Positions 1 to 64,000 of a stretch of 64,000 bases of DNA are shown piece after piece. Made by a program: the position numbers and the translations under genes. The DNA comes from an uncultured Nitrospirota bacterium (GTDB lineage Bacteria; Nitrospirota; Nitrospiria; Nitrospirales; UBA8639). The DNA is taken from NCBI GenBank assembly GCA_937139405.1, contig CAKZPV010000049.1:124001-188000 (forward strand). The letters run 5' to 3'. Each line of letters begins with the position of its first letter. The stretch's first letter is position 1. The notes under the pieces are model-generated. The model searched no databases and had not been told where the DNA came from. It was given only the letters and a program-made list of their open reading frames with translations.

Positions 1-1055
1 GCTTCATCGGTTTGACGCCCAGAAGTAAAGAATAACACTGGAGCAAACCCATTATTTTCAACTTGCCCATCACGCTCTAAGGCCGAAAACAATCGATCCA
101 AATCTAATCCAAACCCGATGGCTGGTAAATCTCTCCCAAATTGGCCAACCAAATGATTGTATCGTCCTCCTCCACCAATTTCACAGCCTACAGCCGAAGT
201 AAAAACATCAAAGACTACACCATCATAATAATCAAACCCACGAAATTCTCCTAAATCCAACAAAACATGCTGTTGAACACGAGTATGCTCCAATTGCTGA
301 AATACTTGCTCTAAGCGGCGCAAAGGCTTCAGCAATTGTGTATCTTTTCCAGCGATACGCTTTCCCCATTCCAACACTTCATGCTGCCCACAGCGTTCAG
401 GAACCTGAAGGATATTTCTCACCATCGTTCGAGGCAACCGCTCGATCGTTAAAATCTGTTCCAATCGAGGCAAGTCTTTATGGGCTGCGGCCAACTCAGC
501 CTGTTTTCTCCCGGCAATGGACAATCCAGACCGAGATAACAATGCCTTGAAAAACCCCACATGTCCTAAGGAAATTTTCCAATCCGGCAGACCCACTTGC
601 TCTAATAGTCCTGCCAGCATCGTCACCATTTCAGCGTCGCTTTGGTAGGTATCATCTCCGACTAACTCAATTCCTACTTGAAAGACTTCGCGATCCCGGC
701 CTCGATGTTCTAATTCATAACGAAAGACGGTGGTCCGATAGGAAAAACGAAGGGGGATCGATTCGCCTCCTACGCCCATGGCAACCATTCTCGCAATCTG
801 AGCGGTCGCATCGGGACGTAACACAAGCATGCGTCCTGAAGTCCGATCGGCAAATTTATAGCACTTGTCTAACACTTCTGGGGCAAGTCCAACGGATAAC
901 ACATCTAGATATTCAAAAGTCGGAAGAATAATTTCCTGGTAGCCCCATCTGGCCAAATAGGCCAACAATTGGTCCTCTAGCTTTCGGACACGCTGAGCCG
1001 TATGAGGCAATACAGTGGCAGTACCGATGGGGATAAGGGAACGAAGCGGTTTCAT
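1..1055 (-). CDS. hisZ: ATP phosphoribosyltransferase regulatory subunit HisZ (3' end cut by window edge)
   Basis: I translated the minus strand from an ATG at 1055; the frame stays open to base 1, so the C-terminus is missing. The product resembles class II histidyl-tRNA synthetase catalytic folds. It opens with a PIGTATVLP / LEDQLLAYLARWGY stretch, then RPDATAQIARM and FSYRTTVFRYE, and later EIGGGGRYNHLVGQFGRDLPAIGFGLDLDR. This opening and the RPD-TAQIAR motif are typical of HisZ, the catalytically inactive paralogue that activates short-form HisG in the first step of histidine synthesis. A true HisS is the alternative, but the N-terminus fits HisZ better. It lies 77 bp downstream of serA on the same strand and may be cotranscribed with serC-serA. 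Confidence 0.88.
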   Translation of the reverse strand, partial: MKPLRSLIPIGTATVLPHTAQRVRKLEDQLLAYLARWGYQEIILPTFEYLDVLSVGLAPEVLDKCYKFADRTSGRMLVLRPDATAQIARMVAMGVGGESIPLRFSYRTTVFRYELEHRGRDREVFQVGIELVGDDTYQSDAEMVTMLAGLLEQVGLPDWKISLGHVGFFKALLSRSGLSIAGRKQAELAAAHKDLPRLEQILTIERLPRTMVRNILQVPERCGQHEVLEWGKRIAGKDTQLLKPLRRLEQVFQQLEHTRVQQHVLLDLGEFRGFDYYDGVVFDVFTSAVGCEIGGGGRYNHLVGQFGRDLPAIGFGLDLDRLFSALERDGQVENNGFAPVLFFTSGRQTDE

Positions 1056-1132
1056 GGGAACGTTGAAAACGAGCCTACCAAGAAGCCATCCGGCTAAGGG
1101 TAGTTAATGGAGAAGAGACGTTACTTTACCTG

Positions 1133-2716
1133 CTAGCCAAGATCGACCATGCGAACCGATAGGATATCTTGCTCTTGCTTCAGGAGATCTATAACTGGAG
1201 AAGCAAGCGGACTATCCAGCCCAATAATGAGCAGCGCCGATTCTCCCCGTTCGATGCGCGAACATTGCATTCGGGCGATATTCACTTCGTGCTTACCTAA
1301 GATTTGACCTACCATACCAATGACACCAGGACGATCAACGTTATCAATCAAGATCATCTGCCCTTCTGAGACAACCTCGACTTGAAACTGATTGATTTCC
1401 ACAATACGAGGCTCCTGACGGTGGAAGAGCGTACCCGCCAAATTATACGTCTTTTGCTCAGTTTCAACTTTAATGCGAATTAAACTCGTAAAATCACCGG
1501 CATCGCTACTTTTCACTTCTTTCACTTCAATGCCACGTTCTTTTGCCACAATGGGAGCATTCACAAAGTTAATTACATCTTCCAAAATAGGAGACAGCAA
1601 TCCTTTTAATATAGCGACCGTAATGGGAGCTACTCCTAATTGTGACACCTCGCCAACATACTCGACCGTGACAGACTTTAGGCCTCCGTCTAATAATTGC
1701 GCTTGAAAGCGACCCATCCGCTCGGCCAACAATAAGTAGGGCTGAAGTTGTGGTAAAACTTCGGGCGCTACCGATGGAACATTCACGGCACCGCGAGCAA
1801 TACCTCGTTTGAAGTAATCCACGAATTGTTCGGCAATCCCAATCGCCACGTTCTCTTGGGCTTCTTCAGTAGAGGCGCCAATATGGGGAGTGCAAGTAAA
1901 GTTTTCCAAGCCAAGAAGCGGGTGTTTAGGATCAACCGGCTCTTTTTCAAAGACATCAAATGCCGCCGCCGCCACTTTTCCAGATTGTAAGGCCTCACAT
2001 AAATCTTGTTCGTGAATAATGCCGCCTCTGGCACAATTCACAATCATCACACCATCCTTCATCTTCGCCATCGTCTCAGTATTGATGATCCCGCGAGTCT
2101 CATTCGTCAACGGAGTGTGAACTGAAATGACATCTGCACGATGGAATAATTCTTCGAGCTCCACGACTTCAATACCCATTTGTTTCGCTCGCTCCACAGC
2201 TAAATAAGGATCATATCCAATCACATTCATAGACCATCCCTGCGCTAACTTCGTGACATATGAACCGATCTGACCCAATCCGACTAAACCCAAGGTCTTA
2301 TTATACAACTCACTCCCCATAAATTTACTTTTTTCCCACTTGCCGGCTTTCATAGACTGAGTGGCTTGAGGAATTTTTCGACTCATCGCCGCGATCATCG
2401 ACATCGTATGTTCAGCAGTCGTGATCGTATTGCCGCCAGGCGTGTTCATGACCACAATGCCTCGACGAGTCGCAGCTTCAGTATCAACATTGTCCAAACC
2501 AGTCCCAGCACGTCCCACAATGCGAAGGCGACCTGCTGCTTCAATCACATCTTTCGTGACTTTGGTAGCCGAGCGTACGATTAACGCCTCATAGTTACCT
2601 ATTTCCTCTAACAACTCTTCTTTGGACAATTTAGTTTTGACCGCAACAGAAAACCCTGCTCGCTCTAACACTTCTACTCCCTTAGAAGAAAGGCTATCAC
2701 TGACCAAAATATTCAT
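1133..2716 (-). CDS. serA: D-3-phosphoglycerate dehydrogenase SerA
   Basis: First committed enzyme of serine synthesis: it oxidises 3-phosphoglycerate to 3-phosphohydroxypyruvate with NAD. The 527-residue length is the long (type 1) form. Visible parts are an N-terminal substrate domain; an NAD-binding Rossmann segment with GLVGLGQIGSYV; the catalytic Arg in NCARGGIIHEQDL and His in TPHIGASTEEAQ; an intervening ASB domain; and a C-terminal ACT domain with LIDNVDRPGVIGMVGQILG, usually the site of serine feedback inhibition. It lies 51 bp downstream of serC on the same strand, so the two consecutive serine-pathway enzymes are very probably one operon. Confidence 0.97.
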   Translation of the reverse strand: MNILVSDSLSSKGVEVLERAGFSVAVKTKLSKEELLEEIGNYEALIVRSATKVTKDVIEAAGRLRIVGRAGTGLDNVDTEAATRRGIVVMNTPGGNTITTAEHTMSMIAAMSRKIPQATQSMKAGKWEKSKFMGSELYNKTLGLVGLGQIGSYVTKLAQGWSMNVIGYDPYLAVERAKQMGIEVVELEELFHRADVISVHTPLTNETRGIINTETMAKMKDGVMIVNCARGGIIHEQDLCEALQSGKVAAAAFDVFEKEPVDPKHPLLGLENFTCTPHIGASTEEAQENVAIGIAEQFVDYFKRGIARGAVNVPSVAPEVLPQLQPYLLLAERMGRFQAQLLDGGLKSVTVEYVGEVSQLGVAPITVAILKGLLSPILEDVINFVNAPIVAKERGIEVKEVKSSDAGDFTSLIRIKVETEQKTYNLAGTLFHRQEPRIVEINQFQVEVVSEGQMILIDNVDRPGVIGMVGQILGKHEVNIARMQCSRIERGESALLIIGLDSPLASPVIDLLKQEQDILSVRMVDLG

Positions 2717-2767
2717 ACGTCACTCCGTTACAAAAAAAGCCAGAAGGCACACAAACTCGCTCGTTGC

Positions 2768-3850
2768 TTAGGCTTTACGTTTTTCAAAATCCACCATATA
2801 GCTAATCAACGCATCGACGCCCGCTTCAGGCATAGCATTGTAAATACTGGCTCGCATGCCCCCTACCGAACGATGACCTTCTAATGTCGTTAACCCAGCA
2901 GACGTAGCACCGGATAAAAATTCCTTATCGAGCTCTGGCTTAGCGAGAATAAACGGAACATTCATCCAAGATCGTGAAGCCTTTTCCACAGGATTGCTAT
3001 AGAAATTCGATCCATCGATAGCCGCGTACAATTTTTTTGCCTTACGTTCATTGATTGTAGCCATCGCCTCCAAGCCGCCTTGGGCTTTGACCCATTTGAA
3101 GACCAACCCAGCCAAATAGACCCCAAAAGTTGGGGGAGTATTCAGCATGGAATCAGCTTCAGCTTGCTTGGCGTAATCAAAAACGCTCGGCGTGATAGGT
3201 AGTGCATGGCCAATGAGATCATCTCGTACAATGACTAACGTTACTCCTGCGGGACCGATATTTTTTTGAGCCCCGGCATAGATCAATCCAAATCGACTTA
3301 CATTGAGCGGGCGAGAAAAAATGGTGGAGGAAAAATCGGCTACTAAAGGCACATCCCCTGTCTTTGGCACCCAGTGAAATTCCACGCCACCAATCGTCTC
3401 GTTGGGCGTATAATGCACGTATGCGGAATCTTTCTGTAAAGACCAACTATCAAATGAAGGAATACTCGTAAATTTCCCCTCTTCCGAAGAAGCGGCTAGA
3501 TTGACGGTGCAATACTTTTTGGCGTCGCTAATGGCCTTTTTCCCCCAGGCCCCGGTCAATATGTAATCGGCAGTCGCTTTTCCACGCAACAAGTTCATAG
3601 GAATCGTGGCGAATTGAGTAGAGGCGCCACCCTGGAGGAACAACACCTTGTAATTGTTGGGTACCCCTAATAGGTCCCGAACGTCCTGCTCCGCTTCCGC
3701 GGCAACCGAGACGAATTCCTTCCCGCGGTGGCTCATCTCCATAATGGAGGCACCAGCCCCATGCCAATCCAATAATTCTTCTTGAGCTTGCTTTAAAACG
3801 GCTTCCGGCAGGATTGCTGGCCCAGCACTAAAGTTATACACACGTGGCAT
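2768..3850 (-). CDS. serC: Phosphoserine aminotransferase SerC
   Basis: PLP-dependent class V aminotransferase that converts 3-phosphohydroxypyruvate and glutamate into O-phosphoserine; the family also serves pyridoxine synthesis. The 360 residues match the family. The start MPRVYNFSAGPAILPEAVL is the classic SerC N-terminus. The PLP-lysine region reads YAGAQKNIGPAG, and the C-terminal EGHRSVGGMRASIYNAMP motif is diagnostic. It is the first gene of the minus-strand run serC-serA-hisZ, divergent from the hypothetical gene at 4017, so its promoter should lie in the roughly 165 bp between them. Confidence 0.97.
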   Translation of the reverse strand: MPRVYNFSAGPAILPEAVLKQAQEELLDWHGAGASIMEMSHRGKEFVSVAAEAEQDVRDLLGVPNNYKVLFLQGGASTQFATIPMNLLRGKATADYILTGAWGKKAISDAKKYCTVNLAASSEEGKFTSIPSFDSWSLQKDSAYVHYTPNETIGGVEFHWVPKTGDVPLVADFSSTIFSRPLNVSRFGLIYAGAQKNIGPAGVTLVIVRDDLIGHALPITPSVFDYAKQAEADSMLNTPPTFGVYLAGLVFKWVKAQGGLEAMATINERKAKKLYAAIDGSNFYSNPVEKASRSWMNVPFILAKPELDKEFLSGATSAGLTTLEGHRSVGGMRASIYNAMPEAGVDALISYMVDFEKRKA

Positions 3851-4016
3851 GATCGATTATCTTCTCCATACATCAAAAATAAAGGCGCAGGAGGCAGGAA
3901 AAGCATAAGACACTGCGCCGAAAAGGTCGTTACGCTAGCATAGGGTCCCCAACCAGTCAAGGAAAACGCAGGACCTTGTCAGACCATTTCCTGATGACCT
4001 ACAATTACCTTCCCTT

Positions 4017-4358
4017 ATGGAAAACTTACCTGAAAATTCAACTAGTTCTGAAAGTTCAGAAGCACCGGTCGACAAAACCGTCAAGCCTAAACCTGGGCTT
4101 CGGTTAGAACTTCGAGGAGAAGGAAATTACTATAAAGGCATCCTACATATTGGCAGTACCCTCATCCCGATCAGTGACGATATTCTTGAGGAACTCCAAA
4201 CCAAAACCGCTCTCTCACCCAATGAGTTTTTCTGCCTCTTCGTAGAAAAAGTAGGCTACTCATCCTACCTGCAAGAACAAATCCAACAAGAAGTGAAAAA
4301 TGCCGGGGACCTCAATTCCCAAATGTCCACTCTCCAGCAAATTCTCCGCCAAGATTAA
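4017..4358 (+). CDS. Conserved-looking hypothetical protein, 113 aa
   Basis: I do not recognise the family. The first 25 residues are polar and Ser/Glu/Pro-rich (disordered). A compact region follows with LRLELRGEGNYYKGILHIGSTLIPISDDILEEL, given here in part as its key segments LRLELRGEGNYYKG and GSTLIPISDDIL, and the rest is predicted helical with Gln-rich stretches. There is no signal peptide, membrane segment or cysteine motif. The gene is divergent from serC and ends 8 bp before the convergent TPR gene. It lacks a strong ribosome-binding site, but its composition is protein-like and no overlapping gene competes for the space. Confidence 0.6.
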   Translation: MENLPENSTSSESSEAPVDKTVKPKPGLRLELRGEGNYYKGILHIGSTLIPISDDILEELQTKTALSPNEFFCLFVEKVGYSSYLQEQIQQEVKNAGDLNSQMSTLQQILRQD

Positions 4359-4366
4359 CCCGAGAT

Positions 4367-5386
4367 TTACCCGAATATTTTATCCATAAAATTGATGATC
4401 CGCATCTTGCGGCCGGGATCTTTTTCCAAGGCCAAGGCCTTCTGATAATGCTCGACTGCTAGCTCTGGCATGCGCTTTTCTTCATAGATACGGCCCACGC
4501 CAAAGGTGGCATCGGCATCATTGGGATTGGTAATTAGGGCTTTACTAAAATAATCCATCGCAAAATCATTTTGCCCCTTGTCATACAAAAACCAGCCAAT
4601 GGCCGTTGCAGCAGGACCAAAATCAGGGTTTAACCTCAACGCTTCCTCATATTGGCGTTTGGCTAAATCCACTCGGCCCTTATTTTCATAGAGGCCACCC
4701 AGTGCAAAATGAACTTCCGCATCGTCTGGGTTGAGAACTAACGCTTTCTTATATTCCTCAATGGCAGGATCAAGCTTGCCTTGTTCAGCTAGAGCACAAG
4801 CCAAATTAGTATGGCCAATCGCTTGGTCAGGCCGAAGTTTTAAAACCTCTCGATACTGTGGGATCGCCATCTCCAGCTGCCCTTGTTCTTGATAAACCAC
4901 ACCAAGCTTCAGCCGAGCCTCCACATAGGACGGATCTCGCTTAATCGCTTCTCGGAACGCTTTCACTGTTTGATCCATGCGCCCTTGACGTTGATGAATT
5001 TGAGCCAGAAAAAAATGTGGATATGGAGACTGAGGGGCTAAAGTCACTACCCGCTCGAAACAAGCAAATGCATCATCCAGGAGACCCGATTGGGTATGGA
5101 AGATACCCTCAAATAAAGCCAAGTCTGGTGAATCTGAATAACGCTCCCTAAGACACTCAACCCACTCTCGAACAAGTTGCACATGCGCTTCTTCACCCAA
5201 AGCTTGTGGATAGACTCTCCAAGCTTGCACAAAATCACCACGCAATAAACATGCGACATTCAGCGCAAAAAATGGTAAGGGTCCACAATCGGCTTGCGCG
5301 GACCAACTAGACGCCTCATCATATATAACATCCCATTGCCCAGCGCCAATATTCGCTTCTATGATTGATTTGTAACTGGACTCCAC
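4367..5386 (-). CDS. Tetratricopeptide-repeat protein
   Basis: A soluble 339-residue protein made almost wholly of TPR units. At least six consecutive 34-residue repeats can be read from about residue 95 on, with signatures such as AFREAIKRDPSYVEARLKLG, IEEYKKALVLNPDDAEVHFA and DYFSKALITNPNDADATFG. Such proteins are scaffolds for protein-protein contacts and no specific partner can be read from the sequence. There is no signal peptide, so it is probably cytoplasmic. It starts 28 bp downstream of the ThyX-like gene on the same strand, implying cotranscription. Function beyond scaffolding is unknown. Confidence 0.9.
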   Translation of the reverse strand: MESSYKSIIEANIGAGQWDVIYDEASSWSAQADCGPLPFFALNVACLLRGDFVQAWRVYPQALGEEAHVQLVREWVECLRERYSDSPDLALFEGIFHTQSGLLDDAFACFERVVTLAPQSPYPHFFLAQIHQRQGRMDQTVKAFREAIKRDPSYVEARLKLGVVYQEQGQLEMAIPQYREVLKLRPDQAIGHTNLACALAEQGKLDPAIEEYKKALVLNPDDAEVHFALGGLYENKGRVDLAKRQYEEALRLNPDFGPAATAIGWFLYDKGQNDFAMDYFSKALITNPNDADATFGVGRIYEEKRMPELAVEHYQKALALEKDPGRKMRIINFMDKIFG

Positions 5387-5414
5387 AATGAATTCCGATC
5401 TTCTATTTAGTGCA

Positions 5415-6905
5415 TTACCGAGTCAATGAATCTTCAATATCCGGTGAAGTCGCCTGAATCAAGCTCCCCAAGTAGGGATGACGTTTAATCATTTGCTCTT
5501 TCATTTCCCATGCGACCAGGCGATAGGACCAATGGCCCTTCACGCCAGAACGCAATTTTGAAATGTATTCCACCTCGGCAAAATCCATTTTAAATAAACA
5601 CCGAACCCGAAATCCAAATGGAATGGCATACAAGGCAGCTTCCTGATTGTCTTTCCGTAATTGCTCGACATCCTGCTGCACTGCATCCATGGCCTGTCGA
5701 TATTCTTTCTCCACACCAGCCTCAGCTAAGATAGACGGCACCTCATAGCCATGAATCGTGGTGAAATTTTGTTGCACCTGCTGACACCGTCGATGCCGAT
5801 GCATATCCCGCCATCCACCAATATCCATAAGCACATCAAAAATAAACGCATAGCCTGTACGAAATTCCTTAGCCAGATCATCATGCGGTCCTCGGCTTTT
5901 AATGGCCGCATCAACCACAGCTTGCTTCTCTTTTTCCGACCAACCCTTCACCCATTCCAAAAGCAAACGATAGGGTGCCTGGCTCACGCGATAGACAAAC
6001 GTGGTCACCAATTCATCTAATGGGGCATGCGGCTCAAGCAAGTCGACCGGCTGTGCATAACCCTTCCAAGATAGAGGATCATCAAGCCCGGATTTTTTTA
6101 ATGAATTTTTGACGTGACGAAAAACATCTCGATACACCGAACCTTGGTACTCATTTGGAGCCGCATAGCGTGCTAGTGTGGGGGCCATCGCTTCGAGTTT
6201 CGTAGCTTTCTCCTCTTCCAATTCCGCCCATATACTGGATGGCTGACGTGCGCACGCGTCCTTCAAATCTTCACCAATGCCGAGCAATTCCGGAAGAGAC
6301 GCCGAAAGCAACCGCGTCATTTGTTTTTCCAGGGTACGAATACTCACGACTTGCCCAACATTCGTTTTGGCCGACAATGGCAGTAAATAGCGAACCACGT
6401 CATACGTACGTGCAGCAATAGTCCGGTCGTAATCTGCCGGTTTCATGTTATCTGGACGAGGATACCGTTCAGTCAAATAAGTCTTAACCGGATCTTTCAA
6501 GAGCCGGTAAATATTATAGAGACTACCTAAAATGCCTCGGTACACACCTTCGGTTTCGCTATTGGTAATTTCACTGGGCACATAGCACCCAGCCGCCGCA
6601 AAATTCTGATACCGACTAGATTTGGCTTGTCCATCCCACAAGGGCTCATCTTCCAAGCGAATGGCAGCCAACTCTGAAATTTGCTCGAAACAAATTGTGA
6701 CATGGCCCAAGTCCGCAATCGACCCATGACCATAGGCGAAATAAAATTGTTCCCAAAATTTCTCCGACGAATGAGCATGCACCCATTTTAAGCTCTCTTC
6801 AATCGAATCGGGCGATCGGCTATACCGTGCCAACGCATAAGCGGACTTCTCAGGTGGCATAGGCGCCAACGCAATCACTTTTCGATCTCGTCGTTCATCA
6901 CTCAT
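5415..6905 (-). CDS. Double-length ThyX-like (flavin-dependent thymidylate synthase family) protein
   Basis: At 496 residues it is about twice the usual ThyX length and appears to be two ThyX-like halves. The N-terminal half has YGHGSIADLGHVT (from about residue 58) and ends its core with SSRYQNF (about 96-102), which matches the tail of the ThyX signature. The C-terminal half has RHRRCQQVQQ at about 370-379, matching only the RHR head of the canonical RHR-x3-S-x-N-E-x-S-x-R-Y signature, without the serines. Canonical ThyX makes dTMP from dUMP using FAD, NADPH and methylene-tetrahydrofolate. Whether this protein retains that activity cannot be decided from sequence alone. It is followed 28 bp later by the TPR gene. 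Confidence 0.8.
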   Translation of the reverse strand: MSDERRDRKVIALAPMPPEKSAYALARYSRSPDSIEESLKWVHAHSSEKFWEQFYFAYGHGSIADLGHVTICFEQISELAAIRLEDEPLWDGQAKSSRYQNFAAAGCYVPSEITNSETEGVYRGILGSLYNIYRLLKDPVKTYLTERYPRPDNMKPADYDRTIAARTYDVVRYLLPLSAKTNVGQVVSIRTLEKQMTRLLSASLPELLGIGEDLKDACARQPSSIWAELEEEKATKLEAMAPTLARYAAPNEYQGSVYRDVFRHVKNSLKKSGLDDPLSWKGYAQPVDLLEPHAPLDELVTTFVYRVSQAPYRLLLEWVKGWSEKEKQAVVDAAIKSRGPHDDLAKEFRTGYAFIFDVLMDIGGWRDMHRHRRCQQVQQNFTTIHGYEVPSILAEAGVEKEYRQAMDAVQQDVEQLRKDNQEAALYAIPFGFRVRCLFKMDFAEVEYISKLRSGVKGHWSYRLVAWEMKEQMIKRHPYLGSLIQATSPDIEDSLTR

Positions 6906-7077
6906 AGACCAGTCTTCCTAAAAAATGAGGAGAAAAGAAGGTCTGCACTATAGTCACAGGACGGCGTACATCTCAAGTTCCATGTACTAGAAACCGATGG
7001 CATTCTCAAAAACCCTTGAAAGCAAGACGACGGCTTGACTACACTCTCCCAACCCTTACGGAAATTTCTCCACATCC

Positions 7078-8442
7078 ATGAACATTTCTGATCGTCAATC
7101 CATGCATGGCCAATGGTCCTCCCGCTGGACCTTTATCCTCGCAGCCACCGGCGCCGCTGTGGGCCTCGGCAATATTTGGAAATTTCCCTATCTCACGGGC
7201 CAAAATGGCGGCAGCGCTTTTGTATTGATGTATATCATCTGTGTCGCCGCATTGGGCATTCCGCTCATGATGGCTGAGATTCTGCTTGGACGGCGAGGGC
7301 GCTCTACTCCCATTCGAAGCATGAAAGTCCTGGCGGAAGAAAACAACGTCGGACAATGGTGGCAGATTATCGGCTGGTCGGGCACCATCGCTGGCATGCT
7401 CATCCTTTCCTATTACAGCGTCATTGGTGGATGGACCCTCGCCTACATCTTTAAATCCATCGCTGGCACATTCAGTGGAGCCACCGGAGAATTTGCCGCC
7501 AATACATTTAATACTTTTGTTGGGAATTCTAGTAGTTTATTCATCTGGCACACGGTCTTTATGGTCATTACCATGGGGATCGTGGCAGGTGGAGTCCAAG
7601 GCGGGTTAGAAAAAGCCGTGCAGTTCCTCATGCCTACGCTCTTTTTCCTGCTACTGCTCATGGTGGGCTATAGCATGACCACTGGTTTTTTTGGGAAAGG
7701 CTTGGAGTTTCTCTTTACGCCCGACTTTAGCAAAATCTCTGGAGCTAGCATGTTGTCTGCGATGGGGCAAGCGTTTTTTAGCTTGAGTTTGGGCATGGGC
7801 ACCATCATGATCTACGGCTCTTATGTACCTAAAGATACGTCCATCGCCAGCACGTCCGTGATGATCGCTATTGCCGATACTGGCGTAGCCCTGTTAGCTG
7901 GTATGGCCATCTTCCCAATCGTCTTTGCTAATAATTTAGAACCCGGGTCAGGCCCTGGGTTGATCTTTCAAACCTTGCCTGTGGCCTTTGGAAGTATGAC
8001 CGGCGGCACAATATTCGGTTCGCTCTTTTTCATCCTTTTGTTGGTAGCAGCTTGGACATCCTCTATTTCTCTTATTGAACCATTCGTCACATGGCTCATT
8101 GAAACCCTTGGCGTGTCACGCCTCACCGCAGCCCTCTATTCAGGCATGGCTACCTGGCTGCTGGGCTTAGGCACGGTTTGGTCGTTCAATTTGTGGGCTG
8201 AACTCAAGTTTTTCGGGTTGACCTTTTTCGATTTACTCGATTTCATCACCTCCAACCTCATGCTTCCATTAGGCGGCATCCTCATCGCTCTCTTCGCGGG
8301 TTGGCTCATGTCCGCCGAGAGCACTAAAGCAGAGCTCCAAATTTCTAATCCGACTCTTTATACCACTTGGCAAGTGCTGGTCCGCTACATCGCACCAGTG
8401 GCTGTCTTTATCGTCCTCCTTAATGCTATCGGTCTCCTGTAG
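7078..8442 (+). CDS. Sodium-dependent NSS (SNF) family transporter
   Basis: A 454-residue polytopic membrane protein with about 11-12 hydrophobic segments. The first helix carries the family hallmark GAAVGLGNIWKFPYLTGQNG, which in LeuT-type transporters lines the sodium and substrate sites. Substrates in this family are amino acids and related amines; which one applies here is not readable. ATG 7078 has no clear Shine-Dalgarno, and an in-frame ATG at 7102 is an alternative that shortens the cytoplasmic N-terminus by eight residues. It stands alone, divergent from the ThyX-like gene, and is followed by the MauE-like gene in a different frame. Confidence 0.93.
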   Translation: MNISDRQSMHGQWSSRWTFILAATGAAVGLGNIWKFPYLTGQNGGSAFVLMYIICVAALGIPLMMAEILLGRRGRSTPIRSMKVLAEENNVGQWWQIIGWSGTIAGMLILSYYSVIGGWTLAYIFKSIAGTFSGATGEFAANTFNTFVGNSSSLFIWHTVFMVITMGIVAGGVQGGLEKAVQFLMPTLFFLLLLMVGYSMTTGFFGKGLEFLFTPDFSKISGASMLSAMGQAFFSLSLGMGTIMIYGSYVPKDTSIASTSVMIAIADTGVALLAGMAIFPIVFANNLEPGSGPGLIFQTLPVAFGSMTGGTIFGSLFFILLLVAAWTSSISLIEPFVTWLIETLGVSRLTAALYSGMATWLLGLGTVWSFNLWAELKFFGLTFFDLLDFITSNLMLPLGGILIALFAGWLMSAESTKAELQISNPTLYTTWQVLVRYIAPVAVFIVLLNAIGLL

Positions 8443-8518
8443 CGTTACTACTTGGTCAAATAGACAGTCCGAAGATCTAAATTGAACACCATGGTCCAGC
8501 CCCCGGCGCTCCAAATCA

Positions 8519-8956
8519 ATGCTATTTCGAACAATATGTCCTCGTTGGATTCTTCAACTTTTTATCGGCGGGATAATCTTTGGAGCAGCTTTGGGGAAAT
8601 CTTTAGATTTTCCAGGGTTCGTGGAAATCCTAAGAACTTATCAAGCGTTTCCGCCCTCTTTCCTCAATCTAATAGCAAGCATCGTAATCATTTCAGAGTT
8701 TATTTTAGGAACGTGGATATCGTCCGGGTATCGACTAGGAATGAGCGCTTTTTTCGGAGCGGCCATGAACACCGTCTATGCAGGATGGATGACCATCAGC
8801 CTATTGCGAAGGCTACAACTCTCTAATTGTGGATGTTTTGGGGTCTTTTTCCCTCAACCTTTAACATGGCATTCGCCGATTGAAGATCTGATATTAGTCA
8901 CGTTGTGTGGGCTATTAGGCAAACTGGCAAACACTGAAACAGAGACTTCACACTGA
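8519..8956 (+). CDS. MauE/DoxX-like integral membrane protein
   Basis: A 145-residue protein with four hydrophobic segments. The N-terminus LFIGGIIFGAALGKSLDFPGFVEIL and the C-terminal NCGCFGVFF segment followed by a helix are typical of the MauE/methylamine-utilisation and DoxX-like family. These are thought to help disulfide formation or quinone-linked redox steps in the envelope; the CGC motif is the probable redox site (family inference). ATG 8519 is the only ATG after an in-frame stop at 8483. The ribosome-binding site is weak. No methylamine dehydrogenase genes are nearby, so a general role is more likely than a Mau-specific one. Confidence 0.75.
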   Translation: MLFRTICPRWILQLFIGGIIFGAALGKSLDFPGFVEILRTYQAFPPSFLNLIASIVIISEFILGTWISSGYRLGMSAFFGAAMNTVYAGWMTISLLRRLQLSNCGCFGVFFPQPLTWHSPIEDLILVTLCGLLGKLANTETETSH

Positions 8957-9495
8957 GGTTGTATGACCCCGTTCAGGACAAATGTCTCACAAGCCTTAAT
9001 TTAACAATGTTAAGATTTGTAAGGATACAGCATGAATAAAGAGTATGTAGGGATAAGAGAAATTCTCCACATGACATACATTGTCGGATAAAGGAAAGTA
9101 GTTTTTTTAAGCACAAGAAAGACCTCACCGGCATCTGCATCTCAGGATACAATGTCGATTTCATCATAAGCTAAAGAGCTTCAGAACAAAGAGAAATAAC
9201 CTCTAGCTGAAACTGCTTCAAAGCATCCCGAATGTCCTCGCCACGGATGGTGCAGAACATCAGGAACCGCTTACAACATCATCAATCAAAAATCCCTTTA
9301 CCAATAAAAACCACTGGATCAATCCTTCTGGGAAGAATTTAGCTTGTAGTTTTCTGTTCTTGCTCATTTCATCAGTTTCCCTGACGTTGGTTGATTGAAA
9401 AGGTCGAATGATCAAGTTGCCCTTTTACCTACCGATAAATTTTGGTACCAAGCAACCCAATTCAAATAAACCTTTAAACCAAAGGAAATTACCCT
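8957..9495. other. 539-bp gene-poor spacer
   Basis: I see no convincing gene here. A 64-codon minus-strand frame at 8973-9167 has no recognisable motif or ribosome-binding site. On the minus strand around 9190-9380 short frames look vaguely protein-like but are broken by stops, so this could be the worn remains of a gene. The last 20 bases carry the ribosome-binding site (AAAGGAAA) of the small gene at 9496. Confidence 0.5.
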
Positions 9496-9693
9496 ATGTC
9501 ACAAATTGGTGTCCTCAATGCTGCAAATGCTCTGGCTCAACTTTCACTCCCTCTCATTGATTCAGCAACGCCTTCGGTACGGAAAAAATCGCAAGAGCCA
9601 TCTATTGATGCCGTACAGAACCTGAAGGATACGGTATCTATTTCTTTGGAAGCCCAAGCGGCCGCCTCCAAACAAAAAGCCCCCCTGGCCTAA
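9496..9693 (+). CDS. Small hypothetical protein, 65 aa
   Basis: ATG 9496 is preceded by an AAAGGAAA ribosome-binding site at good distance, and the gene is followed by a perfect 12-bp hairpin, which together support a real short gene. The product is polar and alanine-rich, has no cysteine or membrane segment, and ends in DTVSISLEAQAAASKQKAPLA (last 21 residues, key part SISLEAQAAA). That C-terminal Ser-Leu-Glu-Ala-Gln pattern is reminiscent of small motility- or flagellin-associated proteins, but the likeness is too weak for a name. It stands alone between two spacers. Confidence 0.55.
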   Translation: MSQIGVLNAANALAQLSLPLIDSATPSVRKKSQEPSIDAVQNLKDTVSISLEAQAAASKQKAPLA

Positions 9694-9730
9694 TATCCCT
9701 CTATAATCTTCATTCGTTTTAGTTCTCAAG

Positions 9731-9766
9731 GAGACCACATGGCCTTTTAGTTGCCCATGTGGTCTC
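9731..9766 (+). terminator. Perfect 12-bp hairpin after the 65-aa gene
   Basis: The arms GAGACCACATGG (9731-9742) and CCATGTGGTCTC (9755-9766) are exact inverse complements around a 12-base loop. The site lies 38 bp after the stop of the small gene. It lacks a strong T-run, so intrinsic termination is only probable; mRNA stabilisation or a bidirectional role is possible. Confidence 0.5.
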
Positions 9767-10001
9767 ACTTTACGATAGTTCCACTGCTGCACTTCCCAAA
9801 AACGACTAAAAACAACAGCCTTTCGCCTCACATATGAAAAACCGGCCTCCCTAGGAACCCGAATTTTTTATTGGAATGCGTGTCATGATATTGTTAAATG
9901 ATTTCCAAATAGTATTCTCCTTTTCTCTGTTTTCCGACACCTTCCATCAGAAACCATGGAGGGACGCTCTGAACAACAGCTTCGCCCTGTATGAATACAC
10001 C

Positions 10002-10097
10002 GAGTTAGCCCGCCCTTCTCACAGCTGGCGTTCTTCTCATTCAAATCAGGCCGAACGAAGCATCACTGGTTTTTGGTCATTTTGCCGAAACAAAAAA
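10002..10097. repeat. Diverged copy A of an interspersed repeat
   Basis: This stretch aligns along its length with 27918-28010. Both contain GAGTT-purine-G-pyrimidine-CCGCCC near the start, a GTTC-TC block in the middle, a CAGGCC/CAGCCGG block, GGTTTT, and TTTTGCCGAAACAAAA at the end. This copy is the more decayed one: its terminal palindrome arms no longer pair outside TTTTG/CAAAA. The overlapping 112-codon plus-strand frame at 9876-10214 is not regarded as a gene. Confidence 0.55.
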
Positions 10098-10176
10098 CCT
10101 CTCTCGGAAGAGGAACAGGGAGAACATTCAGTAGAATTGAATTTCCCGGGAAGGAACGAATCAAGACAAAAAACTT

Positions 10177-10977
10177 TTACGATTCAGAATAAAAGAGAAG
10201 CTGAACACCAATGATGATAACTGCAAGAGACCAAATGATTTTGAGAAGAGGTCGACTTTTTGGTTCCCTAAACGATGCCACCGATTGAATAGACTGATGC
10301 ATCCATTCCCCAGAAAACCAGGCCAAGCTCCCAGCCAAAGCTAAGCTGCCCATGACATTATGATGGCTTTGGATTTGATGCCCAGCCGGATGCGGGCCAT
10401 GCATATGCAGAAACAACATGCTACCCCCAATGAGCGCAAAGCCTGGCAACCACGCACCCCAAAACCACACCCCAAGCTTTCCCATCCTCCGGAACCATTC
10501 TACTATCCCGACTCCGAAAGCCAAGATTCCAAAAATCTTATGCTGCAACATTTCAGGATCTTTCCCAGAAAAGGTCTCAGCTAAGGACCAGGAACCAATC
10601 GGCCAGGCTTCATGATCACTCCAGATCAGCAAAAAGATCCCAGACCCCATCAACGCCGCAGGCAGCAACCATCGGGACCAGGCCAAAGCCGTCCAACCCA
10701 TCGCCGTTCGTAATTCAGTAAGCCCAACTAGAATGACGCCCAAACCAGCCAAAAAATGATTCAACTCCGAATACGCAATGCCTTCGGGGGATCCTTCCCA
10801 TTGGCCTAAAACCATCGTATGGCCATGTTCGCTATGATGCATATTCGTATCCGCAAAGCTCACCCGCGCTCCTAAAATAAGAATAAGCCCCACGACCAAC
10901 AAAATCGTATCTGTAGATTGAAAATGATTCACTACTGACAACCAACGTGTCAGAGTTTCTGCAAAACGACTGGTCAT
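10177..10977 (-). CDS. Histidine-rich polytopic membrane protein
   Basis: A 266-residue protein with about seven hydrophobic helices. The second helix is followed by the periplasmic-looking His cluster NMHHSEHGHTM, and a later loop has HMHGPHPAGHQIQSHHN. His/Met clusters of this kind are common in copper- or other metal-handling membrane proteins, but I do not recognise a named family, so metal binding is inference only. It begins at ATG 10977 and lies 13 bp downstream of the PagL-like gene on the same strand, so the pair could be an operon concerned with the envelope. Confidence 0.75.
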   Translation of the reverse strand: MTSRFAETLTRWLSVVNHFQSTDTILLVVGLILILGARVSFADTNMHHSEHGHTMVLGQWEGSPEGIAYSELNHFLAGLGVILVGLTELRTAMGWTALAWSRWLLPAALMGSGIFLLIWSDHEAWPIGSWSLAETFSGKDPEMLQHKIFGILAFGVGIVEWFRRMGKLGVWFWGAWLPGFALIGGSMLFLHMHGPHPAGHQIQSHHNVMGSLALAGSLAWFSGEWMHQSIQSVASFREPKSRPLLKIIWSLAVIIIGVQLLFYSES

Positions 10978-10990
10978 TAGTCAAAGGGAG

Positions 10991-11620
10991 TTAGGGGGAA
11001 AAGAATGAGACGCCCAGATTAAACAACCAAGCATTTAGCCCGATATTGCGGTCTCCGATGCCGGCATTCGAAATATGGTGAAATCGAAAACCTGCCGTAA
11101 TAGCCCAGTTTTCTGACACAAAAAAAGAAACCCCCGGTCCAGTTTGCAAGATGAAATTAAACTGCGTACTTTGCTCGGGAATCCGCGGCGCAAGATCCGT
11201 CCACAACATACCCGCACCACCATCCCAAAATGGCATCCATCGGCCAAATGACAAGAAATTATATTTGAGCACTAATGAACCTCCGAAAGCCGATGCACTA
11301 AAGGGCTCATAGTAATGGGCGGCCATTGGCTCAATAAGCAGCTCTACGTTCCCAGCAACTACACCACTTCCCAGTTCATCGGTTAGGACTTGCCCCAATT
11401 GCGGCAATACATAGACTGCCCGACGATTGGAGGATGGAGCATTGTCAAAGATATTACTTCCTTTCCAAAAACCACCCAACAATCCATATTCGAGTGTACC
11501 CTTCGTGACCCGTGTACGAGCATCGAGGTCTCCAGCCCAGGTGAGTCCGCCGAGAAAGGCAGAAACAATCAGAGCCATCATCAATGCCAAATAACGTTTC
11601 TTTTTTAATACAGCCACCAT
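10991..11620 (-). CDS. PagL-like acyloxyacyl hydrolase / lipid A 3-O-deacylase family
   Basis: An outer-membrane beta-barrel candidate of about 209 residues. It begins with a signal peptide (VAVLKKKRYLALMMALIVSA...LTWAG). The C-terminal end contains FRFHHISNAGIGDRNIGLN, the PagL signature in which the His and Ser of H-x-S-N-A-G-I are the catalytic pair, and it finishes with an aromatic beta-strand (LGVSFF). PagL enzymes remove the 3-linked acyl chain of lipid A. I chose ATG 11620 because an AGGAA lies 11 bp upstream. ATG 11641 is possible, while the TTG at 11683 is unlikely. Confidence 0.82.
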   Translation of the reverse strand: MVAVLKKKRYLALMMALIVSAFLGGLTWAGDLDARTRVTKGTLEYGLLGGFWKGSNIFDNAPSSNRRAVYVLPQLGQVLTDELGSGVVAGNVELLIEPMAAHYYEPFSASAFGGSLVLKYNFLSFGRWMPFWDGGAGMLWTDLAPRIPEQSTQFNFILQTGPGVSFFVSENWAITAGFRFHHISNAGIGDRNIGLNAWLFNLGVSFFSP

Positions 11621-11828
11621 AATTTTTCTATTCCTGTCCATGAATACGTCAATAAATTTGTACGTCTTCAAAAAAGAGCACAAGGAATATTTGCCACTAG
11701 CATGAACCCTGATTGTCTAATTTCGCTCAAAACGAGCAGGAACTTCGCATAAATGACAGGAACAATTCAATGAACTTTGTTCCTGCATTGTTTACAATAC
11801 AGAATACGTCATCTTATTTAAGGTTCTC

Positions 11829-12083
11829 ATGAAAACCACACTACTTACCCCCTCATCAATCCCGCCCAAACCCATCAAGCAAGACCCATTTCAACGTCTG
11901 TCCAGAGCAGTGAAGAAATTGGACCAGCTCATCAATCGTGCTCATCAATTAGGAACGTTTACAGATCAACTGCTTCGTGAAGACACAACAGGACCAAACA
12001 TTACTCCTTCAGAAGCCGTTCCAACTCAAGCACTGCCTTCTATCCCAGACAGAGCTGGAGACACCCAAAAAACTTCCAGCTAA
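11829..12083 (+). CDS. Small hypothetical protein, 84 aa
   Basis: No family recognised. The product is proline- and threonine-rich at both ends, with a central amphipathic helix (FQRLSRAVKKLDQLINRAHQLG). No cysteines, membrane segment or signal peptide are visible. The ribosome-binding site upstream of ATG 11829 (TTAAGGTTCTC) is modest. It lies alone between the PagL-like gene and tRNA-His. It may be real, but support is only an intact frame with protein-like composition. Confidence 0.45.
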   Translation: MKTTLLTPSSIPPKPIKQDPFQRLSRAVKKLDQLINRAHQLGTFTDQLLREDTTGPNITPSEAVPTQALPSIPDRAGDTQKTSS

Positions 12084-12121
12084 AGCAAAGAAACATAATG
12101 TGTTGTGAGCATTTAGAAAAA

Positions 12122-12198
12122 TGGGGTGAGTGACGGGTTTCGAACCCGCGACCTCCGGGACCACAACCCGGCGCTCTAACCAACTGAGCTACACCCAC
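12122..12198 (-). tRNA. tRNA-His (anticodon GTG)
   Basis: The minus strand folds into a full cloverleaf. The acceptor stem is GTGGGTG pairing with CACTCAC, the D arm contains AGCTCAGTTGGTTAGAGC, the anticodon loop TTGTGGT gives GTG, and the T arm is CGGGTTCGAAACCCG. The 3' CCA is encoded. A G is present just 5' of position 1 (base 12199) facing C73, which is the identity element of histidine tRNAs. Confidence 0.97.
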
Positions 12199-12428
12199 CA
12201 CGAAGGCATCTGTTTTATTGAGAAGGGAGCAAATCTTATCAGAGGGCTTGAAGGCCCGCAAGCATTTGGAAGAGCCGCATTCGCCGTGACCCTCAGAAAT
12301 TTCCTGAGTACTTTCATGCTAAAAAGCGCTGCCATATTCATCTGTTACAACAATTGGAGTACAATCATCGGTTGACCAAATTTCAAAACCTGTGGTACAA
12401 AGTAGACTTATTCATTTTGGAGGATTTC

Positions 12429-12692
12429 ATGGCCAATCGACATCAATCTGCAATTAAAGCCGCTCGGCAAACTTTAAAACGGCAAGAACGTAACCGATCT
12501 ATTTTACGCCGGGTGAAAACTTTTATGAAGAAGGTAGATGTCGCCCTTCAAGAAAAGAATGCTGATTCTGCCAAAAGTTCGTTGCGAGATGCCACATCAG
12601 AACTACACAAAGCTGCCACAAAAGGAACGCTCCACCGCAACACAGCTTCGCGTTGGATTTCCAGGCTGACCACCAGAGTGAACGCAGCATAA
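12429..12692 (+). CDS. rpsT: 30S ribosomal protein S20
   Basis: An 87-residue, highly basic, helical protein beginning ANRHQSAIKAARQTLKRQER, matching S20, which binds 16S rRNA in the body of the small subunit. ATG 12429 is chosen because GGAGG lies just upstream (GGAGGATTTC-ATG) and the product then has the standard S20 start; the frame extends further upstream without a good start. It is convergent with holA, and the gap of 84 bp has no obvious strong terminator. Confidence 0.97.
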   Translation: MANRHQSAIKAARQTLKRQERNRSILRRVKTFMKKVDVALQEKNADSAKSSLRDATSELHKAATKGTLHRNTASRWISRLTTRVNAA

Positions 12693-12776
12693 GCACCAAA
12701 TACTTTCTGGTTTCCCGATTCTACCCCTACACCTATTTCTTAAAAATTCGGACTATTCTTGTCGAGCAGCATTCTG

Positions 12777-13817
12777 CTACTTGCCCTTACAGAGTTGTAT
12801 CACCAAGTCATCTAAAATAAGCTTTGGTTGTAATGCTCGTCCACCCTTGAGAGCTGAGTCTGCATGAGCAAATACGGTCCAAGCCTCCCGAAGATGCGGC
12901 TCTTTCCATCGCTTGACCTGTTGCATAAATTCACGCGCACGAAACGGAGGAATGCCAGCCTGTCGAGCCGCTTGAGTTTGATCCTTCCCCTCCGATAAAA
13001 GACAACTGGCTTTCCAGATACGGCGCATTTGCCACAAAAACGCCCCTAACATTCGCAAGGGGGCTTCCCCTGTTTCCAAATTTTTGGCCACGATATTCAA
13101 GGCACGCCCTTGGTCTTTATGCGAGACGGCTTCAGACCAATCGAATACTGAAATTCCTGGAGGCTTACCTCGAACGTGCTCGACGTCTTGTACTTGCACT
13201 CGTTGTCCCTCTGGCAGATAGGCGGCTAATTTCTCCAATTCACGTCTGACAGCATATAAGCCTTCAGTCGCCTGATCCTTTAACATCTCCAAGGCCGAGG
13301 CCTCTAGCAGCAAGCCCAGCTCACGAGCCTGCTGCGTCACCCAGCCAGCACGCTGATTTTCAAACAACGGGGCACAGTCCACAACAATGGCTTGTTTCTT
13401 CAAAGCCTGCACCCATTTGGTTCGTCCATCTAACTTCGTCGCGGCAAAGATCAAGGTCGTTGCTCCATTTGGGCTTTTGAAATAAGGGATGAGCAATTCA
13501 CCATCACGGGCGGACAGTTTATCTGCCCACTTCACAAATAACCGTCGTCGTGGAGAAAAAAACGAGACTTCTTCGGCAAGCCCGAGAATTTCAGACGCAT
13601 TGGTTTCGTCTCCATACACCACATCAGATTGAAACAGATCAGGTGTTTCGTCGGCTCTTGATCCACTGCTAGCTGCATCATGACCCTCTGTGACTTGAGC
13701 AGACTGTCGCAATAAATCCAACGCCTGATCACGAAAATACGATTCCTCGCCCAGAAGCAAATAAAGAGGGGTTGGCCCTTGCTGCTGAATGTGGCGCGAC
13801 AAATCATGAACTTTCAT
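12777..13817 (-). CDS. holA: DNA polymerase III subunit delta HolA
   Basis: Clamp-loader delta subunit, which opens the sliding clamp ring. The 346 residues match the family. The N-terminal half has the AAA+-like fold opening PLYLLLGEESYFRDQALDLL, then VYGDETNASEIL and FSPRRRLFVKWADKL; the C-terminal collar domain has MLGAFLWQMRRIWKA. It is the last gene of leuS-lptE-holA on the minus strand, a frequent order in bacteria, and lies 39 bp after lptE. Confidence 0.93.
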   Translation of the reverse strand: MKVHDLSRHIQQQGPTPLYLLLGEESYFRDQALDLLRQSAQVTEGHDAASSGSRADETPDLFQSDVVYGDETNASEILGLAEEVSFFSPRRRLFVKWADKLSARDGELLIPYFKSPNGATTLIFAATKLDGRTKWVQALKKQAIVVDCAPLFENQRAGWVTQQARELGLLLEASALEMLKDQATEGLYAVRRELEKLAAYLPEGQRVQVQDVEHVRGKPPGISVFDWSEAVSHKDQGRALNIVAKNLETGEAPLRMLGAFLWQMRRIWKASCLLSEGKDQTQAARQAGIPPFRAREFMQQVKRWKEPHLREAWTVFAHADSALKGGRALQPKLILDDLVIQLCKGK

Positions 13818-13856
13818 AGATAGATGACTTTCACGGCCACAACAAAGGTAATGACG

Positions 13857-14594
13857 TTACTCGGCTGAGGTCGTAGGAGAAGAAAAGGGTTTGGCATTTC
13901 GAGCAGGAGAAAGAGAGGTATCAACATTCGCGTCTGAATCAAAAGCAGGAGGTTGCTTGATACCCGATTCAACTCCGAACTTGCCTTGATCGCGTGCAGA
14001 CAAAAACTGATCGGCCAGATCCTCCGCCACGCCTTGCCCTGCTTGCTCTAACGCACGATCTTGCAAGACTCGGTTAAATTGCAACCCGCTAGCCGCTGCA
14101 CTACCACTAGCGGAAGCCCCGACAAAAAATTCCGCAGAATTCGTGTTCGTTTGTGCCCATCTGATTTTCCCGGTTTTTCGATGTCTGACTTTCACGGCCA
14201 CTTTCACCGCGACTCGACTTTCTTGCGTTTGTGTTTGAGAAAAAGCCACAGAAGGAAGGGAAACAGAGACAATTGCGCCGTCTAATATAAAATCCGCAGA
14301 AAGATCATCCTCGACCAGCGTCGCAACACCTGTCGATTGCAAAGCCTGTCGAAAGTACCGCGTATATTTGAATTCCAAATTTGGTTCAAATGTATTGTTC
14401 TTCAGCGTATGTAACGCCAACCGAACCGGCGTCCCTTCTACCACACGACCACCCCCAATGACTGGCCCTGGCCCTTCTACCGTGAATTGATAGCCACACC
14501 CACCACCAATCAGCAACAGGGCGAAAGCTGCCCATCGTACTCCAAAATTCACATGATTGGAGAACCAATAAGTTTTCACGAACTTATACAACAA
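13857..14594 (-). CDS. lptE: LPS-assembly lipoprotein LptE-like
   Basis: The N-terminal hydrophobic segment ends in a lipobox (LLIGGGC-GYQF), so this is a lipoprotein. The GCGYQF start, followed by TPVRLALHTLKNNTFEPNLE and the downstream FSQTQTQESRVAVKVAVKV strand, matches LptE (RlpB), the plug of the LptD translocon that delivers lipopolysaccharide to the outer surface. The C-terminal 45 residues are low-complexity and longer than usual. The start is uncertain: TTG 14594 overlaps the end of leuS by 11 bp, and GTG 14579 is an alternative. Its place between leuS and holA supports the call. Confidence 0.85.
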   Translation of the reverse strand: MLYKFVKTYWFSNHVNFGVRWAAFALLLIGGGCGYQFTVEGPGPVIGGGRVVEGTPVRLALHTLKNNTFEPNLEFKYTRYFRQALQSTGVATLVEDDLSADFILDGAIVSVSLPSVAFSQTQTQESRVAVKVAVKVRHRKTGKIRWAQTNTNSAEFFVGASASGSAAASGLQFNRVLQDRALEQAGQGVAEDLADQFLSARDQGKFGVESGIKQPPAFDSDANVDTSLSPARNAKPFSSPTTSAE

Positions 14595-17214
14595 AATTCA
14601 CCAATTTTTGTTCAACGTAAATAACTTTTCGAGGCGTCTTACCCTGCAACCATTCCAGCAATTTGTCATCACTCTGGGCTACAGCAATGACTTGATCCTT
14701 AGTTGAACCGGCAGGCACAACAATTTTACTTCGCAACCTTCCATTCACTTGAATTGGAATGGTCCATTCATCGCTCACGAGCAAGTCGAGGTTAAACGTC
14801 GGCCAAGGTTGCCGAGCTATACTGGTGGAATGTCCAACTGTCTGCCACAATTCATCCGCAATATGTGGGGCAAAAGGAGCTAAGAGCAATAGCAATGCTT
14901 CCAAAGCCGAGCGCCACCCAGCACGTTCATCTGCCGATAACGTGTTGACTGGATATTCTTGCATCAATTTATAGAGCTGATTTACAAACTCCATTAAGGA
15001 CGCAATCGCCGTATTGAATTGAAAATCTCGATCAAGATCTGCCGTCACTTTTTGAATCGTATGGTGCGTCACCCGCTGCAAATCTTTCAGGAGGTCAGTC
15101 TCAGCTCGACCCTGAGGATCATTCCCATCTTTCGTCACCGGAAGCTGTTCATGGACCAACCTCCAAACGCGATTGAGAAACCGGTAACACCCTTCAACAC
15201 CGGTGTCACTCCATTCCAAATCTTTCTCTGGTGGCGCCGCAAATAACGAAAACAGACGCGCAGTATCCGCGCCGTATCGGTCACATAATTCTTCTGGAGA
15301 GGCAATATTCTTTTTGGATTTCGACATTTTCTCAGTCCGCCCCGTGACGATCACTTTCCCACAGTGGCTACAGAGGCGTTGACCATCCACTTTTTCCGTG
15401 TCTAAGGGAAGCACCCATCGATGCTCTTCGCACCAATAGGTCTCTTTGGTCACCATTCCCTGTGTCAGCAAATGCACAAAAGGCTCATCTACCGTCGTCA
15501 AACCCAAATCCCGCAACACCTTGGTAAAAAACCGTGCATAAAGCAAATGTAAGACAGCATGCTCAATGCCGCCGACATATTGATCCACAGCCATCCAATG
15601 CTTGGCAGCTTGCGGATTCACAGGTTGTTGACTGTCTTTCGGTGAACAATAGCGGAGAAAATACCAGGAAGAATCGACGAAGGTATCCATGGTATCTGAT
15701 TCGCGACGAGCCGTTCCGCCACACGTCGGACACATCGCCTTCGCAAACGAGGGGGACTCTTTGAGCGGCGACCCTCCTTTTCCTGTAAACGGCACATCTT
15801 CAGGTAACAGAACCGGCAATTGATCTTCAGGAACTGGAACGATACCGCACTGGTCACAATACAACATCGGAATCGGTGTTCCCCAATAGCGTTGTCGAGC
15901 CATTCCCCAATCCCGCAACCGAAAATTGATGGTTCGTTTTCCCCAGCCCTGTGTTTCAACATGTTCGCCGATGAATTGTTTACCTTCAGTTACAGATAGC
16001 TTGGAGAAGGTACCAGAATTCACCAAGGCACCAGCATCGGCTTGCGCTTCATACGCAGCCTTTAACGCATCAGGCACAAGCGTCCCTTCTGGGTTTTGAA
16101 TAACGAGCCGAATTGGAATATGATATTGCTTGGCAAATTCAAAATCCCGTTGGTCATGAGCCGGAACGGCCATAATTGCCCCAGTTCCATATTCATACAG
16201 CACAAAATTCGCCACCCAAATAGGGATCTGTTCCGTGGTAAACGGATTGATCGCATAGGCACCCGTAAAAATACCTTCTTTTTCCCGGTCCGCTGCAGTC
16301 CGTGTAGCTTTGTCCAAGCGCGAGACGCGCTCTACAAATTCTCGCACGGCAGTAGCTTCGGAGTTCCCCTCAATCAACTGTTCTACGAGTGGTGATTCCG
16401 GGGCAAGGCTCATAAACGTTGCACCATGAATCGTGTCGGGTCGGGTGGTAAAAATTCGAATCGCCGACAAATCTCCTCGAGATTTGACGAGAGGAAAATC
16501 AATTTCAACCCCCTCGCTCCGACCAATCCAATGTCGTTGCATCGCCAATACACGGTCTGGCCAACTCGTCAATCGATCGCAACCATCTAACAATTCTTGC
16601 GCATATTCCGTGATTCGAAAAAACCACTGCTCTAATTCTTTCTGAATGACAACCGATTCACACCGCCAGCACACCCCTCCGTCTTTTCCTTCTTGCGCCA
16701 ACACTTGTTCATTGGCTAACACTGTTTCGCATGAAGGACACCAATTAACCGCAGACCGTTTGCGATAAGCCAACCCCCGTTCCACCATTTTGAGAAAAAT
16801 CCACTGATTCCATCGATAGTAGTCAGGCTGAGATGTATTGACCTCACGATCCCAATCATAGGACAAACCCATCCGTCGCAATTGCTGTTTCATATACGCC
16901 ACATTTTCTTGCGTCCAAGCATTGGGATGTACGCCCTTTTCGATCGCAGCATTTTCGGCAGGTAACCCAAAAGCATCCCACCCCATGGGATGCAACACAT
17001 GAAATCCCCTCATCGTTTTGTACCGGGCCACCACATCGCCAATGGCATACACCCGCACATGCCCCATATGAATCCGCCCTGACGGATAAGGAAACATCTC
17101 CAAACAATAATATTTAGGAGTCGCGGAATCTTCTGTAATCTGGAAAAGGCCAGTCTGTTCCCAAAAGGCCTGCCATTTCGACTCTATGGATTGATGATCG
17201 TACGTCTGCGCCAT
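14584..17214 (-). CDS. leuS: Leucyl-tRNA synthetase
   Basis: An 876-residue class I synthetase that charges tRNA-Leu. The HIGH-type motif is HMGH at about residues 49-52 (PYPSGRIHMGHVRVY), and KMSKS lies near residue 630 (GRTEKMSKSKKNIASPEE). Between them are the CP1 editing domain, with the TTRPDTIHGATF segment, and zinc-type cysteine pairs (CPSC, CWRC, CDQC, CPTC, CSHC). The C-terminal tRNA-binding domain ends in VNFVV. It heads the leuS-lptE-holA run and its start is divergent from a small spurious frame, so the promoter lies in 17215-17420. Confidence 0.97.
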   Translation of the reverse strand: MAQTYDHQSIESKWQAFWEQTGLFQITEDSATPKYYCLEMFPYPSGRIHMGHVRVYAIGDVVARYKTMRGFHVLHPMGWDAFGLPAENAAIEKGVHPNAWTQENVAYMKQQLRRMGLSYDWDREVNTSQPDYYRWNQWIFLKMVERGLAYRKRSAVNWCPSCETVLANEQVLAQEGKDGGVCWRCESVVIQKELEQWFFRITEYAQELLDGCDRLTSWPDRVLAMQRHWIGRSEGVEIDFPLVKSRGDLSAIRIFTTRPDTIHGATFMSLAPESPLVEQLIEGNSEATAVREFVERVSRLDKATRTAADREKEGIFTGAYAINPFTTEQIPIWVANFVLYEYGTGAIMAVPAHDQRDFEFAKQYHIPIRLVIQNPEGTLVPDALKAAYEAQADAGALVNSGTFSKLSVTEGKQFIGEHVETQGWGKRTINFRLRDWGMARQRYWGTPIPMLYCDQCGIVPVPEDQLPVLLPEDVPFTGKGGSPLKESPSFAKAMCPTCGGTARRESDTMDTFVDSSWYFLRYCSPKDSQQPVNPQAAKHWMAVDQYVGGIEHAVLHLLYARFFTKVLRDLGLTTVDEPFVHLLTQGMVTKETYWCEEHRWVLPLDTEKVDGQRLCSHCGKVIVTGRTEKMSKSKKNIASPEELCDRYGADTARLFSLFAAPPEKDLEWSDTGVEGCYRFLNRVWRLVHEQLPVTKDGNDPQGRAETDLLKDLQRVTHHTIQKVTADLDRDFQFNTAIASLMEFVNQLYKLMQEYPVNTLSADERAGWRSALEALLLLLAPFAPHIADELWQTVGHSTSIARQPWPTFNLDLLVSDEWTIPIQVNGRLRSKIVVPAGSTKDQVIAVAQSDDKLLEWLQGKTPRKVIYVEQKLVNFVV

Positions 17215-17420
17215 GAAGATGCCTTATAGGATTGTTAGGGGAGATTATCCTGTCGATTGTCAAATTTGCGGAGAGAAAGAACGAACCCTTATCAAGGGGA
17301 TTCTTTCTCTTATACACGAGAAAGAATCTAGCATAGAGGGGCGGACCCGACAAGCAGACATCCGAGACGCATACGTCAAGAGGACTCTTGAAATATTGAT
17401 CAAACCTGAAGAGGGAAAAC

Positions 17421-17684
17421 CTAAGAAAACTGACGCCGTAAGACCTTACGAGGCTTCACGGTAACAGGGGCAGGAGGACGGGCCGATGACCCGGAAATGG
17501 CTCCAACAATTTCTTGATGGTCTTGTTGCTGAAGACGATGGTTCTCGATAATAGGATCAAGAATTTCACCACACATCAAACAGCGCCACCCGGGCATCCA
17601 AATCTCGCCACTCGTGGCCATATCCACAAAGTGATCAACAATCATCGTTCCCTGACAGCGAGGACATTGCATAAAAGTTTCCAT
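17421..17684 (-). CDS. Small zinc-ribbon protein
   Basis: An 87-residue protein with two cysteine pairs, CPRC near the start and CLMC about 30 residues later (MPGWRCLMCGEILDP), spaced as in a rubredoxin-like or zinc-ribbon knuckle. The C-terminal half is Gln- and Pro-rich and ends in basic residues (KPRKVLRRQFS), suggesting nucleic-acid contact; function is unknown. ATG 17684 is used, and ATG 17672, which starts right at MQCPRC, is equally possible. It overlaps a plus-strand frame (17213-17464) that I do not accept. Confidence 0.7.
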   Translation of the reverse strand: METFMQCPRCQGTMIVDHFVDMATSGEIWMPGWRCLMCGEILDPIIENHRLQQQDHQEIVGAISGSSARPPAPVTVKPRKVLRRQFS

Positions 17685-17690
17685 AACCAA

Positions 17691-18181
17691 TCATGTTATT
17701 GTTAAAGACACCATCGGTGAAATTGCCCAAGACCTTGAGAATTTCTTGATTCAGAAAAAGACTGTAAGAGGCATTAATTAAATGCTCAGGTTCCTTAAAT
17801 CATATATCACCTACTACGTCCTCACATTTAGTATTGCGCTGCTATAAGGTTGGACTTTGCATGAAATGTCCGGTTCACGGATATTATTCTGGATCGTTCC
17901 AACAATTCCGTTTGTATTTCTTAGGTGCCAAGCATCATTTATCAGTCGGGCTTTTGTCCTGGCCCCTATTATGGATCATCAATCGGCGCCATTCTATCTA
18001 TTGTTTGCCCCATGCTGTCTTAGGGATCGGTCAAACGCAGGTGGAGGTTTTGATTTTGGTTGAGGGTTTTGATGGGTTGCTCTTTGGGCTTTTTGCCCAA
18101 TCGCAATGATTCTAGGTGGGGCTATCGGCAAATCTCTCACTCGAACGAACGACTAACTTCATGACGGTCACTGGAAATTAA
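17691..18181. other. 490-bp spacer before uvrC's 3' end
   Basis: No convincing gene. Plus-strand frames at 17834-18109 and 17857-18063 have no motif, no ribosome-binding site and an unnatural composition. A small inverted repeat, TTGGGC-TTTTT-GCCCAA, sits near 18086-18102 and could terminate uvrC transcription from the right or transcription from the left. Nothing else is supported. Confidence 0.45.
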
Positions 18182-19924
18182 CTATTTCTTGGCTATCATA
18201 GAAGAATCGACTGGAATGAAGGCTTGGCTGCGAAGTTTGCGATGATAGGTAATGGCGAAACGGTGGGCTTCGTCACGTATCGTTTGGACAAGGCGGCTGG
18301 CAGGGGATTTCAAGGGCAAGACAATGGGAGACTTGTGAGCGGGGAGATAAATTCTTTCCTCCTTTTCACCTTTCGCTTTGGCTAATCCACACACATCTAC
18401 TGCCGTCAATCCGAGGCTTGCTAGCGCCTCCATTGCCGCACCCAATTGACCAATCCCGCCATCAATAACAATTAAATCCGGTTCAGGCAAAACCTTTCCT
18501 GTTTGATTCGCCAGACTTCCTCCATAGCGACGTTTCACGACTTCGTGCATGCTGGCAAAATCATTAGCCCCTTCCACAGTCTTGATTCGAAACCGACGGT
18601 AATCAGATTTTTTCATGCGTCCATTTTCCCACACAACCATCGACGCCACTGATTGTGCTCCCATAGTATTAGAAATATCAAAGCATTCAATGCGATGTGG
18701 CTGGCCGGATAAACCCAACAACTGTTGCAACTCTTCAATGGCATCGCGTGATTCAGCTTGCACACGAAGATGCTCATTCAAGGCAGCAATGGCATTTTCT
18801 TGAGCCAGTTGTTGCAATTGATGCTTCGCCCCACGTTCAGGCACCAACAAACGCACGGCTTCGCCTTTTTTCTCAGACAACCATTGTTGCATCAACTTAG
18901 TATTATCAATTTTGACAGGAAGCAACAACTCTTTTGGTGGCTGAATCGCTTTATGATAAAACTGCTCGAGCGTCGTCCGAACCAGCTCTTCATCCGATAC
19001 GCCACCAGCATCTACCAAAAAAAAGTCTCGGCGGCCAATCAACAACCCCCCACGCACAAATAACAATTGCACATCCGCGGCGACCCCTGCCCTGGCGAGA
19101 CCCAACACGTCCTGATCAACAGGGCCAATTTGAGCCACCCGTTGTTTTTCCAATGTCCGTTCAATTTTCGCAAGACGATCACGCAAGCGAGCGGCATCTT
19201 CAAAGGCTTCTAGCTCAGCTAACGTATGCATATCATCTCGAAGTGACGCCAATAATTCTTGATCACGCCCTTCTAAAAACCATCGAACCTGGCGGACAAT
19301 CCGATGATAATCTTCTTTAGTTTGGTTGCCCGTACAGGGTGCCAAGCAACGCTTAATCTCAAACTCAAGACAAGCGCGATCAGCCGTACCGTTAATTTCA
19401 ATTTTACAAGTAGCCAAAGGAAAGACCTTGCGAATGACTTTTAACGTTTCCCGCATGGCCCCGGTCGGTACATACGGGCCAAAATATAAAGCTTTATCAT
19501 TTTTGACGCGCCGCACAATAGAAAGCCGAGGGAAGTCGTCTTGAATCGGAAGACGAAGATAGGGGTATTGCTTGTCGTCGCGAAGTACTACGTTGAAACG
19601 AGGACGGTGTCGTTTAATAAGATTGCTTTCAAGAATTAAGGCTTCAAGTTCGGATTTGGCGATAATGATTTCCAGGTCAACGGCATGTCGCACAAGAGCT
19701 CGAATCTTCGGGCTCAGATCGGCACCCTTTTGAAAATAGGATCGAACACGGTCGGCCAACACTGCCGCCTTACCAATATAGATAATCTCATCAGAGCGAT
19801 CTTTAAACAGATAGACACCTGGTTGCTTCGGCAAATGACTCAACTTGCCCTCCAGGTGCTTCATCAACGGTTCTTGAGATGGCATCTGTCGTTTGTTGGG
19901 GGATAGAGTGGGTGAATGGCTCAT
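18182..19924 (-). CDS. uvrC: Excinuclease ABC subunit C, lacking the C-terminal HhH region
   Basis: Makes the dual incisions of nucleotide excision repair with UvrA/UvrB. Domains in order: GIY-YIG nuclease (GVYLFKDRSDEIIYIGKA, about 36-53); UvrB-binding UVR helix (DMHTLAELEAFEDAARLRDRL); and the RNase H-like nuclease with IECFDISNTMGAQSVASMVV, VEGANDFASMHEV, LIVIDGGIGQL and DEAHRFAITYHRK. The protein stops about 18 residues after that last motif, where E. coli UvrC continues with a tandem helix-hairpin-helix. In-frame ATGs 40-60 bases downstream of 19924 are alternative starts. A VOC gene lies 20 bp upstream. Confidence 0.93.
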   Translation of the reverse strand: MSHSPTLSPNKRQMPSQEPLMKHLEGKLSHLPKQPGVYLFKDRSDEIIYIGKAAVLADRVRSYFQKGADLSPKIRALVRHAVDLEIIIAKSELEALILESNLIKRHRPRFNVVLRDDKQYPYLRLPIQDDFPRLSIVRRVKNDKALYFGPYVPTGAMRETLKVIRKVFPLATCKIEINGTADRACLEFEIKRCLAPCTGNQTKEDYHRIVRQVRWFLEGRDQELLASLRDDMHTLAELEAFEDAARLRDRLAKIERTLEKQRVAQIGPVDQDVLGLARAGVAADVQLLFVRGGLLIGRRDFFLVDAGGVSDEELVRTTLEQFYHKAIQPPKELLLPVKIDNTKLMQQWLSEKKGEAVRLLVPERGAKHQLQQLAQENAIAALNEHLRVQAESRDAIEELQQLLGLSGQPHRIECFDISNTMGAQSVASMVVWENGRMKKSDYRRFRIKTVEGANDFASMHEVVKRRYGGSLANQTGKVLPEPDLIVIDGGIGQLGAAMEALASLGLTAVDVCGLAKAKGEKEERIYLPAHKSPIVLPLKSPASRLVQTIRDEAHRFAITYHRKLRSQAFIPVDSSMIAKK

Positions 19925-19944
19925 GGAGAAGACCTGCTAGAGAA

Positions 19945-20343
19945 TCAGACGATGACCACACCTGGAGCCCGTTGAATCAGCTCAATTTCATATCCATCAG
20001 GCGCATCAATAAAAATAAATCGGCTACCTGAAGAGGATTGTGTGGGACCATCCGTGATCGGAATGTCTTTGGCTTGTAACTCCTGAATCGTCTCCTCTAA
20101 ATTTTCCACTTCGAATGCCAAATGGACAAGATCTTCTTGGACGGTCACGGGACCACTTGTCGGAAAGCTACAGAGTTCAATCAGCTCTTCACTATTGGGC
20201 ACGGCTAAGAATGCCAAATGAGATCCTCTGGGAGAGACTTTTTGGTCCACCACTTCTAAGCCTAACACGTCGCAATAAAATTGGAGTGTCGACTCCATAT
20301 CACTCACACGCATTCGAGTATGCAAGAGTTTTTTCACCTTCAC
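19945..20343 (-). CDS. VOC (glyoxalase/bleomycin resistance) family protein
   Basis: A 132-residue protein with two beta-alpha-beta-beta-beta modules. It opens with LLHTRMRVSDMESTLQFYCDVLGLE, the standard start of lactoylglutathione lyase (GloA) proteins, and has metal-ligand candidates His (LLHTRM), Glu (EELIELCSF), His (LVHLAFEV) and Glu (YEIELIQ). Glyoxalase I activity, which detoxifies methylglyoxal, is a reasonable guess, but the VOC fold also covers dioxygenases and epimerases. It lies 20 bp upstream of uvrC on the same strand. Confidence 0.85.
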   Translation of the reverse strand: MKVKKLLHTRMRVSDMESTLQFYCDVLGLEVVDQKVSPRGSHLAFLAVPNSEELIELCSFPTSGPVTVQEDLVHLAFEVENLEETIQELQAKDIPITDGPTQSSSGSRFIFIDAPDGYEIELIQRAPGVVIV

Positions 20344-20517
20344 GAGTTTGTCTCCATTATTTCTTTTTTGATTTTTTAAAAGGAACGCTTGCTAGACCAT
20401 CACCAGGATACTCTTTTACATCGCCCACAGTATTTTCCTGTGTTGGGTTTTGTCGTGGAACATTGCTATATTACCCGACATTTCGTACACTTCGCCCGTT
20501 TTTTACACTTTTCAACC

Positions 20518-21915
20518 ATGCCCCCATCTCATGGAGGAGATGTGACGAGACACATTACGCGTCTGTTTCTGCTACCCACATGGTTTTTGTTAGCTGTCTC
20601 CATTCTTTTCCCTTCCGCAGTATTTGCCGAAGGCTTTCGGGTCCTTGATCACGGAGCGGCCGCTACTGGACAGGGAGCGGCCTTTTCGGCACAAGCGGAT
20701 AATGCATCCGCTGTCCATTATAACCCAGCTGGGATGACGCAATTAAAAGGGATCCATTTTTCTACCGGAACCTTACTCATAGCAGGATCCCTCCGATTTA
20801 AAAGTGATGTCGGGCCCAAAGTAAAAGGCGATCTTGGCAGTACCATTGCTAATCCCCCTCCCAGCACATTTTTCCTCACAGCACATCTGCCTGCACTCGG
20901 TCTGACGAACTTACCCAATTGGACGATTGGCTTCGGCTTGACATCTCCTTTTGCGCTGTCCGTTGATTATCCGGATAATAGTCTCATCGCTCCAGTGACC
21001 ACGATGGCGGCACTTCCCCTGATTGATCTTAAGCCAACTCTGGCATACAAACTCAACGACTATATCGCTATAGGAGCAGGGCTAGATTTCTATACCTTTG
21101 CTGATTTTAACGGTGAAGGGCATGCTGAAGTCCAACAAAACGCCGCGCCGGGAAACCCATTTGGCATTCCTGCGGGGACGAACCTTGAGGGGAATGGCAG
21201 TGACACGGCCATGGGCTTTAACGCGAGTCTCTTGTGGACTCCCTGGCGAAATGCGCAAGACCAACCCCGACTGAATTTAGGATTTGTGTTTCGCCACGGA
21301 CCTGACTTGGATCTTAAAGGCGATTTTCTAGCTGGTGGGACCCGCTTGGCTGGAGCCCAAACCACGATTGAATTGCCTGATACCTATACGTGGGCGATTG
21401 CTGGATGGCCGATACGAAATGCGCAGCGAGCATGGAAAGTGGAAATTGATGTGGACTACGCCGATTGGAGCGACTTCGAGGACCTCAATTTTAATTTATC
21501 CAATGGGGCAACGATTCCTAATCGCAGAAATTACGGGGATGCCTGGATAGTCATGGTCGGGACGGAATATTCTCTCTTCTCACCCAATCTTTTGCCACAA
21601 TGGGATGTATCTATGAGAGGAGGGTATGTTCGATCTGGAACACCGGTTCGCAGTCAAACCCTTGACCCTGCTAATCCCGACTCAGAATACCATGCTCTCT
21701 CGGCGGGCCTCGGTTTCCAATGTAACGCCGGAGGAAAATTTCTGGGGGTACTTCTCTGTGACGACTTCGGGTGGAAAGCCATAGCCCTTGATTTCGCTTA
21801 CCAAGTCCTACTCTACGACGCACGGGATGTAAATAACAACCAACAACCGCTCTTAAATGGCACGTGGGATACCACCATCCACGTAGGAGCCATATCGTTG
21901 CGTATGCAGTTCTAA
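20518..21915 (+). CDS. FadL/OmpP1/TodX-type outer-membrane channel
   Basis: A beta-barrel transporter for hydrophobic compounds. After a signal peptide (LFLLPTWFLLAVSILFPSAVFA), the mature protein begins EGFRVLDHGAAATGQGAAFSAQADNASAVHYNPAGMTQLKG; its key parts ATGQGAAFSAQADN and VHYNPAGM are FadL hallmarks. It ends in ISLRMQF, with the terminal Phe that outer-membrane assembly recognises. The frame is open further upstream, but ATG 20518, or GTG 20542 directly after GGAGGA, gives a proper signal peptide. The real substrate (fatty acid, alkane or aromatic) is unknown. It is followed by a histidine kinase. Confidence 0.9.
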   Translation: MPPSHGGDVTRHITRLFLLPTWFLLAVSILFPSAVFAEGFRVLDHGAAATGQGAAFSAQADNASAVHYNPAGMTQLKGIHFSTGTLLIAGSLRFKSDVGPKVKGDLGSTIANPPPSTFFLTAHLPALGLTNLPNWTIGFGLTSPFALSVDYPDNSLIAPVTTMAALPLIDLKPTLAYKLNDYIAIGAGLDFYTFADFNGEGHAEVQQNAAPGNPFGIPAGTNLEGNGSDTAMGFNASLLWTPWRNAQDQPRLNLGFVFRHGPDLDLKGDFLAGGTRLAGAQTTIELPDTYTWAIAGWPIRNAQRAWKVEIDVDYADWSDFEDLNFNLSNGATIPNRRNYGDAWIVMVGTEYSLFSPNLLPQWDVSMRGGYVRSGTPVRSQTLDPANPDSEYHALSAGLGFQCNAGGKFLGVLLCDDFGWKAIALDFAYQVLLYDARDVNNNQQPLLNGTWDTTIHVGAISLRMQF

Positions 21916-22010
21916 CATTTCCTCCTAAATTTTTTGGCCTATACCCTCTTCACCCTTTTCCTCATTTCCTTTACAGTCTCTCCACGCACCCATCTCTGAC
22001 GAGGCCATTC

Positions 22011-24347
22011 ATGGCATTGCTGCCTAAAGCGCATCGTATTCTAGAACGACCCCTTATGGAATTCCGCCCTTTCGGGCGGGACCATCAAGGCACAACCATT
22101 CAAGATGTAAGCGGGATTACCGTGAGAGCGAATCTGGAATATCTTGAAAGTCTCTTTACCCCTCAATACGGAGCCGAGGCCGCTCAAGCAACGTTGGAGA
22201 AGCTGGTGTTGCTTTTAAACGAACGTATCTCAGACCGCACGTATCATGTGACAGTCGATTTCTTAAAAAATCCCTGGAACAGTTATTCATATGAATTTGT
22301 GATGTTTTTGACCGAATTTTCAATAAAACTGTCTGAACAGCCTGATTACCATTTCAATCTTGGACGGGAGAAACTTCTATCGCCCCTGGTCCAGATTCTT
22401 GGGCGACCCTTTTCGATCGTTCAAATTTATCGGCTCTTTCCCTACTTCGCAGAAAAGTTTGCCAAGGGATCACTCAGACCGGAAGTCATCTCCGTAACGA
22501 ACGGTCATGCGGTCATCCGACTGAACTTTTCCGAATCGGTTCTCAACCAATTTGGTCCCTATCTCCGTGGATGTGCGGAGCGAATCTGCCATACTTCTAA
22601 GGCTACACTTGCACAGATCCCCGCCAGCATGTTTGGTCAACAGCCAGCCACTATCCAAGATACCTGTTGCATCGCTCAGGGAGATTCCTATTGCGAATGG
22701 ATCTTTCGATGGAGCCCCCAAACTTCGCCCCTCTGGATCTGGATGTTTGCGGGAGCCGCCCTCAGCCTTATGATGCTCGGCCTGACGATGACACTTTTCC
22801 CTCACTATCCCTGGTGGGGTCATGCAGGGCTGTCGCTTCTCCCTTTAATCATCGCACAAATAACTGGACGGATTGTAAGCGACCGAAAAGAGCTCCAAGA
22901 ACGAGGCACGATCATTCAGGAACAACTAGCTTCAGCAGAACACCAGCATGAAGAATTGCGAAACGCCTATCTTCAGCAAGAACATAGCTTGATCGAAGTG
23001 CGGCGACATGTTGACGAATTAACGATGCTCTATGAATTCACTCTCCAAATCGGCTCGACTCTCGACCAGAGACACATTATCCAAGCTGGGCTACAAGCCA
23101 TCCTGCATTCACTTCACTATGACCATGCGTGGATTGCTCTCTGGAATGAAGAGCACCAATGCTTTAACAAGATTCACACCCACGGTGAGTCCTATACGTG
23201 GACCTCAGATCTTCAGAATATAGCCATGCCAGCAACACCCGATGATCTTCTTTACACAGCCCTTCACAGCTCAGACCCGATTATTTTTGAACAGGTCGAA
23301 CAGATTCTAGATCACGCTCACCCTCTAACCCGCCGTATCTTGACCGAAGGCAAACTACACAATGGGATCGCTCTAGCCTTAGTGAGTCAAAATCAGCCGT
23401 TGGGTGTATTAGTCGCTGGGAACCAACAAGCAACGCCACGATCAGTTTCAGAGCAGAATTTGCTATCCACCGTCGTACACCAATTAGCCATTGCCCTAGA
23501 TACCGCCCTGGCCTACGATGAAATTGAAGCCTTGAATATCGGACTAGAAACGAAAGTCCTGGAACGTACAACTGAACTCCAACGAGCGAATCAGGATCTT
23601 GAAACGGCCAATACCCGACTCAAAGAACTCGACCGGCTCAAATCACAATTTCTCTCCCATTGCTCTCATGAATTACGTACGCCTCTCACGTCAATAAAGG
23701 GCTTCACAGAAAATATGCTGCACGGCATGGTCGGCCCCATAGAGGAGCGCCAACACATGTACCTCACCCGAATCAGCGCCAATACCAATCGATTAACGCG
23801 AATGATTGGCGACCTCTTAGATCTTTCCCGTATTGAGGCCGGGACCGTTCGACTCGCTCATCAAAACGTATCCCTACCAACCCTCTTAGAAGAAGTCACG
23901 CAAGAATTCTTGCCCTTGATCCAAGCGAAAAATCAAGAGTTGACGACGGAAACGACAGGCAAGGAGTTAACGATCTGGGGAGATCCTGATCGCCTTCATC
24001 AAATTGTCACCAATCTCATTCATAATGCTCATAAATTTACACCTGAAGAGGGACGCATTACGGTGACAGCCTGCCAAGCCCCCCCTCATCATATTCTCTT
24101 GTCCATTTCGGATAGCGGCCCTGGCATCACCCAAGAGGCTCAGGCTCACCTTTTCCAGGCTTTTTATCAGGCACACCGAAGACCTGAAATCGGCACCGAA
24201 GGTTTGGGGTTAGGACTTTCGATCGTGAAGCAATTAGTGGAACTTCATGCGGGCACGATCACCGTCGACAGCACAGTTTGCGCAGGGACGACCTTCCATA
24301 TTCGATTGCCTACAACAGCATCGCCACCGGGTTCTCCAACGAACTAA
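22011..24347 (+). CDS. Membrane sensor histidine kinase with V4R-like and GAF domains
   Basis: ATG 22011 with an upstream GAGG gives 778 residues. An N-terminal domain of about 230 residues ends with CCIAQGDSYCEWIFRW, a pattern like the GA-x-x-C-x-Y tail of V4R/heme-NO-binding-like sensor modules. Two membrane helices follow (WIWMFAGAALSLMMLGLTM and HAGLSLLPLIIAQITGRIV), then a coiled coil, a GAF domain (LDQRHIIQAGLQAIL), HisKA with SHELRTPLTSIKGF, and HATPase_c with NLIHNAHKF, SDSGPGI and GLGLGLSIVKQL. It autophosphorylates on the HisKA histidine; the signal and partner regulator are unknown and no regulator lies beside it. Confidence 0.92.
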   Translation: MALLPKAHRILERPLMEFRPFGRDHQGTTIQDVSGITVRANLEYLESLFTPQYGAEAAQATLEKLVLLLNERISDRTYHVTVDFLKNPWNSYSYEFVMFLTEFSIKLSEQPDYHFNLGREKLLSPLVQILGRPFSIVQIYRLFPYFAEKFAKGSLRPEVISVTNGHAVIRLNFSESVLNQFGPYLRGCAERICHTSKATLAQIPASMFGQQPATIQDTCCIAQGDSYCEWIFRWSPQTSPLWIWMFAGAALSLMMLGLTMTLFPHYPWWGHAGLSLLPLIIAQITGRIVSDRKELQERGTIIQEQLASAEHQHEELRNAYLQQEHSLIEVRRHVDELTMLYEFTLQIGSTLDQRHIIQAGLQAILHSLHYDHAWIALWNEEHQCFNKIHTHGESYTWTSDLQNIAMPATPDDLLYTALHSSDPIIFEQVEQILDHAHPLTRRILTEGKLHNGIALALVSQNQPLGVLVAGNQQATPRSVSEQNLLSTVVHQLAIALDTALAYDEIEALNIGLETKVLERTTELQRANQDLETANTRLKELDRLKSQFLSHCSHELRTPLTSIKGFTENMLHGMVGPIEERQHMYLTRISANTNRLTRMIGDLLDLSRIEAGTVRLAHQNVSLPTLLEEVTQEFLPLIQAKNQELTTETTGKELTIWGDPDRLHQIVTNLIHNAHKFTPEEGRITVTACQAPPHHILLSISDSGPGITQEAQAHLFQAFYQAHRRPEIGTEGLGLGLSIVKQLVELHAGTITVDSTVCAGTTFHIRLPTTASPPGSPTN

Positions 24348-24527
24348 ACCAAGTCATCTCATTCTCCATTCAACATCAGTGCTCTTTACAAGAGCCCGGA
24401 AAACTTTGCCGAACTCGGACATCATAGCCCAGCCATCGTGGCCGACTCGGCAAAAAACTCCATAAAACTCTCATGATTTTTAGATGCCTGCCGATATACG
24501 TGGATAGAATTGCTTACACATTTTTTT

Positions 24528-24540
24528 AAAGGAGGTGATC
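24528..24540 (+). promoter_or_regulatory. Unusually perfect ribosome-binding site
   Basis: AAAGGAGGTGATC is complementary over all 13 bases to the conserved 3' end of bacterial 16S rRNA (GATCACCTCCTTT). GGAGG sits 7 bases before the ATG at 24543. Most genes in this window have only 4-6 bases of such pairing, so this site marks a message meant for strong translation. Confidence 0.85.
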
Positions 24541-24542
24541 TC

Positions 24543-24629
24543 ATGGCTAAAGCTGCCAAAAAGAAACCAGCAAAAAAAGCAGCCGTTCGTATGAAGAAAG
24601 CTGCACCGAAGAAAAAATCGTCACGATAG
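24543..24629 (+). CDS. 28-residue lysine/alanine-rich basic peptide
   Basis: Open frame from ATG 24543 to TAG 24629, with near half of the residues Lys or Arg in an AKKKPAKKAAVRMKKA pattern resembling the tail of histone H1-like or HU-type basic proteins. Such peptides bind DNA or RNA through charge; that role is inference. Support for a real gene is the 13-base Shine-Dalgarno match and a hairpin 28 bases after the stop. A 98-codon minus-strand frame across the same place is a shadow. It stands alone between the histidine kinase and aroE. Confidence 0.75.
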   Translation: MAKAAKKKPAKKAAVRMKKAAPKKKSSR

Positions 24630-24656
24630 CTTCTCCGGACGTCACATTGTGTAGAT

Positions 24657-24682
24657 CCGGGGAGTAGATCCCTACTCTCCGG
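24657..24682 (+). terminator. Hairpin after the basic peptide gene
   Basis: Arms 24657-24667 (CCGGGGAGTAG) and 24672-24682 (CTACTCTCCGG) pair over 11 bases with one G-T pair and a 4-base loop. There is no long T-run after it, so intrinsic termination is likely but not certain. Confidence 0.5.
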
Positions 24683-24788
24683 AATACACCTTCCCTTCTG
24701 AATGACCTCCACCGACACTTTTGCTCATACCCATCAACAAACCTAAGGCGTTAATCACTTCAGATAGTTTCCTCGTATTTCTCGTTTT

Positions 24789-24828
24789 CTTCACGCTTTA
24801 CGCGCTTTACGCCTCACACTTCACGTCT
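24789..24828. repeat. TTTACGCC/TCACG intergenic repeat, copy 1
   Basis: A low-complexity block built from CACGCTTTACG, CGCTTTACGCCTCAC and TTCACGTCT units, lying 50-90 bases before aroE. Similar blocks occur at five other gene gaps of this window (near 41932, 42692-42759, 48881, 54993-55048 and 62311-62378). Confidence 0.6.
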
Positions 24829-24877
24829 ATATGATAACGTTTTCTGATTTGACGTTTTGAGTAACGTAAGGAACAGC

Positions 24878-25738
24878 ATGCCCATCACCGCGCAAACCCA
24901 GCTGTGTGGCCTTCTGGGAAATCCCGTTGATCACTCACTCTCCCCAGCCATTCATAATGCGGCCTTTCAAGAGTTGGGGTTGAATTTCGCCTATCTTGCA
25001 TTTCCCGTTGAAGATAACAATCTCGAAAGCGCCATACGCGGTATCCGCGCACTGGGGCACATTCGTGGGTTCAGCGTCACCATTCCCCATAAAGTCTCCA
25101 TATTGCCTCTATTGGATTCAGTGGAGACGACCGCAAAGCACATTGGATCGGTCAATACCATCATCAAAGACCGTGGGATATTAGTCGGTTCAAATACTGA
25201 CGCATCGGGCGCACTTCAAGCGTTACGGCAAGGTGGAGTTGACCTCAACGGCCAACGAGTCGTCTTATTGGGATCGGGAGGAGCCGCTCGGGCTATTGCG
25301 TTTGGATTATGTATAGAAGGAAATATTGGACAGCTGACACTCATGGGAATCGATGATCAGGAACGAATAGCCTTAGCCTCGGATCTCAGAACAAAAACTG
25401 ACACGACAATTACCGATCATCAGTTGAACAACTCGACACTCGGCACAGCATTAGCCGACGCTCATCTGGTCATCCACTGTACACCTATTGGCATGCATCC
25501 CAAAATTCAGCAAAGTTGCATCCCAAAAGAATTACTCCATTCAGAATTAACCGTCATGGATATTGTCTATAATCCACTTAATACTCAACTACTTCAAGAG
25601 GCGCAAGCAGCTGGCTGCCGCACCATCCAAGGGATTGAAATGTTTCTACATCAAGCTGTCGGACAATTCGAACTTTGGACTGGTCAACCTGCACCAGTCG
25701 ATACCATGCGAAATATCCTCACCTCTCACTTCTCATGA
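24878..25738 (+). CDS. aroE: Shikimate dehydrogenase AroE
   Basis: NADPH-dependent reduction of 3-dehydroshikimate to shikimate, the fourth step of aromatic amino acid synthesis. The N-terminal substrate domain has LLGNPVDHSLSPAIHNAAF (Ser ligands for shikimate) and GFSVTIPHK with the catalytic Lys. NTDASGALQAL and the Rossmann segment VVLLGSGGAARAIAFGL follow. The C-terminus carries QGIEMFLHQAVGQFELWTG. ATG 24878 is taken, not the TTG at 24857, because AAGGA lies at good distance and the family starts there; this gives 286 residues. It overlaps aroK by ATGA. Confidence 0.97.
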   Translation: MPITAQTQLCGLLGNPVDHSLSPAIHNAAFQELGLNFAYLAFPVEDNNLESAIRGIRALGHIRGFSVTIPHKVSILPLLDSVETTAKHIGSVNTIIKDRGILVGSNTDASGALQALRQGGVDLNGQRVVLLGSGGAARAIAFGLCIEGNIGQLTLMGIDDQERIALASDLRTKTDTTITDHQLNNSTLGTALADAHLVIHCTPIGMHPKIQQSCIPKELLHSELTVMDIVYNPLNTQLLQEAQAAGCRTIQGIEMFLHQAVGQFELWTGQPAPVDTMRNILTSHFS

Positions 25739-26241
25739 ACATCATTCTCATCGGTTATAGAGGGACGGGAAAAAGTACCGTGGCAAAGATTTTGGGCCAA
25801 AAATTAGACCGCCGGGTCATATCGACGGATACAGAAATCGTGAAAGAAGCCGGACAATCCATTCCCCAAATTGTTGAACAATTCGGGTGGGATCACTTTC
25901 GGCAATTGGAAACTCAGATGTGTCGAAAACTTCAGGACCAAACCAACCTGGTGATCGACACTGGCGGCGGGCTCATTTTGAAGGAAGAAAACGTCAAAAT
26001 TTTAAAAGCCAATGGTACATTCTTTTGGCTAACGGCAGAGGTTCCTACTATCGTGAAACGTATTTCGGGCGATACCCAACGTCCCTCCCTCTCAGGCACG
26101 AAAACCTTTGTGGAAGAAATCGAGGACATTCTCAAGGAACGCACCCCCAAATACCAAGCTGCGGCTGATCATATCATTCCGACCGATCAAACGACTCCAC
26201 ACCAAATTGCAGAATCCATTCTCTCTCTCATAGGACCATAG
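25735..26241 (+). CDS. aroK: Shikimate kinase AroK
   Basis: Phosphorylates shikimate with ATP, the next pathway step after AroE. The 168 residues from ATG 25735 start directly with NIILIGYRGTGKSTVAKILG, containing the P-loop GYRGTGKS. Further motifs are the shikimate-binding Asp in STDTEI, FGWDHFRQLE, DTGGGLIL (Gly-rich Walker B region) and the lid Arg in TQRPSLSG. The ATG overlaps the aroE stop (ATGA), a sign of translational coupling between two consecutive enzymes. Confidence 0.97.
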   Translation: MNIILIGYRGTGKSTVAKILGQKLDRRVISTDTEIVKEAGQSIPQIVEQFGWDHFRQLETQMCRKLQDQTNLVIDTGGGLILKEENVKILKANGTFFWLTAEVPTIVKRISGDTQRPSLSGTKTFVEEIEDILKERTPKYQAAADHIIPTDQTTPHQIAESILSLIGP

Positions 26242-26267
26242 CCTTTCTCTCAAACTAACTCTCATAC

Positions 26268-26732
26268 ATGAACAAAATCTGGGAAAGACCCTGGGTTATT
26301 GAATGGACCCAATATGTGTTGGATAGTTATGCCCATTTAGTCAAAGAGGAACTCATCAGTAGAGAGAGGACATTACAAGAACAGACGGAAGGTCTTTTTA
26401 CAAGTCCGCTTGTTGTTGCTTCACATGGGCTACAAGATGACCCCATATTGAATTACGGCAATCAGACGGCTTTAGATTTATGGGAAATGGATTGGGAGCA
26501 ATTCACGCAAACCCCGTCACGCTTGACCGCCGAACCAGTCAACCGCGAAGAACGTGCGCGCATGCTGGAGCAAGCTAAAACACACGGTTTCATCAGCGAC
26601 TACCGAGGGATCAGAATTTCACGTAGCGGCAAACGATTTTTAGTAGAACGAGCAACCGTCTGGAATGTCCACAAACCTAATGGGACGCCACTTGGGCAGG
26701 CTGCGACATTCTCTCATTGGACTTTTTTATAG
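26268..26732 (+). CDS. MEKHLA-domain (PAS-like) protein
   Basis: A 154-residue protein in which the phrase VVASHGLQDDPILNYGNQTALDLWEMDWEQF, read in parts (DDPILNYGNQTALDLWEMDW), and the later DYRGIRISRSGKRF identify the MEKHLA domain, a PAS-related fold found in plants and bacteria. The bacterial forms are stand-alone and have no proven role; redox or small-ligand sensing is a guess. It lies 26 bp after aroK on the same strand and may be cotranscribed. Confidence 0.8.
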   Translation: MNKIWERPWVIEWTQYVLDSYAHLVKEELISRERTLQEQTEGLFTSPLVVASHGLQDDPILNYGNQTALDLWEMDWEQFTQTPSRLTAEPVNREERARMLEQAKTHGFISDYRGIRISRSGKRFLVERATVWNVHKPNGTPLGQAATFSHWTFL

Positions 26733-26872
26733 CCTGGACTTTTGGAACTTTTGGTTCATCACAACAACGGTAGAAAAATGCCACCAGGAGTGTTCTCCAA
26801 GTAACAGAATGGGGTATTTGACGGCTACATTTTGGGTTGGGCTTGCGCTGGGTGGAAAACTCGCAATAACGA

Positions 26873-27556
26873 TTAATTGATTGTGAGCCATACCGAATAA
26901 AAGTTCTGGCAAATAACAATAAAAAGGCAGACAAACCCCCACAAGTATAGGCAAGCGATAAGCCCACGCCATATTGGTCTTATTAGTCCACAGACCATGC
27001 TTATTACATGAAAGATATCCCCAAGCGCCTCTCTTTTGAGAACCGAAAAGTATTCAATATTTGTTTGTACAGTTTTCTTCCCAGTGGGTAGTTCCCTCGT
27101 ATCATCATCGCGTCGCGATTCCTTTAGCGCAAGCAACACAACTGAACCCAGATCAGAATCCTTTCCTTGCTGTTCAAAATCTGCTAATACTGAATTGGCA
27201 TATTCCTTCAAAAGTTGAACACCGTTTCCAGCATCATAGTAGGCAATAAATGATGGATATTTCTTAATAATTTCAGGACAGAGCAGCGAGTATAAAAAAG
27301 TTGCAACTGCAAATGCTGTTGATGAGTAATAAAAGAGATACCAAGAAAAAGGAAGAGACAAATGTATCTCGCGTCTTTCCCCCAATAACTCTATCATCAA
27401 TGGACTATCCATTTGGGTAAGTAACTTTGCAACAATGGGGACAGCAACAAACCAAAAATATGAGCTTCGAAGGATACGACTCTCGCCAAGTGCCCTAAGG
27501 TTATTCCAGCTAATCAAGTCATTTATTTTAGGACACATGATGGCCTTTTCACTCAA
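26873..27556 (-). CDS. Hypothetical membrane protein, 227 aa
   Basis: No family recognised. Hydrophobic stretches lie near residues 30-45 (SSYFWFVAVPIVAKLL), 68-90 (LPFSWYLFYYSSTAFAVATFLYSLL) and at the C-terminus (GLIACLYLWGFVCLFIVICQNF). The soluble middle (FIAYYDAGNGVQLLKEYANSV ... LALKESRRDDDTREL) is probably cytoplasmic. The gene is AT-rich compared with its neighbours and stands alone between a spacer and a repeat-bearing gap, which is suggestive of acquired accessory DNA. Upstream ribosome-binding site is weak; an ATG at residue 7 is possible. Confidence 0.6.
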   Translation of the reverse strand: MSEKAIMCPKINDLISWNNLRALGESRILRSSYFWFVAVPIVAKLLTQMDSPLMIELLGERREIHLSLPFSWYLFYYSSTAFAVATFLYSLLCPEIIKKYPSFIAYYDAGNGVQLLKEYANSVLADFEQQGKDSDLGSVVLLALKESRRDDDTRELPTGKKTVQTNIEYFSVLKREALGDIFHVISMVCGLIRPIWRGLIACLYLWGFVCLFIVICQNFYSVWLTIN

Positions 27557-27871
27557 TGAGTGATTAGAGATTCGCAGGTGAAATGAGGATCCGTTTTATT
27601 GGCCATTTAACACAATAGGCTATTCGGTTACATCTTGATAACTCTCTAGCTATCCACCTGAGGTCAAATCTCTTACTCATCAAACCCTTACAAAACTCCG
27701 CTACTTATTGGGTATGCCAAAAAATGTAACCATTCTCCTAAGCGAAGTGTTACATGTTCCCCATTTTTTGTCATCTCATTTGTTCATCAGCTTGATTAAC
27801 TCCTAGGTTCTTCTGCTAGAGCTTTAAGCACTTCACTCCTTCCTACGACCGACGCCTGCTGTCCGGTTCTT

Positions 27872-28010
27872 GGGATGAACGCTCTTATATATCTAGCGGG
27901 CCTTGTCTGAGCGCAGCGAGTTGGTCCGCCCTCCTCTCTTCGTTCATCCCTCTCAATGCAGCCGGACTGGGCGTCAATGGTTTTGTCCACTTTTGCCGAA
28001 ACAAAAGTGG
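27872..28010. repeat. Copy B of an interspersed repeat with nested palindromes
   Basis: It lies in the 570-bp spacer before glk, which holds no gene I can support. GGGATGAACG (27872-27881) is the exact inverse complement of CGTTCATCCC (27941-27950), and CCACTTTTG (27987-27995) of CAAAAGTGG (28002-28010) around a 6-base loop. The segment 27918-28010 aligns with 10002-10097. It is GC-richer than the flanking spacer, and short frames across it (for example 27796-27990 minus) are of the kind commonly mis-called as genes. Confidence 0.65.
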
Positions 28011-28126
28011 ATCGGCTGCCGGGCCGAAACCCGGCGCACTTCCCTTGCTTCGGTGAATTTGTCTGGGCTATGGTGGATTCAGTTTAAGCACTGATATTTC
28101 ACTAATTTATTAATATTGAGAAATTT

Positions 28127-29191
28127 ATGATTCTTGCTGGCGATATCGGCGGAACCAAAATCAATTTGGCTCTCTATGAATGGGACAAAGGCCGGGTCGA
28201 CCCCATTCGCGAAGATACAGTATGGACTGGGGATTACGAATCTCTCGAAGAAGTTCTGACAGAATTCCTGGAAGAATCGACCACCCCAGAGCCTGATTCG
28301 GAAGAACAGTCAGAAGAAGACGAAGACGCCTCCATATCACCATCCACTTCCTTAAGCCCTTTAACGGCTGCATGTTTCGGGGTACCAGGACCAGTGCTCA
28401 ATAATACCTGCCGCACCACTAACATTCCATGGACAATTGAAGGAGATAAGCTAGCAGATTTTTTACATATTCCTCACGTTCGATTACTCAATGATTTGGA
28501 AGCCACCGCCTATGGTATTCCACTTCTCGAGCCAGACGAAATTGAAGATCTGAATCCAAACGCCCCATCCCCCCCACCTGATGGCACCCGAGCGCTACTT
28601 GCAGCAGGAACAGGCTTGGGAGAATCACTGATTGTGTGGACAGGCAAAGACTATCAAATTTGTCCATCCGAAGGTGGCCATGCTGACTTTGCCCCCAACA
28701 ATGATTTGGAAATTGAATTACTTCGATATTTGCGCACTAATTATATCCATGTCAGTTATGAACGCGTCCTTTCTGGGCCCGGCTTGCATTTGATTTATCA
28801 ATTCCTGCGTGATACTCAGAAAAACGAACCGACCTGGTTCTCCGAAAAACTTCCCACTGGTGACCCTGCCACATTGATTGCGCAAGCTGGGCTGGAGGGG
28901 AAACCCGATATTTGTAAAAACGCGCTTCAACTGTTTGTGTCAATATACGGTGCCGAGGCTGGCAATATGGCGCTTAAAACCTTAGCCATGGGAGGCGTAT
29001 ATATTGGCGGGGGCATCGCTCCCAAAATTCTACCTGCGCTCCAGGACGGCACATTCATGAAATCGTTTTTAGCCAAAGGGCGCTATAAACGTTTACTCGG
29101 GAAAATCCCTGTCCGCGTCATTTTAAACCCTCACACGGCGCTACTGGGTGCCGCCTCAGTTGCCGCCGGCATGACAACCTCACGAGATTGA
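28127..29191 (+). CDS. glk: Glucokinase
   Basis: Hexokinase-type (ASKHA fold) enzyme making glucose 6-phosphate from ATP. ATG 28127 gives AGDIGGTKINLALYE, the phosphate-1 motif. FGVPGPV and LLNDLEATAYGIP carry the catalytic Asp, AAGTGLGESLI is the phosphate-2 region, and EGGHADFAPN, MGGVYIGGGIAPK and LGAASVAAG complete the family pattern. The 354 residues exceed the common length by an acidic low-complexity insertion at about 49-79 (EESTTPEPDSEEQSEEDEDA). It is followed 3 bp later by rpiA, indicating one transcript. Confidence 0.93.
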   Translation: MILAGDIGGTKINLALYEWDKGRVDPIREDTVWTGDYESLEEVLTEFLEESTTPEPDSEEQSEEDEDASISPSTSLSPLTAACFGVPGPVLNNTCRTTNIPWTIEGDKLADFLHIPHVRLLNDLEATAYGIPLLEPDEIEDLNPNAPSPPPDGTRALLAAGTGLGESLIVWTGKDYQICPSEGGHADFAPNNDLEIELLRYLRTNYIHVSYERVLSGPGLHLIYQFLRDTQKNEPTWFSEKLPTGDPATLIAQAGLEGKPDICKNALQLFVSIYGAEAGNMALKTLAMGGVYIGGGIAPKILPALQDGTFMKSFLAKGRYKRLLGKIPVRVILNPHTALLGAASVAAGMTTSRD

Positions 29192-29194
29192 TCT

Positions 29195-29899
29195 GTGTCA
29201 GTACCGACTCCCTCTCTCACACCCGATCAACAGAAAGCTCAAGCTGCCCGCAACGCGGTTGAGTATATTCAGGACGGACAAATTCTTGGACTAGGCACAG
29301 GCTCAACTGTTCATCATTTCTTGACTGCTTTGGGACAACGTGTCCAAGACGGGCTTCGCGTCCGAGGAGTACCAACCTCTCAAGCCACGGCAACCTATGC
29401 CACGCAGCTTGGCATTCCATTATTAGATAGCAACGAACCCTGGGACATCGATGTCGCTATCGATGGAGCAGACCAAGTGGACCCAAAACTCAATCTGATT
29501 AAAGGTGGAGGTGGGGCGTTGCTTCGAGAGAAAATTGTCGCTCGAGCAGCCCGCAAATTTATTGTGATTGTGGATGAGGCCAAGCAACGGCCTTATCTAG
29601 GCTTGCCGTTTCCGTTACCGGTAGAAATTCTCTCCTTCGGCTGGCGAACCACTCAACGGCATCTCGAAAAGATGGGATGGCTAGCACCTCGACGAGAACA
29701 GGCAGGACAACCCTTTGTGACCGACAACGGCCATTATATTGTTGATGTCCATATTCCAGACATCGTCGATCCTGCTGCTCTGGAAATCACCCTACTGCAG
29801 CTGCCAGGGGTGGTTGAATGCGGCTTGTTTGTTCAAATGGCTTCCCTTGTGATCACCGCAAGCAATGAGGGAATCCGCCTAAGTCAATCCTCTAAGTAG
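29195..29899 (+). CDS. rpiA: Ribose-5-phosphate isomerase A
   Basis: Interconverts ribose 5-phosphate and ribulose 5-phosphate. The GTG start at 29195 lies 3 bp after the glk stop. Motifs are GLGTGSTVHHFL (phosphate binding), DVAIDGADQVDPKLNLIKGGG with the catalytic acid residues, LLREKIVA, and KFIVIVDEAKQ. The 234 residues match the family. The pairing with glucokinase suggests a small operon for sugar-phosphate supply; the acceptable start is limited because no ATG occurs close to the N-terminus. Confidence 0.95.
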   Translation: MSVPTPSLTPDQQKAQAARNAVEYIQDGQILGLGTGSTVHHFLTALGQRVQDGLRVRGVPTSQATATYATQLGIPLLDSNEPWDIDVAIDGADQVDPKLNLIKGGGGALLREKIVARAARKFIVIVDEAKQRPYLGLPFPLPVEILSFGWRTTQRHLEKMGWLAPRREQAGQPFVTDNGHYIVDVHIPDIVDPAALEITLLQLPGVVECGLFVQMASLVITASNEGIRLSQSSK

Positions 29900-30053
29900 C
29901 AGATCTACCCCTAATTTCTCGTTTTTAGACACTATATTCCACGCACAGGGAAGAGGATGATAAGATATCATCTAGCAGCACTTATTTTTAAAAGGTCCCT
30001 ACCTTGGGACATCCATCGCAATAACCGATATTGACACTTTAAAGGAGTGGCCC

Positions 30054-31601
30054 ATGAGGGATTTGGTATTATTAGGAAAGCGGGAAGGGAAAGGGCCAAG
30101 GGCATGGATCAGTATGGTGATCCTCTTTGGTTTGCTCGGATTCACACAAATCCAATGCTCTGAAGCGCCCTCTCAAACCTCATCCGCGACAACATCGTCT
30201 GTAATTCTTGAAACAGCCAGACCTCAACCAGCGATAGCTCTCGCTTCCGATGCCCCTCCCGTCGTGAAGGTCTCCACCCCGCTCCTCGCATCGAATGAGA
30301 CATTTACCAAAGTGGCCAAAGACGCCATGGCGTCTGTGGTCAATATCTCCGCCACCAAACGCACTGCACAAGCTCAAGAAAATCCATTTTCTGACGATCC
30401 TTTTTTTCGCCGATTCTTCGGAGAAGAATTTGAACGCCGGTTCAAGCAACCACGGCAACAACCAGAGCAAGGACTAGGTTCAGGTGTCATCGTCTCAGAT
30501 GATGGCTATATCGTGACCAATAATCATGTCGTAGAACAGGCTGATGAACTCATGGTGCTGTTAGGGGACAAACGAAAACTTCCGGCCAAACTCATCGGCA
30601 CCGACCCCAAAACTGATTTAGCCGTGATCAAGATTGAGGCCAATGGATTACCAATACTACCTTGGGGCAATTCCATCAGCCTCCAAGTTGGTGAGTTGGT
30701 CTTGGCAGTCGGCAACCCCTTTGGATTAAACCAAACTGTCACGATGGGCATCATCAGCGCCGTGGGTCGGGCCAATGTTGGAATCGTCGACTACGAAAAT
30801 TTCATTCAAACCGATGCAGCTATTAACCCTGGCAATTCAGGTGGGGCCTTGGTCAATTTGCAAGGACAACTCATCGGTATTAATACGGCGATCTTTTCGC
30901 GGACTGGCGGGTATATGGGGATTGGCTTTGCCATCCCCAGTCAGATGGTCAAGCACGTCATGAAAAGTCTCATCGGCCATGGAAAGGTCATTCGAGGCTG
31001 GTTAGGTGTTTCCATACAAGAATTAACGGAAGACCTAGCCAAACAGTTTGACGCCCCCGATACCAAAGGAGCACTGGTGGGCAACGTCTTCAGTACCAGT
31101 CCTGCCGGACTTGCAGGCCTCCAACGCGGAGATATCATAAAAACCTATAATAAGGCTCAGGTCAAGAATCCGACTCATCTCCGAACCCTAGTTGCGGATA
31201 CGGCGCCTAGCACAGCTGTACCCTTAAAGGTCTGGCGAGATGGCAAGGAAGTCAGCCTTTCAGTCTCAATCGGAGAAATTCCGAAAGATGTCGCATCCTT
31301 GGCTAAAACCACACCCGATTCCATACAGGGCGATCATGCATTGACTGGCCTGTCTGTTGAACCTGTGAAATCCGGGCAAACAATAGAGGGATATGGCGTA
31401 GTCGTGACACAAGTCACGCCCAATTCCCCGGCAGAACGGGCTGGCATTCGTCCTGGCGATATTCTCGTTGAAATTAACCGTAAGGAAATTCGTTCGGTGG
31501 AAGGATTTGAACAATTGGCGCGAAGCCTTGAAGCAAAAACCTCTGTGCTTGCTCTTATACAACGCGGCAAAGGGACAATCTTCCTCACAATCAAACCCTA
31601 A
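30054..31601 (+). CDS. HtrA/DegP-type periplasmic serine protease
   Basis: Do-family protease/chaperone of the envelope. AAAGGAGTGGCCC precedes ATG 30054. After an N-terminal hydrophobic segment (WISMVILFGLLGF), which may be a signal peptide or anchor, comes the trypsin-like domain with the triad His158 (NNHVV), Asp188 (KTDLAVI) and Ser262 (GNSGGAL). Two PDZ domains follow, the first near GWLGVSIQELTEDLA ... GLQRGDIIKTYN, the second with GVVVTQVTPNSPAERAGIRPGDILVEINRK. The 515 residues are usual. A cysteine at residue 35 could be a lipobox but is not canonical. It degrades or refolds misfolded envelope proteins. Confidence 0.95.
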   Translation: MRDLVLLGKREGKGPRAWISMVILFGLLGFTQIQCSEAPSQTSSATTSSVILETARPQPAIALASDAPPVVKVSTPLLASNETFTKVAKDAMASVVNISATKRTAQAQENPFSDDPFFRRFFGEEFERRFKQPRQQPEQGLGSGVIVSDDGYIVTNNHVVEQADELMVLLGDKRKLPAKLIGTDPKTDLAVIKIEANGLPILPWGNSISLQVGELVLAVGNPFGLNQTVTMGIISAVGRANVGIVDYENFIQTDAAINPGNSGGALVNLQGQLIGINTAIFSRTGGYMGIGFAIPSQMVKHVMKSLIGHGKVIRGWLGVSIQELTEDLAKQFDAPDTKGALVGNVFSTSPAGLAGLQRGDIIKTYNKAQVKNPTHLRTLVADTAPSTAVPLKVWRDGKEVSLSVSIGEIPKDVASLAKTTPDSIQGDHALTGLSVEPVKSGQTIEGYGVVVTQVTPNSPAERAGIRPGDILVEINRKEIRSVEGFEQLARSLEAKTSVLALIQRGKGTIFLTIKP

Positions 31602-31651
31602 TGCCTTCAATTGGCTGAAAATGAGATCCGTTTGAGGTAAGGATTTTGAGT

Positions 31652-32080
31652 ATGAAGAATACTTCATGGCCAAACAAGCCAGTCTTCACCCTCATGAAAT
31701 TGCTCATGGTGTGCATATTCAGTGGGTGCAGTCTTTTTCTTTTAGTATCAGGAAACCTACCTCCACTCGGAGCCTCGTCCTCCTATGATATTCACATCGA
31801 GCCTCAGCCCCCATTTTTTTCTCCTAACCAACTCACTATTGCGCCGGGAACTCCCCTCACATGGAAGAACCGTACTCAAGAGCCCCATACCATCGTTTCA
31901 GATGATTGTCGTTTCGGTAATAATTGTTCCTTTGACTCCGGCTTCTTAGCACCAAATGCCCGCTTTGCTCTTCCTTCTCTCAAGCCGGGCCGCTATCCTT
32001 ACCACTGCAGCATCCACCCCTTCATGCGAGGCAGCCTGACTATTCACTCAACACAACCATTCTCTTCTTCAGACATTTAA
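31652..32080 (+). CDS. Cupredoxin (plastocyanin-like) envelope protein
   Basis: A short secreted protein with one cupredoxin domain. The first ligand His is in EPHTIVSDD, and the second set is in YPYHCSIHPFMRG (Cys, His, Met), so type 1 copper binding is expected. An N-terminal hydrophobic segment (LLMVCIFSGCSLFLLVSG) acts as signal or anchor; FSGC is a poor lipobox candidate. The extra cysteines in DDCRFGNNCSF may form a disulfide. ATG 31652 follows AAGGA; a TTG at 31646 is an alternative. A role in electron transfer or copper handling is plausible but not shown. Confidence 0.85.
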   Translation: MKNTSWPNKPVFTLMKLLMVCIFSGCSLFLLVSGNLPPLGASSSYDIHIEPQPPFFSPNQLTIAPGTPLTWKNRTQEPHTIVSDDCRFGNNCSFDSGFLAPNARFALPSLKPGRYPYHCSIHPFMRGSLTIHSTQPFSSSDI

Positions 32081-32225
32081 AAAAATCGACCTTGATTTCC
32101 TTATTTCTCTCCCAAAGACAAAAATTGCTCCATCTTTTTCATCATACATTGCACGAAATAAGGAGCGAATGGTACATTCTGCAGACAAAATACCCAATGA
32201 TTATCAATAGCCATTGTTATTATTG

Positions 32226-32231
32226 TATATT
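32226..32231 (+). promoter_or_regulatory. Possible -10 box for tRNA-Glu
   Basis: TATATT lies 9 bases before the first base of tRNA-Glu, within an AT-rich stretch. A matching -35 (TTATCA near 32201) is weakly conserved and the spacing is slightly long, so this is a modest call. Confidence 0.35.
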
Positions 32232-32240
32232 CAAATGACT

Positions 32241-32318
32241 GGTCCCATCGTCTAGGCTGGTCTAGGACGGCACCCTCTCAAGGTGCAGACACGGGTTCAA
32301 ATCCCGTTGGGATCACCA
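32241..32318 (+). tRNA. tRNA-Glu (anticodon CTC)
   Basis: Cloverleaf with acceptor stem GGTCCCA/TGGGATC (one G-T pair), a long D arm (TCTAGGCTGGTCTAGGA), anticodon arm GCACC-CTCTCAA-GGTGC giving CTC, T arm ACGGG-TTCAAAT-CCCGT, and encoded CCA. CTC reads the GAG glutamate codon; a TTC isoacceptor must lie elsewhere in the genome. Confidence 0.96.
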
Positions 32319-32431
32319 CTATTGCAATTTTCTAAAATATCCTTCCCCTCTCGCCTTTAATGACCTCTCGTCTACCACTTCACTTTGCTGATTATCCATG
32401 AAGAATCACATAGAGGATTGAAAATCGACTA

Positions 32432-33529
32432 ATGACCGAACGAATATTTCATGATGGTGAAAGTGACGGACTCGAAGCTCTGGAGGCCCTCGACCCTGAA
32501 ACAATTGATTCTTTTTCTGCTCTGTTAGGAGCCATGAAAAAAACAGCCTTCGGCGGTCGTCGTTTGGGCGAAGGATTTGAAATTCTCTCCAAAATGATTC
32601 AGGACCCTGACTGCGCCGTCATTATGACGCTTTCGGGTGCCATGACCATCGCCAAAATGGGGAAAATCATTTGCAGTATGCTTGATCGCGGCATGGTGCA
32701 AGCGGTCGTCTCAACTGGTGCGTTGATTGCCCATGGCCTCACCGAAGCTGTCGGTAAAACACATTATAAATACGACCCCTCAATGACCGATCCAGAACTG
32801 TTTGAAAAGGGCTACAACCGGGTCTATGACACGTTGGAGATGGAGCTCAATCTTAATCATGTCGAACAAGTGGTAGGCGAAACACTCAAACGTCTCACCC
32901 CTGAGACACCGCTGTCATCAGAAATTCTGACACGAGAATTGGGCAAAACGTTGCACGACCATTATCCAGGGGCCGGCATTCTCAAAAGCGCCTACGAACA
33001 GTCCGTGCCGGTGTATATTCCTGCATTCACTGATTCAGAATTAGGATTGGATGTCTCGATTTGGGGAATGAATCGTGGGAATTCCGATCAGGCCCCACCA
33101 ACGACCGAAGGTAAATCGGACAAGAAAATTTGGAATGAATTACGACAATCTTGCCCAACGTTCAATCCATTTTTGGACTTAAACAGTTACACAGAAAAGC
33201 TTCTCTCGGCCAAACGGCTTGGGATTTTCACGATTGGCGGCGGCGTGCCTCGAAACTGGTCACAACAGATACCCCCCTATATCGAAATCCTCAACCTCCG
33301 TATGGGCACACAACTTACACCACCTCGTTTTCAGTATGGAGTCAGAATTTGTCCTGAACCTGATTATTGGGGAGGGTTAAGTGGCTGCACCTATGAAGAA
33401 GGCGTGTCCTGGGGGAAATTCGTACCCAAAAAAGACGGTGGCCAATTCGCAGAAGTCCTAAGCGACGCCACAGTCGTTTGGCCATTATTGATGATGGGGC
33501 TCTTGGAGCAGATAAAGAAGAAGAATTAG
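32432..33529 (+). CDS. Deoxyhypusine synthase-like enzyme
   Basis: A 365-residue NAD-dependent enzyme of the DHS family. The segments MTLSGAMTIAKMGKI, VSTGALIAHGLTEAVGKTHY and IGGGVPRNWSQQ are typical. SWGKF places the catalytic lysine at residue 329, the same number as in human DHS. In archaea and eukaryotes DHS transfers the aminobutyl group of spermidine to eIF5A; bacteria lack that target, and several bacterial homologues make homospermidine or act on other polyamines. Here it lies 3 kb from a pyruvoyl arginine decarboxylase, so a polyamine role is likely. Confidence 0.9.
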   Translation: MTERIFHDGESDGLEALEALDPETIDSFSALLGAMKKTAFGGRRLGEGFEILSKMIQDPDCAVIMTLSGAMTIAKMGKIICSMLDRGMVQAVVSTGALIAHGLTEAVGKTHYKYDPSMTDPELFEKGYNRVYDTLEMELNLNHVEQVVGETLKRLTPETPLSSEILTRELGKTLHDHYPGAGILKSAYEQSVPVYIPAFTDSELGLDVSIWGMNRGNSDQAPPTTEGKSDKKIWNELRQSCPTFNPFLDLNSYTEKLLSAKRLGIFTIGGGVPRNWSQQIPPYIEILNLRMGTQLTPPRFQYGVRICPEPDYWGGLSGCTYEEGVSWGKFVPKKDGGQFAEVLSDATVVWPLLMMGLLEQIKKKN

Positions 33530-33622
33530 TAAGGTTCCCAGTCTGGAATCTATCCCGCTTCCTACTCTTCCCTCGACAAGCTCAAGCCAAGATGAGACAA
33601 TCGATAACGAAACGGAAAGCAC

Positions 33623-34300
33623 ATGGACACCCATAACACTAAAATCACAATTCGCCTATTGCTGAATGTTTGCCTTGGGCTGATCTTGTTCGTCACCCCA
33701 GTCCATTCCAAGGCACCGGAATTTTTGATCCAAGCAGACGATGTGGTACGAGGCGACCCCAATGCACCCGTCACCATGTTGGAATATTCGGATTTCACGT
33801 GCCATTTTTGTAAAAAGTTTTTCCATGATACCTTCCCGAAACTCTTATCCGAATATATAGAAACGGGAAAGGTCCGATTTGTGTATCGAGATTATCCGCG
33901 AGGCTTGGGGAGTCCACTACGAGCAGCTGATGCAGCCCGATGCGCAGGAGAGCAAAATGCCTATTGGCCCATGCATGATCGTCTTTTTAATAGCGATGGC
34001 CAATTTAGTCCTGACAATTTAAACAAATTTGCTACAGAGCTACAATTAAAACAAGGCCAATTTTCCAAATGTCTTGATGAACATAAATATTTTCCTGATA
34101 TCGAAAAAGACCTGAAAGATGCAGGCTCATTAGGTATCCGTGGGACTCCAGCCTTTGTTCTGTTCCCCACTAAAGTACCCGATGATCCTAATCTCATCTT
34201 AATCCCCGGTGCGTTCCCTTATGAAACATTCAAGGAAGAAATAGAGAAGCTCTTAAATCTTCAATCCACCGCAGATTCTCAATCCCCCTCGTCATCTTAA
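33623..34300 (+). CDS. DsbA-family thioredoxin-fold protein
   Basis: A 225-residue secreted protein. A signal peptide (LLLNVCLGLILFVTPVHS) precedes APEFLIQADDVVRGDPNAPVTMLEYSDFTCHFCKKF, in which the active site is CHFC. The later VRFVYRDYPRGLGSP, AARCAGEQNAYWPMHDRLF and GIRGTPAFVLFP (cis-Pro) identify the DsbA/BdbD branch, which oxidises or shuffles disulfides in the envelope. It ends in a Ser/Pro tail. A hairpin follows the stop by 43 bases. Its partner redox enzyme is not in the window unless the MauE-like protein serves. Confidence 0.9.
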   Translation: MDTHNTKITIRLLLNVCLGLILFVTPVHSKAPEFLIQADDVVRGDPNAPVTMLEYSDFTCHFCKKFFHDTFPKLLSEYIETGKVRFVYRDYPRGLGSPLRAADAARCAGEQNAYWPMHDRLFNSDGQFSPDNLNKFATELQLKQGQFSKCLDEHKYFPDIEKDLKDAGSLGIRGTPAFVLFPTKVPDDPNLILIPGAFPYETFKEEIEKLLNLQSTADSQSPSSS

Positions 34301-34343
34301 GCTCACAGGAATTGGGTTTCAGGCTAACGCCACTCAAAAGATG

Positions 34344-34373
34344 CCCTGATTGATCTTCTTCCGTAAATCAGGG
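34344..34373 (+). terminator. Hairpin between the DsbA-like and zinc-ribbon genes
   Basis: CCCTGATT (34344-34351) and AATCAGGG (34366-34373) are exact inverse complements around a 14-base loop. No T-run follows, so this is a weak candidate terminator. Confidence 0.35.
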
Positions 34374-34435
34374 TACATTGGCTCCATGGAACATGTTTTT
34401 TGTTATTCCCTTACTCAACACAGTAGGATATGTTC

Positions 34436-34702
34436 ATGAATCAATCATTGTCGTTTTGGCCAGTTGAATGTTCAGAAGGTGAACCCGATTTGTTTGTCTG
34501 TTTAGACTGTCTGGATGAAGTCTTTCGAGCAAAACTTCCGGTTGAAGGCTGTCCAGGGTGCGGCGCCATTGGCGCCTTTGAACCTTTCGAATTGACAGCG
34601 ATCAAGGATTGGGGCACTGAATCGCTCATCCAAAAAGCTGAACAAGCACCTTCAGCTTCTCACCCAGCTCAAGACGCCAGTTCAGATCAACCAGTCAGTT
34701 AA
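34436..34702 (+). CDS. Small zinc-ribbon protein
   Basis: An 88-residue protein with CLDC and CPGC pairs about 17 residues apart, forming a single zinc ribbon, then a polar Ala/Ser/Gln tail. Function unknown; such proteins are often regulators or metal chaperones. ATG 34436 is preferred over ATG 34430 because AGGA lies 7 bases before it. It sits 35 bp before the aldehyde dehydrogenase on the same strand, so cotranscription is possible. Confidence 0.65.
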   Translation: MNQSLSFWPVECSEGEPDLFVCLDCLDEVFRAKLPVEGCPGCGAIGAFEPFELTAIKDWGTESLIQKAEQAPSASHPAQDASSDQPVS

Positions 34703-34737
34703 GACCAACGAAACGCATCACGATAATTTTCCTACCC

Positions 34738-36171
34738 ATGACTGCCCCATCGGCAAAGCCTCTTTTACTCAATGGCCAATGGGTCCATACTTCATCGTTC
34801 GAACCCATACATTGCCCCTATTCTGGAAATCTCCTTGCTTCTGTCTGCCAAGCAGATTCTCAACATATTGATCAAGCTCTTGAATCAATGAAACAAGCCG
34901 CGAAAGAACTCGCGGCTATTCCTGCGTATGCCAGGGCACGAGCCTTGGACCAAATAGCCAACGGAATCACGAAGCGACATGAAGAATTTTCCAAGACCCT
35001 CAGTCAGGAAGCTGGCAAACCCCTGACCGATGCACGGCGCGAAGTGGACCGTGGTATTCAAACCTTCCGCCTAGCTGCCGAAGAAAGTACTCGCATTCCT
35101 GGTGAAACCATCCCCATGGATCTCACCCCTGGCGGCGAAGCCTACACCGCCAGTGTGAAACGATTTCCTCTTGGCCCGGTTTTAGGTATTACACCATTTA
35201 ATTTCCCCTTGAACTTGGTCGCGCACAAAGTTGCTCCCTGCCTGGCCGCTGGGAACCCCATTGTCCTGAAGCCTGCTCCGCAAACACCGTTAACGGCCTT
35301 ACTCTTAGGTGAAGTATTTTTGACAACGGACTTACCTCCAACCGCCCTCACGATACTCCCGTGTTCCAACGTGTTAGCAGAGCAAATGGTTAAACACCCT
35401 GTCTTTCATGCCTTAAGTTTCACAGGTTCAATGAACGTTGGCTGGATGTTAAAGGGAAAAGCAGGTTACAAACGGGTGTTACTAGAATTAGGAGGCAATG
35501 CAGGCGTCATTGTTGAACCCGATGCGAATGTTGAAACGGCTGTCGCTCGATGTGTGGCAGGTGGATTTGGCTATGCTGGACAAACATGTATTTCTGTACA
35601 ACGTATTTATATCCATCAATCACAGTATGAACGATTTCTGCAATCATTTCTCGAGAAAGTTCGAAACTTACCAATGGGCAACCCAGCCTTAGAAACCACG
35701 GTCGTGGGACCCTTGATTAACGAACAAGCCGCTAACCGAGTTGAGACATGGATTCAGGAAGCAGTGTCTCATGGTGCCAAAATTGAAACCGGCGGAAGCC
35801 GGCATGGCACGGTGATGGAACCAACCGCCCTCACCAACGTCAGCCCCCACATGAAAGTCTGTTGCGAAGAAATCTTTGGGCCTGTCGTGACGATCAGCGC
35901 ATACACCAAGCTTCAAGATGCCCTAGAGTTAATGAATAGTTCCCCATTTGGAATGCAAGCCGGTATCTTCACCAGCAATATCGACTCCATGTATCAGGCC
36001 TATGATCGCCTGGAAGTAGGAGCGGTCTTAGTGAATGAGATTCCCACCTTTCGTGCCGACCATATGCCCTATGGCGGGATAAAGCAGTCTGGGTTAGGAC
36101 GTGAAGGTGTTCGCTATGCCATACAGGAATTGACGGAACCCAAATTACTGATCGTCAAATCTCCATCCTGA
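34738..36171 (+). CDS. NAD(P)-dependent aldehyde dehydrogenase
   Basis: A 477-residue ALDH-superfamily enzyme oxidising an aldehyde to the acid. The general base Glu250 is in LELGGNAGVIV and the nucleophile Cys284 in AGQTCISVQRI. Cofactor contacts are near PFNFPLNL and FTGSMNVG. The C-terminal PYGGIKQSGLGREGVRYA is typical of semialdehyde and lactaldehyde dehydrogenases. Substrate cannot be read; given the neighbouring polyamine genes, an aminoaldehyde or succinate semialdehyde is a fair but unproven guess. Confidence 0.92.
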   Translation: MTAPSAKPLLLNGQWVHTSSFEPIHCPYSGNLLASVCQADSQHIDQALESMKQAAKELAAIPAYARARALDQIANGITKRHEEFSKTLSQEAGKPLTDARREVDRGIQTFRLAAEESTRIPGETIPMDLTPGGEAYTASVKRFPLGPVLGITPFNFPLNLVAHKVAPCLAAGNPIVLKPAPQTPLTALLLGEVFLTTDLPPTALTILPCSNVLAEQMVKHPVFHALSFTGSMNVGWMLKGKAGYKRVLLELGGNAGVIVEPDANVETAVARCVAGGFGYAGQTCISVQRIYIHQSQYERFLQSFLEKVRNLPMGNPALETTVVGPLINEQAANRVETWIQEAVSHGAKIETGGSRHGTVMEPTALTNVSPHMKVCCEEIFGPVVTISAYTKLQDALELMNSSPFGMQAGIFTSNIDSMYQAYDRLEVGAVLVNEIPTFRADHMPYGGIKQSGLGREGVRYAIQELTEPKLLIVKSPS

Positions 36172-36327
36172 CTCGTTTCTTCTTGCATCATTCCCTTTCG
36201 TGACCTTGCGCCCTCCGTCCAACTCTTGTTAAAAATGGGCCTTCGAATGTGGAGGTGTCATCAGGACTCACTTGAGGCACAGCCACCAGGCCCCTGCACA
36301 ACCTAATCACGCAACAAAGGAGTCACG

Positions 36328-36918
36328 ATGGTCCCAACACATATGTTTCTCACCAAGGGTGTGGGCATTCACAAAGAAAAACTTACGTCTTTTGAAGAAG
36401 CGTTACGGAGTGCGGGGATTGCCTACTGTAATTTGGTGAGTGTGTCGTCCATCCTTCCGCCCGACTGCAAAATCATCCCACGGAAACGAGGGGAAAAACT
36501 CCTCAATCCTGGAGAAATCACCTATTGCGTTATGGCAAGAACTGACACGAATGAACGCAACCGGTTGATTTCATCTTCCGTTGGCGTGGCGGTTCCTTCT
36601 GGCCGAAAATATAACTATGGCTATTTGTCAGAACATCATGCGTATGGGGAAACCGACGAAGAAGCTGGGGAATATACTGAAGACTTAGCAGCACAAATGT
36701 TGGCAACAACCTTAGGTATTAAATTCGACGCGAATGTGGCGTGGAACGAACGAAAACAAGTCTTCAAAATGGGGGGAGATATCGTTCGGACGCAAAACAT
36801 TACCCAATCAGCCATCGGCAAGCCCAACCTTTGGACAACGGTCGTGGCATGTGCAGTATTCATCCCACTGGAAAATCTGCCACCCGAAAAAAAACCACGC
36901 GTCGGTAAGAAAAAGTAA
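36328..36918 (+). CDS. pdaD: Pyruvoyl-dependent arginine decarboxylase
   Basis: A 196-residue enzyme making agmatine from arginine. The proenzyme cuts itself between two serines in the [17 protein letters not shown] stretch (about Ser40/Ser41), turning the second into the pyruvoyl cofactor. The C-terminal part has [29 protein letters not shown], typical of the archaeal-type PdaD. AAAGGAGTCACG precedes ATG 36328. It supplies agmatine for putrescine and other polyamines, fitting the DHS-like gene upstream. Its basic C-terminus (KKPRVGKKK) is an extra tail. Confidence 0.95.
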
Positions 36919-37014
36919 TTCTGGGGTCTATGATTCTGCGTAAGCTACTTTTCCTATGCCGACTTGATTATAGAATGTCGGGAGGCTAGCGAGGAATGTA
37001 CGCGAACTTTCTCC

Positions 37015-37791
37015 CTATAGGGAAAATTCCGCCCACAGTATTGTATGATCTGATGGCTGGTCGGCCTTTCTCGCATTCACATCAACTTTGATGGCTTGGA
37101 AATACTTCAGCAGTGATGGCGTTACCATCATATGATCAATTCGCCAGCCTCGATTCGCTTCCATTGCATCAGGACGGCGATAATCCCAAAAAGTAAATTG
37201 CTGCTTGCGCGGGTAATGATGGCGAAAAACATCAACAAATCCCCAAGAGACTGTATCCTGATAGGTCTGACGTGCATCTTCATGAAAACACACATGCTTC
37301 AGATGTTGTTCAGGATGATGGACATCAATAGAGTCAGGAGCTACATTCATATCCCCACACCAAATCACAGGCTTGTTAGCTGAAAGGTTTCGAGAGAAAT
37401 ATCTCTTCAAACGCTGAAACCATTCAAGCTTGTAGGCATATTTTGGAGAATCAAGGGAATGGCCTTGCGGGATGTAAGTATTGATAATGGGGATGCCTCT
37501 GATGATTACTCGGGCAAGACGAGTCGGATCCTCCTGATCTTCGCCATCTTGAAATCCAAAAGCCACTTCTTCTGGCTCAACCCGGCTTAAGATCGCCACT
37601 CCGTTGTAAGACTTTTGTCCACAAAAATTCATGCCCTAGGGTAAATCCGCAAAAGCCTCAAGTGGAAAATCCTGATCTTGGACTTTGGTTTCTTGAAGAC
37701 ACATCACATCCGGTTTATACCGACGCAGCCAAGGATGCACAATATCAATCCGCTTTCGAAGAGAGTTCACGTTGTACGTGACAATTTTCAT
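37015..37791 (-). pseudogene. xthA: Exodeoxyribonuclease III, interrupted by an in-frame TAG
   Basis: Read from ATG 37791, the frame begins KIVTYNVNSLRKRIDIV and reaches LQETKVQDQDFPLEAFADLP, then meets TAG at 37636-37638 (codon 52). It continues in the same frame as MNFCGQKSYNGVAILSRVEP to the stop at 37015. Together the parts make about 258 residues, close to E. coli XthA (268), with LQETK, WCGDMNVAP and SDHTILWAEF active-site motifs. The TAG aligns with the conserved Tyr of LGYNVFYHGQK, so a single-base change explains it. Either the gene is dead, it is a sequencing error, or only a shortened form from 37632 is made. XthA repairs abasic sites and 3'-blocked ends. Confidence 0.85.
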
Positions 37792-37881
37792 CGTTGTCCT
37801 AATTTCTCACGAGCAAGAATATGAGCCATCCGCTTGGTATCATGCACTATCGAATGTTTAGCCATCACCGATGATTACGGC

Positions 37882-38505
37882 ATGAAGCACACGAATAATT
37901 CATTGACTGAAGATGAATGGCAGGTGTTTGCGGACCATGATTTTTTTCTGAAAAAATCAGTCATTTCAGCTAAGCTAAAACGAACGTTGGAGCAACTTCA
38001 TCTCGCGTTACAACAGGAATTAGCCAGTCACTCGCTCCTCGCACCAGATGGGTTTGACCCCGAAGCCGTTCAATTCGTCAAAGGCGAACACCTGGAAGAC
38101 TGCCCCTACCAGTATTTAGATTTCCCACGATATTACACACGGCAAGACAAATTGGCGTTTCGTGCCCTCTGTTGGTGGGGGCATCATCTCGTATTCGCGC
38201 TGATCGTAGAAGGGCCCCTCGTCAAACAGTATCGTCTTAACTTATTTAACCGCTTCCCAGAAGTCGTAGACAGACAGCTCAGCGTAAGTCTCAGTGCCTC
38301 CTTATGGGAATGGAAAACCGGTCCAGGATACACCTTAGACATTACACACAACCGTCGTTCAGAAATCGCAGCAGCTTTGGACCGCAGAACTTCATTTAAG
38401 GTTGCCCGTTTTATGCCTATTCAACATCTAAAAAGTGATACGGACCAAATCATCAACGCAGGGGTAACGGCTTTCCAATCGATTCTTCCAATCATCACAG
38501 CCTGA
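37882..38505 (+). CDS. Conserved-looking hypothetical protein
   Basis: About 207 residues from ATG 37882; a TTG at 37834 would add 16 that do not look coding. The product is soluble and rich in aromatic residues, with notable segments FADHDFFLKKSVISAKL, PYQYLDFPRYYTRQDKLAFR, CWWGHHLVFALIVEGP and a C-terminal helical part. No known family recognised and no ribosome-binding site of note. It is divergent from xthA and convergent with the DUF2726-like gene. It behaves like a conserved protein of unknown function. Confidence 0.6.
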   Translation: MKHTNNSLTEDEWQVFADHDFFLKKSVISAKLKRTLEQLHLALQQELASHSLLAPDGFDPEAVQFVKGEHLEDCPYQYLDFPRYYTRQDKLAFRALCWWGHHLVFALIVEGPLVKQYRLNLFNRFPEVVDRQLSVSLSASLWEWKTGPGYTLDITHNRRSEIAAALDRRTSFKVARFMPIQHLKSDTDQIINAGVTAFQSILPIITA

Positions 38506-38534
38506 CTATTCTTACTGCAGACAACAACGCTGTT

Positions 38535-39086
38535 TTACTCCTCTTCAACCAACCCTAACAGGTCCATCACATGTTCAACTGAATAGCTCTGGTTGAGTTC
38601 AAGAACAACGACGTTTATTCCAGCAGCTTTCAATACGGTGTCAACAATCTGCTCTCGTTTCTCTAACTGCTGCCTCTCTTGTGCTTGATTTTGAAATTTC
38701 ACCACCATTGTCGTTTCAAGAGTTCCAGGGTGGACCAACGCAACATCGAGCCGAACCGACTGAATGGTACGCATAAGCGTCTTTCGCGCTTCTTCGTCCG
38801 TATCCGCCACAGAGACGACCTGCAAAACCGGCAACTTCACGAACACCAGGAAATAATCTTGAGCCGCTAATCGAATCAGGTTGAATAACGTGGCTTCTTC
38901 AGCTGTCATTAACGGTCTAGCCGTTACCTCGCTATCATGAGAGTCAGAGATCATAACGGGAGCCACTTCCTTCGATAGCGGACGACGCCATACCCATTGC
39001 AAGAGAAAAACAGCGCCCAGGAGTAACGCAGCCAAGAAAAGAGCAGCTATTCCATTAGTTGGCATCAGACTATCCATTTTTTGCAC
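38535..39086 (-). CDS. DUF2726-like protein with N-terminal membrane anchor
   Basis: Residues 10-33 form one membrane helix (GIAALFLAALLLGAVFLLQWVW). The soluble part has RPLMTAEEATLFNLIRLAAQDYFLVFVKLPVLQVV, read in parts PLMTAEEATLFNLIRLA, and SVRLDVALVHPGTLETTMVVKF, the order of motifs of DUF2726 proteins, which have a restriction-endonuclease-like fold. The usual acidic residue after the final strand is not obvious (KFQNQAQ), so catalysis is doubtful. Function unknown. It lies 19 bp before the end of anmK on the same strand, so the two may be cotranscribed. Confidence 0.6.
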   Translation of the reverse strand: MQKMDSLMPTNGIAALFLAALLLGAVFLLQWVWRRPLSKEVAPVMISDSHDSEVTARPLMTAEEATLFNLIRLAAQDYFLVFVKLPVLQVVSVADTDEEARKTLMRTIQSVRLDVALVHPGTLETTMVVKFQNQAQERQQLEKREQIVDTVLKAAGINVVVLELNQSYSVEHVMDLLGLVEEE

Positions 39087-39104
39087 TGGAGAATAAGGCC
39101 TTGG

Positions 39105-40280
39105 TCATAGACCAAAAACTTTTCCAAAACCATGGAGGCCCGGCGTGACAGACCCTAAAATTACAGGATGCCTCGCACCGGTGACACGCGGCACATTCGC
39201 ACAAACCTCATGAACCGTTTGATAGGCCAACACTGCAAAGGCTTGAGCTTCAAAAGCCTGACTGGATGATCCGCAATCATCCATAGTCCGAACCAAAATT
39301 GGATCAAAGATTTTCTGGAGTTCTGCCCAGAGGCGGACATTGCGAACTCCTCCGCCACCGCAAACAACATCTCTCGGGACAGCATTGGTCCATTTTTGGG
39401 CATCACGAATCGTATGAGCAATAAAATGACAGCCGGTGGCTAAAAGGTCATTAAGAGAAAGGTGTCGTCGCCGAGCTTGAGCCAGAACTTTTTGCGCATA
39501 TGACTCCCCAAAAAGTTCACGCCCAGTGGACTTTGGTGGTGATCGATGCAGATAGGGGTGAGATAACAACCATCGCAACAGACCTGAATGCACGTGTCCA
39601 CGTTGCGCAAGCCGTCCTCCACGATCCATCGTCGTTCGGGCATTTGTTTCCGCTGTAACCAATGCGTCCAAGAGCATATTGCATGGCCCGGTATCAAAAG
39701 CCCGCACCGACGCGAATCGTTCACCACGAGGAAGCGCCGTGATGTTGGCAATACCACCGAGATTGACGACCCAACGGATGGCGGTCTTCTGTCGAAAAAC
39801 GAGAAAATGTGTATAGGGCACCAATGGCGCCCCTTCCCCACCAGCTGCGAGATCACGAGAACGAAAATCCGAAACCGTCGTGATACCCGTGCGTTCGGCA
39901 ATAACAGCCGGATTGCCAATCTGGAGAGTCGAATGTATCCTGCCCACGCCTCGCTCAACTATTGATTCGGGGAGATGATGAACTGTTTGGCCATGTGAGC
40001 CAATCAATTTCACCTGTTGAGGTTTCACTCGACATCGCGTGATCGCAACTTGTACCGTTTTAGCAAAGACCTCACCCAGCAATGCATTGAGGTGACAGAT
40101 TTCTGCCACCGTTCCACATTCAGCCACATGCAAAATACGTTGCCTCAATCGAGGAGAATAAGAACGGCCATGATGCCCGAGCAGCTTGATGTCCAAGCGA
40201 TGACCCGTTCCACGAATATCGACGACTGCGGCATCAACACCATCAGCCGATGTCCCGGACATAAGCCCAACCACAATCAT
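39105..40280 (-). CDS. anmK: Anhydro-N-acetylmuramic acid kinase AnmK
   Basis: Peptidoglycan-recycling enzyme that converts anhydro-MurNAc to MurNAc 6-phosphate with ATP. Starting at ATG 40280, which has AGGA 8 bases upstream, the protein opens IVVGLMSGTSADGVDAAVVD, the family signature. It continues with GSHGQTVHH, VSDFRSRDLAAGGEGAPL, NLGGIANITALP, FDTGPCNMLLDAL and VCGGGGVRN. Length about 391 residues, as expected. Upstream GTG and ATG starts (40304, 40289) exist but lack spacing to a ribosome-binding site. Confidence 0.94.
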   Translation of the reverse strand: MIVVGLMSGTSADGVDAAVVDIRGTGHRLDIKLLGHHGRSYSPRLRQRILHVAECGTVAEICHLNALLGEVFAKTVQVAITRCRVKPQQVKLIGSHGQTVHHLPESIVERGVGRIHSTLQIGNPAVIAERTGITTVSDFRSRDLAAGGEGAPLVPYTHFLVFRQKTAIRWVVNLGGIANITALPRGERFASVRAFDTGPCNMLLDALVTAETNARTTMDRGGRLAQRGHVHSGLLRWLLSHPYLHRSPPKSTGRELFGESYAQKVLAQARRRHLSLNDLLATGCHFIAHTIRDAQKWTNAVPRDVVCGGGGVRNVRLWAELQKIFDPILVRTMDDCGSSSQAFEAQAFAVLAYQTVHEVCANVPRVTGARHPVILGSVTPGLHGFGKVFGL

Positions 40281-40349
40281 CGATGACATCCTGTCAGCAT
40301 ACACATGAAGTTATAACTGCAACAATTCCAAAAGAAAGGAAGAACCCGG

Positions 40350-40769
40350 CTAAACCGATGAAAGAGGAGGCTGTTTTCGGCGGTCCCAAACCATACCAGT
40401 CTGTTCTTTATCCGAAAACCCTAATGAGGCATAAAAGCCTTGATACCGCCTGGTACAGAGCCAAAACAGTTCCACCTGATCCAGCGTGGCATGACCAAGG
40501 ATTCGTTGCATGAGACCTTTCCCAATATCTTGATCTTGATAATTCACATCAACAATGACATCCCAAATAGACGCCCGGTAGACATAATCCGTCAGGACAC
40601 GACCAATCCCTACTAATTTGGTTCCATACCATGCAGAAATTAACACATCGGTTTCCGACAACATCCGCTGGATGTCGTGCGAACTACGGCCCCCGGCCCA
40701 ATCAGCTTGTTCAAATAAGGCCAGAAGTTGTTTGGAATCGATATCGTGTGAATCGGAATAACTGATCAT
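40350..40769 (-). CDS. GNAT family N-acetyltransferase
   Basis: A 139-residue acetyl-CoA-dependent acyltransferase. The core has VGIGRVLTDYVYRASIWDVIVD, then the acetyl-CoA pyrophosphate loop DQDIGKGLMQRIL (variant of Q-x-x-G-x-G), followed by ELFWLCTRRYQGFYASLGF, a typical GNAT C-terminal strand and helix. Substrate unknown. ATG 40769 has only a weak ribosome-binding site. It lies 45 bp beyond the anmK stop region on the same strand (transcribed before anmK), and is divergent from the zinc-ribbon gene at 40847. Confidence 0.85.
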   Translation of the reverse strand: MISYSDSHDIDSKQLLALFEQADWAGGRSSHDIQRMLSETDVLISAWYGTKLVGIGRVLTDYVYRASIWDVIVDVNYQDQDIGKGLMQRILGHATLDQVELFWLCTRRYQGFYASLGFSDKEQTGMVWDRRKQPPLSSV

Positions 40770-40846
40770 GCGTTGGCAGATTGTGGCAAGATATATTACA
40801 CTAAGTCCACTCTAAATTATGCGCGATTGACAGGGAGCTGCTTCAT

Positions 40847-41026
40847 ATGTCGATGCTTGTTCGAAAATGCCCTAAATGTAGCAAGTTGTTTTGGAAAAAA
40901 GAAGACGAAGTCGAATATGCCGATGAGAATACGTTGAAGGTCGTTTGCAATCATTGCCACCAGACCTTGCGAATTCCGCTCATCACTCAGGGAGCCAACG
41001 CCGGTGCTCCCAAAATGGGGCATTAA
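40847..41026 (+). CDS. 59-residue zinc-ribbon protein (too short for most ORF finders)
   Basis: From ATG 40847 to TAA 41026. It carries CPKC (in VRKCPKCSKLFW) and CNHC (VVCNHCHQTLRI) pairs about 25 residues apart, a complete zinc ribbon, and a polar C-terminal tail. AGGGAG lies about 10 bases upstream of the start. The two paired cysteine knuckles and the ribosome-binding site argue for a real gene. Function unknown; nucleic-acid or protein binding is possible. Confidence 0.65.
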   Translation: MSMLVRKCPKCSKLFWKKEDEVEYADENTLKVVCNHCHQTLRIPLITQGANAGAPKMGH

Positions 41027-41132
41027 CCGCTACAGCGGGTTTACCCTCAACTCATTAACTGCTTACCCCTTCTCTATTATTTCCCACGATGAATAATCGC
41101 ATTTTTTCATTCTCGGGATAAATATCCAACCC

Positions 41133-41867
41133 ATGAGACACGAACATTGGGCTGGCTTAGATGTATGTATCACAGGTGGACAGGACCGCCAAGGAAACGG
41201 CGAAGGCCCACTAGTCGTGCTCTTACATGGCTTCGGAGCTCCAGGAGATGATTTAGTTGCCTTATGGCGCTATTTAAAGGTTCCAGATGACGTTCGCTTT
41301 CTCTTCCCGGCCGCACCCCTGAGCCTCGATATGGGGTTTGGTGGAGATGCCCGAGCTTGGTGGATGTTGGACATGGAACGAATTGCACAAGCCCGTGCCC
41401 AAGGTCAGTGGGGTGCCTTGTCACAAGAAATTCCTCGTGGGCTCTCCCCTGCCCGCACACAAATGCAGGACGTCCTCGGTCTCGCAATTGAAACGTTATC
41501 AGTACCCTCTGAATCGCTAGTCCTAGGCGGGTTTTCACAGGGCGCGATGTTATCAATTGACCTAGTCCTCCATTCCGATATTCCCTTTGCAGGTTTATCA
41601 TTGCTCTCGGGAACACTCATTGCTAAACAGGAATGGCTTAGCCGACTCCCAAACCGCCAAGGTCTCCCCGTCTTCCAAAGCCATGGAACCGAGGATCCCA
41701 TTTTGGCCTTTTCGATGGCCCAACAACTCCGAGACCATCTCCAAACAGCAGGATTACCCGTCACTTGGGTTGAATTCTCGGGTGGACATGAGATTCCTCT
41801 TCAAGTCCTGAATGGTCTCAGCACTTTTCTGCAATCTACCTTGTATCCTCCTGATTTGCTTGGTTAG
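41133..41867 (+). CDS. Alpha/beta-hydrolase (phospholipase/carboxylesterase family)
   Basis: A 244-residue serine hydrolase. The nucleophile elbow is GGFSQGAML, the acid Asp is in HGTEDPIL and the His in SGGHEIP, in the right order. LVVLLHGFGAPGDDLVALW carries the oxyanion-hole HGFG. It belongs to the predicted-esterase group near YpfH/acyl-protein thioesterase. Substrate unknown, cytoplasmic because no signal peptide is seen. ATG 41133 is the only reasonable start, though its Shine-Dalgarno is poor. Confidence 0.88.
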   Translation: MRHEHWAGLDVCITGGQDRQGNGEGPLVVLLHGFGAPGDDLVALWRYLKVPDDVRFLFPAAPLSLDMGFGGDARAWWMLDMERIAQARAQGQWGALSQEIPRGLSPARTQMQDVLGLAIETLSVPSESLVLGGFSQGAMLSIDLVLHSDIPFAGLSLLSGTLIAKQEWLSRLPNRQGLPVFQSHGTEDPILAFSMAQQLRDHLQTAGLPVTWVEFSGGHEIPLQVLNGLSTFLQSTLYPPDLLG

Positions 41868-41931
41868 GAGTAAAGAGTAAATATTCAGAAGTCAACACGA
41901 GAAATTTTTGATTCCTATTCGCCTTCCCCCC

Positions 41932-41952
41932 TACGTTTCACGCCTTACACTC
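41932..41952. repeat. TTTACGCC/TCACG intergenic repeat, copy 2 (short)
   Basis: TACGTTTCACGCCTTACACTC sits about 95 bases before bolA. It is the shortest member of the dispersed family described at 24789. Confidence 0.45.
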
Positions 41953-42045
41953 AAATATTTCAAATCTACATTGCGCAGAAAATTCTCGCTCCGGTATAGT
42001 GATACCTGAACAATGAATCATTTTCACCAGGATTGAAGCACCCCA

Positions 42046-42294
42046 ATGATGACCTTTGAAGATCTCAGCACTCAACTTCAAGAAGCCTTAGGTGACGCCG
42101 AAGTCTCCGTTCTTGATCGAACCGGCACCATGGACCATTTTACAGTCAATGTGATATCTGATGCCTTTGAAGGGAAAAACCTATTGGACCGGCATCGAAT
42201 GATCTATCAAGCTCTTGACGCGCCGATGAAAGACGGACGCATTCATGCGTTAGAAATTCAAGCCAAAACCCGCAATGAAGCCCAAGGAGGATAA
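42046..42294 (+). CDS. BolA family protein
   Basis: An 82-residue protein with the BolA fold: EDLSTQLQEALGDAEVSVLDRTGTMDHFTVNVISDAFEGKNLLDRHRMIYQAL, read in parts DHFTVNVISDAFEGK and LLDRHRMIYQAL, with the conserved His and RH motif, then GRIHALEIQAKT. BolA proteins bind [2Fe-2S] clusters jointly with monothiol glutaredoxins and serve iron regulation or cluster delivery. The next gene, 6 bp away, is such a glutaredoxin, which strongly supports the call. Confidence 0.93.
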   Translation: MMTFEDLSTQLQEALGDAEVSVLDRTGTMDHFTVNVISDAFEGKNLLDRHRMIYQALDAPMKDGRIHALEIQAKTRNEAQGG

Positions 42295-42300
42295 TCTGTT

Positions 42301-42630
42301 ATGAGTACACCTATTGAAGATGAAATCAACCAAGAAATTGCCCAACACAAAATTCTCATTTACGGCAAAGGGACTAAGACCGCCCCGCAATGCGGATTTA
42401 CTGTAGAAACCATGGAATTTTTTAATAAGTACGGCTATCCCTATGAATTGATCAACGCGTTGCCCAACCCGGAAAAGCGGGAGGCCCTTTCTAAAATGAC
42501 CAACTGGCCAACTCTCCCAAAAGTCTTCATTAATGGTCAGTTTTACGGCGACACAGATGTTTTGGGTCCCATGGAAGAAAAAGGGGAATTGCAACCACTG
42601 CTAAAAGCCGCCTTCCCTGATCAAGCATAA
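42301..42630 (+). CDS. grxD: Monothiol glutaredoxin (Grx4/GrxD type)
   Basis: A 109-residue CGFS-type glutaredoxin. Here the active site reads PQCGFT rather than CGFS, a conservative change, with the usual KGTKT before it. Later parts are NWPTLPKVFINGQF (cis-Pro) and GDTDVLGPMEEKGEL, where the Gly-Asp pair contacts glutathione. Such proteins hold a glutathione-ligated [2Fe-2S] cluster in a dimer or with BolA. Cotranscribed with bolA (6 bp gap), with a hairpin after it. Confidence 0.94.
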   Translation: MSTPIEDEINQEIAQHKILIYGKGTKTAPQCGFTVETMEFFNKYGYPYELINALPNPEKREALSKMTNWPTLPKVFINGQFYGDTDVLGPMEEKGELQPLLKAAFPDQA

Positions 42631-42646
42631 ACCCAATTAAGCGTGA

Positions 42647-42671
42647 AGGGAAAAGGAATTTCTTTTTCCCT
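42647..42671 (+). terminator. Rho-independent-like terminator of bolA-grxD
   Basis: AGGGAAAA (42647-42654) pairs with TTTTCCCT (42664-42671) around a 9-base loop, and the descending arm is T-rich (TCTTTTTCCCT). It lies 17 bases after the grxD stop. Confidence 0.55.
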
Positions 42672-42691
42672 CAATCCCAACTCCTAATTTC

Positions 42692-42759
42692 TTCACGCTT
42701 TGCCTTCCTCGGTTCTCTTGTTTTTCCTTATGAGCCTTTCCCTGCACGGCTCACGTCTC
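42692..42759. repeat. TTTACGCC/TCACG intergenic repeat, copy 3
   Basis: TTCACGCTTTGCC (42692-42704) and CACGGCTCACGTCTC (42745-42759) flank a pyrimidine-rich stretch. The block lies 115-180 bases before the TPR gene at 42875. Confidence 0.5.
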
Positions 42760-42874
42760 TTACCGCTAACGCGGCCTAACCGTTCTCACCTGTTACCCTT
42801 CGATTCTTCTCGTTGCTGAGATGCGCTGATTCGGGCGTATCAAGCCCTAGGTAGACTTTCCGATACCCTTAGCT

Positions 42875-43501
42875 ATGCAAGGGAAATGGGACAAGAGAAT
42901 CTTCGCTTTCACAATCCTTCTTGGGGCAATGATCTCCTCAACCGCCTCTGGAAGCCACCTTGGGGTATCGCATCCCTCGGGTCCACCTCAAATCCATCAC
43001 CCTAGACAGGAGCGAAAACAGGTCGTCCCCATTCAAAAAACTCCTGTTTCATTTTCCTCACTCAAGCAACACTCTGACGCTCCCACTCTTACAAAATCAC
43101 TTCCTCTCACAACTGTCGTTGAGCAAAAGGAACAACCGGCCGAACCTCCGACCAAGTTAGGCTGGCAATTCTTGTTGAATGGGCAAGCACAAGCCGCCAT
43201 GTCTGCTTACCAGAAGGCCCTCCGACAGAATCCGCAATCCGCTAATGCCTATTTGGGTTTAGGCATTTCTTTGAAAAGTTTAGGGAAAGTCGTACTCGCC
43301 AAAAAAGCATTGCTCAAAGCCGTCACCATCGACCCGCGTCTACCGTCCGCACTTGTCCATTTGGGATACTTGTATGCAGAGGGCCATTCGGGCAAAAGAG
43401 ACCTCAAGACTGCGCATCGCCTATTCCAGGAAGCCTCTCACTTAGGAGACCCTTTCGCAACTATTGCCCTCTTGGATATGCAGTCTCGATCCAAACTCTA
43501 G
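42875..43501 (+). CDS. Secreted or anchored TPR protein
   Basis: A 208-residue protein with an N-terminal hydrophobic stretch (IFAFTILLGAMISSTASG) that looks like a signal peptide, then about 60 disordered Ser/Pro/Gln residues. TPR-type repeats follow: GQAQAAMSAYQKALRQNPQSANAYLGLG and VLAKKALLKAVTIDPRLPSALVHLGYLY, read in parts. The last part (RDLKTAHRLFQEAS) is Sel1-like. Its position directly before the pilus locus suggests, but does not prove, a link with it. Confidence 0.8.
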   Translation: MQGKWDKRIFAFTILLGAMISSTASGSHLGVSHPSGPPQIHHPRQERKQVVPIQKTPVSFSSLKQHSDAPTLTKSLPLTTVVEQKEQPAEPPTKLGWQFLLNGQAQAAMSAYQKALRQNPQSANAYLGLGISLKSLGKVVLAKKALLKAVTIDPRLPSALVHLGYLYAEGHSGKRDLKTAHRLFQEASHLGDPFATIALLDMQSRSKL

Positions 43502-43654
43502 CCTCATTTTAAAATTTGAAAATGAGCGCTTCTTTCTTAAGAATTCCATCTTCACTACCGATACCAAAAGTAGCAATATCCAAGTGATGAATAAAAAGTA
43601 CGTTAATAAGAAAAGAGGATAAAGGAAAACGTCCTCCCAAAGGAGCTGCTACTT

Positions 43655-44338
43655 ATGTTCAAAAAACTCTTTCAACCTATAGCCCAAAAACAAGGGTTTA
43701 CCCTAGTCGAGATGATCGGCGTCCTGGCAATCATTGCCATTCTGATTGCGTTATTACTCCCAAAAGTCTTCACACTGATTGCTTCTACCAATTCACGGTC
43801 TTTGGCGGCAGCCATTCGGACCTATGAAACGGCAATTGTCAATTATTATGCTGATATCGGAAGTGTCTATCCTTTGAATGCTGCAGGCACTCCCGTTGCA
43901 GAAAACGGCGGGCTAAGTACAACAGCCACTTCGCTAGCCGCCCGGTTAACCCTTGATGTTTCAGATCCTTTAAATGTGGGCACAGGCTCATGGCCTCGTT
44001 TTCGAGGACCCTACGTCGAAAAGTTTAATTCGGCTGTCCCCCCAGGATTCGGCACACAAATCACCTTACGAACAACCACAAGTGTTGCGTTGGGAACCGC
44101 GGTCACGCAAACAAACATTGGGTGGGACCTGAAGGGTGATGACGGCAATAGCGATCTCCCGTCGACATCCAGGACGGCGTATTTGAGGGTCGAAGGGGTG
44201 TCTGATACAGAATTCAATGAGTTAGATGGCATCATCGATGCGGGGATTGGAACCAATCTCGCAGAACGTCAACTACGAGGACGCGTGAAATATCAGCCTG
44301 CAGGTGATCGGATGTATATATACATGCAGCACCAATAA
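43655..44338 (+). CDS. Type IV/MSHA-like pilin (first pilin of locus)
   Basis: A 227-residue prepilin. The short leader MFKKLFQPIAQKQG ends in G before FTLVEMIGVLAIIAILIALLL, with the needed Glu at mature position 5 and the 20-residue hydrophobic alpha1 helix. The globular part is C-terminal and lacks a Cys pair. AAAGGAGCTGC lies before ATG 43655. It is the first gene of the plus-strand pilus locus and may be the major pilin or a pseudopilin. Confidence 0.88.
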   Translation: MFKKLFQPIAQKQGFTLVEMIGVLAIIAILIALLLPKVFTLIASTNSRSLAAAIRTYETAIVNYYADIGSVYPLNAAGTPVAENGGLSTTATSLAARLTLDVSDPLNVGTGSWPRFRGPYVEKFNSAVPPGFGTQITLRTTTSVALGTAVTQTNIGWDLKGDDGNSDLPSTSRTAYLRVEGVSDTEFNELDGIIDAGIGTNLAERQLRGRVKYQPAGDRMYIYMQHQ

Positions 44339-44452
44339 GGACACTATGTGTGGCGTGATTTCCAGCTCATGGTATTTCAACGCATACGAAACACACGTTT
44401 TTTAATCCTTCCTCACAAACGGTCACAGGTTTTTAGGAGTCCTTAACTCCAG

Positions 44453-46156
44453 ATGAGTGGCCCACCGATGTCAACCTCAACTCCTCAAACTTCAACGGCA
44501 AGACCTCAATTAGGAGCCTTACTCCTTCAGGATGGGTGGATTTCGCAAGAACAATTAGATCTGTCATTGCGTGAAGCCAAACGCAATAGTGTCATGCTTG
44601 GGCAAACATTAATTAGCCTCGGCTTTATCACAGAAAAAGTTCTGGCCCACTACCTCGCCGAGGGCACGCAAACGGCCATGGTCGATCTTTCGGCCACGTT
44701 CATCCCTCCCGAAATCCTGGACCTTGTTCCATACGACATGGCCGCACAGTTTCAAGTCCTCCCCCTAGGCAAACGTGGACAAGTCTTAGACCTCGCCATG
44801 GCTGACCCCTTAAATATTATGGCGGTCGATACCATTGAAAACCAAACAGGCCTCAACATCCATACCCAAACGGCTCCTGCTCAAGAACTCTCCGAAGCCA
44901 TTGAAGGCCATTACGCCCATACCGAATCTATCAAACAACTCCTAGACGAGTTGGCTGCCAAAGGATTTTCAGATCTTGGAGAAGATGCGAGCAAGGAAGC
45001 CCCGTTGATCCGCTTATGCAACCAATTGATTGCAGCTGGCATCCAAACGCGGGTCACCGATATACATGTCGAACCGGACGAACAATATTTGCGCGTTCGC
45101 ATGCGCATCGATGGAATCCTGACCCAGGAATTACTCATTTCTAAACCCCTTCAGGCTCCGATTACTGCTCGCCTGAAACTGATGGCGAATCTAAATCTCA
45201 CAGAAAAGCGCACACCCCAGGATGGACGAATTTCCTTCACCCTAGGCAGCCGCCGCATTGACCTTCGCGTGTCCACACTTCCAACCAACTTCGGTGAAAG
45301 CATCGTACTTCGAATTCTGGACAAAGGTGCGCTCAAGTTAGAATTCCAAGCATTAGGCTTTGCCCAAAACGACCAAGCCCGCGTGCAGTCCCTTATTCAG
45401 CGCCCACACGGCATTATTCTCGTCACAGGTCCCACCGGTAGTGGGAAGACCACAACCTTGTATACAGCCCTCCGCCATGTCAATGCCAAAGAAAAAAGCG
45501 TGTTTACGCTTGAAGATCCAATTGAATATCAAATGCCCATGATCCGCCAAACACAAGTTAATCCGGATATTGACATGACCTTTGCTGCCGGGCTCCGTGC
45601 CCTGCTCCGTCAAGATCCGGACGTCATCTTAGTTGGTGAAATCCGGGACCAAGAAACCGCCGACCTGGCCATGCGAGCCGCCTTAACCGGACATTTGGTT
45701 TTTTCCACTTTGCATACCAACGATGCACTCGGAGCCATTCCTCGACTGATCGACATGGGCATTGAACCATTTTTGTTAGCATCCGCACTTACAGCAGTCA
45801 TTGGACAACGACTCGTACGATGTATTTGCCCTGGCTGTAAAGTGGAACGACAAGATGCGCAGCAGACCCTTGCTGAGCTCAAGGTCGAACTGCCAACTGA
45901 CCTGCCGCTAAAACTCTGGACTGGGACAGGCTGCCGAGCCTGCAGTAATACCGGCTATGCGGGACGAGCAGGAATATATGAAATTATTGTTATCACGGAT
46001 AAGCTTCATGCTCCCATAGTTCATGGACCAGACATTGCTGCCATTCGAGCCATGATCCAGAAAGAAGGTATGCCCACGATGTTTCAAGATGGATTGCTGA
46101 AAGCCCTCAACGGCATCACGACGTTAGAAGAGGTCTTGAGGGTAGCTGGTGGCTAA
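44453..46156 (+). CDS. Pilus assembly ATPase MshE/GspE-type
   Basis: A 567-residue secretion ATPase that powers pilus extension. The N-terminal MshEN/GspE-N domain (LGALLLQDGWISQEQLDLSL) precedes the ATPase core with Walker A GPTGSGKTTTLYTAL at about 326-340, an Asp box FTLEDPIEYQ, Walker B LLRQDPDVILVGEIRD and a His box TGHLVFSTLHTNDA. A zinc motif (CICPGCK, CRACSNTGY) is present, as in GspE/PilB. ATG 44453 or 44468. It overlaps the next gene by 8 bases, so they are translationally coupled. Confidence 0.93.
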   Translation: MSGPPMSTSTPQTSTARPQLGALLLQDGWISQEQLDLSLREAKRNSVMLGQTLISLGFITEKVLAHYLAEGTQTAMVDLSATFIPPEILDLVPYDMAAQFQVLPLGKRGQVLDLAMADPLNIMAVDTIENQTGLNIHTQTAPAQELSEAIEGHYAHTESIKQLLDELAAKGFSDLGEDASKEAPLIRLCNQLIAAGIQTRVTDIHVEPDEQYLRVRMRIDGILTQELLISKPLQAPITARLKLMANLNLTEKRTPQDGRISFTLGSRRIDLRVSTLPTNFGESIVLRILDKGALKLEFQALGFAQNDQARVQSLIQRPHGIILVTGPTGSGKTTTLYTALRHVNAKEKSVFTLEDPIEYQMPMIRQTQVNPDIDMTFAAGLRALLRQDPDVILVGEIRDQETADLAMRAALTGHLVFSTLHTNDALGAIPRLIDMGIEPFLLASALTAVIGQRLVRCICPGCKVERQDAQQTLAELKVELPTDLPLKLWTGTGCRACSNTGYAGRAGIYEIIVITDKLHAPIVHGPDIAAIRAMIQKEGMPTMFQDGLLKALNGITTLEEVLRVAGG

Positions 46157-47357
46157 TTTTCAGTATCGTGCTATTGATGCACAAGGGAACCCTGCGGAGG
46201 GAGAGATGACGGCACTCGACCTCTCACAATTGGAACAGCGGCTCCAAGATATTGGACTCTGTCTTGTTCGAGCTTTAGAGGCCAAACCCAAATCGTCCAC
46301 CCGTTCTGGAAAACTCGGTAAAGTGAAATCACGAGATCTCCTGGAATTTTCTACACACATGTTTACGTTGTTAGATGCCGGAATCCCTCTCTCTCAAGCA
46401 GTGGAAAACCTGTCAGAAGAATCCCCAAATCTTCAACTACGCGTAACCCTAAAAAATGTTTTCCAACAAATTGAGGCAGGCAGTCCTCTTCATGCAGCCA
46501 TGAATCACTATCCCTCAATATTTCCTCCACAAGTTACCAACCTCATTCAAGCTGGTGAAGAAAGTGACACATTGGCGGAAACATTCAAAGAACTGGAACG
46601 ATATTTAGATTGGGTAGATTTGATCCGAGGTGATATTCGCCAAGCTACGATTTATCCCAGCATCGTGATTGTCGCAGTCCTGGGACTATTGATCCTATTG
46701 TTTACATTCGTGATTCCACAATTTGTTCCAATCTTGCGCGATTTGAATGTCCCACTCCCCTTCGTCACTGTTCTTGTCATCAGTGTCAGCGAATTCATGG
46801 TCAACACATGGTATTTTTGGATGCCCATGCTTCTTTTTATACCTTTGGCCTGGTGGTTGGGACGAAATTATATTCCCGGGTTCTCGCGCTGGCGTGACAG
46901 AGTGATTTTAGAATTACCCGTCATCGGGCCATTGCTCCAAATGTTGACCTTGTCAAAGTTCGTGCAAAATTTTGCCGTCCTCTATCGAGCCGGCATACCC
47001 GTCCTCCAATGCCTGGAATTATGCCAGGGAGTGGTCGGCAATAAAGTCGTATCAAATGCCCTTCAACAGGTGCAACGCAACATTGCAGAAGGATCAACGA
47101 TCAATGAATCTCTTGAAAAACATTCAATATTCCCGCCCATGATGATTCAAATGATTTCAGTCGGTGAAACGACTGGGAATTTACCTAAAACACTGATGAA
47201 CGTAGCCAATTACTATAATCGAGAAATTCCACGTCGGGTCAAGAAAGTCTTCGCCATATTCGAACCAGTCATCACGCTAGGACTGATCGGAATCGTAGGA
47301 GTCGTCGCACTTGCCCTTTTTATGCCGATGATGAGTCTCATGGGCGGACTCCATTGA
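46149..47357 (+). CDS. Inner-membrane platform protein MshG/GspF-type
   Basis: A 402-residue polytopic protein of the GspF/PilC family, the inner-membrane platform on which the assembly ATPase acts. The N-terminal cytoplasmic domain begins NFQYRAIDAQGNPAEGEM, typical for the family. Two repeated T2SSF domains carry LLDAGIPLSQAVENLSEES and LYRAGIPVLQCLELCQGVV. Membrane helices lie near ATIYPSIVIVAVLGLLILLFTFVIP, in the middle and at the C-terminus. It starts with GTG 46149, overlapping mshE. Confidence 0.93.
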   Translation: MANFQYRAIDAQGNPAEGEMTALDLSQLEQRLQDIGLCLVRALEAKPKSSTRSGKLGKVKSRDLLEFSTHMFTLLDAGIPLSQAVENLSEESPNLQLRVTLKNVFQQIEAGSPLHAAMNHYPSIFPPQVTNLIQAGEESDTLAETFKELERYLDWVDLIRGDIRQATIYPSIVIVAVLGLLILLFTFVIPQFVPILRDLNVPLPFVTVLVISVSEFMVNTWYFWMPMLLFIPLAWWLGRNYIPGFSRWRDRVILELPVIGPLLQMLTLSKFVQNFAVLYRAGIPVLQCLELCQGVVGNKVVSNALQQVQRNIAEGSTINESLEKHSIFPPMMIQMISVGETTGNLPKTLMNVANYYNREIPRRVKKVFAIFEPVITLGLIGIVGVVALALFMPMMSLMGGLH

Positions 47358-47364
47358 AGGTGGC

Positions 47365-48834
47365 ATGGAATCCCTATCTCGCCGTGGACTCATTTTTTCC
47401 CGCCTCCCACTAACAATGTGTTCTCAAAATGGATTTTCCCTTATTGCCCTCATTGGCGTCCTAGCGGTGATGACGATCAGCCTATCAGTCGTCGCCCCAA
47501 CCTTAATCAAAAATATGGAGCGAGAGCATCAAGAAACCGAAGGCCGACAGCTTCGCCACATTGCAGATGGTATTCAACATTACCTAAAACAGAACAGAGC
47601 CTTTCCCCCTGCTTTGTCGAGTCTCGTCCCTGATTATGTCCCCTTTTCCACAGCACAAGTCGACACAAATGCGCACGGTTTCCCACGGTATTATTTTATT
47701 CACCCATCCCTGATTGGCCTTGACAATAGCACCGGGCTATCCACCGCCGAACTTGTCAATGCAAGATTCATCCTTTTATCCAATCTTTCACAGGACATCG
47801 CTCCAACCATCGCAACTCCGGCTGAATTTGAAACATGGTGGACGACAAATGAAAGTCTGATTCCCAATCTGCACATTAACCGAGGTAATGTCGGAAATCT
47901 ATTCTATTCGCTAGCCATCACGCCTCAAGGTAATGGGGCTAGCTATTTCGTGAATACCACACCAACAACAGATTCTGGAGGCGGCCTCCTTCCCACTCAT
48001 AATGCATTTCATCTCATGGGGACCATGGTTGGCTTTGATGAGGACACTACCTACAGCGTGCCTGAAGTCCAATTTGCCCTTACGACCAACACCGCCTATT
48101 GGTTCGATCCAAATTGTTCAACCGGAAAGCAGTGGAACCCAGTACTTTCAAACTGTCTCAGTCCCATAGTTCTCTATACCTTTGATGAAGGAAGCGGAAC
48201 TACGATCAATGATGTCTCCGGAGTGGGAGCGCCCCTCAATCTGACCGTCCAGAATGGAGCAGCCACAAGTTGGGTCTCTGGGGCTCTTTCCATAAATTCC
48301 TCGACTATAGTTGAATCATCGGGGGCAGCCACAAAGATCATCGATGCGGTAACGGCAAGCGAGGCAATAACAGTTGAAGCGTGGATCAACCCCGCTAACA
48401 TCACACAGGATGGCCCAGCGCGCGTCGTAACACTCTCCCAGAATACCGGGAACCGAAATTTTACGATGGGCCAAGGTCGTTGGGGTTCTGACCCACCTGA
48501 TGTGTTTGATTTTCGACTGCGGACAACAACACAAAGCAACAATGGGATGCCGTCCATCACATCGCCATCAGGCACGGCCACGACTATGCTGACCCATATT
48601 GTGAACACCCGTGATGCTTCAGGGGCTGCCAGCATCTATGTGAATGGAGTTCTGCAAGCGAGTGGAACGTTCGGAGGAAATCTCTCAAATTGGAATACAA
48701 CCTATAAGCTTGGATTGGCCAATGAACTTACGTTAGACCGACCTTGGCTGGGAGAACTTCACCGCGTCGCCATTTATGATATCGCGTTGAGCCAGAGCCA
48801 AGTAACGCAAAGGTATGCAGCAGGAGCTAATTAA
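47365..48834 (+). CDS. Large pseudopilin with C-terminal LamG-like domain
   Basis: A 489-residue protein in three parts. It has a pilin-type N-terminus (GFSLIALIGVLAVMTISLSVV) in which the usual Glu5 is Ala; a middle of about 215 residues (DGIQHYLKQNRAFPPALSSL ... TAYWFDPNCSTGKQW) paralogous to the next gene; and a C-terminal 210 residues (VLYTFDEGSGTTINDVSG, TVEAWINPANI, IYVNGVLQASGTF, LGELHRVAIYDIAL) of LamG/concanavalin type, a common carbohydrate- or protein-binding fold. AAGGTGGC before ATG 47365 supports the start. A pilus-tip adhesin is the likely role. Confidence 0.85.
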   Translation: MESLSRRGLIFSRLPLTMCSQNGFSLIALIGVLAVMTISLSVVAPTLIKNMEREHQETEGRQLRHIADGIQHYLKQNRAFPPALSSLVPDYVPFSTAQVDTNAHGFPRYYFIHPSLIGLDNSTGLSTAELVNARFILLSNLSQDIAPTIATPAEFETWWTTNESLIPNLHINRGNVGNLFYSLAITPQGNGASYFVNTTPTTDSGGGLLPTHNAFHLMGTMVGFDEDTTYSVPEVQFALTTNTAYWFDPNCSTGKQWNPVLSNCLSPIVLYTFDEGSGTTINDVSGVGAPLNLTVQNGAATSWVSGALSINSSTIVESSGAATKIIDAVTASEAITVEAWINPANITQDGPARVVTLSQNTGNRNFTMGQGRWGSDPPDVFDFRLRTTTQSNNGMPSITSPSGTATTMLTHIVNTRDASGAASIYVNGVLQASGTFGGNLSNWNTTYKLGLANELTLDRPWLGELHRVAIYDIALSQSQVTQRYAAGAN

Positions 48835-48880
48835 GCACAGAAAAAATGTCAGTGAAGGTAACTTTTTCCCTCGTTTTACT

Positions 48881-48909
48881 CCTCCACGCCTCACGCCTAA
48901 ACCTTCACC
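48881..48909. repeat. TTTACGCC/TCACG intergenic repeat, copy 4
   Basis: CCTCCACGCCTCACGCCTAA followed by ACCTTCACC, in the gap between the two large pseudopilin genes; another member of the dispersed family. Confidence 0.5.
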
Positions 48910-49071
48910 TCCTCTCTTTTCTCCTCCCAATTAAGATTGGCTCGCCAAAATCCGACAAATTAAGGAGAGGTATACCCGGCAAGTTTTGCCAATACCCAAG
49001 ATGCGCCCATAGCCATGCTAGGGCATCATGGAGAATTTAGAGAAATGTTCATACTGTCCAGGGTGAGCGGA

Positions 49072-49917
49072 ATGAGTGCTAAAGAGCGACCATTGATGGT
49101 ACTAACACAACCAATATTTGTATCCTCCTCGCCTCCCGCCCCCCGCTATACCCCGTTAGGCTTACGCCTTGCATCTTCCGCCGGGTTCACGCTGGTGGAA
49201 ATGATAGGTGTGTTGGCAATTATTGCTATTCTTGCAAGTTTTATTGCCCCAAACGTCCTCAATCAACTACGAAGCGCCAGGCGCGATGCCGAAGATCATC
49301 AATTGGCCAATATCGCCCAGGGCATCGAACTGTTCATCCGCCAAAATCGTTCATTTCCAGCAAACCTCCCAGCTTTGAGTCCGGACTTTGTGCCAACTTC
49401 GGCAGGACAACTCACCAACAACCCCAATGGATTTTTGCGGTATTTCTTTGTGCAACCGAACATTGGAGGCTATGCAAACGATGTTGGGCTAGCTCCTGGA
49501 TCCCTAGCTGATTCGAGATTTTTACTCATTACCAATTTAGAACAAAATGCCGCCCCAACTATCACAACGGATACACAATTCGAAACCTGGTGGAATACTG
49601 ACGAAACTGGGACACCGGATCTCAAAATTCATCGTGGGCATGTTGGCCATTTGTTTCATCTGCTGAGTCTCTCTACTGATGGACCTGGAGGCAGTTACGC
49701 AGTCGATGGCACATTCGTGAATGCCGGTGGAGGCACTTTGGCCGCACATATTCGTTATCACGTAACTGGAACGCCAGTGGCTCTGGATGAAGCCAATACG
49801 TTTGGAACGGCTGAAACACAATTCACTATGGTGACAGAAGCGGGCTATCAATTTGATCCCGATTGCCCTGATGGATCGAAATGGCGTGTGATTAGTAGCG
49901 GATGTTACGCCCCGTAG
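49072..49917 (+). CDS. Large pseudopilin, paralogue of the preceding gene
   Basis: A prepilin with an unusually long leader. SAG then FTLVEMIGVLAIIAILASFIA gives the cleavage site with Glu5 present. The mature part (QGIELFIRQNRSFPANLPAL, NPNGFLRYFFVQPN, FETWWNTDETGTPDL, AGYQFDPDCPDGSKW) is clearly paralogous to residues about 60-270 of the LamG pseudopilin. It ends where that protein continues into LamG. ATG 49072 is chosen because AGGGTGAG lies about 8 bases before; ATG 49045 or 49015 are alternatives. Confidence 0.85.
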   Translation: MSAKERPLMVLTQPIFVSSSPPAPRYTPLGLRLASSAGFTLVEMIGVLAIIAILASFIAPNVLNQLRSARRDAEDHQLANIAQGIELFIRQNRSFPANLPALSPDFVPTSAGQLTNNPNGFLRYFFVQPNIGGYANDVGLAPGSLADSRFLLITNLEQNAAPTITTDTQFETWWNTDETGTPDLKIHRGHVGHLFHLLSLSTDGPGGSYAVDGTFVNAGGGTLAAHIRYHVTGTPVALDEANTFGTAETQFTMVTEAGYQFDPDCPDGSKWRVISSGCYAP

Positions 49918-49932
49918 AAAGCCTAGTAGGTA

Positions 49933-51423
49933 ATGGATTTATCACCAACAATACATTCTCTGAAAGAAAGTTTTTGGCCAACGGTCCTAAACATTTCGGA
50001 TCAATTTCGAAATAGATTTTCACACCAAACTCGCACCGTTCTCAGTGTGAGTCTTGTACATGGTCGCTTCAGAGCCATGTCGATCATTAATGATTCTATC
50101 CACAAGAATTGGGAAAGACCTGGGATTCTTTTGAGATCTACAGGGCTGTACCAAGCCATTTCAGATGCTATTGACCATACGGAATTCCCCGGCACTCACA
50201 TTTCAATACTCCTGGAAGACAGTCGATGCATGACCTCCAGCATTCAGCTCCCCGGCATGCCGGTGACAGACTTGATCCCCATTCTTGAACGTAAAGTGCA
50301 ACAGGCAAAACCTTGGGATGATCCAGCGGTATGGCGCTACCATATCGGTATGGAGGCTAGAGGAAAGAACAGCATCCACCTGGAAGTTTGGCCCCAAAGT
50401 ATAATCGATGAAATTACTCAGACATGTGAAGACTTGGATCTTCAGCTTCAACAGCTGGCCCCATTATCAGTATTGTCAGAAAGTCAACTGAGTACTTTGT
50501 CCGTGGAACCCGGAGAGGCGACTCTTCTCATCAGTATTTTAGAAGGCAAGGTGACGTTCATCGCCGGAGACCAAAATGGAGACCCGATCCTTACTCGGCA
50601 CTTAGCTCCCGCGCAAGATTGGGTCCCATTAGGAGAACGAATTGCCACAGAAGTCAATCGTACACTTATGTTTATTACTCAACAGCTCAATGTCACTATT
50701 CCACAAATATGGTTTTTAAGTGAAGACGAACAATTGACTGTAGAAGAAGTTCAACCGCACATTTCTACTCGCATTATGCCATGCCCCGTCAAACCCGATT
50801 GGAAATACTGGCTTTGGGTAGGAGCATCCCTTCCCATCAATCTGAGTAATAACTTCACACCGTTAGAGGTGCGTCGAGCACCATTGCAAAAAGTATTCAG
50901 CAAAACCTTAGTGGCCATGGTTCTAGGATTTATTATCGTCAGCGTTGGAGCAACCGCCATTATCGAAGGATACGTTTCGAAAAACAAAAGCCGGCTCCAA
51001 ATCGCAGCTGCCCAAGCACAAACTCTCAGAAAAGATCAACGGCATTGGAGGAATCAACTCATCACCATCAATACCGAACGACAATGGGCTCAGGCTATTA
51101 CTGAAACGAACGTTCCATCTCTCGAAGGTCCTCTGTTGAGTTATTTGGGAAATATTGTTCCCCCTCAGATCATTCTCCATAAAGCTGTAGTCAGACGCAC
51201 GAAAAATATGTGGGACCTTGAATTAACTGGCAGAACTTCAACCAATCTTTCTTCAACCTTGGAGGTCATGGATCACCTGGTTCGCCAATTGGCACAAGGG
51301 CCATATCATGTCACGGTGCAGGACGGGTGGCGAGATCACCTCTTGAGTCAAACCAATAATCAGGCAATACGAAAAGATTTATCGCCCTCCTACCAGTGGA
51401 GTTTAAAAGGAAGCCTGTCGTGA
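49933..51423 (+). CDS. MshI-like protein (fused PilM/PilN, GspL-type)
   Basis: A 496-residue protein. The first 300 residues look like the actin-like PilM/GspL fold (TVLSVSLVHGRFRAMSII, GTHISILLEDSRCMTSSIQLPGMPV, then VKPDWKYWLWVGASLPIN). One membrane helix follows at about 320-343 (TLVAMVLGFIIVSVGATAII), then a coiled coil and a PilN-like periplasmic domain (LTGRTSTNLSSTLEVMDHLV). The PilM+PilN fusion equals GspL/MshI. It lies 15 bp after the pseudopilin gene and overlaps the next gene by GTGA. Confidence 0.75.
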   Translation: MDLSPTIHSLKESFWPTVLNISDQFRNRFSHQTRTVLSVSLVHGRFRAMSIINDSIHKNWERPGILLRSTGLYQAISDAIDHTEFPGTHISILLEDSRCMTSSIQLPGMPVTDLIPILERKVQQAKPWDDPAVWRYHIGMEARGKNSIHLEVWPQSIIDEITQTCEDLDLQLQQLAPLSVLSESQLSTLSVEPGEATLLISILEGKVTFIAGDQNGDPILTRHLAPAQDWVPLGERIATEVNRTLMFITQQLNVTIPQIWFLSEDEQLTVEEVQPHISTRIMPCPVKPDWKYWLWVGASLPINLSNNFTPLEVRRAPLQKVFSKTLVAMVLGFIIVSVGATAIIEGYVSKNKSRLQIAAAQAQTLRKDQRHWRNQLITINTERQWAQAITETNVPSLEGPLLSYLGNIVPPQIILHKAVVRRTKNMWDLELTGRTSTNLSSTLEVMDHLVRQLAQGPYHVTVQDGWRDHLLSQTNNQAIRKDLSPSYQWSLKGSLS

Positions 51424-52007
51424 ATCCTTGGCTGAAAAAACTACCCTCAACTGTTGCCGATAAGAGGGGGCTGCTTTTGATAATCATGCTTGGCGGAAGC
51501 CTCTCATTTGTGGGTTTGATGAGCCTTGATAAGTTTGTGGAAGTCAACGCGAACCAAGCTTCCCTTCAAACTATTGTGGATTTAGAAAAGGAAATTACTG
51601 AACTTCGTATTCAATACCGTGATGCTCACCCAGAGGCTCAACCGGCGGTCCTTGAACAAGCAGAACTTCGTTTGCTCCAGGATTTCACTCATTTGGCTCA
51701 ATGGGCACAGGAACTTCAAGAACAAGGAGAAGAGATCGCATTAGGCATGAACTATAAGATCCTGAAGGAACAGCAAACTCCTTCGACAATACAAGGGATC
51801 ACGGTCATTCCTCTAGAGCTCAAAATTCATTCTCAAAACAACCGAAGTGGATACCGCCAATTTTTGCAGTTCTTGCAAGTCTTGGAGCAATCAGGTCCAC
51901 GCATCAATATTCAAGAAGTCGCCGTCACCGGTGACGGGAAAAAAGCCACACAATTCACAGTTGGATTTTCAGTATGGATGAAGACACAAGATTCCGTCGA
52001 GCTCTAA
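51420..52007 (+). CDS. MshJ/PilO-like protein
   Basis: About 195 residues from GTG 51420, which overlaps the mshI-like stop and has AAGGA 8 bases upstream. One N-terminal membrane helix (GLLLIIMLGGSLSFVGLM), a coiled coil and a ferredoxin-like periplasmic domain (ITVIPLELKIHSQNNRSGYRQFLQFLQVLEQ), the usual plan of PilO/GspM proteins that connect the inner-membrane platform to the secretin. Start is uncertain by eight residues (GTG 51396). Confidence 0.7.
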   Translation: MNPWLKKLPSTVADKRGLLLIIMLGGSLSFVGLMSLDKFVEVNANQASLQTIVDLEKEITELRIQYRDAHPEAQPAVLEQAELRLLQDFTHLAQWAQELQEQGEEIALGMNYKILKEQQTPSTIQGITVIPLELKIHSQNNRSGYRQFLQFLQVLEQSGPRINIQEVAVTGDGKKATQFTVGFSVWMKTQDSVEL

Positions 52008-52513
52008 AAAACCCTCTCGTCATGGTAGGTTTGTGTATCGTTGCAGGCATGGCGATGTATCACAACGTCATCGAATCCACTATGAATACGACGCTCCCTG
52101 TATCCATCGCCTCTCTCGCATCTGAAGAAACACTCACGCCAACAATTTCAACGCCTTCTCGTTCAGGGCATGAGGAAGTAGCAACCCAATGGATTGAGAA
52201 TCCTACACGTGACCCATTTGCGCCCATATCTATCTCGAATTGGTCAAAACGGACCTTAGCATCATCAACGGCATCGGCCTTTCGAAAAGATGAGCCTCAT
52301 GCAACCTCACCAACTGGGCTTACCTTAAAGGCCATTGCAATCGAAGCTCAACACAGAAGCGCCGTGATCAACCGCCAAGTCGTACGTGAAGGAGAAATTA
52401 TCGAAGGGCATCAGATTGTGTCCATTCAATTGAAAGGCGTCTGGCTCAAGCGGCATGGACGGAAGCAATTCTTAACCTTTGCCACCAACGTAGCATCCGA
52501 ATCAAGAACGTAA
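51974..52513 (+). CDS. MshK/PilP-like protein
   Basis: A 179-residue protein with one N-terminal membrane helix (PLVMVGLCIVAGMAMYHNVI), a disordered linker with the NPTRDPFAP motif typical of PilP/GspC, and a small beta domain (GLTLKAIAIEAQHRSAVINRQVVREGEIIEGHQIVSI, in parts) like the GspC homology region. It overlaps the mshJ-like gene by 34 bases. It probably binds the secretin in the periplasm, as MshK/PilP do. Confidence 0.7.
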   Translation: MDEDTRFRRALKNPLVMVGLCIVAGMAMYHNVIESTMNTTLPVSIASLASEETLTPTISTPSRSGHEEVATQWIENPTRDPFAPISISNWSKRTLASSTASAFRKDEPHATSPTGLTLKAIAIEAQHRSAVINRQVVREGEIIEGHQIVSIQLKGVWLKRHGRKQFLTFATNVASESRT

Positions 52514-52517
52514 GACT

Positions 52518-54095
52518 ATGGAACAGACAGAACAACCAATACACCGAGAGTCGGAAGAAATTGTACAAACTAGGGGTTCTCTCAACTATTGTTGGCGATC
52601 AATGAGGAAAGCCGTCACCGTTGTCGCCCTTTTCTCTCTCTTGAGTTGTACGACTCCTGAACCAGAAATAGGCCTGAAACCACTACACACCATATCCGAA
52701 TCAACTCAAATATCTGAGTCGCACACAATCCAAACAGCTGTGAGAAATTCCGATGCTGCATTTTCCTTGGAAGATCGCATGTTACTCAGCCACGATATGA
52801 ACGATGCTCCTATTCCAAAACCTGAAAAGTTAGGACCGCTCTATTCATTTCGATCTCATGATTTACCCATTATCGATGCTCTTGCCCTCTTCGCCCGCAG
52901 TAACAAACTCAATATTGTCTCTGGCCCAGAGATCACAGGAACCGCGACGGTCGACTTTCACGATTTACCTCTAGAACAAGCCATGTCGGCCCTTTTAGAA
53001 GCTCATGGGTATTACTGGGAACACCATGACAATCTCATTCAAGTCCGAAAATTCAAAACGGCGAGGATGAATGTCGATTACATTAGACTGATCCGAGGAG
53101 GCGCTGGACAAAATCGTGCACAAATGAGTTCTGGCTCCACAGGTGGAGGTGGGTCTCAGGAAACTGGACAAATCACAGTCAATCAAGAAGATGAAATCAA
53201 ATTCTGGGAAGAACTAGAAAAACAAATTGAAACGCTAATGTCCAAGGATGGGCGATTGGTCATCAATCGCCTGTCAGGAACCATTCAAGTAACGGATTGG
53301 TATCAACGAATCGATGAAATAGAAGACTTCCTGAAATCCGTTCACAAAGCGTTGCACCGACAAGTTCAAATTGAAGCCAGAATTTATGAAGTGAATTTGA
53401 ACGATAATTTTAGTTTAGGGATTGATTGGAACCGGGTTGATTTTCTTGGCACCTCAGGACTCATTGGGACCTCATCTTCAATCATTGCTACTCCAGTTGG
53501 AGGGTTCATTGCTAAAGCCGCGACAGCGGGCATTGCATTTAATGACAGGAGTTTCGATGGCGTAATAGAGGCTCTCCAGGAACAAGGCGAACTCAAGGTC
53601 ATCTCTCAACCTCGCGTCGTCACATTGAATAATCAACCAGCCCTCATTAAAGTCGCCACAGATCAACCCTTCTTCACCTCCACCATTTCCCAAGGAACGG
53701 CCGGGAGCGCCAATATTGTCACCGAACAAGCTCGCTCCGTCACCGTAGGGCTAGTCTTATCCGTCACGCCGCAAATTTCAGAAGACGGGTGGATCATGTT
53801 GGATGTGACACCTATTATTTCACGACTTCGTGAAATATCAACATCACCCCTTGAGACAGCCACGGCCCCGGTTTTGGATGTGAAACAATCTTCTGGATTG
53901 GTGCGACTCAAAGATGGGGAAATGATCATTATCGGTGGGCTCATACAAGAAGAATCCTCAGAAACCGAACGAAAAGTTCCCATTTTAGGTGACATCCCAT
54001 TTCTCGGAAGGTTATTTAAAGGCACCTATACAGTGAAAACCAAAAGTGAACTCGTCATATTCATTTCACCGAAGATTGTGAAAGCAACCTTATGA
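52518..54095 (+). CDS. MshL-type secretin
   Basis: A 525-residue outer-membrane secretin. A lipobox (VVALFSLLSC) suggests a lipoprotein, which would start best from ATG 52602, while ATG 52518 gives a longer N-terminus. N0 domain (ALALFARSNKLNIVSGPEITGTATVDFHDLPLEQAMSALL), a long Gly-rich loop (SGSTGGGGSQETG), and the secretin core (VQIEARIYEVNLNDNFSLGIDW, LKVISQPRVVTLNNQPALIKV, LKDGEMIIIGGLIQEESSETERKVPILGDIPFLGRLF, in parts). It forms the outer-membrane pore for the pilus. Confidence 0.93.
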   Translation: MEQTEQPIHRESEEIVQTRGSLNYCWRSMRKAVTVVALFSLLSCTTPEPEIGLKPLHTISESTQISESHTIQTAVRNSDAAFSLEDRMLLSHDMNDAPIPKPEKLGPLYSFRSHDLPIIDALALFARSNKLNIVSGPEITGTATVDFHDLPLEQAMSALLEAHGYYWEHHDNLIQVRKFKTARMNVDYIRLIRGGAGQNRAQMSSGSTGGGGSQETGQITVNQEDEIKFWEELEKQIETLMSKDGRLVINRLSGTIQVTDWYQRIDEIEDFLKSVHKALHRQVQIEARIYEVNLNDNFSLGIDWNRVDFLGTSGLIGTSSSIIATPVGGFIAKAATAGIAFNDRSFDGVIEALQEQGELKVISQPRVVTLNNQPALIKVATDQPFFTSTISQGTAGSANIVTEQARSVTVGLVLSVTPQISEDGWIMLDVTPIISRLREISTSPLETATAPVLDVKQSSGLVRLKDGEMIIIGGLIQEESSETERKVPILGDIPFLGRLFKGTYTVKTKSELVIFISPKIVKATL

Positions 54096-54916
54096 CCACA
54101 CTCGATCTAAGTCTATGCTACGAAGAACTAGGATTTGTGGAACCGCCATTTCGGCTGACACCAGATACAGATTTCTTTTTCCCTGGCAGTCATCATATGG
54201 AAGCCTTGAACCATCTCCGCTTTGGTATTGCCAGCGGCGGCTTTACCATGTTGACTGGAGAAGTCGGATTGGGAAAAACCTTGTTGTGTCGCCACCTATT
54301 GCGACATCCGCCGGAAGGCGTGCGCTTTGCCTATCTCATCAATCCGGATCAATCGTATGGCGACCTCCTCACGTCCATTTATGAAGACCTCACTGGAACG
54401 ACGCCGGAGGATTCCTCTCTCGGCGTTCTCCAGCGAGAATTGCCGAAACTCCTTCTCCGCTTGGCTGAAGGTGGTGAACGAGTGGTCGTTCTTGTAGACG
54501 AAGCCCATCGCTTGAGTGGAAAAGTCTTAGAAGGCCTAAGGCTCTTGTCTAATCTTGATACGGAAAAAGATAAACTCATGTGCCTCTTGCTCGTGGGACA
54601 ACCAGAACTAGAACAGAAACTCGCCGCTCGAGCCTTTCGTCCCCTACGACAACGCATAAGTGTGCGCTATCGCTTGCAACCATTTGGCTATCGGGAAACC
54701 CGTGACTATATTTGTCACCGAATCAAAAAAGTGCAAAAGACTGACGACCTTCGGTTCCGAACCGGAGTACCGTGGCTGATCTATATGCTCTCAGGCGGAG
54801 TGCCTAGGCGGATCAATCAACTCTGCGACCGTGCCTTACTCGGAGCTTTTGCAAAGAATCATTCAGTCATTGGACATTTTCTGGTGTGGAAAGCCGCACA
54901 AGAATTTTTAAAGTAA
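54092..54916 (+). CDS. MshM/ExeA-type AAA ATPase
   Basis: A 274-residue AAA protein. Residues 56-63 are GEVGLGKT (Walker A), and 131-139 are VVVLVDEAH (Walker B). The family (ExeA/MshM, also TniB-like) is typical next to secretins, where it helps assembly in the inner membrane and binds peptidoglycan through a C-terminal domain; this short form lacks that domain. It overlaps the mshL stop by 4 bases, so it is coupled. Confidence 0.9.
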   Translation: MTTLDLSLCYEELGFVEPPFRLTPDTDFFFPGSHHMEALNHLRFGIASGGFTMLTGEVGLGKTLLCRHLLRHPPEGVRFAYLINPDQSYGDLLTSIYEDLTGTTPEDSSLGVLQRELPKLLLRLAEGGERVVVLVDEAHRLSGKVLEGLRLLSNLDTEKDKLMCLLLVGQPELEQKLAARAFRPLRQRISVRYRLQPFGYRETRDYICHRIKKVQKTDDLRFRTGVPWLIYMLSGGVPRRINQLCDRALLGAFAKNHSVIGHFLVWKAAQEFLK

Positions 54917-54992
54917 ATCGTGATGAGAACACTAATAACCGTGAATCGTAAGGCATTAAGCCAGAAATATTTGAGCAATCGTTCCTCTTTTC

Positions 54993-55048
54993 TTTCACGC
55001 TTTACGCCTAGCGATCTTATCTTCTTACTACCCACGTTTAACGTCTCA
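54993..55048. repeat. TTTACGCC/TCACG intergenic repeat, copy 5
   Basis: TTTCACGCTTTACGCCTA near 54993 and ACGTTTAACGTCTCAC at 55033-55048, directly before the mshN-like gene; part of the dispersed family. Confidence 0.55.
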
Positions 55049-55058
55049 CTGTTTTAAA

Positions 55059-56456
55059 ATGAGTATCATTGCTGACACATTGAAACGCCTCCAGGCGCAA
55101 TCTGAAGATCCAACCCCGAAACCAAAGGACACCCCCCTTCCGCGACCTGCCTTTAATAAAGGGGAAGGGTCTGGACGACATCGCAAGGATTCCCCCTTCG
55201 GGTTTTTGATCGTGGTGGTCGGGATGACCATCACATTAGGTGGCCTGGCTGTTTCAGCATTTTGGATCGGTGGGCACCTGGACTTTGGGCTGGCAACCAA
55301 TACCCAAGCTCGCGTGAATGATCATCCCTCTCTACCTAGAGATCTCGATCTTTCCCACGATCAAAATTTCGTTGATCCAAAATCTGAGATCCAAGTTGTC
55401 GCGAACCCAGAAACAACCCAGTTTCTACAAAGCCCTACCACGCCAACTAATCATGAACGACATCAGGCCTCGAAAAGTCTGGAGACCACCAGTACCACAA
55501 TTCCAAACACACCACCTCATGAGGTACCAACCCCTTCACCTCTTGAGCGTGAAACGAGCGTCCCTTCAACAACCAAATCCAAGGCTCCTGCAACCTCTCA
55601 AGACAAACCAAGCCTTTCTCAAATGATTGCTCAAACCGAAAAAAACCATGAGGAATCGATGGACGCTTCCCTTATAGTTTCAGAGGAACCATTGTCCACT
55701 ATGATTTCTCCTGAACTCCCAACGACACAAATACATGATATAGAAACAGAGATAGGGGTTAGTGACCAGACGAACGAAGCTGAAGATACCAATCTTGTCG
55801 CAATGTCATTAGAAGAAGAACTCATCCAGACAGAGGAGTTTACCAAACCAAGCAAATCTATAACTGATTCTGCCCCTAAGGCAACAACACTCGCAGCCCT
55901 ACGAGCACGACGAGAGGCGATGAATGACCAGGGCCCAACAACAGTGCAGTTACAGCCCTCGCCTGCGAATCGATTGCGCCATGCCCAACAATTGATTCGA
56001 TCGGGAGAATACGATGACGCCGTGGCATTACTCTCTCCACTGTTTCATGATCCACCAATGAAATGGCAACCTTGGTTCTGGATGGGGACGGCACTCCTCG
56101 GGAAAGGAGAAATGGAGCAAGCCGACCAATTTCTTCTAAGCGGTCTAGCCAGAAATGACAAGGTCCCACAACTTTGGATCCAACGGGCACTCGTGGCGCA
56201 ACAACGTGGGGACTATCAATTGGCAATCCATGAACTTCGGCAAGCCGAATCCATAGAAGCCGATATTCCACATATCCACCTGAATCTGGGCTATGCGTAT
56301 GAACGGCTGGGCAATGATCGGTTGGCCAATCAATATTATGGAAAATTCCTGAAACTGTCAGAAGGACAGCCTACTTTCTTCGATACGCGGAAAAAACTGT
56401 TTGCACGGTTAACCCAACGGACACCAACCGTGAAAGCCCTACCTTCCTCTCAATGA
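55059..56456 (+). CDS. MshN-like TPR protein
   Basis: A 465-residue protein. A short cytoplasmic N-terminus is followed by a membrane helix (FLIVVVGMTITLGGLAVSAFW, about 48-70), then a long disordered Ser/Thr/Pro/Glu region to about residue 300, and C-terminal TPRs (ALLSPLFHDPPMKWQPWFWMG, LALVAQQRGDYQLAIHELRQ, HLNLGYAYERLGNDRLANQY, in parts). MshN in the MSHA locus has the same plan and follows MshM. It ends the pilus locus. Confidence 0.8.
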   Translation: MSIIADTLKRLQAQSEDPTPKPKDTPLPRPAFNKGEGSGRHRKDSPFGFLIVVVGMTITLGGLAVSAFWIGGHLDFGLATNTQARVNDHPSLPRDLDLSHDQNFVDPKSEIQVVANPETTQFLQSPTTPTNHERHQASKSLETTSTTIPNTPPHEVPTPSPLERETSVPSTTKSKAPATSQDKPSLSQMIAQTEKNHEESMDASLIVSEEPLSTMISPELPTTQIHDIETEIGVSDQTNEAEDTNLVAMSLEEELIQTEEFTKPSKSITDSAPKATTLAALRARREAMNDQGPTTVQLQPSPANRLRHAQQLIRSGEYDDAVALLSPLFHDPPMKWQPWFWMGTALLGKGEMEQADQFLLSGLARNDKVPQLWIQRALVAQQRGDYQLAIHELRQAESIEADIPHIHLNLGYAYERLGNDRLANQYYGKFLKLSEGQPTFFDTRKKLFARLTQRTPTVKALPSSQ

Positions 56457-56584
56457 CTCTGATGCCAGACGGATATTCCTCAATTCTTATTTTACCAATT
56501 TCCCATCTTCAGAGTTTCATTAAAAGCCACGACGGGTTCAGATTTAGGCCAAAGTAACCGAAAAAGATTCCAAAGCATAAGACT

Positions 56585-57079
56585 ATGAGCAACACACATT
56601 TCACTTCTTCAGAATCGGCAATTACCTTCGAGAATCGAATTTTGGTCGTCGATGACCATAACGTCAATCAACAATTAGCCGTGATGATGATCGAACGTCT
56701 AGGGTATAAGGTAGATATTGCGGCCAATGGCAAAGAGGCGGTCGAGGCATGTACAACAAAGCCATATGCTTTAGTATTTATGGATTGCCAGATGCCCGTG
56801 ATGGATGGCTATGACGCCACAAAAAAGATTCGTGAGGCGGAAAGTAAAAAACGTGAGGGATTAGATGTAAGAGGTGAACCGGAAGGAGCCAACCCGACTA
56901 ACGCCATACCTCACACGTCTGACTACGTTCCTATCGTAGCCATGACCGCAAATATCGAACCTGAAAATCGCGGGAAATGCTTGCAAGCAGGCATGGATGA
57001 CTATTTAGCTAAACCCGTTCGACCTGAAGGATTTTCAGAGATTTTTGCCAAATGGCTTCCTGCTCGTTCAAGTACGTGA
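56585..57079 (+). CDS. Stand-alone response regulator (receiver domain only)
   Basis: A 164-residue CheY-like protein without an output domain. The acidic pocket is DD (VVDDHNVN), the phospho-acceptor Asp67 is in VFMDCQMPVMDGYDATKKIREAE, read in parts, and the Lys is in LAKPVRP. Between the alpha3 and beta4 elements there is an insertion of about 20-25 residues, rich in polar and Gly/Pro. The sequence is strikingly close to the second receiver of the following kinase (61371-61830), including the insertion and DDYL-KPVRP. It is 391 bp upstream of that gene. Confidence 0.9.
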   Translation: MSNTHFTSSESAITFENRILVVDDHNVNQQLAVMMIERLGYKVDIAANGKEAVEACTTKPYALVFMDCQMPVMDGYDATKKIREAESKKREGLDVRGEPEGANPTNAIPHTSDYVPIVAMTANIEPENRGKCLQAGMDDYLAKPVRPEGFSEIFAKWLPARSST

Positions 57080-57470
57080 GAAAAATTACGAAGGAGCAAT
57101 GAGGATAAGAGATCATTCTCCTCACTCCTTAGGTCTTCCATCACCACCTTCTGGCCTGACCAACTTCAAACATCTCCCACCGTTAAGAGTGATCGTTCAA
57201 GAACCGAAAAGAAGAAGGAAGTCTTCGTCTCTTTACTCGACAATGACTAAACCCAAAGGCTATGGCATGCCCAAATGGGTCATAATGCTCAGAAAGAGGC
57301 TGCATTTTACTCCTGAAATTATTCATCAGAAACAATATAGGTCTTGACTGAGAGTTGAGTTGATAGCAGGAAAAAACTCATGAATCTCAATAAAACGAAA
57401 ACCTTTCCCCCTCCCACTGCTTCTCATTGATCTGCATCGACTGATAGAAACTATTTCTTAAGGGCCCTCC
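57080..57470. other. 391-bp gap before the Amt kinase
   Basis: A 100-codon plus-strand frame at 57045-57347 overlaps the receiver gene out of frame and has no motif or ribosome-binding site. I see no gene here. The spacing leaves room for a promoter of the kinase, but no clear -35/-10 pair is visible to me. Confidence 0.45.
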
Positions 57471-60400
57471 ATGCCAACAAATTCAGTCGTCCAGCCATTA
57501 ACCTGGATGTTGACCTGTACAGCTCTCGTCTTATTGATGCAGGCGGGATTTGCCTGCCTAGAGACCGGACTAGTACGAGCCAAAAATAGTATCAATGTGG
57601 CCATCAAGAATGTGGTGGATTTTTGCATCGCGTCGATCATTTATTGGATCTTTGGCTATGGCTTAATGTTTGGGGATTCCGCCATGGGGTGGTTTGGCAC
57701 CTCCCAGTTTCTATTCGACGGTGGGCGCAACACCCAGATGTGGATATTCTTTCTGTTTCAACTGACCTTTTGCGGAACGGCAACCACGATTATTTCTGGA
57801 GCCGTTGCCGAACGAATGCGTTTTAGTGGGTACTTATTGGTTTCCGTCCTGATCAGTTCAGCCATTTATCCAATCATTGGGCATTGGGTTTGGAACGGCA
57901 ATACGGGAGGCCTCACGAGCGGCTGGCTTCACCATCTCGGGTTTTTAGATTTTGCAGGAGCGACAGTCGTCCATTCCACAGCTGGATGGGTCGCATTAGC
58001 CGCCATTCTAGTCATTGGACCACGCCTCGGACGGTTTGGAACTGGCACGTTCACCATACACGGTCACAATATTCCGCTCTCGGCGTTAGGTCTGTTTTTA
58101 ATATTTGTGGGCTGGATGGGATTTAATGGAGGAAGTGTGATGCAAGCCTCTCATAGCATCCCACTCGTATTAGTAAATACAGTCTTGGCTAGCGCAGCAG
58201 GTGGATTAGCGGCATTGGCATATGCATGGAGGGTCATCGGGCGACCAGATGTTTGTTCCGTCATTAATGGCATCCTGGCAGGACTCGTCGCGATCACTGC
58301 ATCAGCGCCCTTTATGACACCTGCAATCTCATTGCTTGTGGGAGGGGTAGGAGGGGTTCTTTGTATTCAAACGACTCGCATTCTTGAACAGTGGCACGTC
58401 GATGATGTCATCGGAGCCATACCCGCACATGCTTGCGCGGGAGTATGGGGTACGCTCGCCCTGGCAGTGCTAGGAAATCCCGAGTTGTGGGGAACCGGGC
58501 ACGACCGCTTGACCCAATTCGGAATACAACTCACCGGTACCATAGCTTGTTTCATATGGGCATTCGGATTCAGCTTTGTCATTTTGAAATCCTTAAACCG
58601 ATTCATTCCCCTCCGAGTATCCGAAGATGAAGAACGCTTAGGATTGAATATGACAGAACATGGCGCCAGCACCGAACATCTTGATCTGCTCGGCCAGATG
58701 GCAACCCACCGAGAACAAGGAGATTTGACTCAGTTGGTCGAAGTGGAACCACATACAGAGGTTGGGCAAATCGCCACAGAATACAATCGAGTCTTGGAAC
58801 GAGTGAACGCAGAAACCCATCAACGGGAGGAAGCTATTCAGGCCCTTCGGGAGAGTCAGGAGGAAATTCGTCTTATTATCGACCATGCCTTGGATGCTAT
58901 CGTGACAATCGATCAGGAAGGCATGATCACCGACTGGAATCCACAGGCCACGTTAATTTTTGGATGGCCGAAGTCTGAAATATTAGGACAGAACTTTCGA
59001 GATGCGTTGCTTCCTCTTAGCCAGCGTACCGAACAAGAGCAACAACTCAAACATTTCTTAGACACCAAGCAGCAGCATGTCGTGAATAAACGTCTTGAAA
59101 TCCGAGGACTCCACAGAAAAGGTCACAAATTTCCCATGGAAATCACCATGGTCCCATTGTTCAAACAGAACTCGTATTCTTTTTGTGCATTCATCAGAGA
59201 TATTACAGAACAAAAAGAGACGGAAGCGGCCTTAGGCCAAGAAACAGCACTGATGCAAGTCGTCCAACAGATTGCTATTGCAGCCAACGAAGCGCAATCC
59301 GTCAATGATGCATTTCAATCAAGCTTGGATCGGATCTGCACGTTTACCAAATGGCCAGTAGCCCATGTGTACTTCCGTGATGACGAACAAACGCCTCAAC
59401 TTTGGCCTTCAAAGTTATGGCATTTGGATAATGTCGATGAATTCCAAACTTTTAAATCACTCACTGAACAAACGGTTTTTGATTCTGGAGTAGGACTTCC
59501 CGGACGCGTACTCGCTCAAGGCCGGGCAGCTTGGATCCCAGACATTACTCAAGACCTCAATTTCCCTCGTGCTCGGATGGCTGGAGAGCTTGGTATCCGA
59601 GGTGGGTTTGCCTTCCCTGTGCTGATTGGGAACACGGTTATGGGTGTCTTGGAATTTTTCTCCCGTTCAATCGAAACTCCCAATGAACGGCTGCTTGAAG
59701 TGATGGAAATCATTGGAACTCAATTGGGACGCGTACTTGAACGCAAGCGAGGAGAACAGGCTCGGGAAGAAAGTGATGCGCGTATTCGAGGAATTGTGGA
59801 TACGGCAGCCGATGCCATCATTACGATCAATGAGGATGGGATTATCCAATCCTATAACAGCGCTGCCGAACATGTATTTGGCTATACTGCGCAAGAAGCC
59901 ATCAGTCAGAATGTGTCACTCCTTATGCCCTCCCCATACCAGAAAGAACATGACGGATACCTGCGACGATATCTTGAGGGACATGCTTCCAGCATTTTTG
60001 GAAGAAGTCGCGAATTAGTGGGAGAACGAAAAGACGGTGCACGTTTTCCTATGGAGCTCGCCGTGAGTGAAACAAAGGTGGGGGTTCGTCGCACATTCAC
60101 AGGCATTGTTCGAGATATCAGTGATCGCAAACAACATGAACAAGAACTTCGAGAAGCAAAAGAACATGCGGAATCGGCCGCGATCGCCAAAAGTCAGTTT
60201 CTGGCGACTATGAGCCATGAGATCCGAACACCAATGAATGGGGTGATTGGAATGACCGGCCTCCTGTTAGAAACAGATCTCTCCCCTCAACAACACCAAT
60301 TTGCGGAAACAGTTCGATCGTCAGGGGAAACCTTGCTGAAGATCATTAACGACATTTTGGACTTCTCCAAAATTGAAGCGGGAAAATTGGAATTTGAACT

Positions 60401-62237
60401 CATCCCATTTGATCTTCGAACCACTTTAGAAGAATCACTGGAGTTGTTGGCAGAAGCAGCGGGGAAAAAATCTCTAGAACTTGTGGGACTGGTGAACGCC
60501 AATGTTCCGACGGCTCTGCAAGGGGATCCGGGACGCTTGCGGCAGATTTTCATGAATCTCACCGGGAATGCTATTAAATTTACTTCTCAAGGAGAAATCG
60601 TTGTCAAAATCTCCTCGGTTGAGGAAACCGAAGACGAGGTGACAATTCGAGTGGACATTCACGATACAGGAGAAGGCATTCCCGCTGACATTCTGCCGAA
60701 ACTGTTTCGACCGTTTTCTCAAGCCGACAGTTCAACAACTCGACGACATGGTGGAACTGGACTCGGACTGGCCATTTGCAAACAACTTGTTCACCAGATG
60801 AACGGGGAGATTGGCGTGGAAAATCGAGTGGAAGGCGGGAGCACATTTTGGTTTACCGCTCGTTTCCAAAAACAACTGTCCATGGTTATACCTCTCGCTC
60901 AAACATCTGTCGCCCTGCAAAATCTCCGTGTGTGTGCCGTCGATGATCATGTCACCAATCGGCAATTATTGGAACAGTATTTCCAATACTGGAATATGGA
61001 TAGCACCTTGGTAGAAGACCCAAAGGAGTGCCTCGCCCTCCTGCAACAACAGGCCGAACAAGGTACACCTTTTGATTTGGCGATCTTAGATATGGAGATG
61101 CCGAATATGGATGGGTTTACGCTGGCCGGACATATCAAATCGGACAGCAGTCTTCAAGACACACGTTTGGTGTTGTTAACGTCACTCGGAAGACGGGGAG
61201 ATGCCACAGCGGCCAAACAATGCGGATTTTCTGCGTATTTAACCAAACCCATTCGTAAGATGCAGCTCCAAGACTGCCTGCAAACCGTCATGGGATTACC
61301 AGCGTCAGCGCCCCCCTCGACACCGCAACCCTTAGTCACAGCTCATTTCCTCAAAGACCTCCAACGCCAAAAAGCGATTCGCATCTTAGTAGTTGACGAC
61401 CATCAAGTGAATCAACAATTAGGTGTCTTGATGGTCGAGCGCCAAGGATTTCGGGCCGATGTGGCAGGTAATGGCTGTGAAGCCCTCGAAGCCCTCTCTC
61501 GCATTCCATATGATCTGATTTTAATGGATTGCCAAATGCCTGAAATGGATGGATATGAAGCGACGAAAAAGATTCGTGAAGCCGAAGCCGTAAAAGAAAA
61601 AATTCAGGAGTCAGAAGTCACGAATGAAGAGCAAGACCCAGGCACCTCCAAAACTCCTCACTCCGTGTTCCTTACCCCTTACCATTCTCGAATTCCAATC
61701 ATTGCCGTCACCGCGAATGCCATGCAGGGCGATCGAGAGAAATGCCTCCAAGCCGGCATGGACGATTACCTCAGCAAACCCATTCGTCCGGAAGAACTGG
61801 CTCAAGTATGTGCCAAATGGCTTTCTCAGTCCGACTACAACCCTCCCACGAAGGAGGGAGCACCAGGCTCAACCCCCACTCCACAGGCTCCGCGATCGGA
61901 CGAACAACCAACCATCAATATCCAGACCTTGGAGGAACTGGAAGAATTAGGAGGACGAAAATTTGTTCAGACGATGATCGAGAAATTTGTGGACGACGCC
62001 CTGCAATGCATGACCCTCATTGAACAGGCCTTAGACACACAAGATTTGATGAAAATCCAGGAAACCGCACATGGACTGAAAGGCATTTCTCGAAACATGG
62101 GCGCTGACTCTTTAGCACAATTAGCGGCGGAAATTGAAGCCACCTGTAAAGCAGGAGATATTTCGACCTTAGCCACAATAGGATCTGGTCTTCAACGGAC
62201 CTTCCAGGAGACCCAAGAAAAACTCAAGAAGGTATAA
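57471..62237 (+). CDS. Amt ammonium transporter fused to a hybrid histidine kinase
   Basis: One uninterrupted 1588-residue frame. Residues 1-380 form an Amt domain of 11 membrane helices with Asp160, the twin histidines His168 (TVVHSTAGW) and His320 (AIPAHACAGVWGTL), the gate Phe100, and GFNGGS. A HAMP-like linker follows (about 411-445, GDLTQLVEV ... EVGQIATEYN), then PAS (455-585), GAF (590-755), PAS (765-890), HisKA with His916 (ATMSHEIRTPMNG), HATPase_c (GNAIKF, DTGEGI, GTGLGLAI), receiver 1 (Asp1207), receiver 2 (Asp1353) and an HPt domain with His1534 (AHGLKGISRNMGA). Known Amt-kinases (Kuenenia Amt5) sense ammonium; here a full phosphorelay could occur in one protein. ATG 57471, divergent from no gene, follows the receiver gene. 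Confidence 0.95.
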   Translation: MPTNSVVQPLTWMLTCTALVLLMQAGFACLETGLVRAKNSINVAIKNVVDFCIASIIYWIFGYGLMFGDSAMGWFGTSQFLFDGGRNTQMWIFFLFQLTFCGTATTIISGAVAERMRFSGYLLVSVLISSAIYPIIGHWVWNGNTGGLTSGWLHHLGFLDFAGATVVHSTAGWVALAAILVIGPRLGRFGTGTFTIHGHNIPLSALGLFLIFVGWMGFNGGSVMQASHSIPLVLVNTVLASAAGGLAALAYAWRVIGRPDVCSVINGILAGLVAITASAPFMTPAISLLVGGVGGVLCIQTTRILEQWHVDDVIGAIPAHACAGVWGTLALAVLGNPELWGTGHDRLTQFGIQLTGTIACFIWAFGFSFVILKSLNRFIPLRVSEDEERLGLNMTEHGASTEHLDLLGQMATHREQGDLTQLVEVEPHTEVGQIATEYNRVLERVNAETHQREEAIQALRESQEEIRLIIDHALDAIVTIDQEGMITDWNPQATLIFGWPKSEILGQNFRDALLPLSQRTEQEQQLKHFLDTKQQHVVNKRLEIRGLHRKGHKFPMEITMVPLFKQNSYSFCAFIRDITEQKETEAALGQETALMQVVQQIAIAANEAQSVNDAFQSSLDRICTFTKWPVAHVYFRDDEQTPQLWPSKLWHLDNVDEFQTFKSLTEQTVFDSGVGLPGRVLAQGRAAWIPDITQDLNFPRARMAGELGIRGGFAFPVLIGNTVMGVLEFFSRSIETPNERLLEVMEIIGTQLGRVLERKRGEQAREESDARIRGIVDTAADAIITINEDGIIQSYNSAAEHVFGYTAQEAISQNVSLLMPSPYQKEHDGYLRRYLEGHASSIFGRSRELVGERKDGARFPMELAVSETKVGVRRTFTGIVRDISDRKQHEQELREAKEHAESAAIAKSQFLATMSHEIRTPMNGVIGMTGLLLETDLSPQQHQFAETVRSSGETLLKIINDILDFSKIEAGKLEFELIPFDLRTTLEESLELLAEAAGKKSLELVGLVNANVPTALQGDPGRLRQIFMNLTGNAIKFTSQGEIVVKISSVEETEDEVTIRVDIHDTGEGIPADILPKLFRPFSQADSSTTRRHGGTGLGLAICKQLVHQMNGEIGVENRVEGGSTFWFTARFQKQLSMVIPLAQTSVALQNLRVCAVDDHVTNRQLLEQYFQYWNMDSTLVEDPKECLALLQQQAEQGTPFDLAILDMEMPNMDGFTLAGHIKSDSSLQDTRLVLLTSLGRRGDATAAKQCGFSAYLTKPIRKMQLQDCLQTVMGLPASAPPSTPQPLVTAHFLKDLQRQKAIRILVVDDHQVNQQLGVLMVERQGFRADVAGNGCEALEALSRIPYDLILMDCQMPEMDGYEATKKIREAEAVKEKIQESEVTNEEQDPGTSKTPHSVFLTPYHSRIPIIAVTANAMQGDREKCLQAGMDDYLSKPIRPEELAQVCAKWLSQSDYNPPTKEGAPGSTPTPQAPRSDEQPTINIQTLEELEELGGRKFVQTMIEKFVDDALQCMTLIEQALDTQDLMKIQETAHGLKGISRNMGADSLAQLAAEIEATCKAGDISTLATIGSGLQRTFQETQEKLKKV

Positions 62238-62310
62238 CGTTTGGCCCGCCTGAAGATCTTTCTCCGTCACAGGTAAAGACCCGCCACGAACCAAGCAATA
62301 CGGACCATAA

Positions 62311-62378
62311 GGCGTAAAGCGTCAGGCGAATGCACGTCTTCTAATTCGCCTCTTTTGCCTTACGCTTTTCGCTTCACC
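62311..62378. repeat. TTTACGCC/TCACG intergenic repeat, copy 6, with inverted units
   Basis: GGCGTAAAGCGTCAGGCG (62311-62328) is the inverted form of the repeat unit, and CGCCTCTTTTGCCTTACG plus TTCGCTTCACC (62347-62378) is the direct form. The two together could form a hairpin after the kinase gene. It is 160-230 bases before the TonB receptor start. Confidence 0.6.
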
Positions 62379-62539
62379 TTTCCCCTCTCTCCAACATTAA
62401 GTCTCAATCTTCAAAAACCGACAAAATTGATAAGGAAAACCTAAGCCAATTCCCTATTCACCGTCCTCTTGTTTGATTGCTGTTTCTGGCAAAAGGTAAT
62501 GGTCTTGGATATTTCCGCAATAGTCCCGTGGAGGATTTC

Positions 62540-64000
62540 ATGACCCACCATTCTAAGACAAGACATTCACTTCTTTCAATTTGTGAAAGATCTGTGAGAT
62601 TAGGAATCATCGGTCTGTTCTTTTGCTTCATGGGTGGAACGGCGGCTGGGGAATCTCCTGATGTTGTTTCAAACAAGGATCTCACTCAACTCAGCTTGGA
62701 AGAACTCATGTCGGTGGAAGTCACGTCTGTATCGAAGAAAAAACAAAAGTTATCCGAATCCGCTGCGGCTATTTTTGTCATCACACAAGAAGATATTCGT
62801 CGTTCAGGCGTCACGAGTATCCCTGAAGCTCTTCGCATGGTTCCCGGAATTCAAGTAGCACGAGGCAGCAAGAATCAATGGAATATCAGCGCTCGAGGTT
62901 TCAATGAACGGTTTACCAACAAACTATTAGTACTCATTGATGGACGAACGGTCTACAACCCCTTGTTTGCGGGAGTGACCTGGGAAACACAAGACACGAT
63001 ACTGGAAGACATTGAACGTATTGAAGTGATCCGAGGACCTGGTGGAGCACTCTGGGGTGTGAACGCAGTGAATGGAGTCATCAATATCATCACCAAGCAG
63101 GCTCAAGACACACAAGGTTTTCTCGTAAGCGGGGTGGGCGGAAACGAGGAAGGCATTGTCTCCATGAGACAAGGGGGAAGTCATGGCTCGGATTTCCACT
63201 ACCGCCTTTTTACAAAATATTTCAATCGAGACACCAGTTTTAACGCCATGGGAGCCCATGATGACTCGCACATGTTCCGCAGTGGATTTCGTACAGATTG
63301 GGACCCGGCAGCCAAAGATCATGTCATGGTCCAGGGAGAATGGTATTCGGGTGACGGCGGCCAACAAAGCACAGTCGCCACAACTCCAACATTTCCATTT
63401 GGATTCACCACGGGCAACGAAGACCTTGAAATGTCAGGGGGACATTTTCTAACACGATGGGAACATACCTGGAATTCGGGATCAGACATGGCTCTTCAAT
63501 TTTTCTACGACCGTTATGAGCGAGACGAAAACACTGTCAAAGCGACTATTGATACTTTCGATGTGGACTTCCAACATCGATTTGGATTTTTCAGTAATCA
63601 AGAACTGCTCTGGGGTCTAGAGTATCGCTACTGGATGGATGATCTTCAAAATACTCCTGGAACAACAGTCTTTCCTGATTCCCGATCCTTCAATGTAGTC
63701 AGTGGCTTTCTCCAAGATGAAATCACCTTGGTCCCAGATGCTTTCACCGTCACCATCGGCACCAAACTCTCACACAACGATTTCACAGGATTTGAATATC
63801 AGCCCAGCGGACGGTTTCTCTGGAAACCAACAGATGAACACAGCCTGTGGGGGGCAGTCTCCCGAGCCGTACGCGTACCCTCACGATTAGAAGACAACAG
63901 TCTCCTCACGTTTCCGGCCAATGCTACGACTCCTTTCCCAACCGTCATTCGGGGAAATCAGGAATTTAAAACTGAAGAACTCTTAGCATTTGAAGTCGGC
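62540..64000 (+). CDS. TonB-dependent outer-membrane receptor (3' end cut by window edge)
   Basis: From ATG 62540, preceded by GGAGG (GGAGGATTTC-ATG), the frame is open to the window edge, 487 codons. After a signal peptide (GIIGLFFCFMGGTAAG) comes the plug domain: LSLEELMSVEVTSVSKKKQKL, AAAIFVITQEDIRRSGV, EALRMVPGIQVARG, ISARGFN and LVLIDGRTVYNP, then IERIEVIRGPGGALWGVNAVNGVINIIT. The beta barrel follows. The family imports siderophores, vitamin B12, metals or sugars with energy from TonB. Substrate is unknown. The C-terminal barrel is missing here. Confidence 0.93.
   Translation, partial: MTHHSKTRHSLLSICERSVRLGIIGLFFCFMGGTAAGESPDVVSNKDLTQLSLEELMSVEVTSVSKKKQKLSESAAAIFVITQEDIRRSGVTSIPEALRMVPGIQVARGSKNQWNISARGFNERFTNKLLVLIDGRTVYNPLFAGVTWETQDTILEDIERIEVIRGPGGALWGVNAVNGVINIITKQAQDTQGFLVSGVGGNEEGIVSMRQGGSHGSDFHYRLFTKYFNRDTSFNAMGAHDDSHMFRSGFRTDWDPAAKDHVMVQGEWYSGDGGQQSTVATTPTFPFGFTTGNEDLEMSGGHFLTRWEHTWNSGSDMALQFFYDRYERDENTVKATIDTFDVDFQHRFGFFSNQELLWGLEYRYWMDDLQNTPGTTVFPDSRSFNVVSGFLQDEITLVPDAFTVTIGTKLSHNDFTGFEYQPSGRFLWKPTDEHSLWGAVSRAVRVPSRLEDNSLLTFPANATTPFPTVIRGNQEFKTEELLAFEVG

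Follow-up and report, generated by a model that had tools for sequence, protein, structure and literature searches.

A conserved lysine-rich micro-gene with a probable sigma-28-type promoter upstream of aroE in Nitrospirales

RESULTS

A micro-gene encoding a basic peptide lies between a histidine kinase gene and aroE

The window, i.e. the whole 64,000-nucleotide stretch of DNA analyzed here, contains an unannotated 28-codon open reading frame, hereafter the micro-gene. The following features were located at and around it:

21864-24347, plus strand: histidine kinase gene (GAF, HisKA and HATPase domains, Pfam), upstream neighbour, synteny conserved
24471-24478, plus strand: -35-like octamer TCATGATT of sigma-28 (FliA) type, a related octamer being present in all micro-gene genera
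24490-24497, plus strand: -10-like octamer GCCGATAT, CCGATA invariant in all orthologues
24528-24540, plus strand: Shine-Dalgarno sequence AAAGGAGGTGATC, 13 nt complementary to the anti-Shine-Dalgarno sequence, 7 nt from GGAGG to ATG
24543-24629, plus strand: 28-codon micro-gene, ATG to TAG, encoding MAKAAKKKPAKKAAVRMKKAAPKKKSSR, frame kept across seven genera
24632-24639, plus strand: segment TCTCCGGA, possible competing partner of the hairpin's 5' arm, probably without function
24649-24689, plus strand: hairpin after the stop codon, GTGTA..TCCGGGGAGTAG/CTACTCTCCGGA..TACAC, with covariation, probable transcript end
24878-25738, plus strand: aroE (shikimate dehydrogenase, Pfam), downstream neighbour, synteny conserved

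The 28-amino-acid product was found to contain 11 lysine, 8 alanine, 2 proline and 2 arginine residues and no acidic or aromatic residues, with a pI of approximately 12 and a calculated charge of approximately +12.5 to +13. Lysine and arginine together make up 46% of the residues, in agreement with an earlier note on this DNA that had described the product as nearly half Lys/Arg. Micro-proteins of fewer than 50 residues are routinely missed. The distance from the micro-gene to the aroE start is approximately 250 nt.

The reading frame is conserved within one family of the Nitrospirales

The host family of Nitrospirales consists of nitrite oxidisers. Orthologues, sought in other Nitrospirota as the earlier note had advised, were found between the same histidine kinase gene and aroE in seven genera of this one family (g1, g3, g5, g6, g7, g8 and g9). 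A DNA search of 60 relatives recovered a copy with conserved synteny in family members and in the window's genus, where 18 genomes, counting that of the window, carried it; the extension to seven genera was obtained by pattern searches and aroE-anchored searches. The micro-protein is MAKVQKKSPKKSASRAKKSPARKQRSRR in g3, MGKPVKKKSTKKSTVRSKKTSPCKKTSR in g6, MARTQRKPAKKAPAARSKKSPTRKQGARSSR in g7 and MPAAKKPAKKATARAKKAPARKPASRAKRR in g8. The length of the orthologues was always 27-31 codons and changed in-frame only, and the mean dN/dS of the micro-gene was approximately 0.11 over 151 pairs. Variable columns at the three codon positions numbered 10, 7 and 20 of 27, respectively, an excess at third positions (binomial p = 0.007), and the residues under strong selection included the non-lysine positions P9, A13, R16 and R28. 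The constant length, the in-frame changes and the low dN/dS indicate that the reading frame is under purifying selection and that the protein, not merely the DNA, is selected, which is the distinction by which the earlier note had proposed to judge the frame. The unannotated basic micro-protein with H1-tail-like composition is borne out as genuine by frame conservation and composition, and the open reading frame at 24543-24629 is almost certainly a real gene.

No members outside the family were found among 236 genomes of the order. In three g1 genomes (G011, G012 and G015) the micro-gene was not matched and neither was aroE, so that these genomes are uninformative on absence. The pattern scans require a strong Shine-Dalgarno sequence and lysine at fixed positions, and more diverged relatives could escape them; members in G026, G027 and G032 were recovered by synteny or BLAST only. 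When one genome per species in GTDB was scanned with the pattern, Nitrospirota/Nitrospirales records were recovered, e.g., UBA8639, NPIRA01-06, OFTM bins and SZUA-312, together with record B18T1B5, which is labelled Nitrospinota and carries the same protein as the g3 genome. Matches in Paenibacillus, Bacteroidales, Ruminococcus, Pedobacter, Veblenbacteria and others were different proteins and were taken as chance. A literature search returned nothing on this micro-gene.

A strong Shine-Dalgarno sequence and a covarying hairpin flank the frame

AAAGGAGGTGATC was the longest anti-Shine-Dalgarno complement preceding any start codon in the window, the next best being 9 nt, and the earlier description of it as the best ribosome-binding site in the window was therefore upheld. 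The window scan scored it as 12, the scan having ended 3 nt short of the ATG. The 13-nt pairing was judged against the usual bacterial 16S rRNA 3' end, from which the host's may differ: the host's own bacterial 16S 3' end was not found in the assembly, where only a eukaryotic-18S-like contig was matched, and nothing was recovered in four relatives. The matched segment (L136, contig C21 of the window's genome, approximately 3403-3443) resembles the 3' end of eukaryotic 18S rRNA and is probably contamination of the assembly. In relatives, the Shine-Dalgarno sequence was GG[A/G]GGTG (GGAGGTG or GGGGGTG), in the forms GAAGGGAGGTGGAACC or GAAGGGGGGTGAG. Because a strong Shine-Dalgarno sequence was found everywhere and the 13-nt form only in part of the window's sub-clade, sequence comparison identifies the latter as an extreme local form of a ribosome-binding site whose strength is conserved. 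The 13-base site of the earlier note is thus present at the 7-nt distance, and its full length is not conserved beyond the sub-clade.

The hairpin that had been noted after the stop codon is real and conserved, and its extent had been understated. It reaches from 24649 to 24689, with an inner stem at 24656-24667/24672-24683. Across relatives, 95.7% of the hairpin cells were paired and the covariation score exceeded that of all shuffles (500/500). A T-run follows the hairpin in g5 and g8, and none follows it in the window's genus. Given the covariation and the T-run in g5 and g8, the simplest reading is that the hairpin is probably a terminator.

A probable sigma-28-type promoter precedes the micro-gene

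The most conserved element upstream of the micro-gene was found at 24471-24497, outside the coordinates of the earlier note, which had missed it. It has the form TCATGATT-N11-GCCGATAT and is similar to the E. coli sigma-28 consensus, TAAAGTTT-N11-GCCGATAA. A T(N)A(N/R)G-like octamer was present 12 nt ahead of CCGATA in every micro-gene genus, and the spacing was constant in all orthologues. By these sequence features the element is very probably a sigma-28-type promoter, from which transcription would start at approximately 24503-24505. The -10 CCGATA, the N11 spacing and a similar -35 box are shared with the FliA/SigD class-3 promoters of flagellar and chemotaxis genes; in contrast to those, the micro-gene promoter also occurs in a genome (G027) that has neither flagellin nor canonical FliA. 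The flagellin genes of five genomes were preceded by a TCAAGTTT-like -35 and an NCGAT-like -10 with the same spacing as in the micro-gene, whose -35 box deviates from that of flagellin and is weaker. The flagellin leaders (L085-L089) also carry a conserved GGA-loop hairpin (CTCAAGGGACGGATCCTTTGAG in the window's genome) before the Shine-Dalgarno sequence, like CsrA-binding leaders. CsrA-type GGA sites in the micro-gene leader, inspected by eye, were inconsistent across genera and were rejected.

A degenerate sigma-28 pattern gave five sites in the genome compared to none for the reversed control. One site was ahead of a methyl-accepting chemotaxis protein (MCP) gene, and two (L022 and L024) were directly before c-di-GMP-I riboswitches, one riboswitch with such a site standing upstream of a response regulator gene. 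The fifth exact site (L023) was inside a long open reading frame and is probably spurious. A similar site was found ahead of a c-di-GMP-I-GGC riboswitch in G031 (L164). The position of sigma-28-type promoters before c-di-GMP-I-type riboswitches suggests combined sigma-28 and c-di-GMP control in the family. With a looser promoter pattern, little or no excess over the control was obtained in five genomes, and several matches were within long open reading frames; as this pattern was not clearly enriched, no genome-wide regulon is claimed, and the evidence applies to the micro-gene site and to the exact pattern.

The micro-gene co-occurs with a second FliA-like sigma factor

The window's genome (G000) encodes both canonical FliA and a second FliA-like protein, FliA2, an orphan sigma factor located at 9176-10069 of L137 (contig C34), with orthologues in L138-L140. 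FliA2 was 281-315 amino acids long in four examples, and its neighbours, named by reading the sequences, are genes that we take to be lptF/lptG-like. Across genera, identity to the G031 query was 49-67% for FliA2 and 43-48% for FliA. Canonical FliA (approximately 260 bits) was present in the tested g1 genomes, with the draft G004 as the one exception, and likewise in the tested flagellin-bearing genomes of other genera. FliA2 and the micro-gene were found together in g1, g3, g5, g6, g7, g8 and g9, and both were absent from g2, g4 and g10, absence in g4 having been determined by pattern in 14 genomes, six of which were examined at the aroE locus. The draft G018 was an exception, as it carried the micro-gene and FliA2 was not detected. 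In G027 (99% complete), FliA2, the micro-gene and the promoter were kept in the absence of canonical FliA and flagellin, which weakens a strict tie of the micro-gene to flagella. G029 (78% complete) contained FliA-like factors and no FliA2, and no micro-gene was found in its partly masked aroE-upstream stretch. The co-occurrence is confounded by phylogeny, and the two genomes that separate it from FliA are G027 and the incomplete G029.

The two sigma factors have in common the region 2.4 motif KFRTxAExRIRGxMLDEIRAMDW and differ in region 4.2, which is TESRICQLH in FliA compared to TESGVCRVH in FliA2. This pattern would be compatible with recognition of a common -10 box but of differing -35 boxes. 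In G000, G010 and G031, FliA2 is preceded at a distance of 240-290 nt by CCGATAA boxes, which hint at possible autoregulation. From the distribution in G027 and G029, the regulator of the micro-gene is slightly more likely to be FliA2 than FliA.

DISCUSSION

Resemblance to histone H1-like tails and small ribosomal proteins

No match of the micro-protein was found in Pfam, NCBIfam or the PDB chains, an NCBIfam hit of one relative (E = 5.2) being meaningless. In composition it resembles the H1-like C-terminal KPAA domains of AlgP/AlgR3 and PhaF of Pseudomonas, which are likewise rich in lysine, alanine and proline, free of acidic residues and of the AKKKPAKK type. In contrast to AlgP and PhaF, it is a free peptide of 27-31 residues with neither an N-terminal domain nor a long repeat array and is apparently under sigma-28-type control, and homology is not demonstrable. 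DNA binding in vitro is known for KPAA peptides, and polyphosphate granules are organized by AlgP, its tail being needed for granule spacing (PMC9239181).

The same genome encodes two or more additional K/A/P micro-proteins, each with a strong Shine-Dalgarno sequence and a T-tract terminator. One (L169, positions 200300-203000 of contig C31) is approximately 52 amino acids long, K/A/P-rich (MATKKKAPAKKKAAKKK...) and conserved in the genus, with relatives in L171, L174 and L175. The other (L170, positions 130000-133000 of contig C2) is a lysine-rich protein of 28 amino acids, MAVTKKKAAPKKKAASARPKAKAATKKK, preceded by the Shine-Dalgarno sequence AAAGGAGGTGA; longer L170-like genes (approximately 60 amino acids) with similar neighbours occur in another family of the order (L172/L173). 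All of these are short and H1-tail-like with a strong Shine-Dalgarno sequence, as is the micro-protein, and L169 and L170 have their own terminator. They differ from the micro-gene in that they lie at other loci and have a different sequence order, L169 and L170 with an apparent TTG start. No CCGATA box was found within 200 nt upstream of the other K/A/P micro-genes except at -178 in L174. With L169 and L170 in the same genome, free peptides of the H1-tail-like type are thus recurrent in it.

In size range and charge, the micro-protein is also similar to the small basic ribosomal proteins bTHX, Sra and bL37, from which it differs in its lack of a family match and its narrow phyletic range. Given its composition and the DNA binding of KPAA peptides, it may bind nucleic acid, a reading that we consider plausible but evenly balanced, and by its composition it may associate with the nucleoid or the ribosome.

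Proposed mechanism and its alternatives

In the mechanism proposed here, a sigma-28-family RNA polymerase (with canonical FliA or FliA2) would start a monocistronic mRNA of approximately 185 nt at approximately 24504. Owing to the strong Shine-Dalgarno sequence, the 28-residue H1-tail-like peptide, with a charge of +13 and probably disordered, would be translated at a high rate and presumably be abundant, and the hairpin would close the mRNA. The peptide would then bind polyanions stoichiometrically by electrostatics, most likely DNA or RNA and less likely polyphosphate, as part of a cell-state change driven by the sigma-28-family factor. The polyanion-binding reading is favoured because of the H1/AlgP/PhaF-like composition, the DNA binding of KPAA peptides and the further K/A/P micro-proteins. 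The mechanism as a whole, in which activity of the sigma-28-family factor leads to strong translation of a polycationic peptide, is about as probable as its negation. The narrower version, in which FliA2 as a non-flagellar sigma-28 paralogue runs a programme and a free H1-tail-like peptide of 27-31 residues (a "micro-histone tail") serves as its effector, is tentative and rather doubtful.

A ribosome-associated basic peptide like bTHX or Sra, binding rRNA, e.g., as a stability or hibernation factor, would account for the small size, the very basic composition, which fits rRNA binding, and the strong Shine-Dalgarno sequence. The searches of Pfam, NCBIfam and the PDB, however, gave no match to ribosomal proteins, the gene occurs only in part of one family, relatives having lost it, and a sigma-28-type promoter would be unusual for a ribosomal component, so that this explanation is unlikely. 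A polyphosphate- or granule-associated peptide acting like the KPAA tail of AlgP is similarly unlikely: its residue composition is that of the AlgP tail, which is required for polyphosphate granule spacing (PMC9239181), but the micro-protein lacks the separate N-terminal domain of AlgP and PhaF.

That the transcript is mainly a small RNA with a secondary open reading frame (a dual-function RNA) would be in line with its shortness, the stable 3' hairpin and the leader conserved in g1 (GATAGNATTGCNTAC); the leader, however, is unconserved beyond g1/g9 where the protein is conserved, changes are in excess at third codon positions, and no Rfam match was found, the window giving two tRNAs only. We regard this as very unlikely. 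The earlier note had offered as an alternative a leader peptide or lysine-supply sensor, here taken as one controlling aroE or the hairpin by attenuation. There are many lysine codons, and the hairpin's 5' arm could instead pair with 24632-24639, but this alternative pairing showed no covariation (430/500 shuffles reached its score) and was absent in g5. No conserved, mutually exclusive antiterminator pairing was thus found, and attenuation of aroE is disfavoured. Moreover, non-lysine residues are under strong selection, and the micro-gene has its own promoter and, with a T-tract in several genera, its own terminator, and it lies approximately 250 nt from aroE. These findings speak against the leader peptide, which is very unlikely.

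If the polycationic peptide and its control are confirmed, a sigma-28-family programme would be linked to a polycationic, possibly nucleoid-acting peptide. The micro-gene, whose conservation extends over a family of nitrite oxidisers, has a testable regulator, and such confirmation would also open a way to study this orphan FliA-like sigma factor in the hardly studied Nitrospirales.
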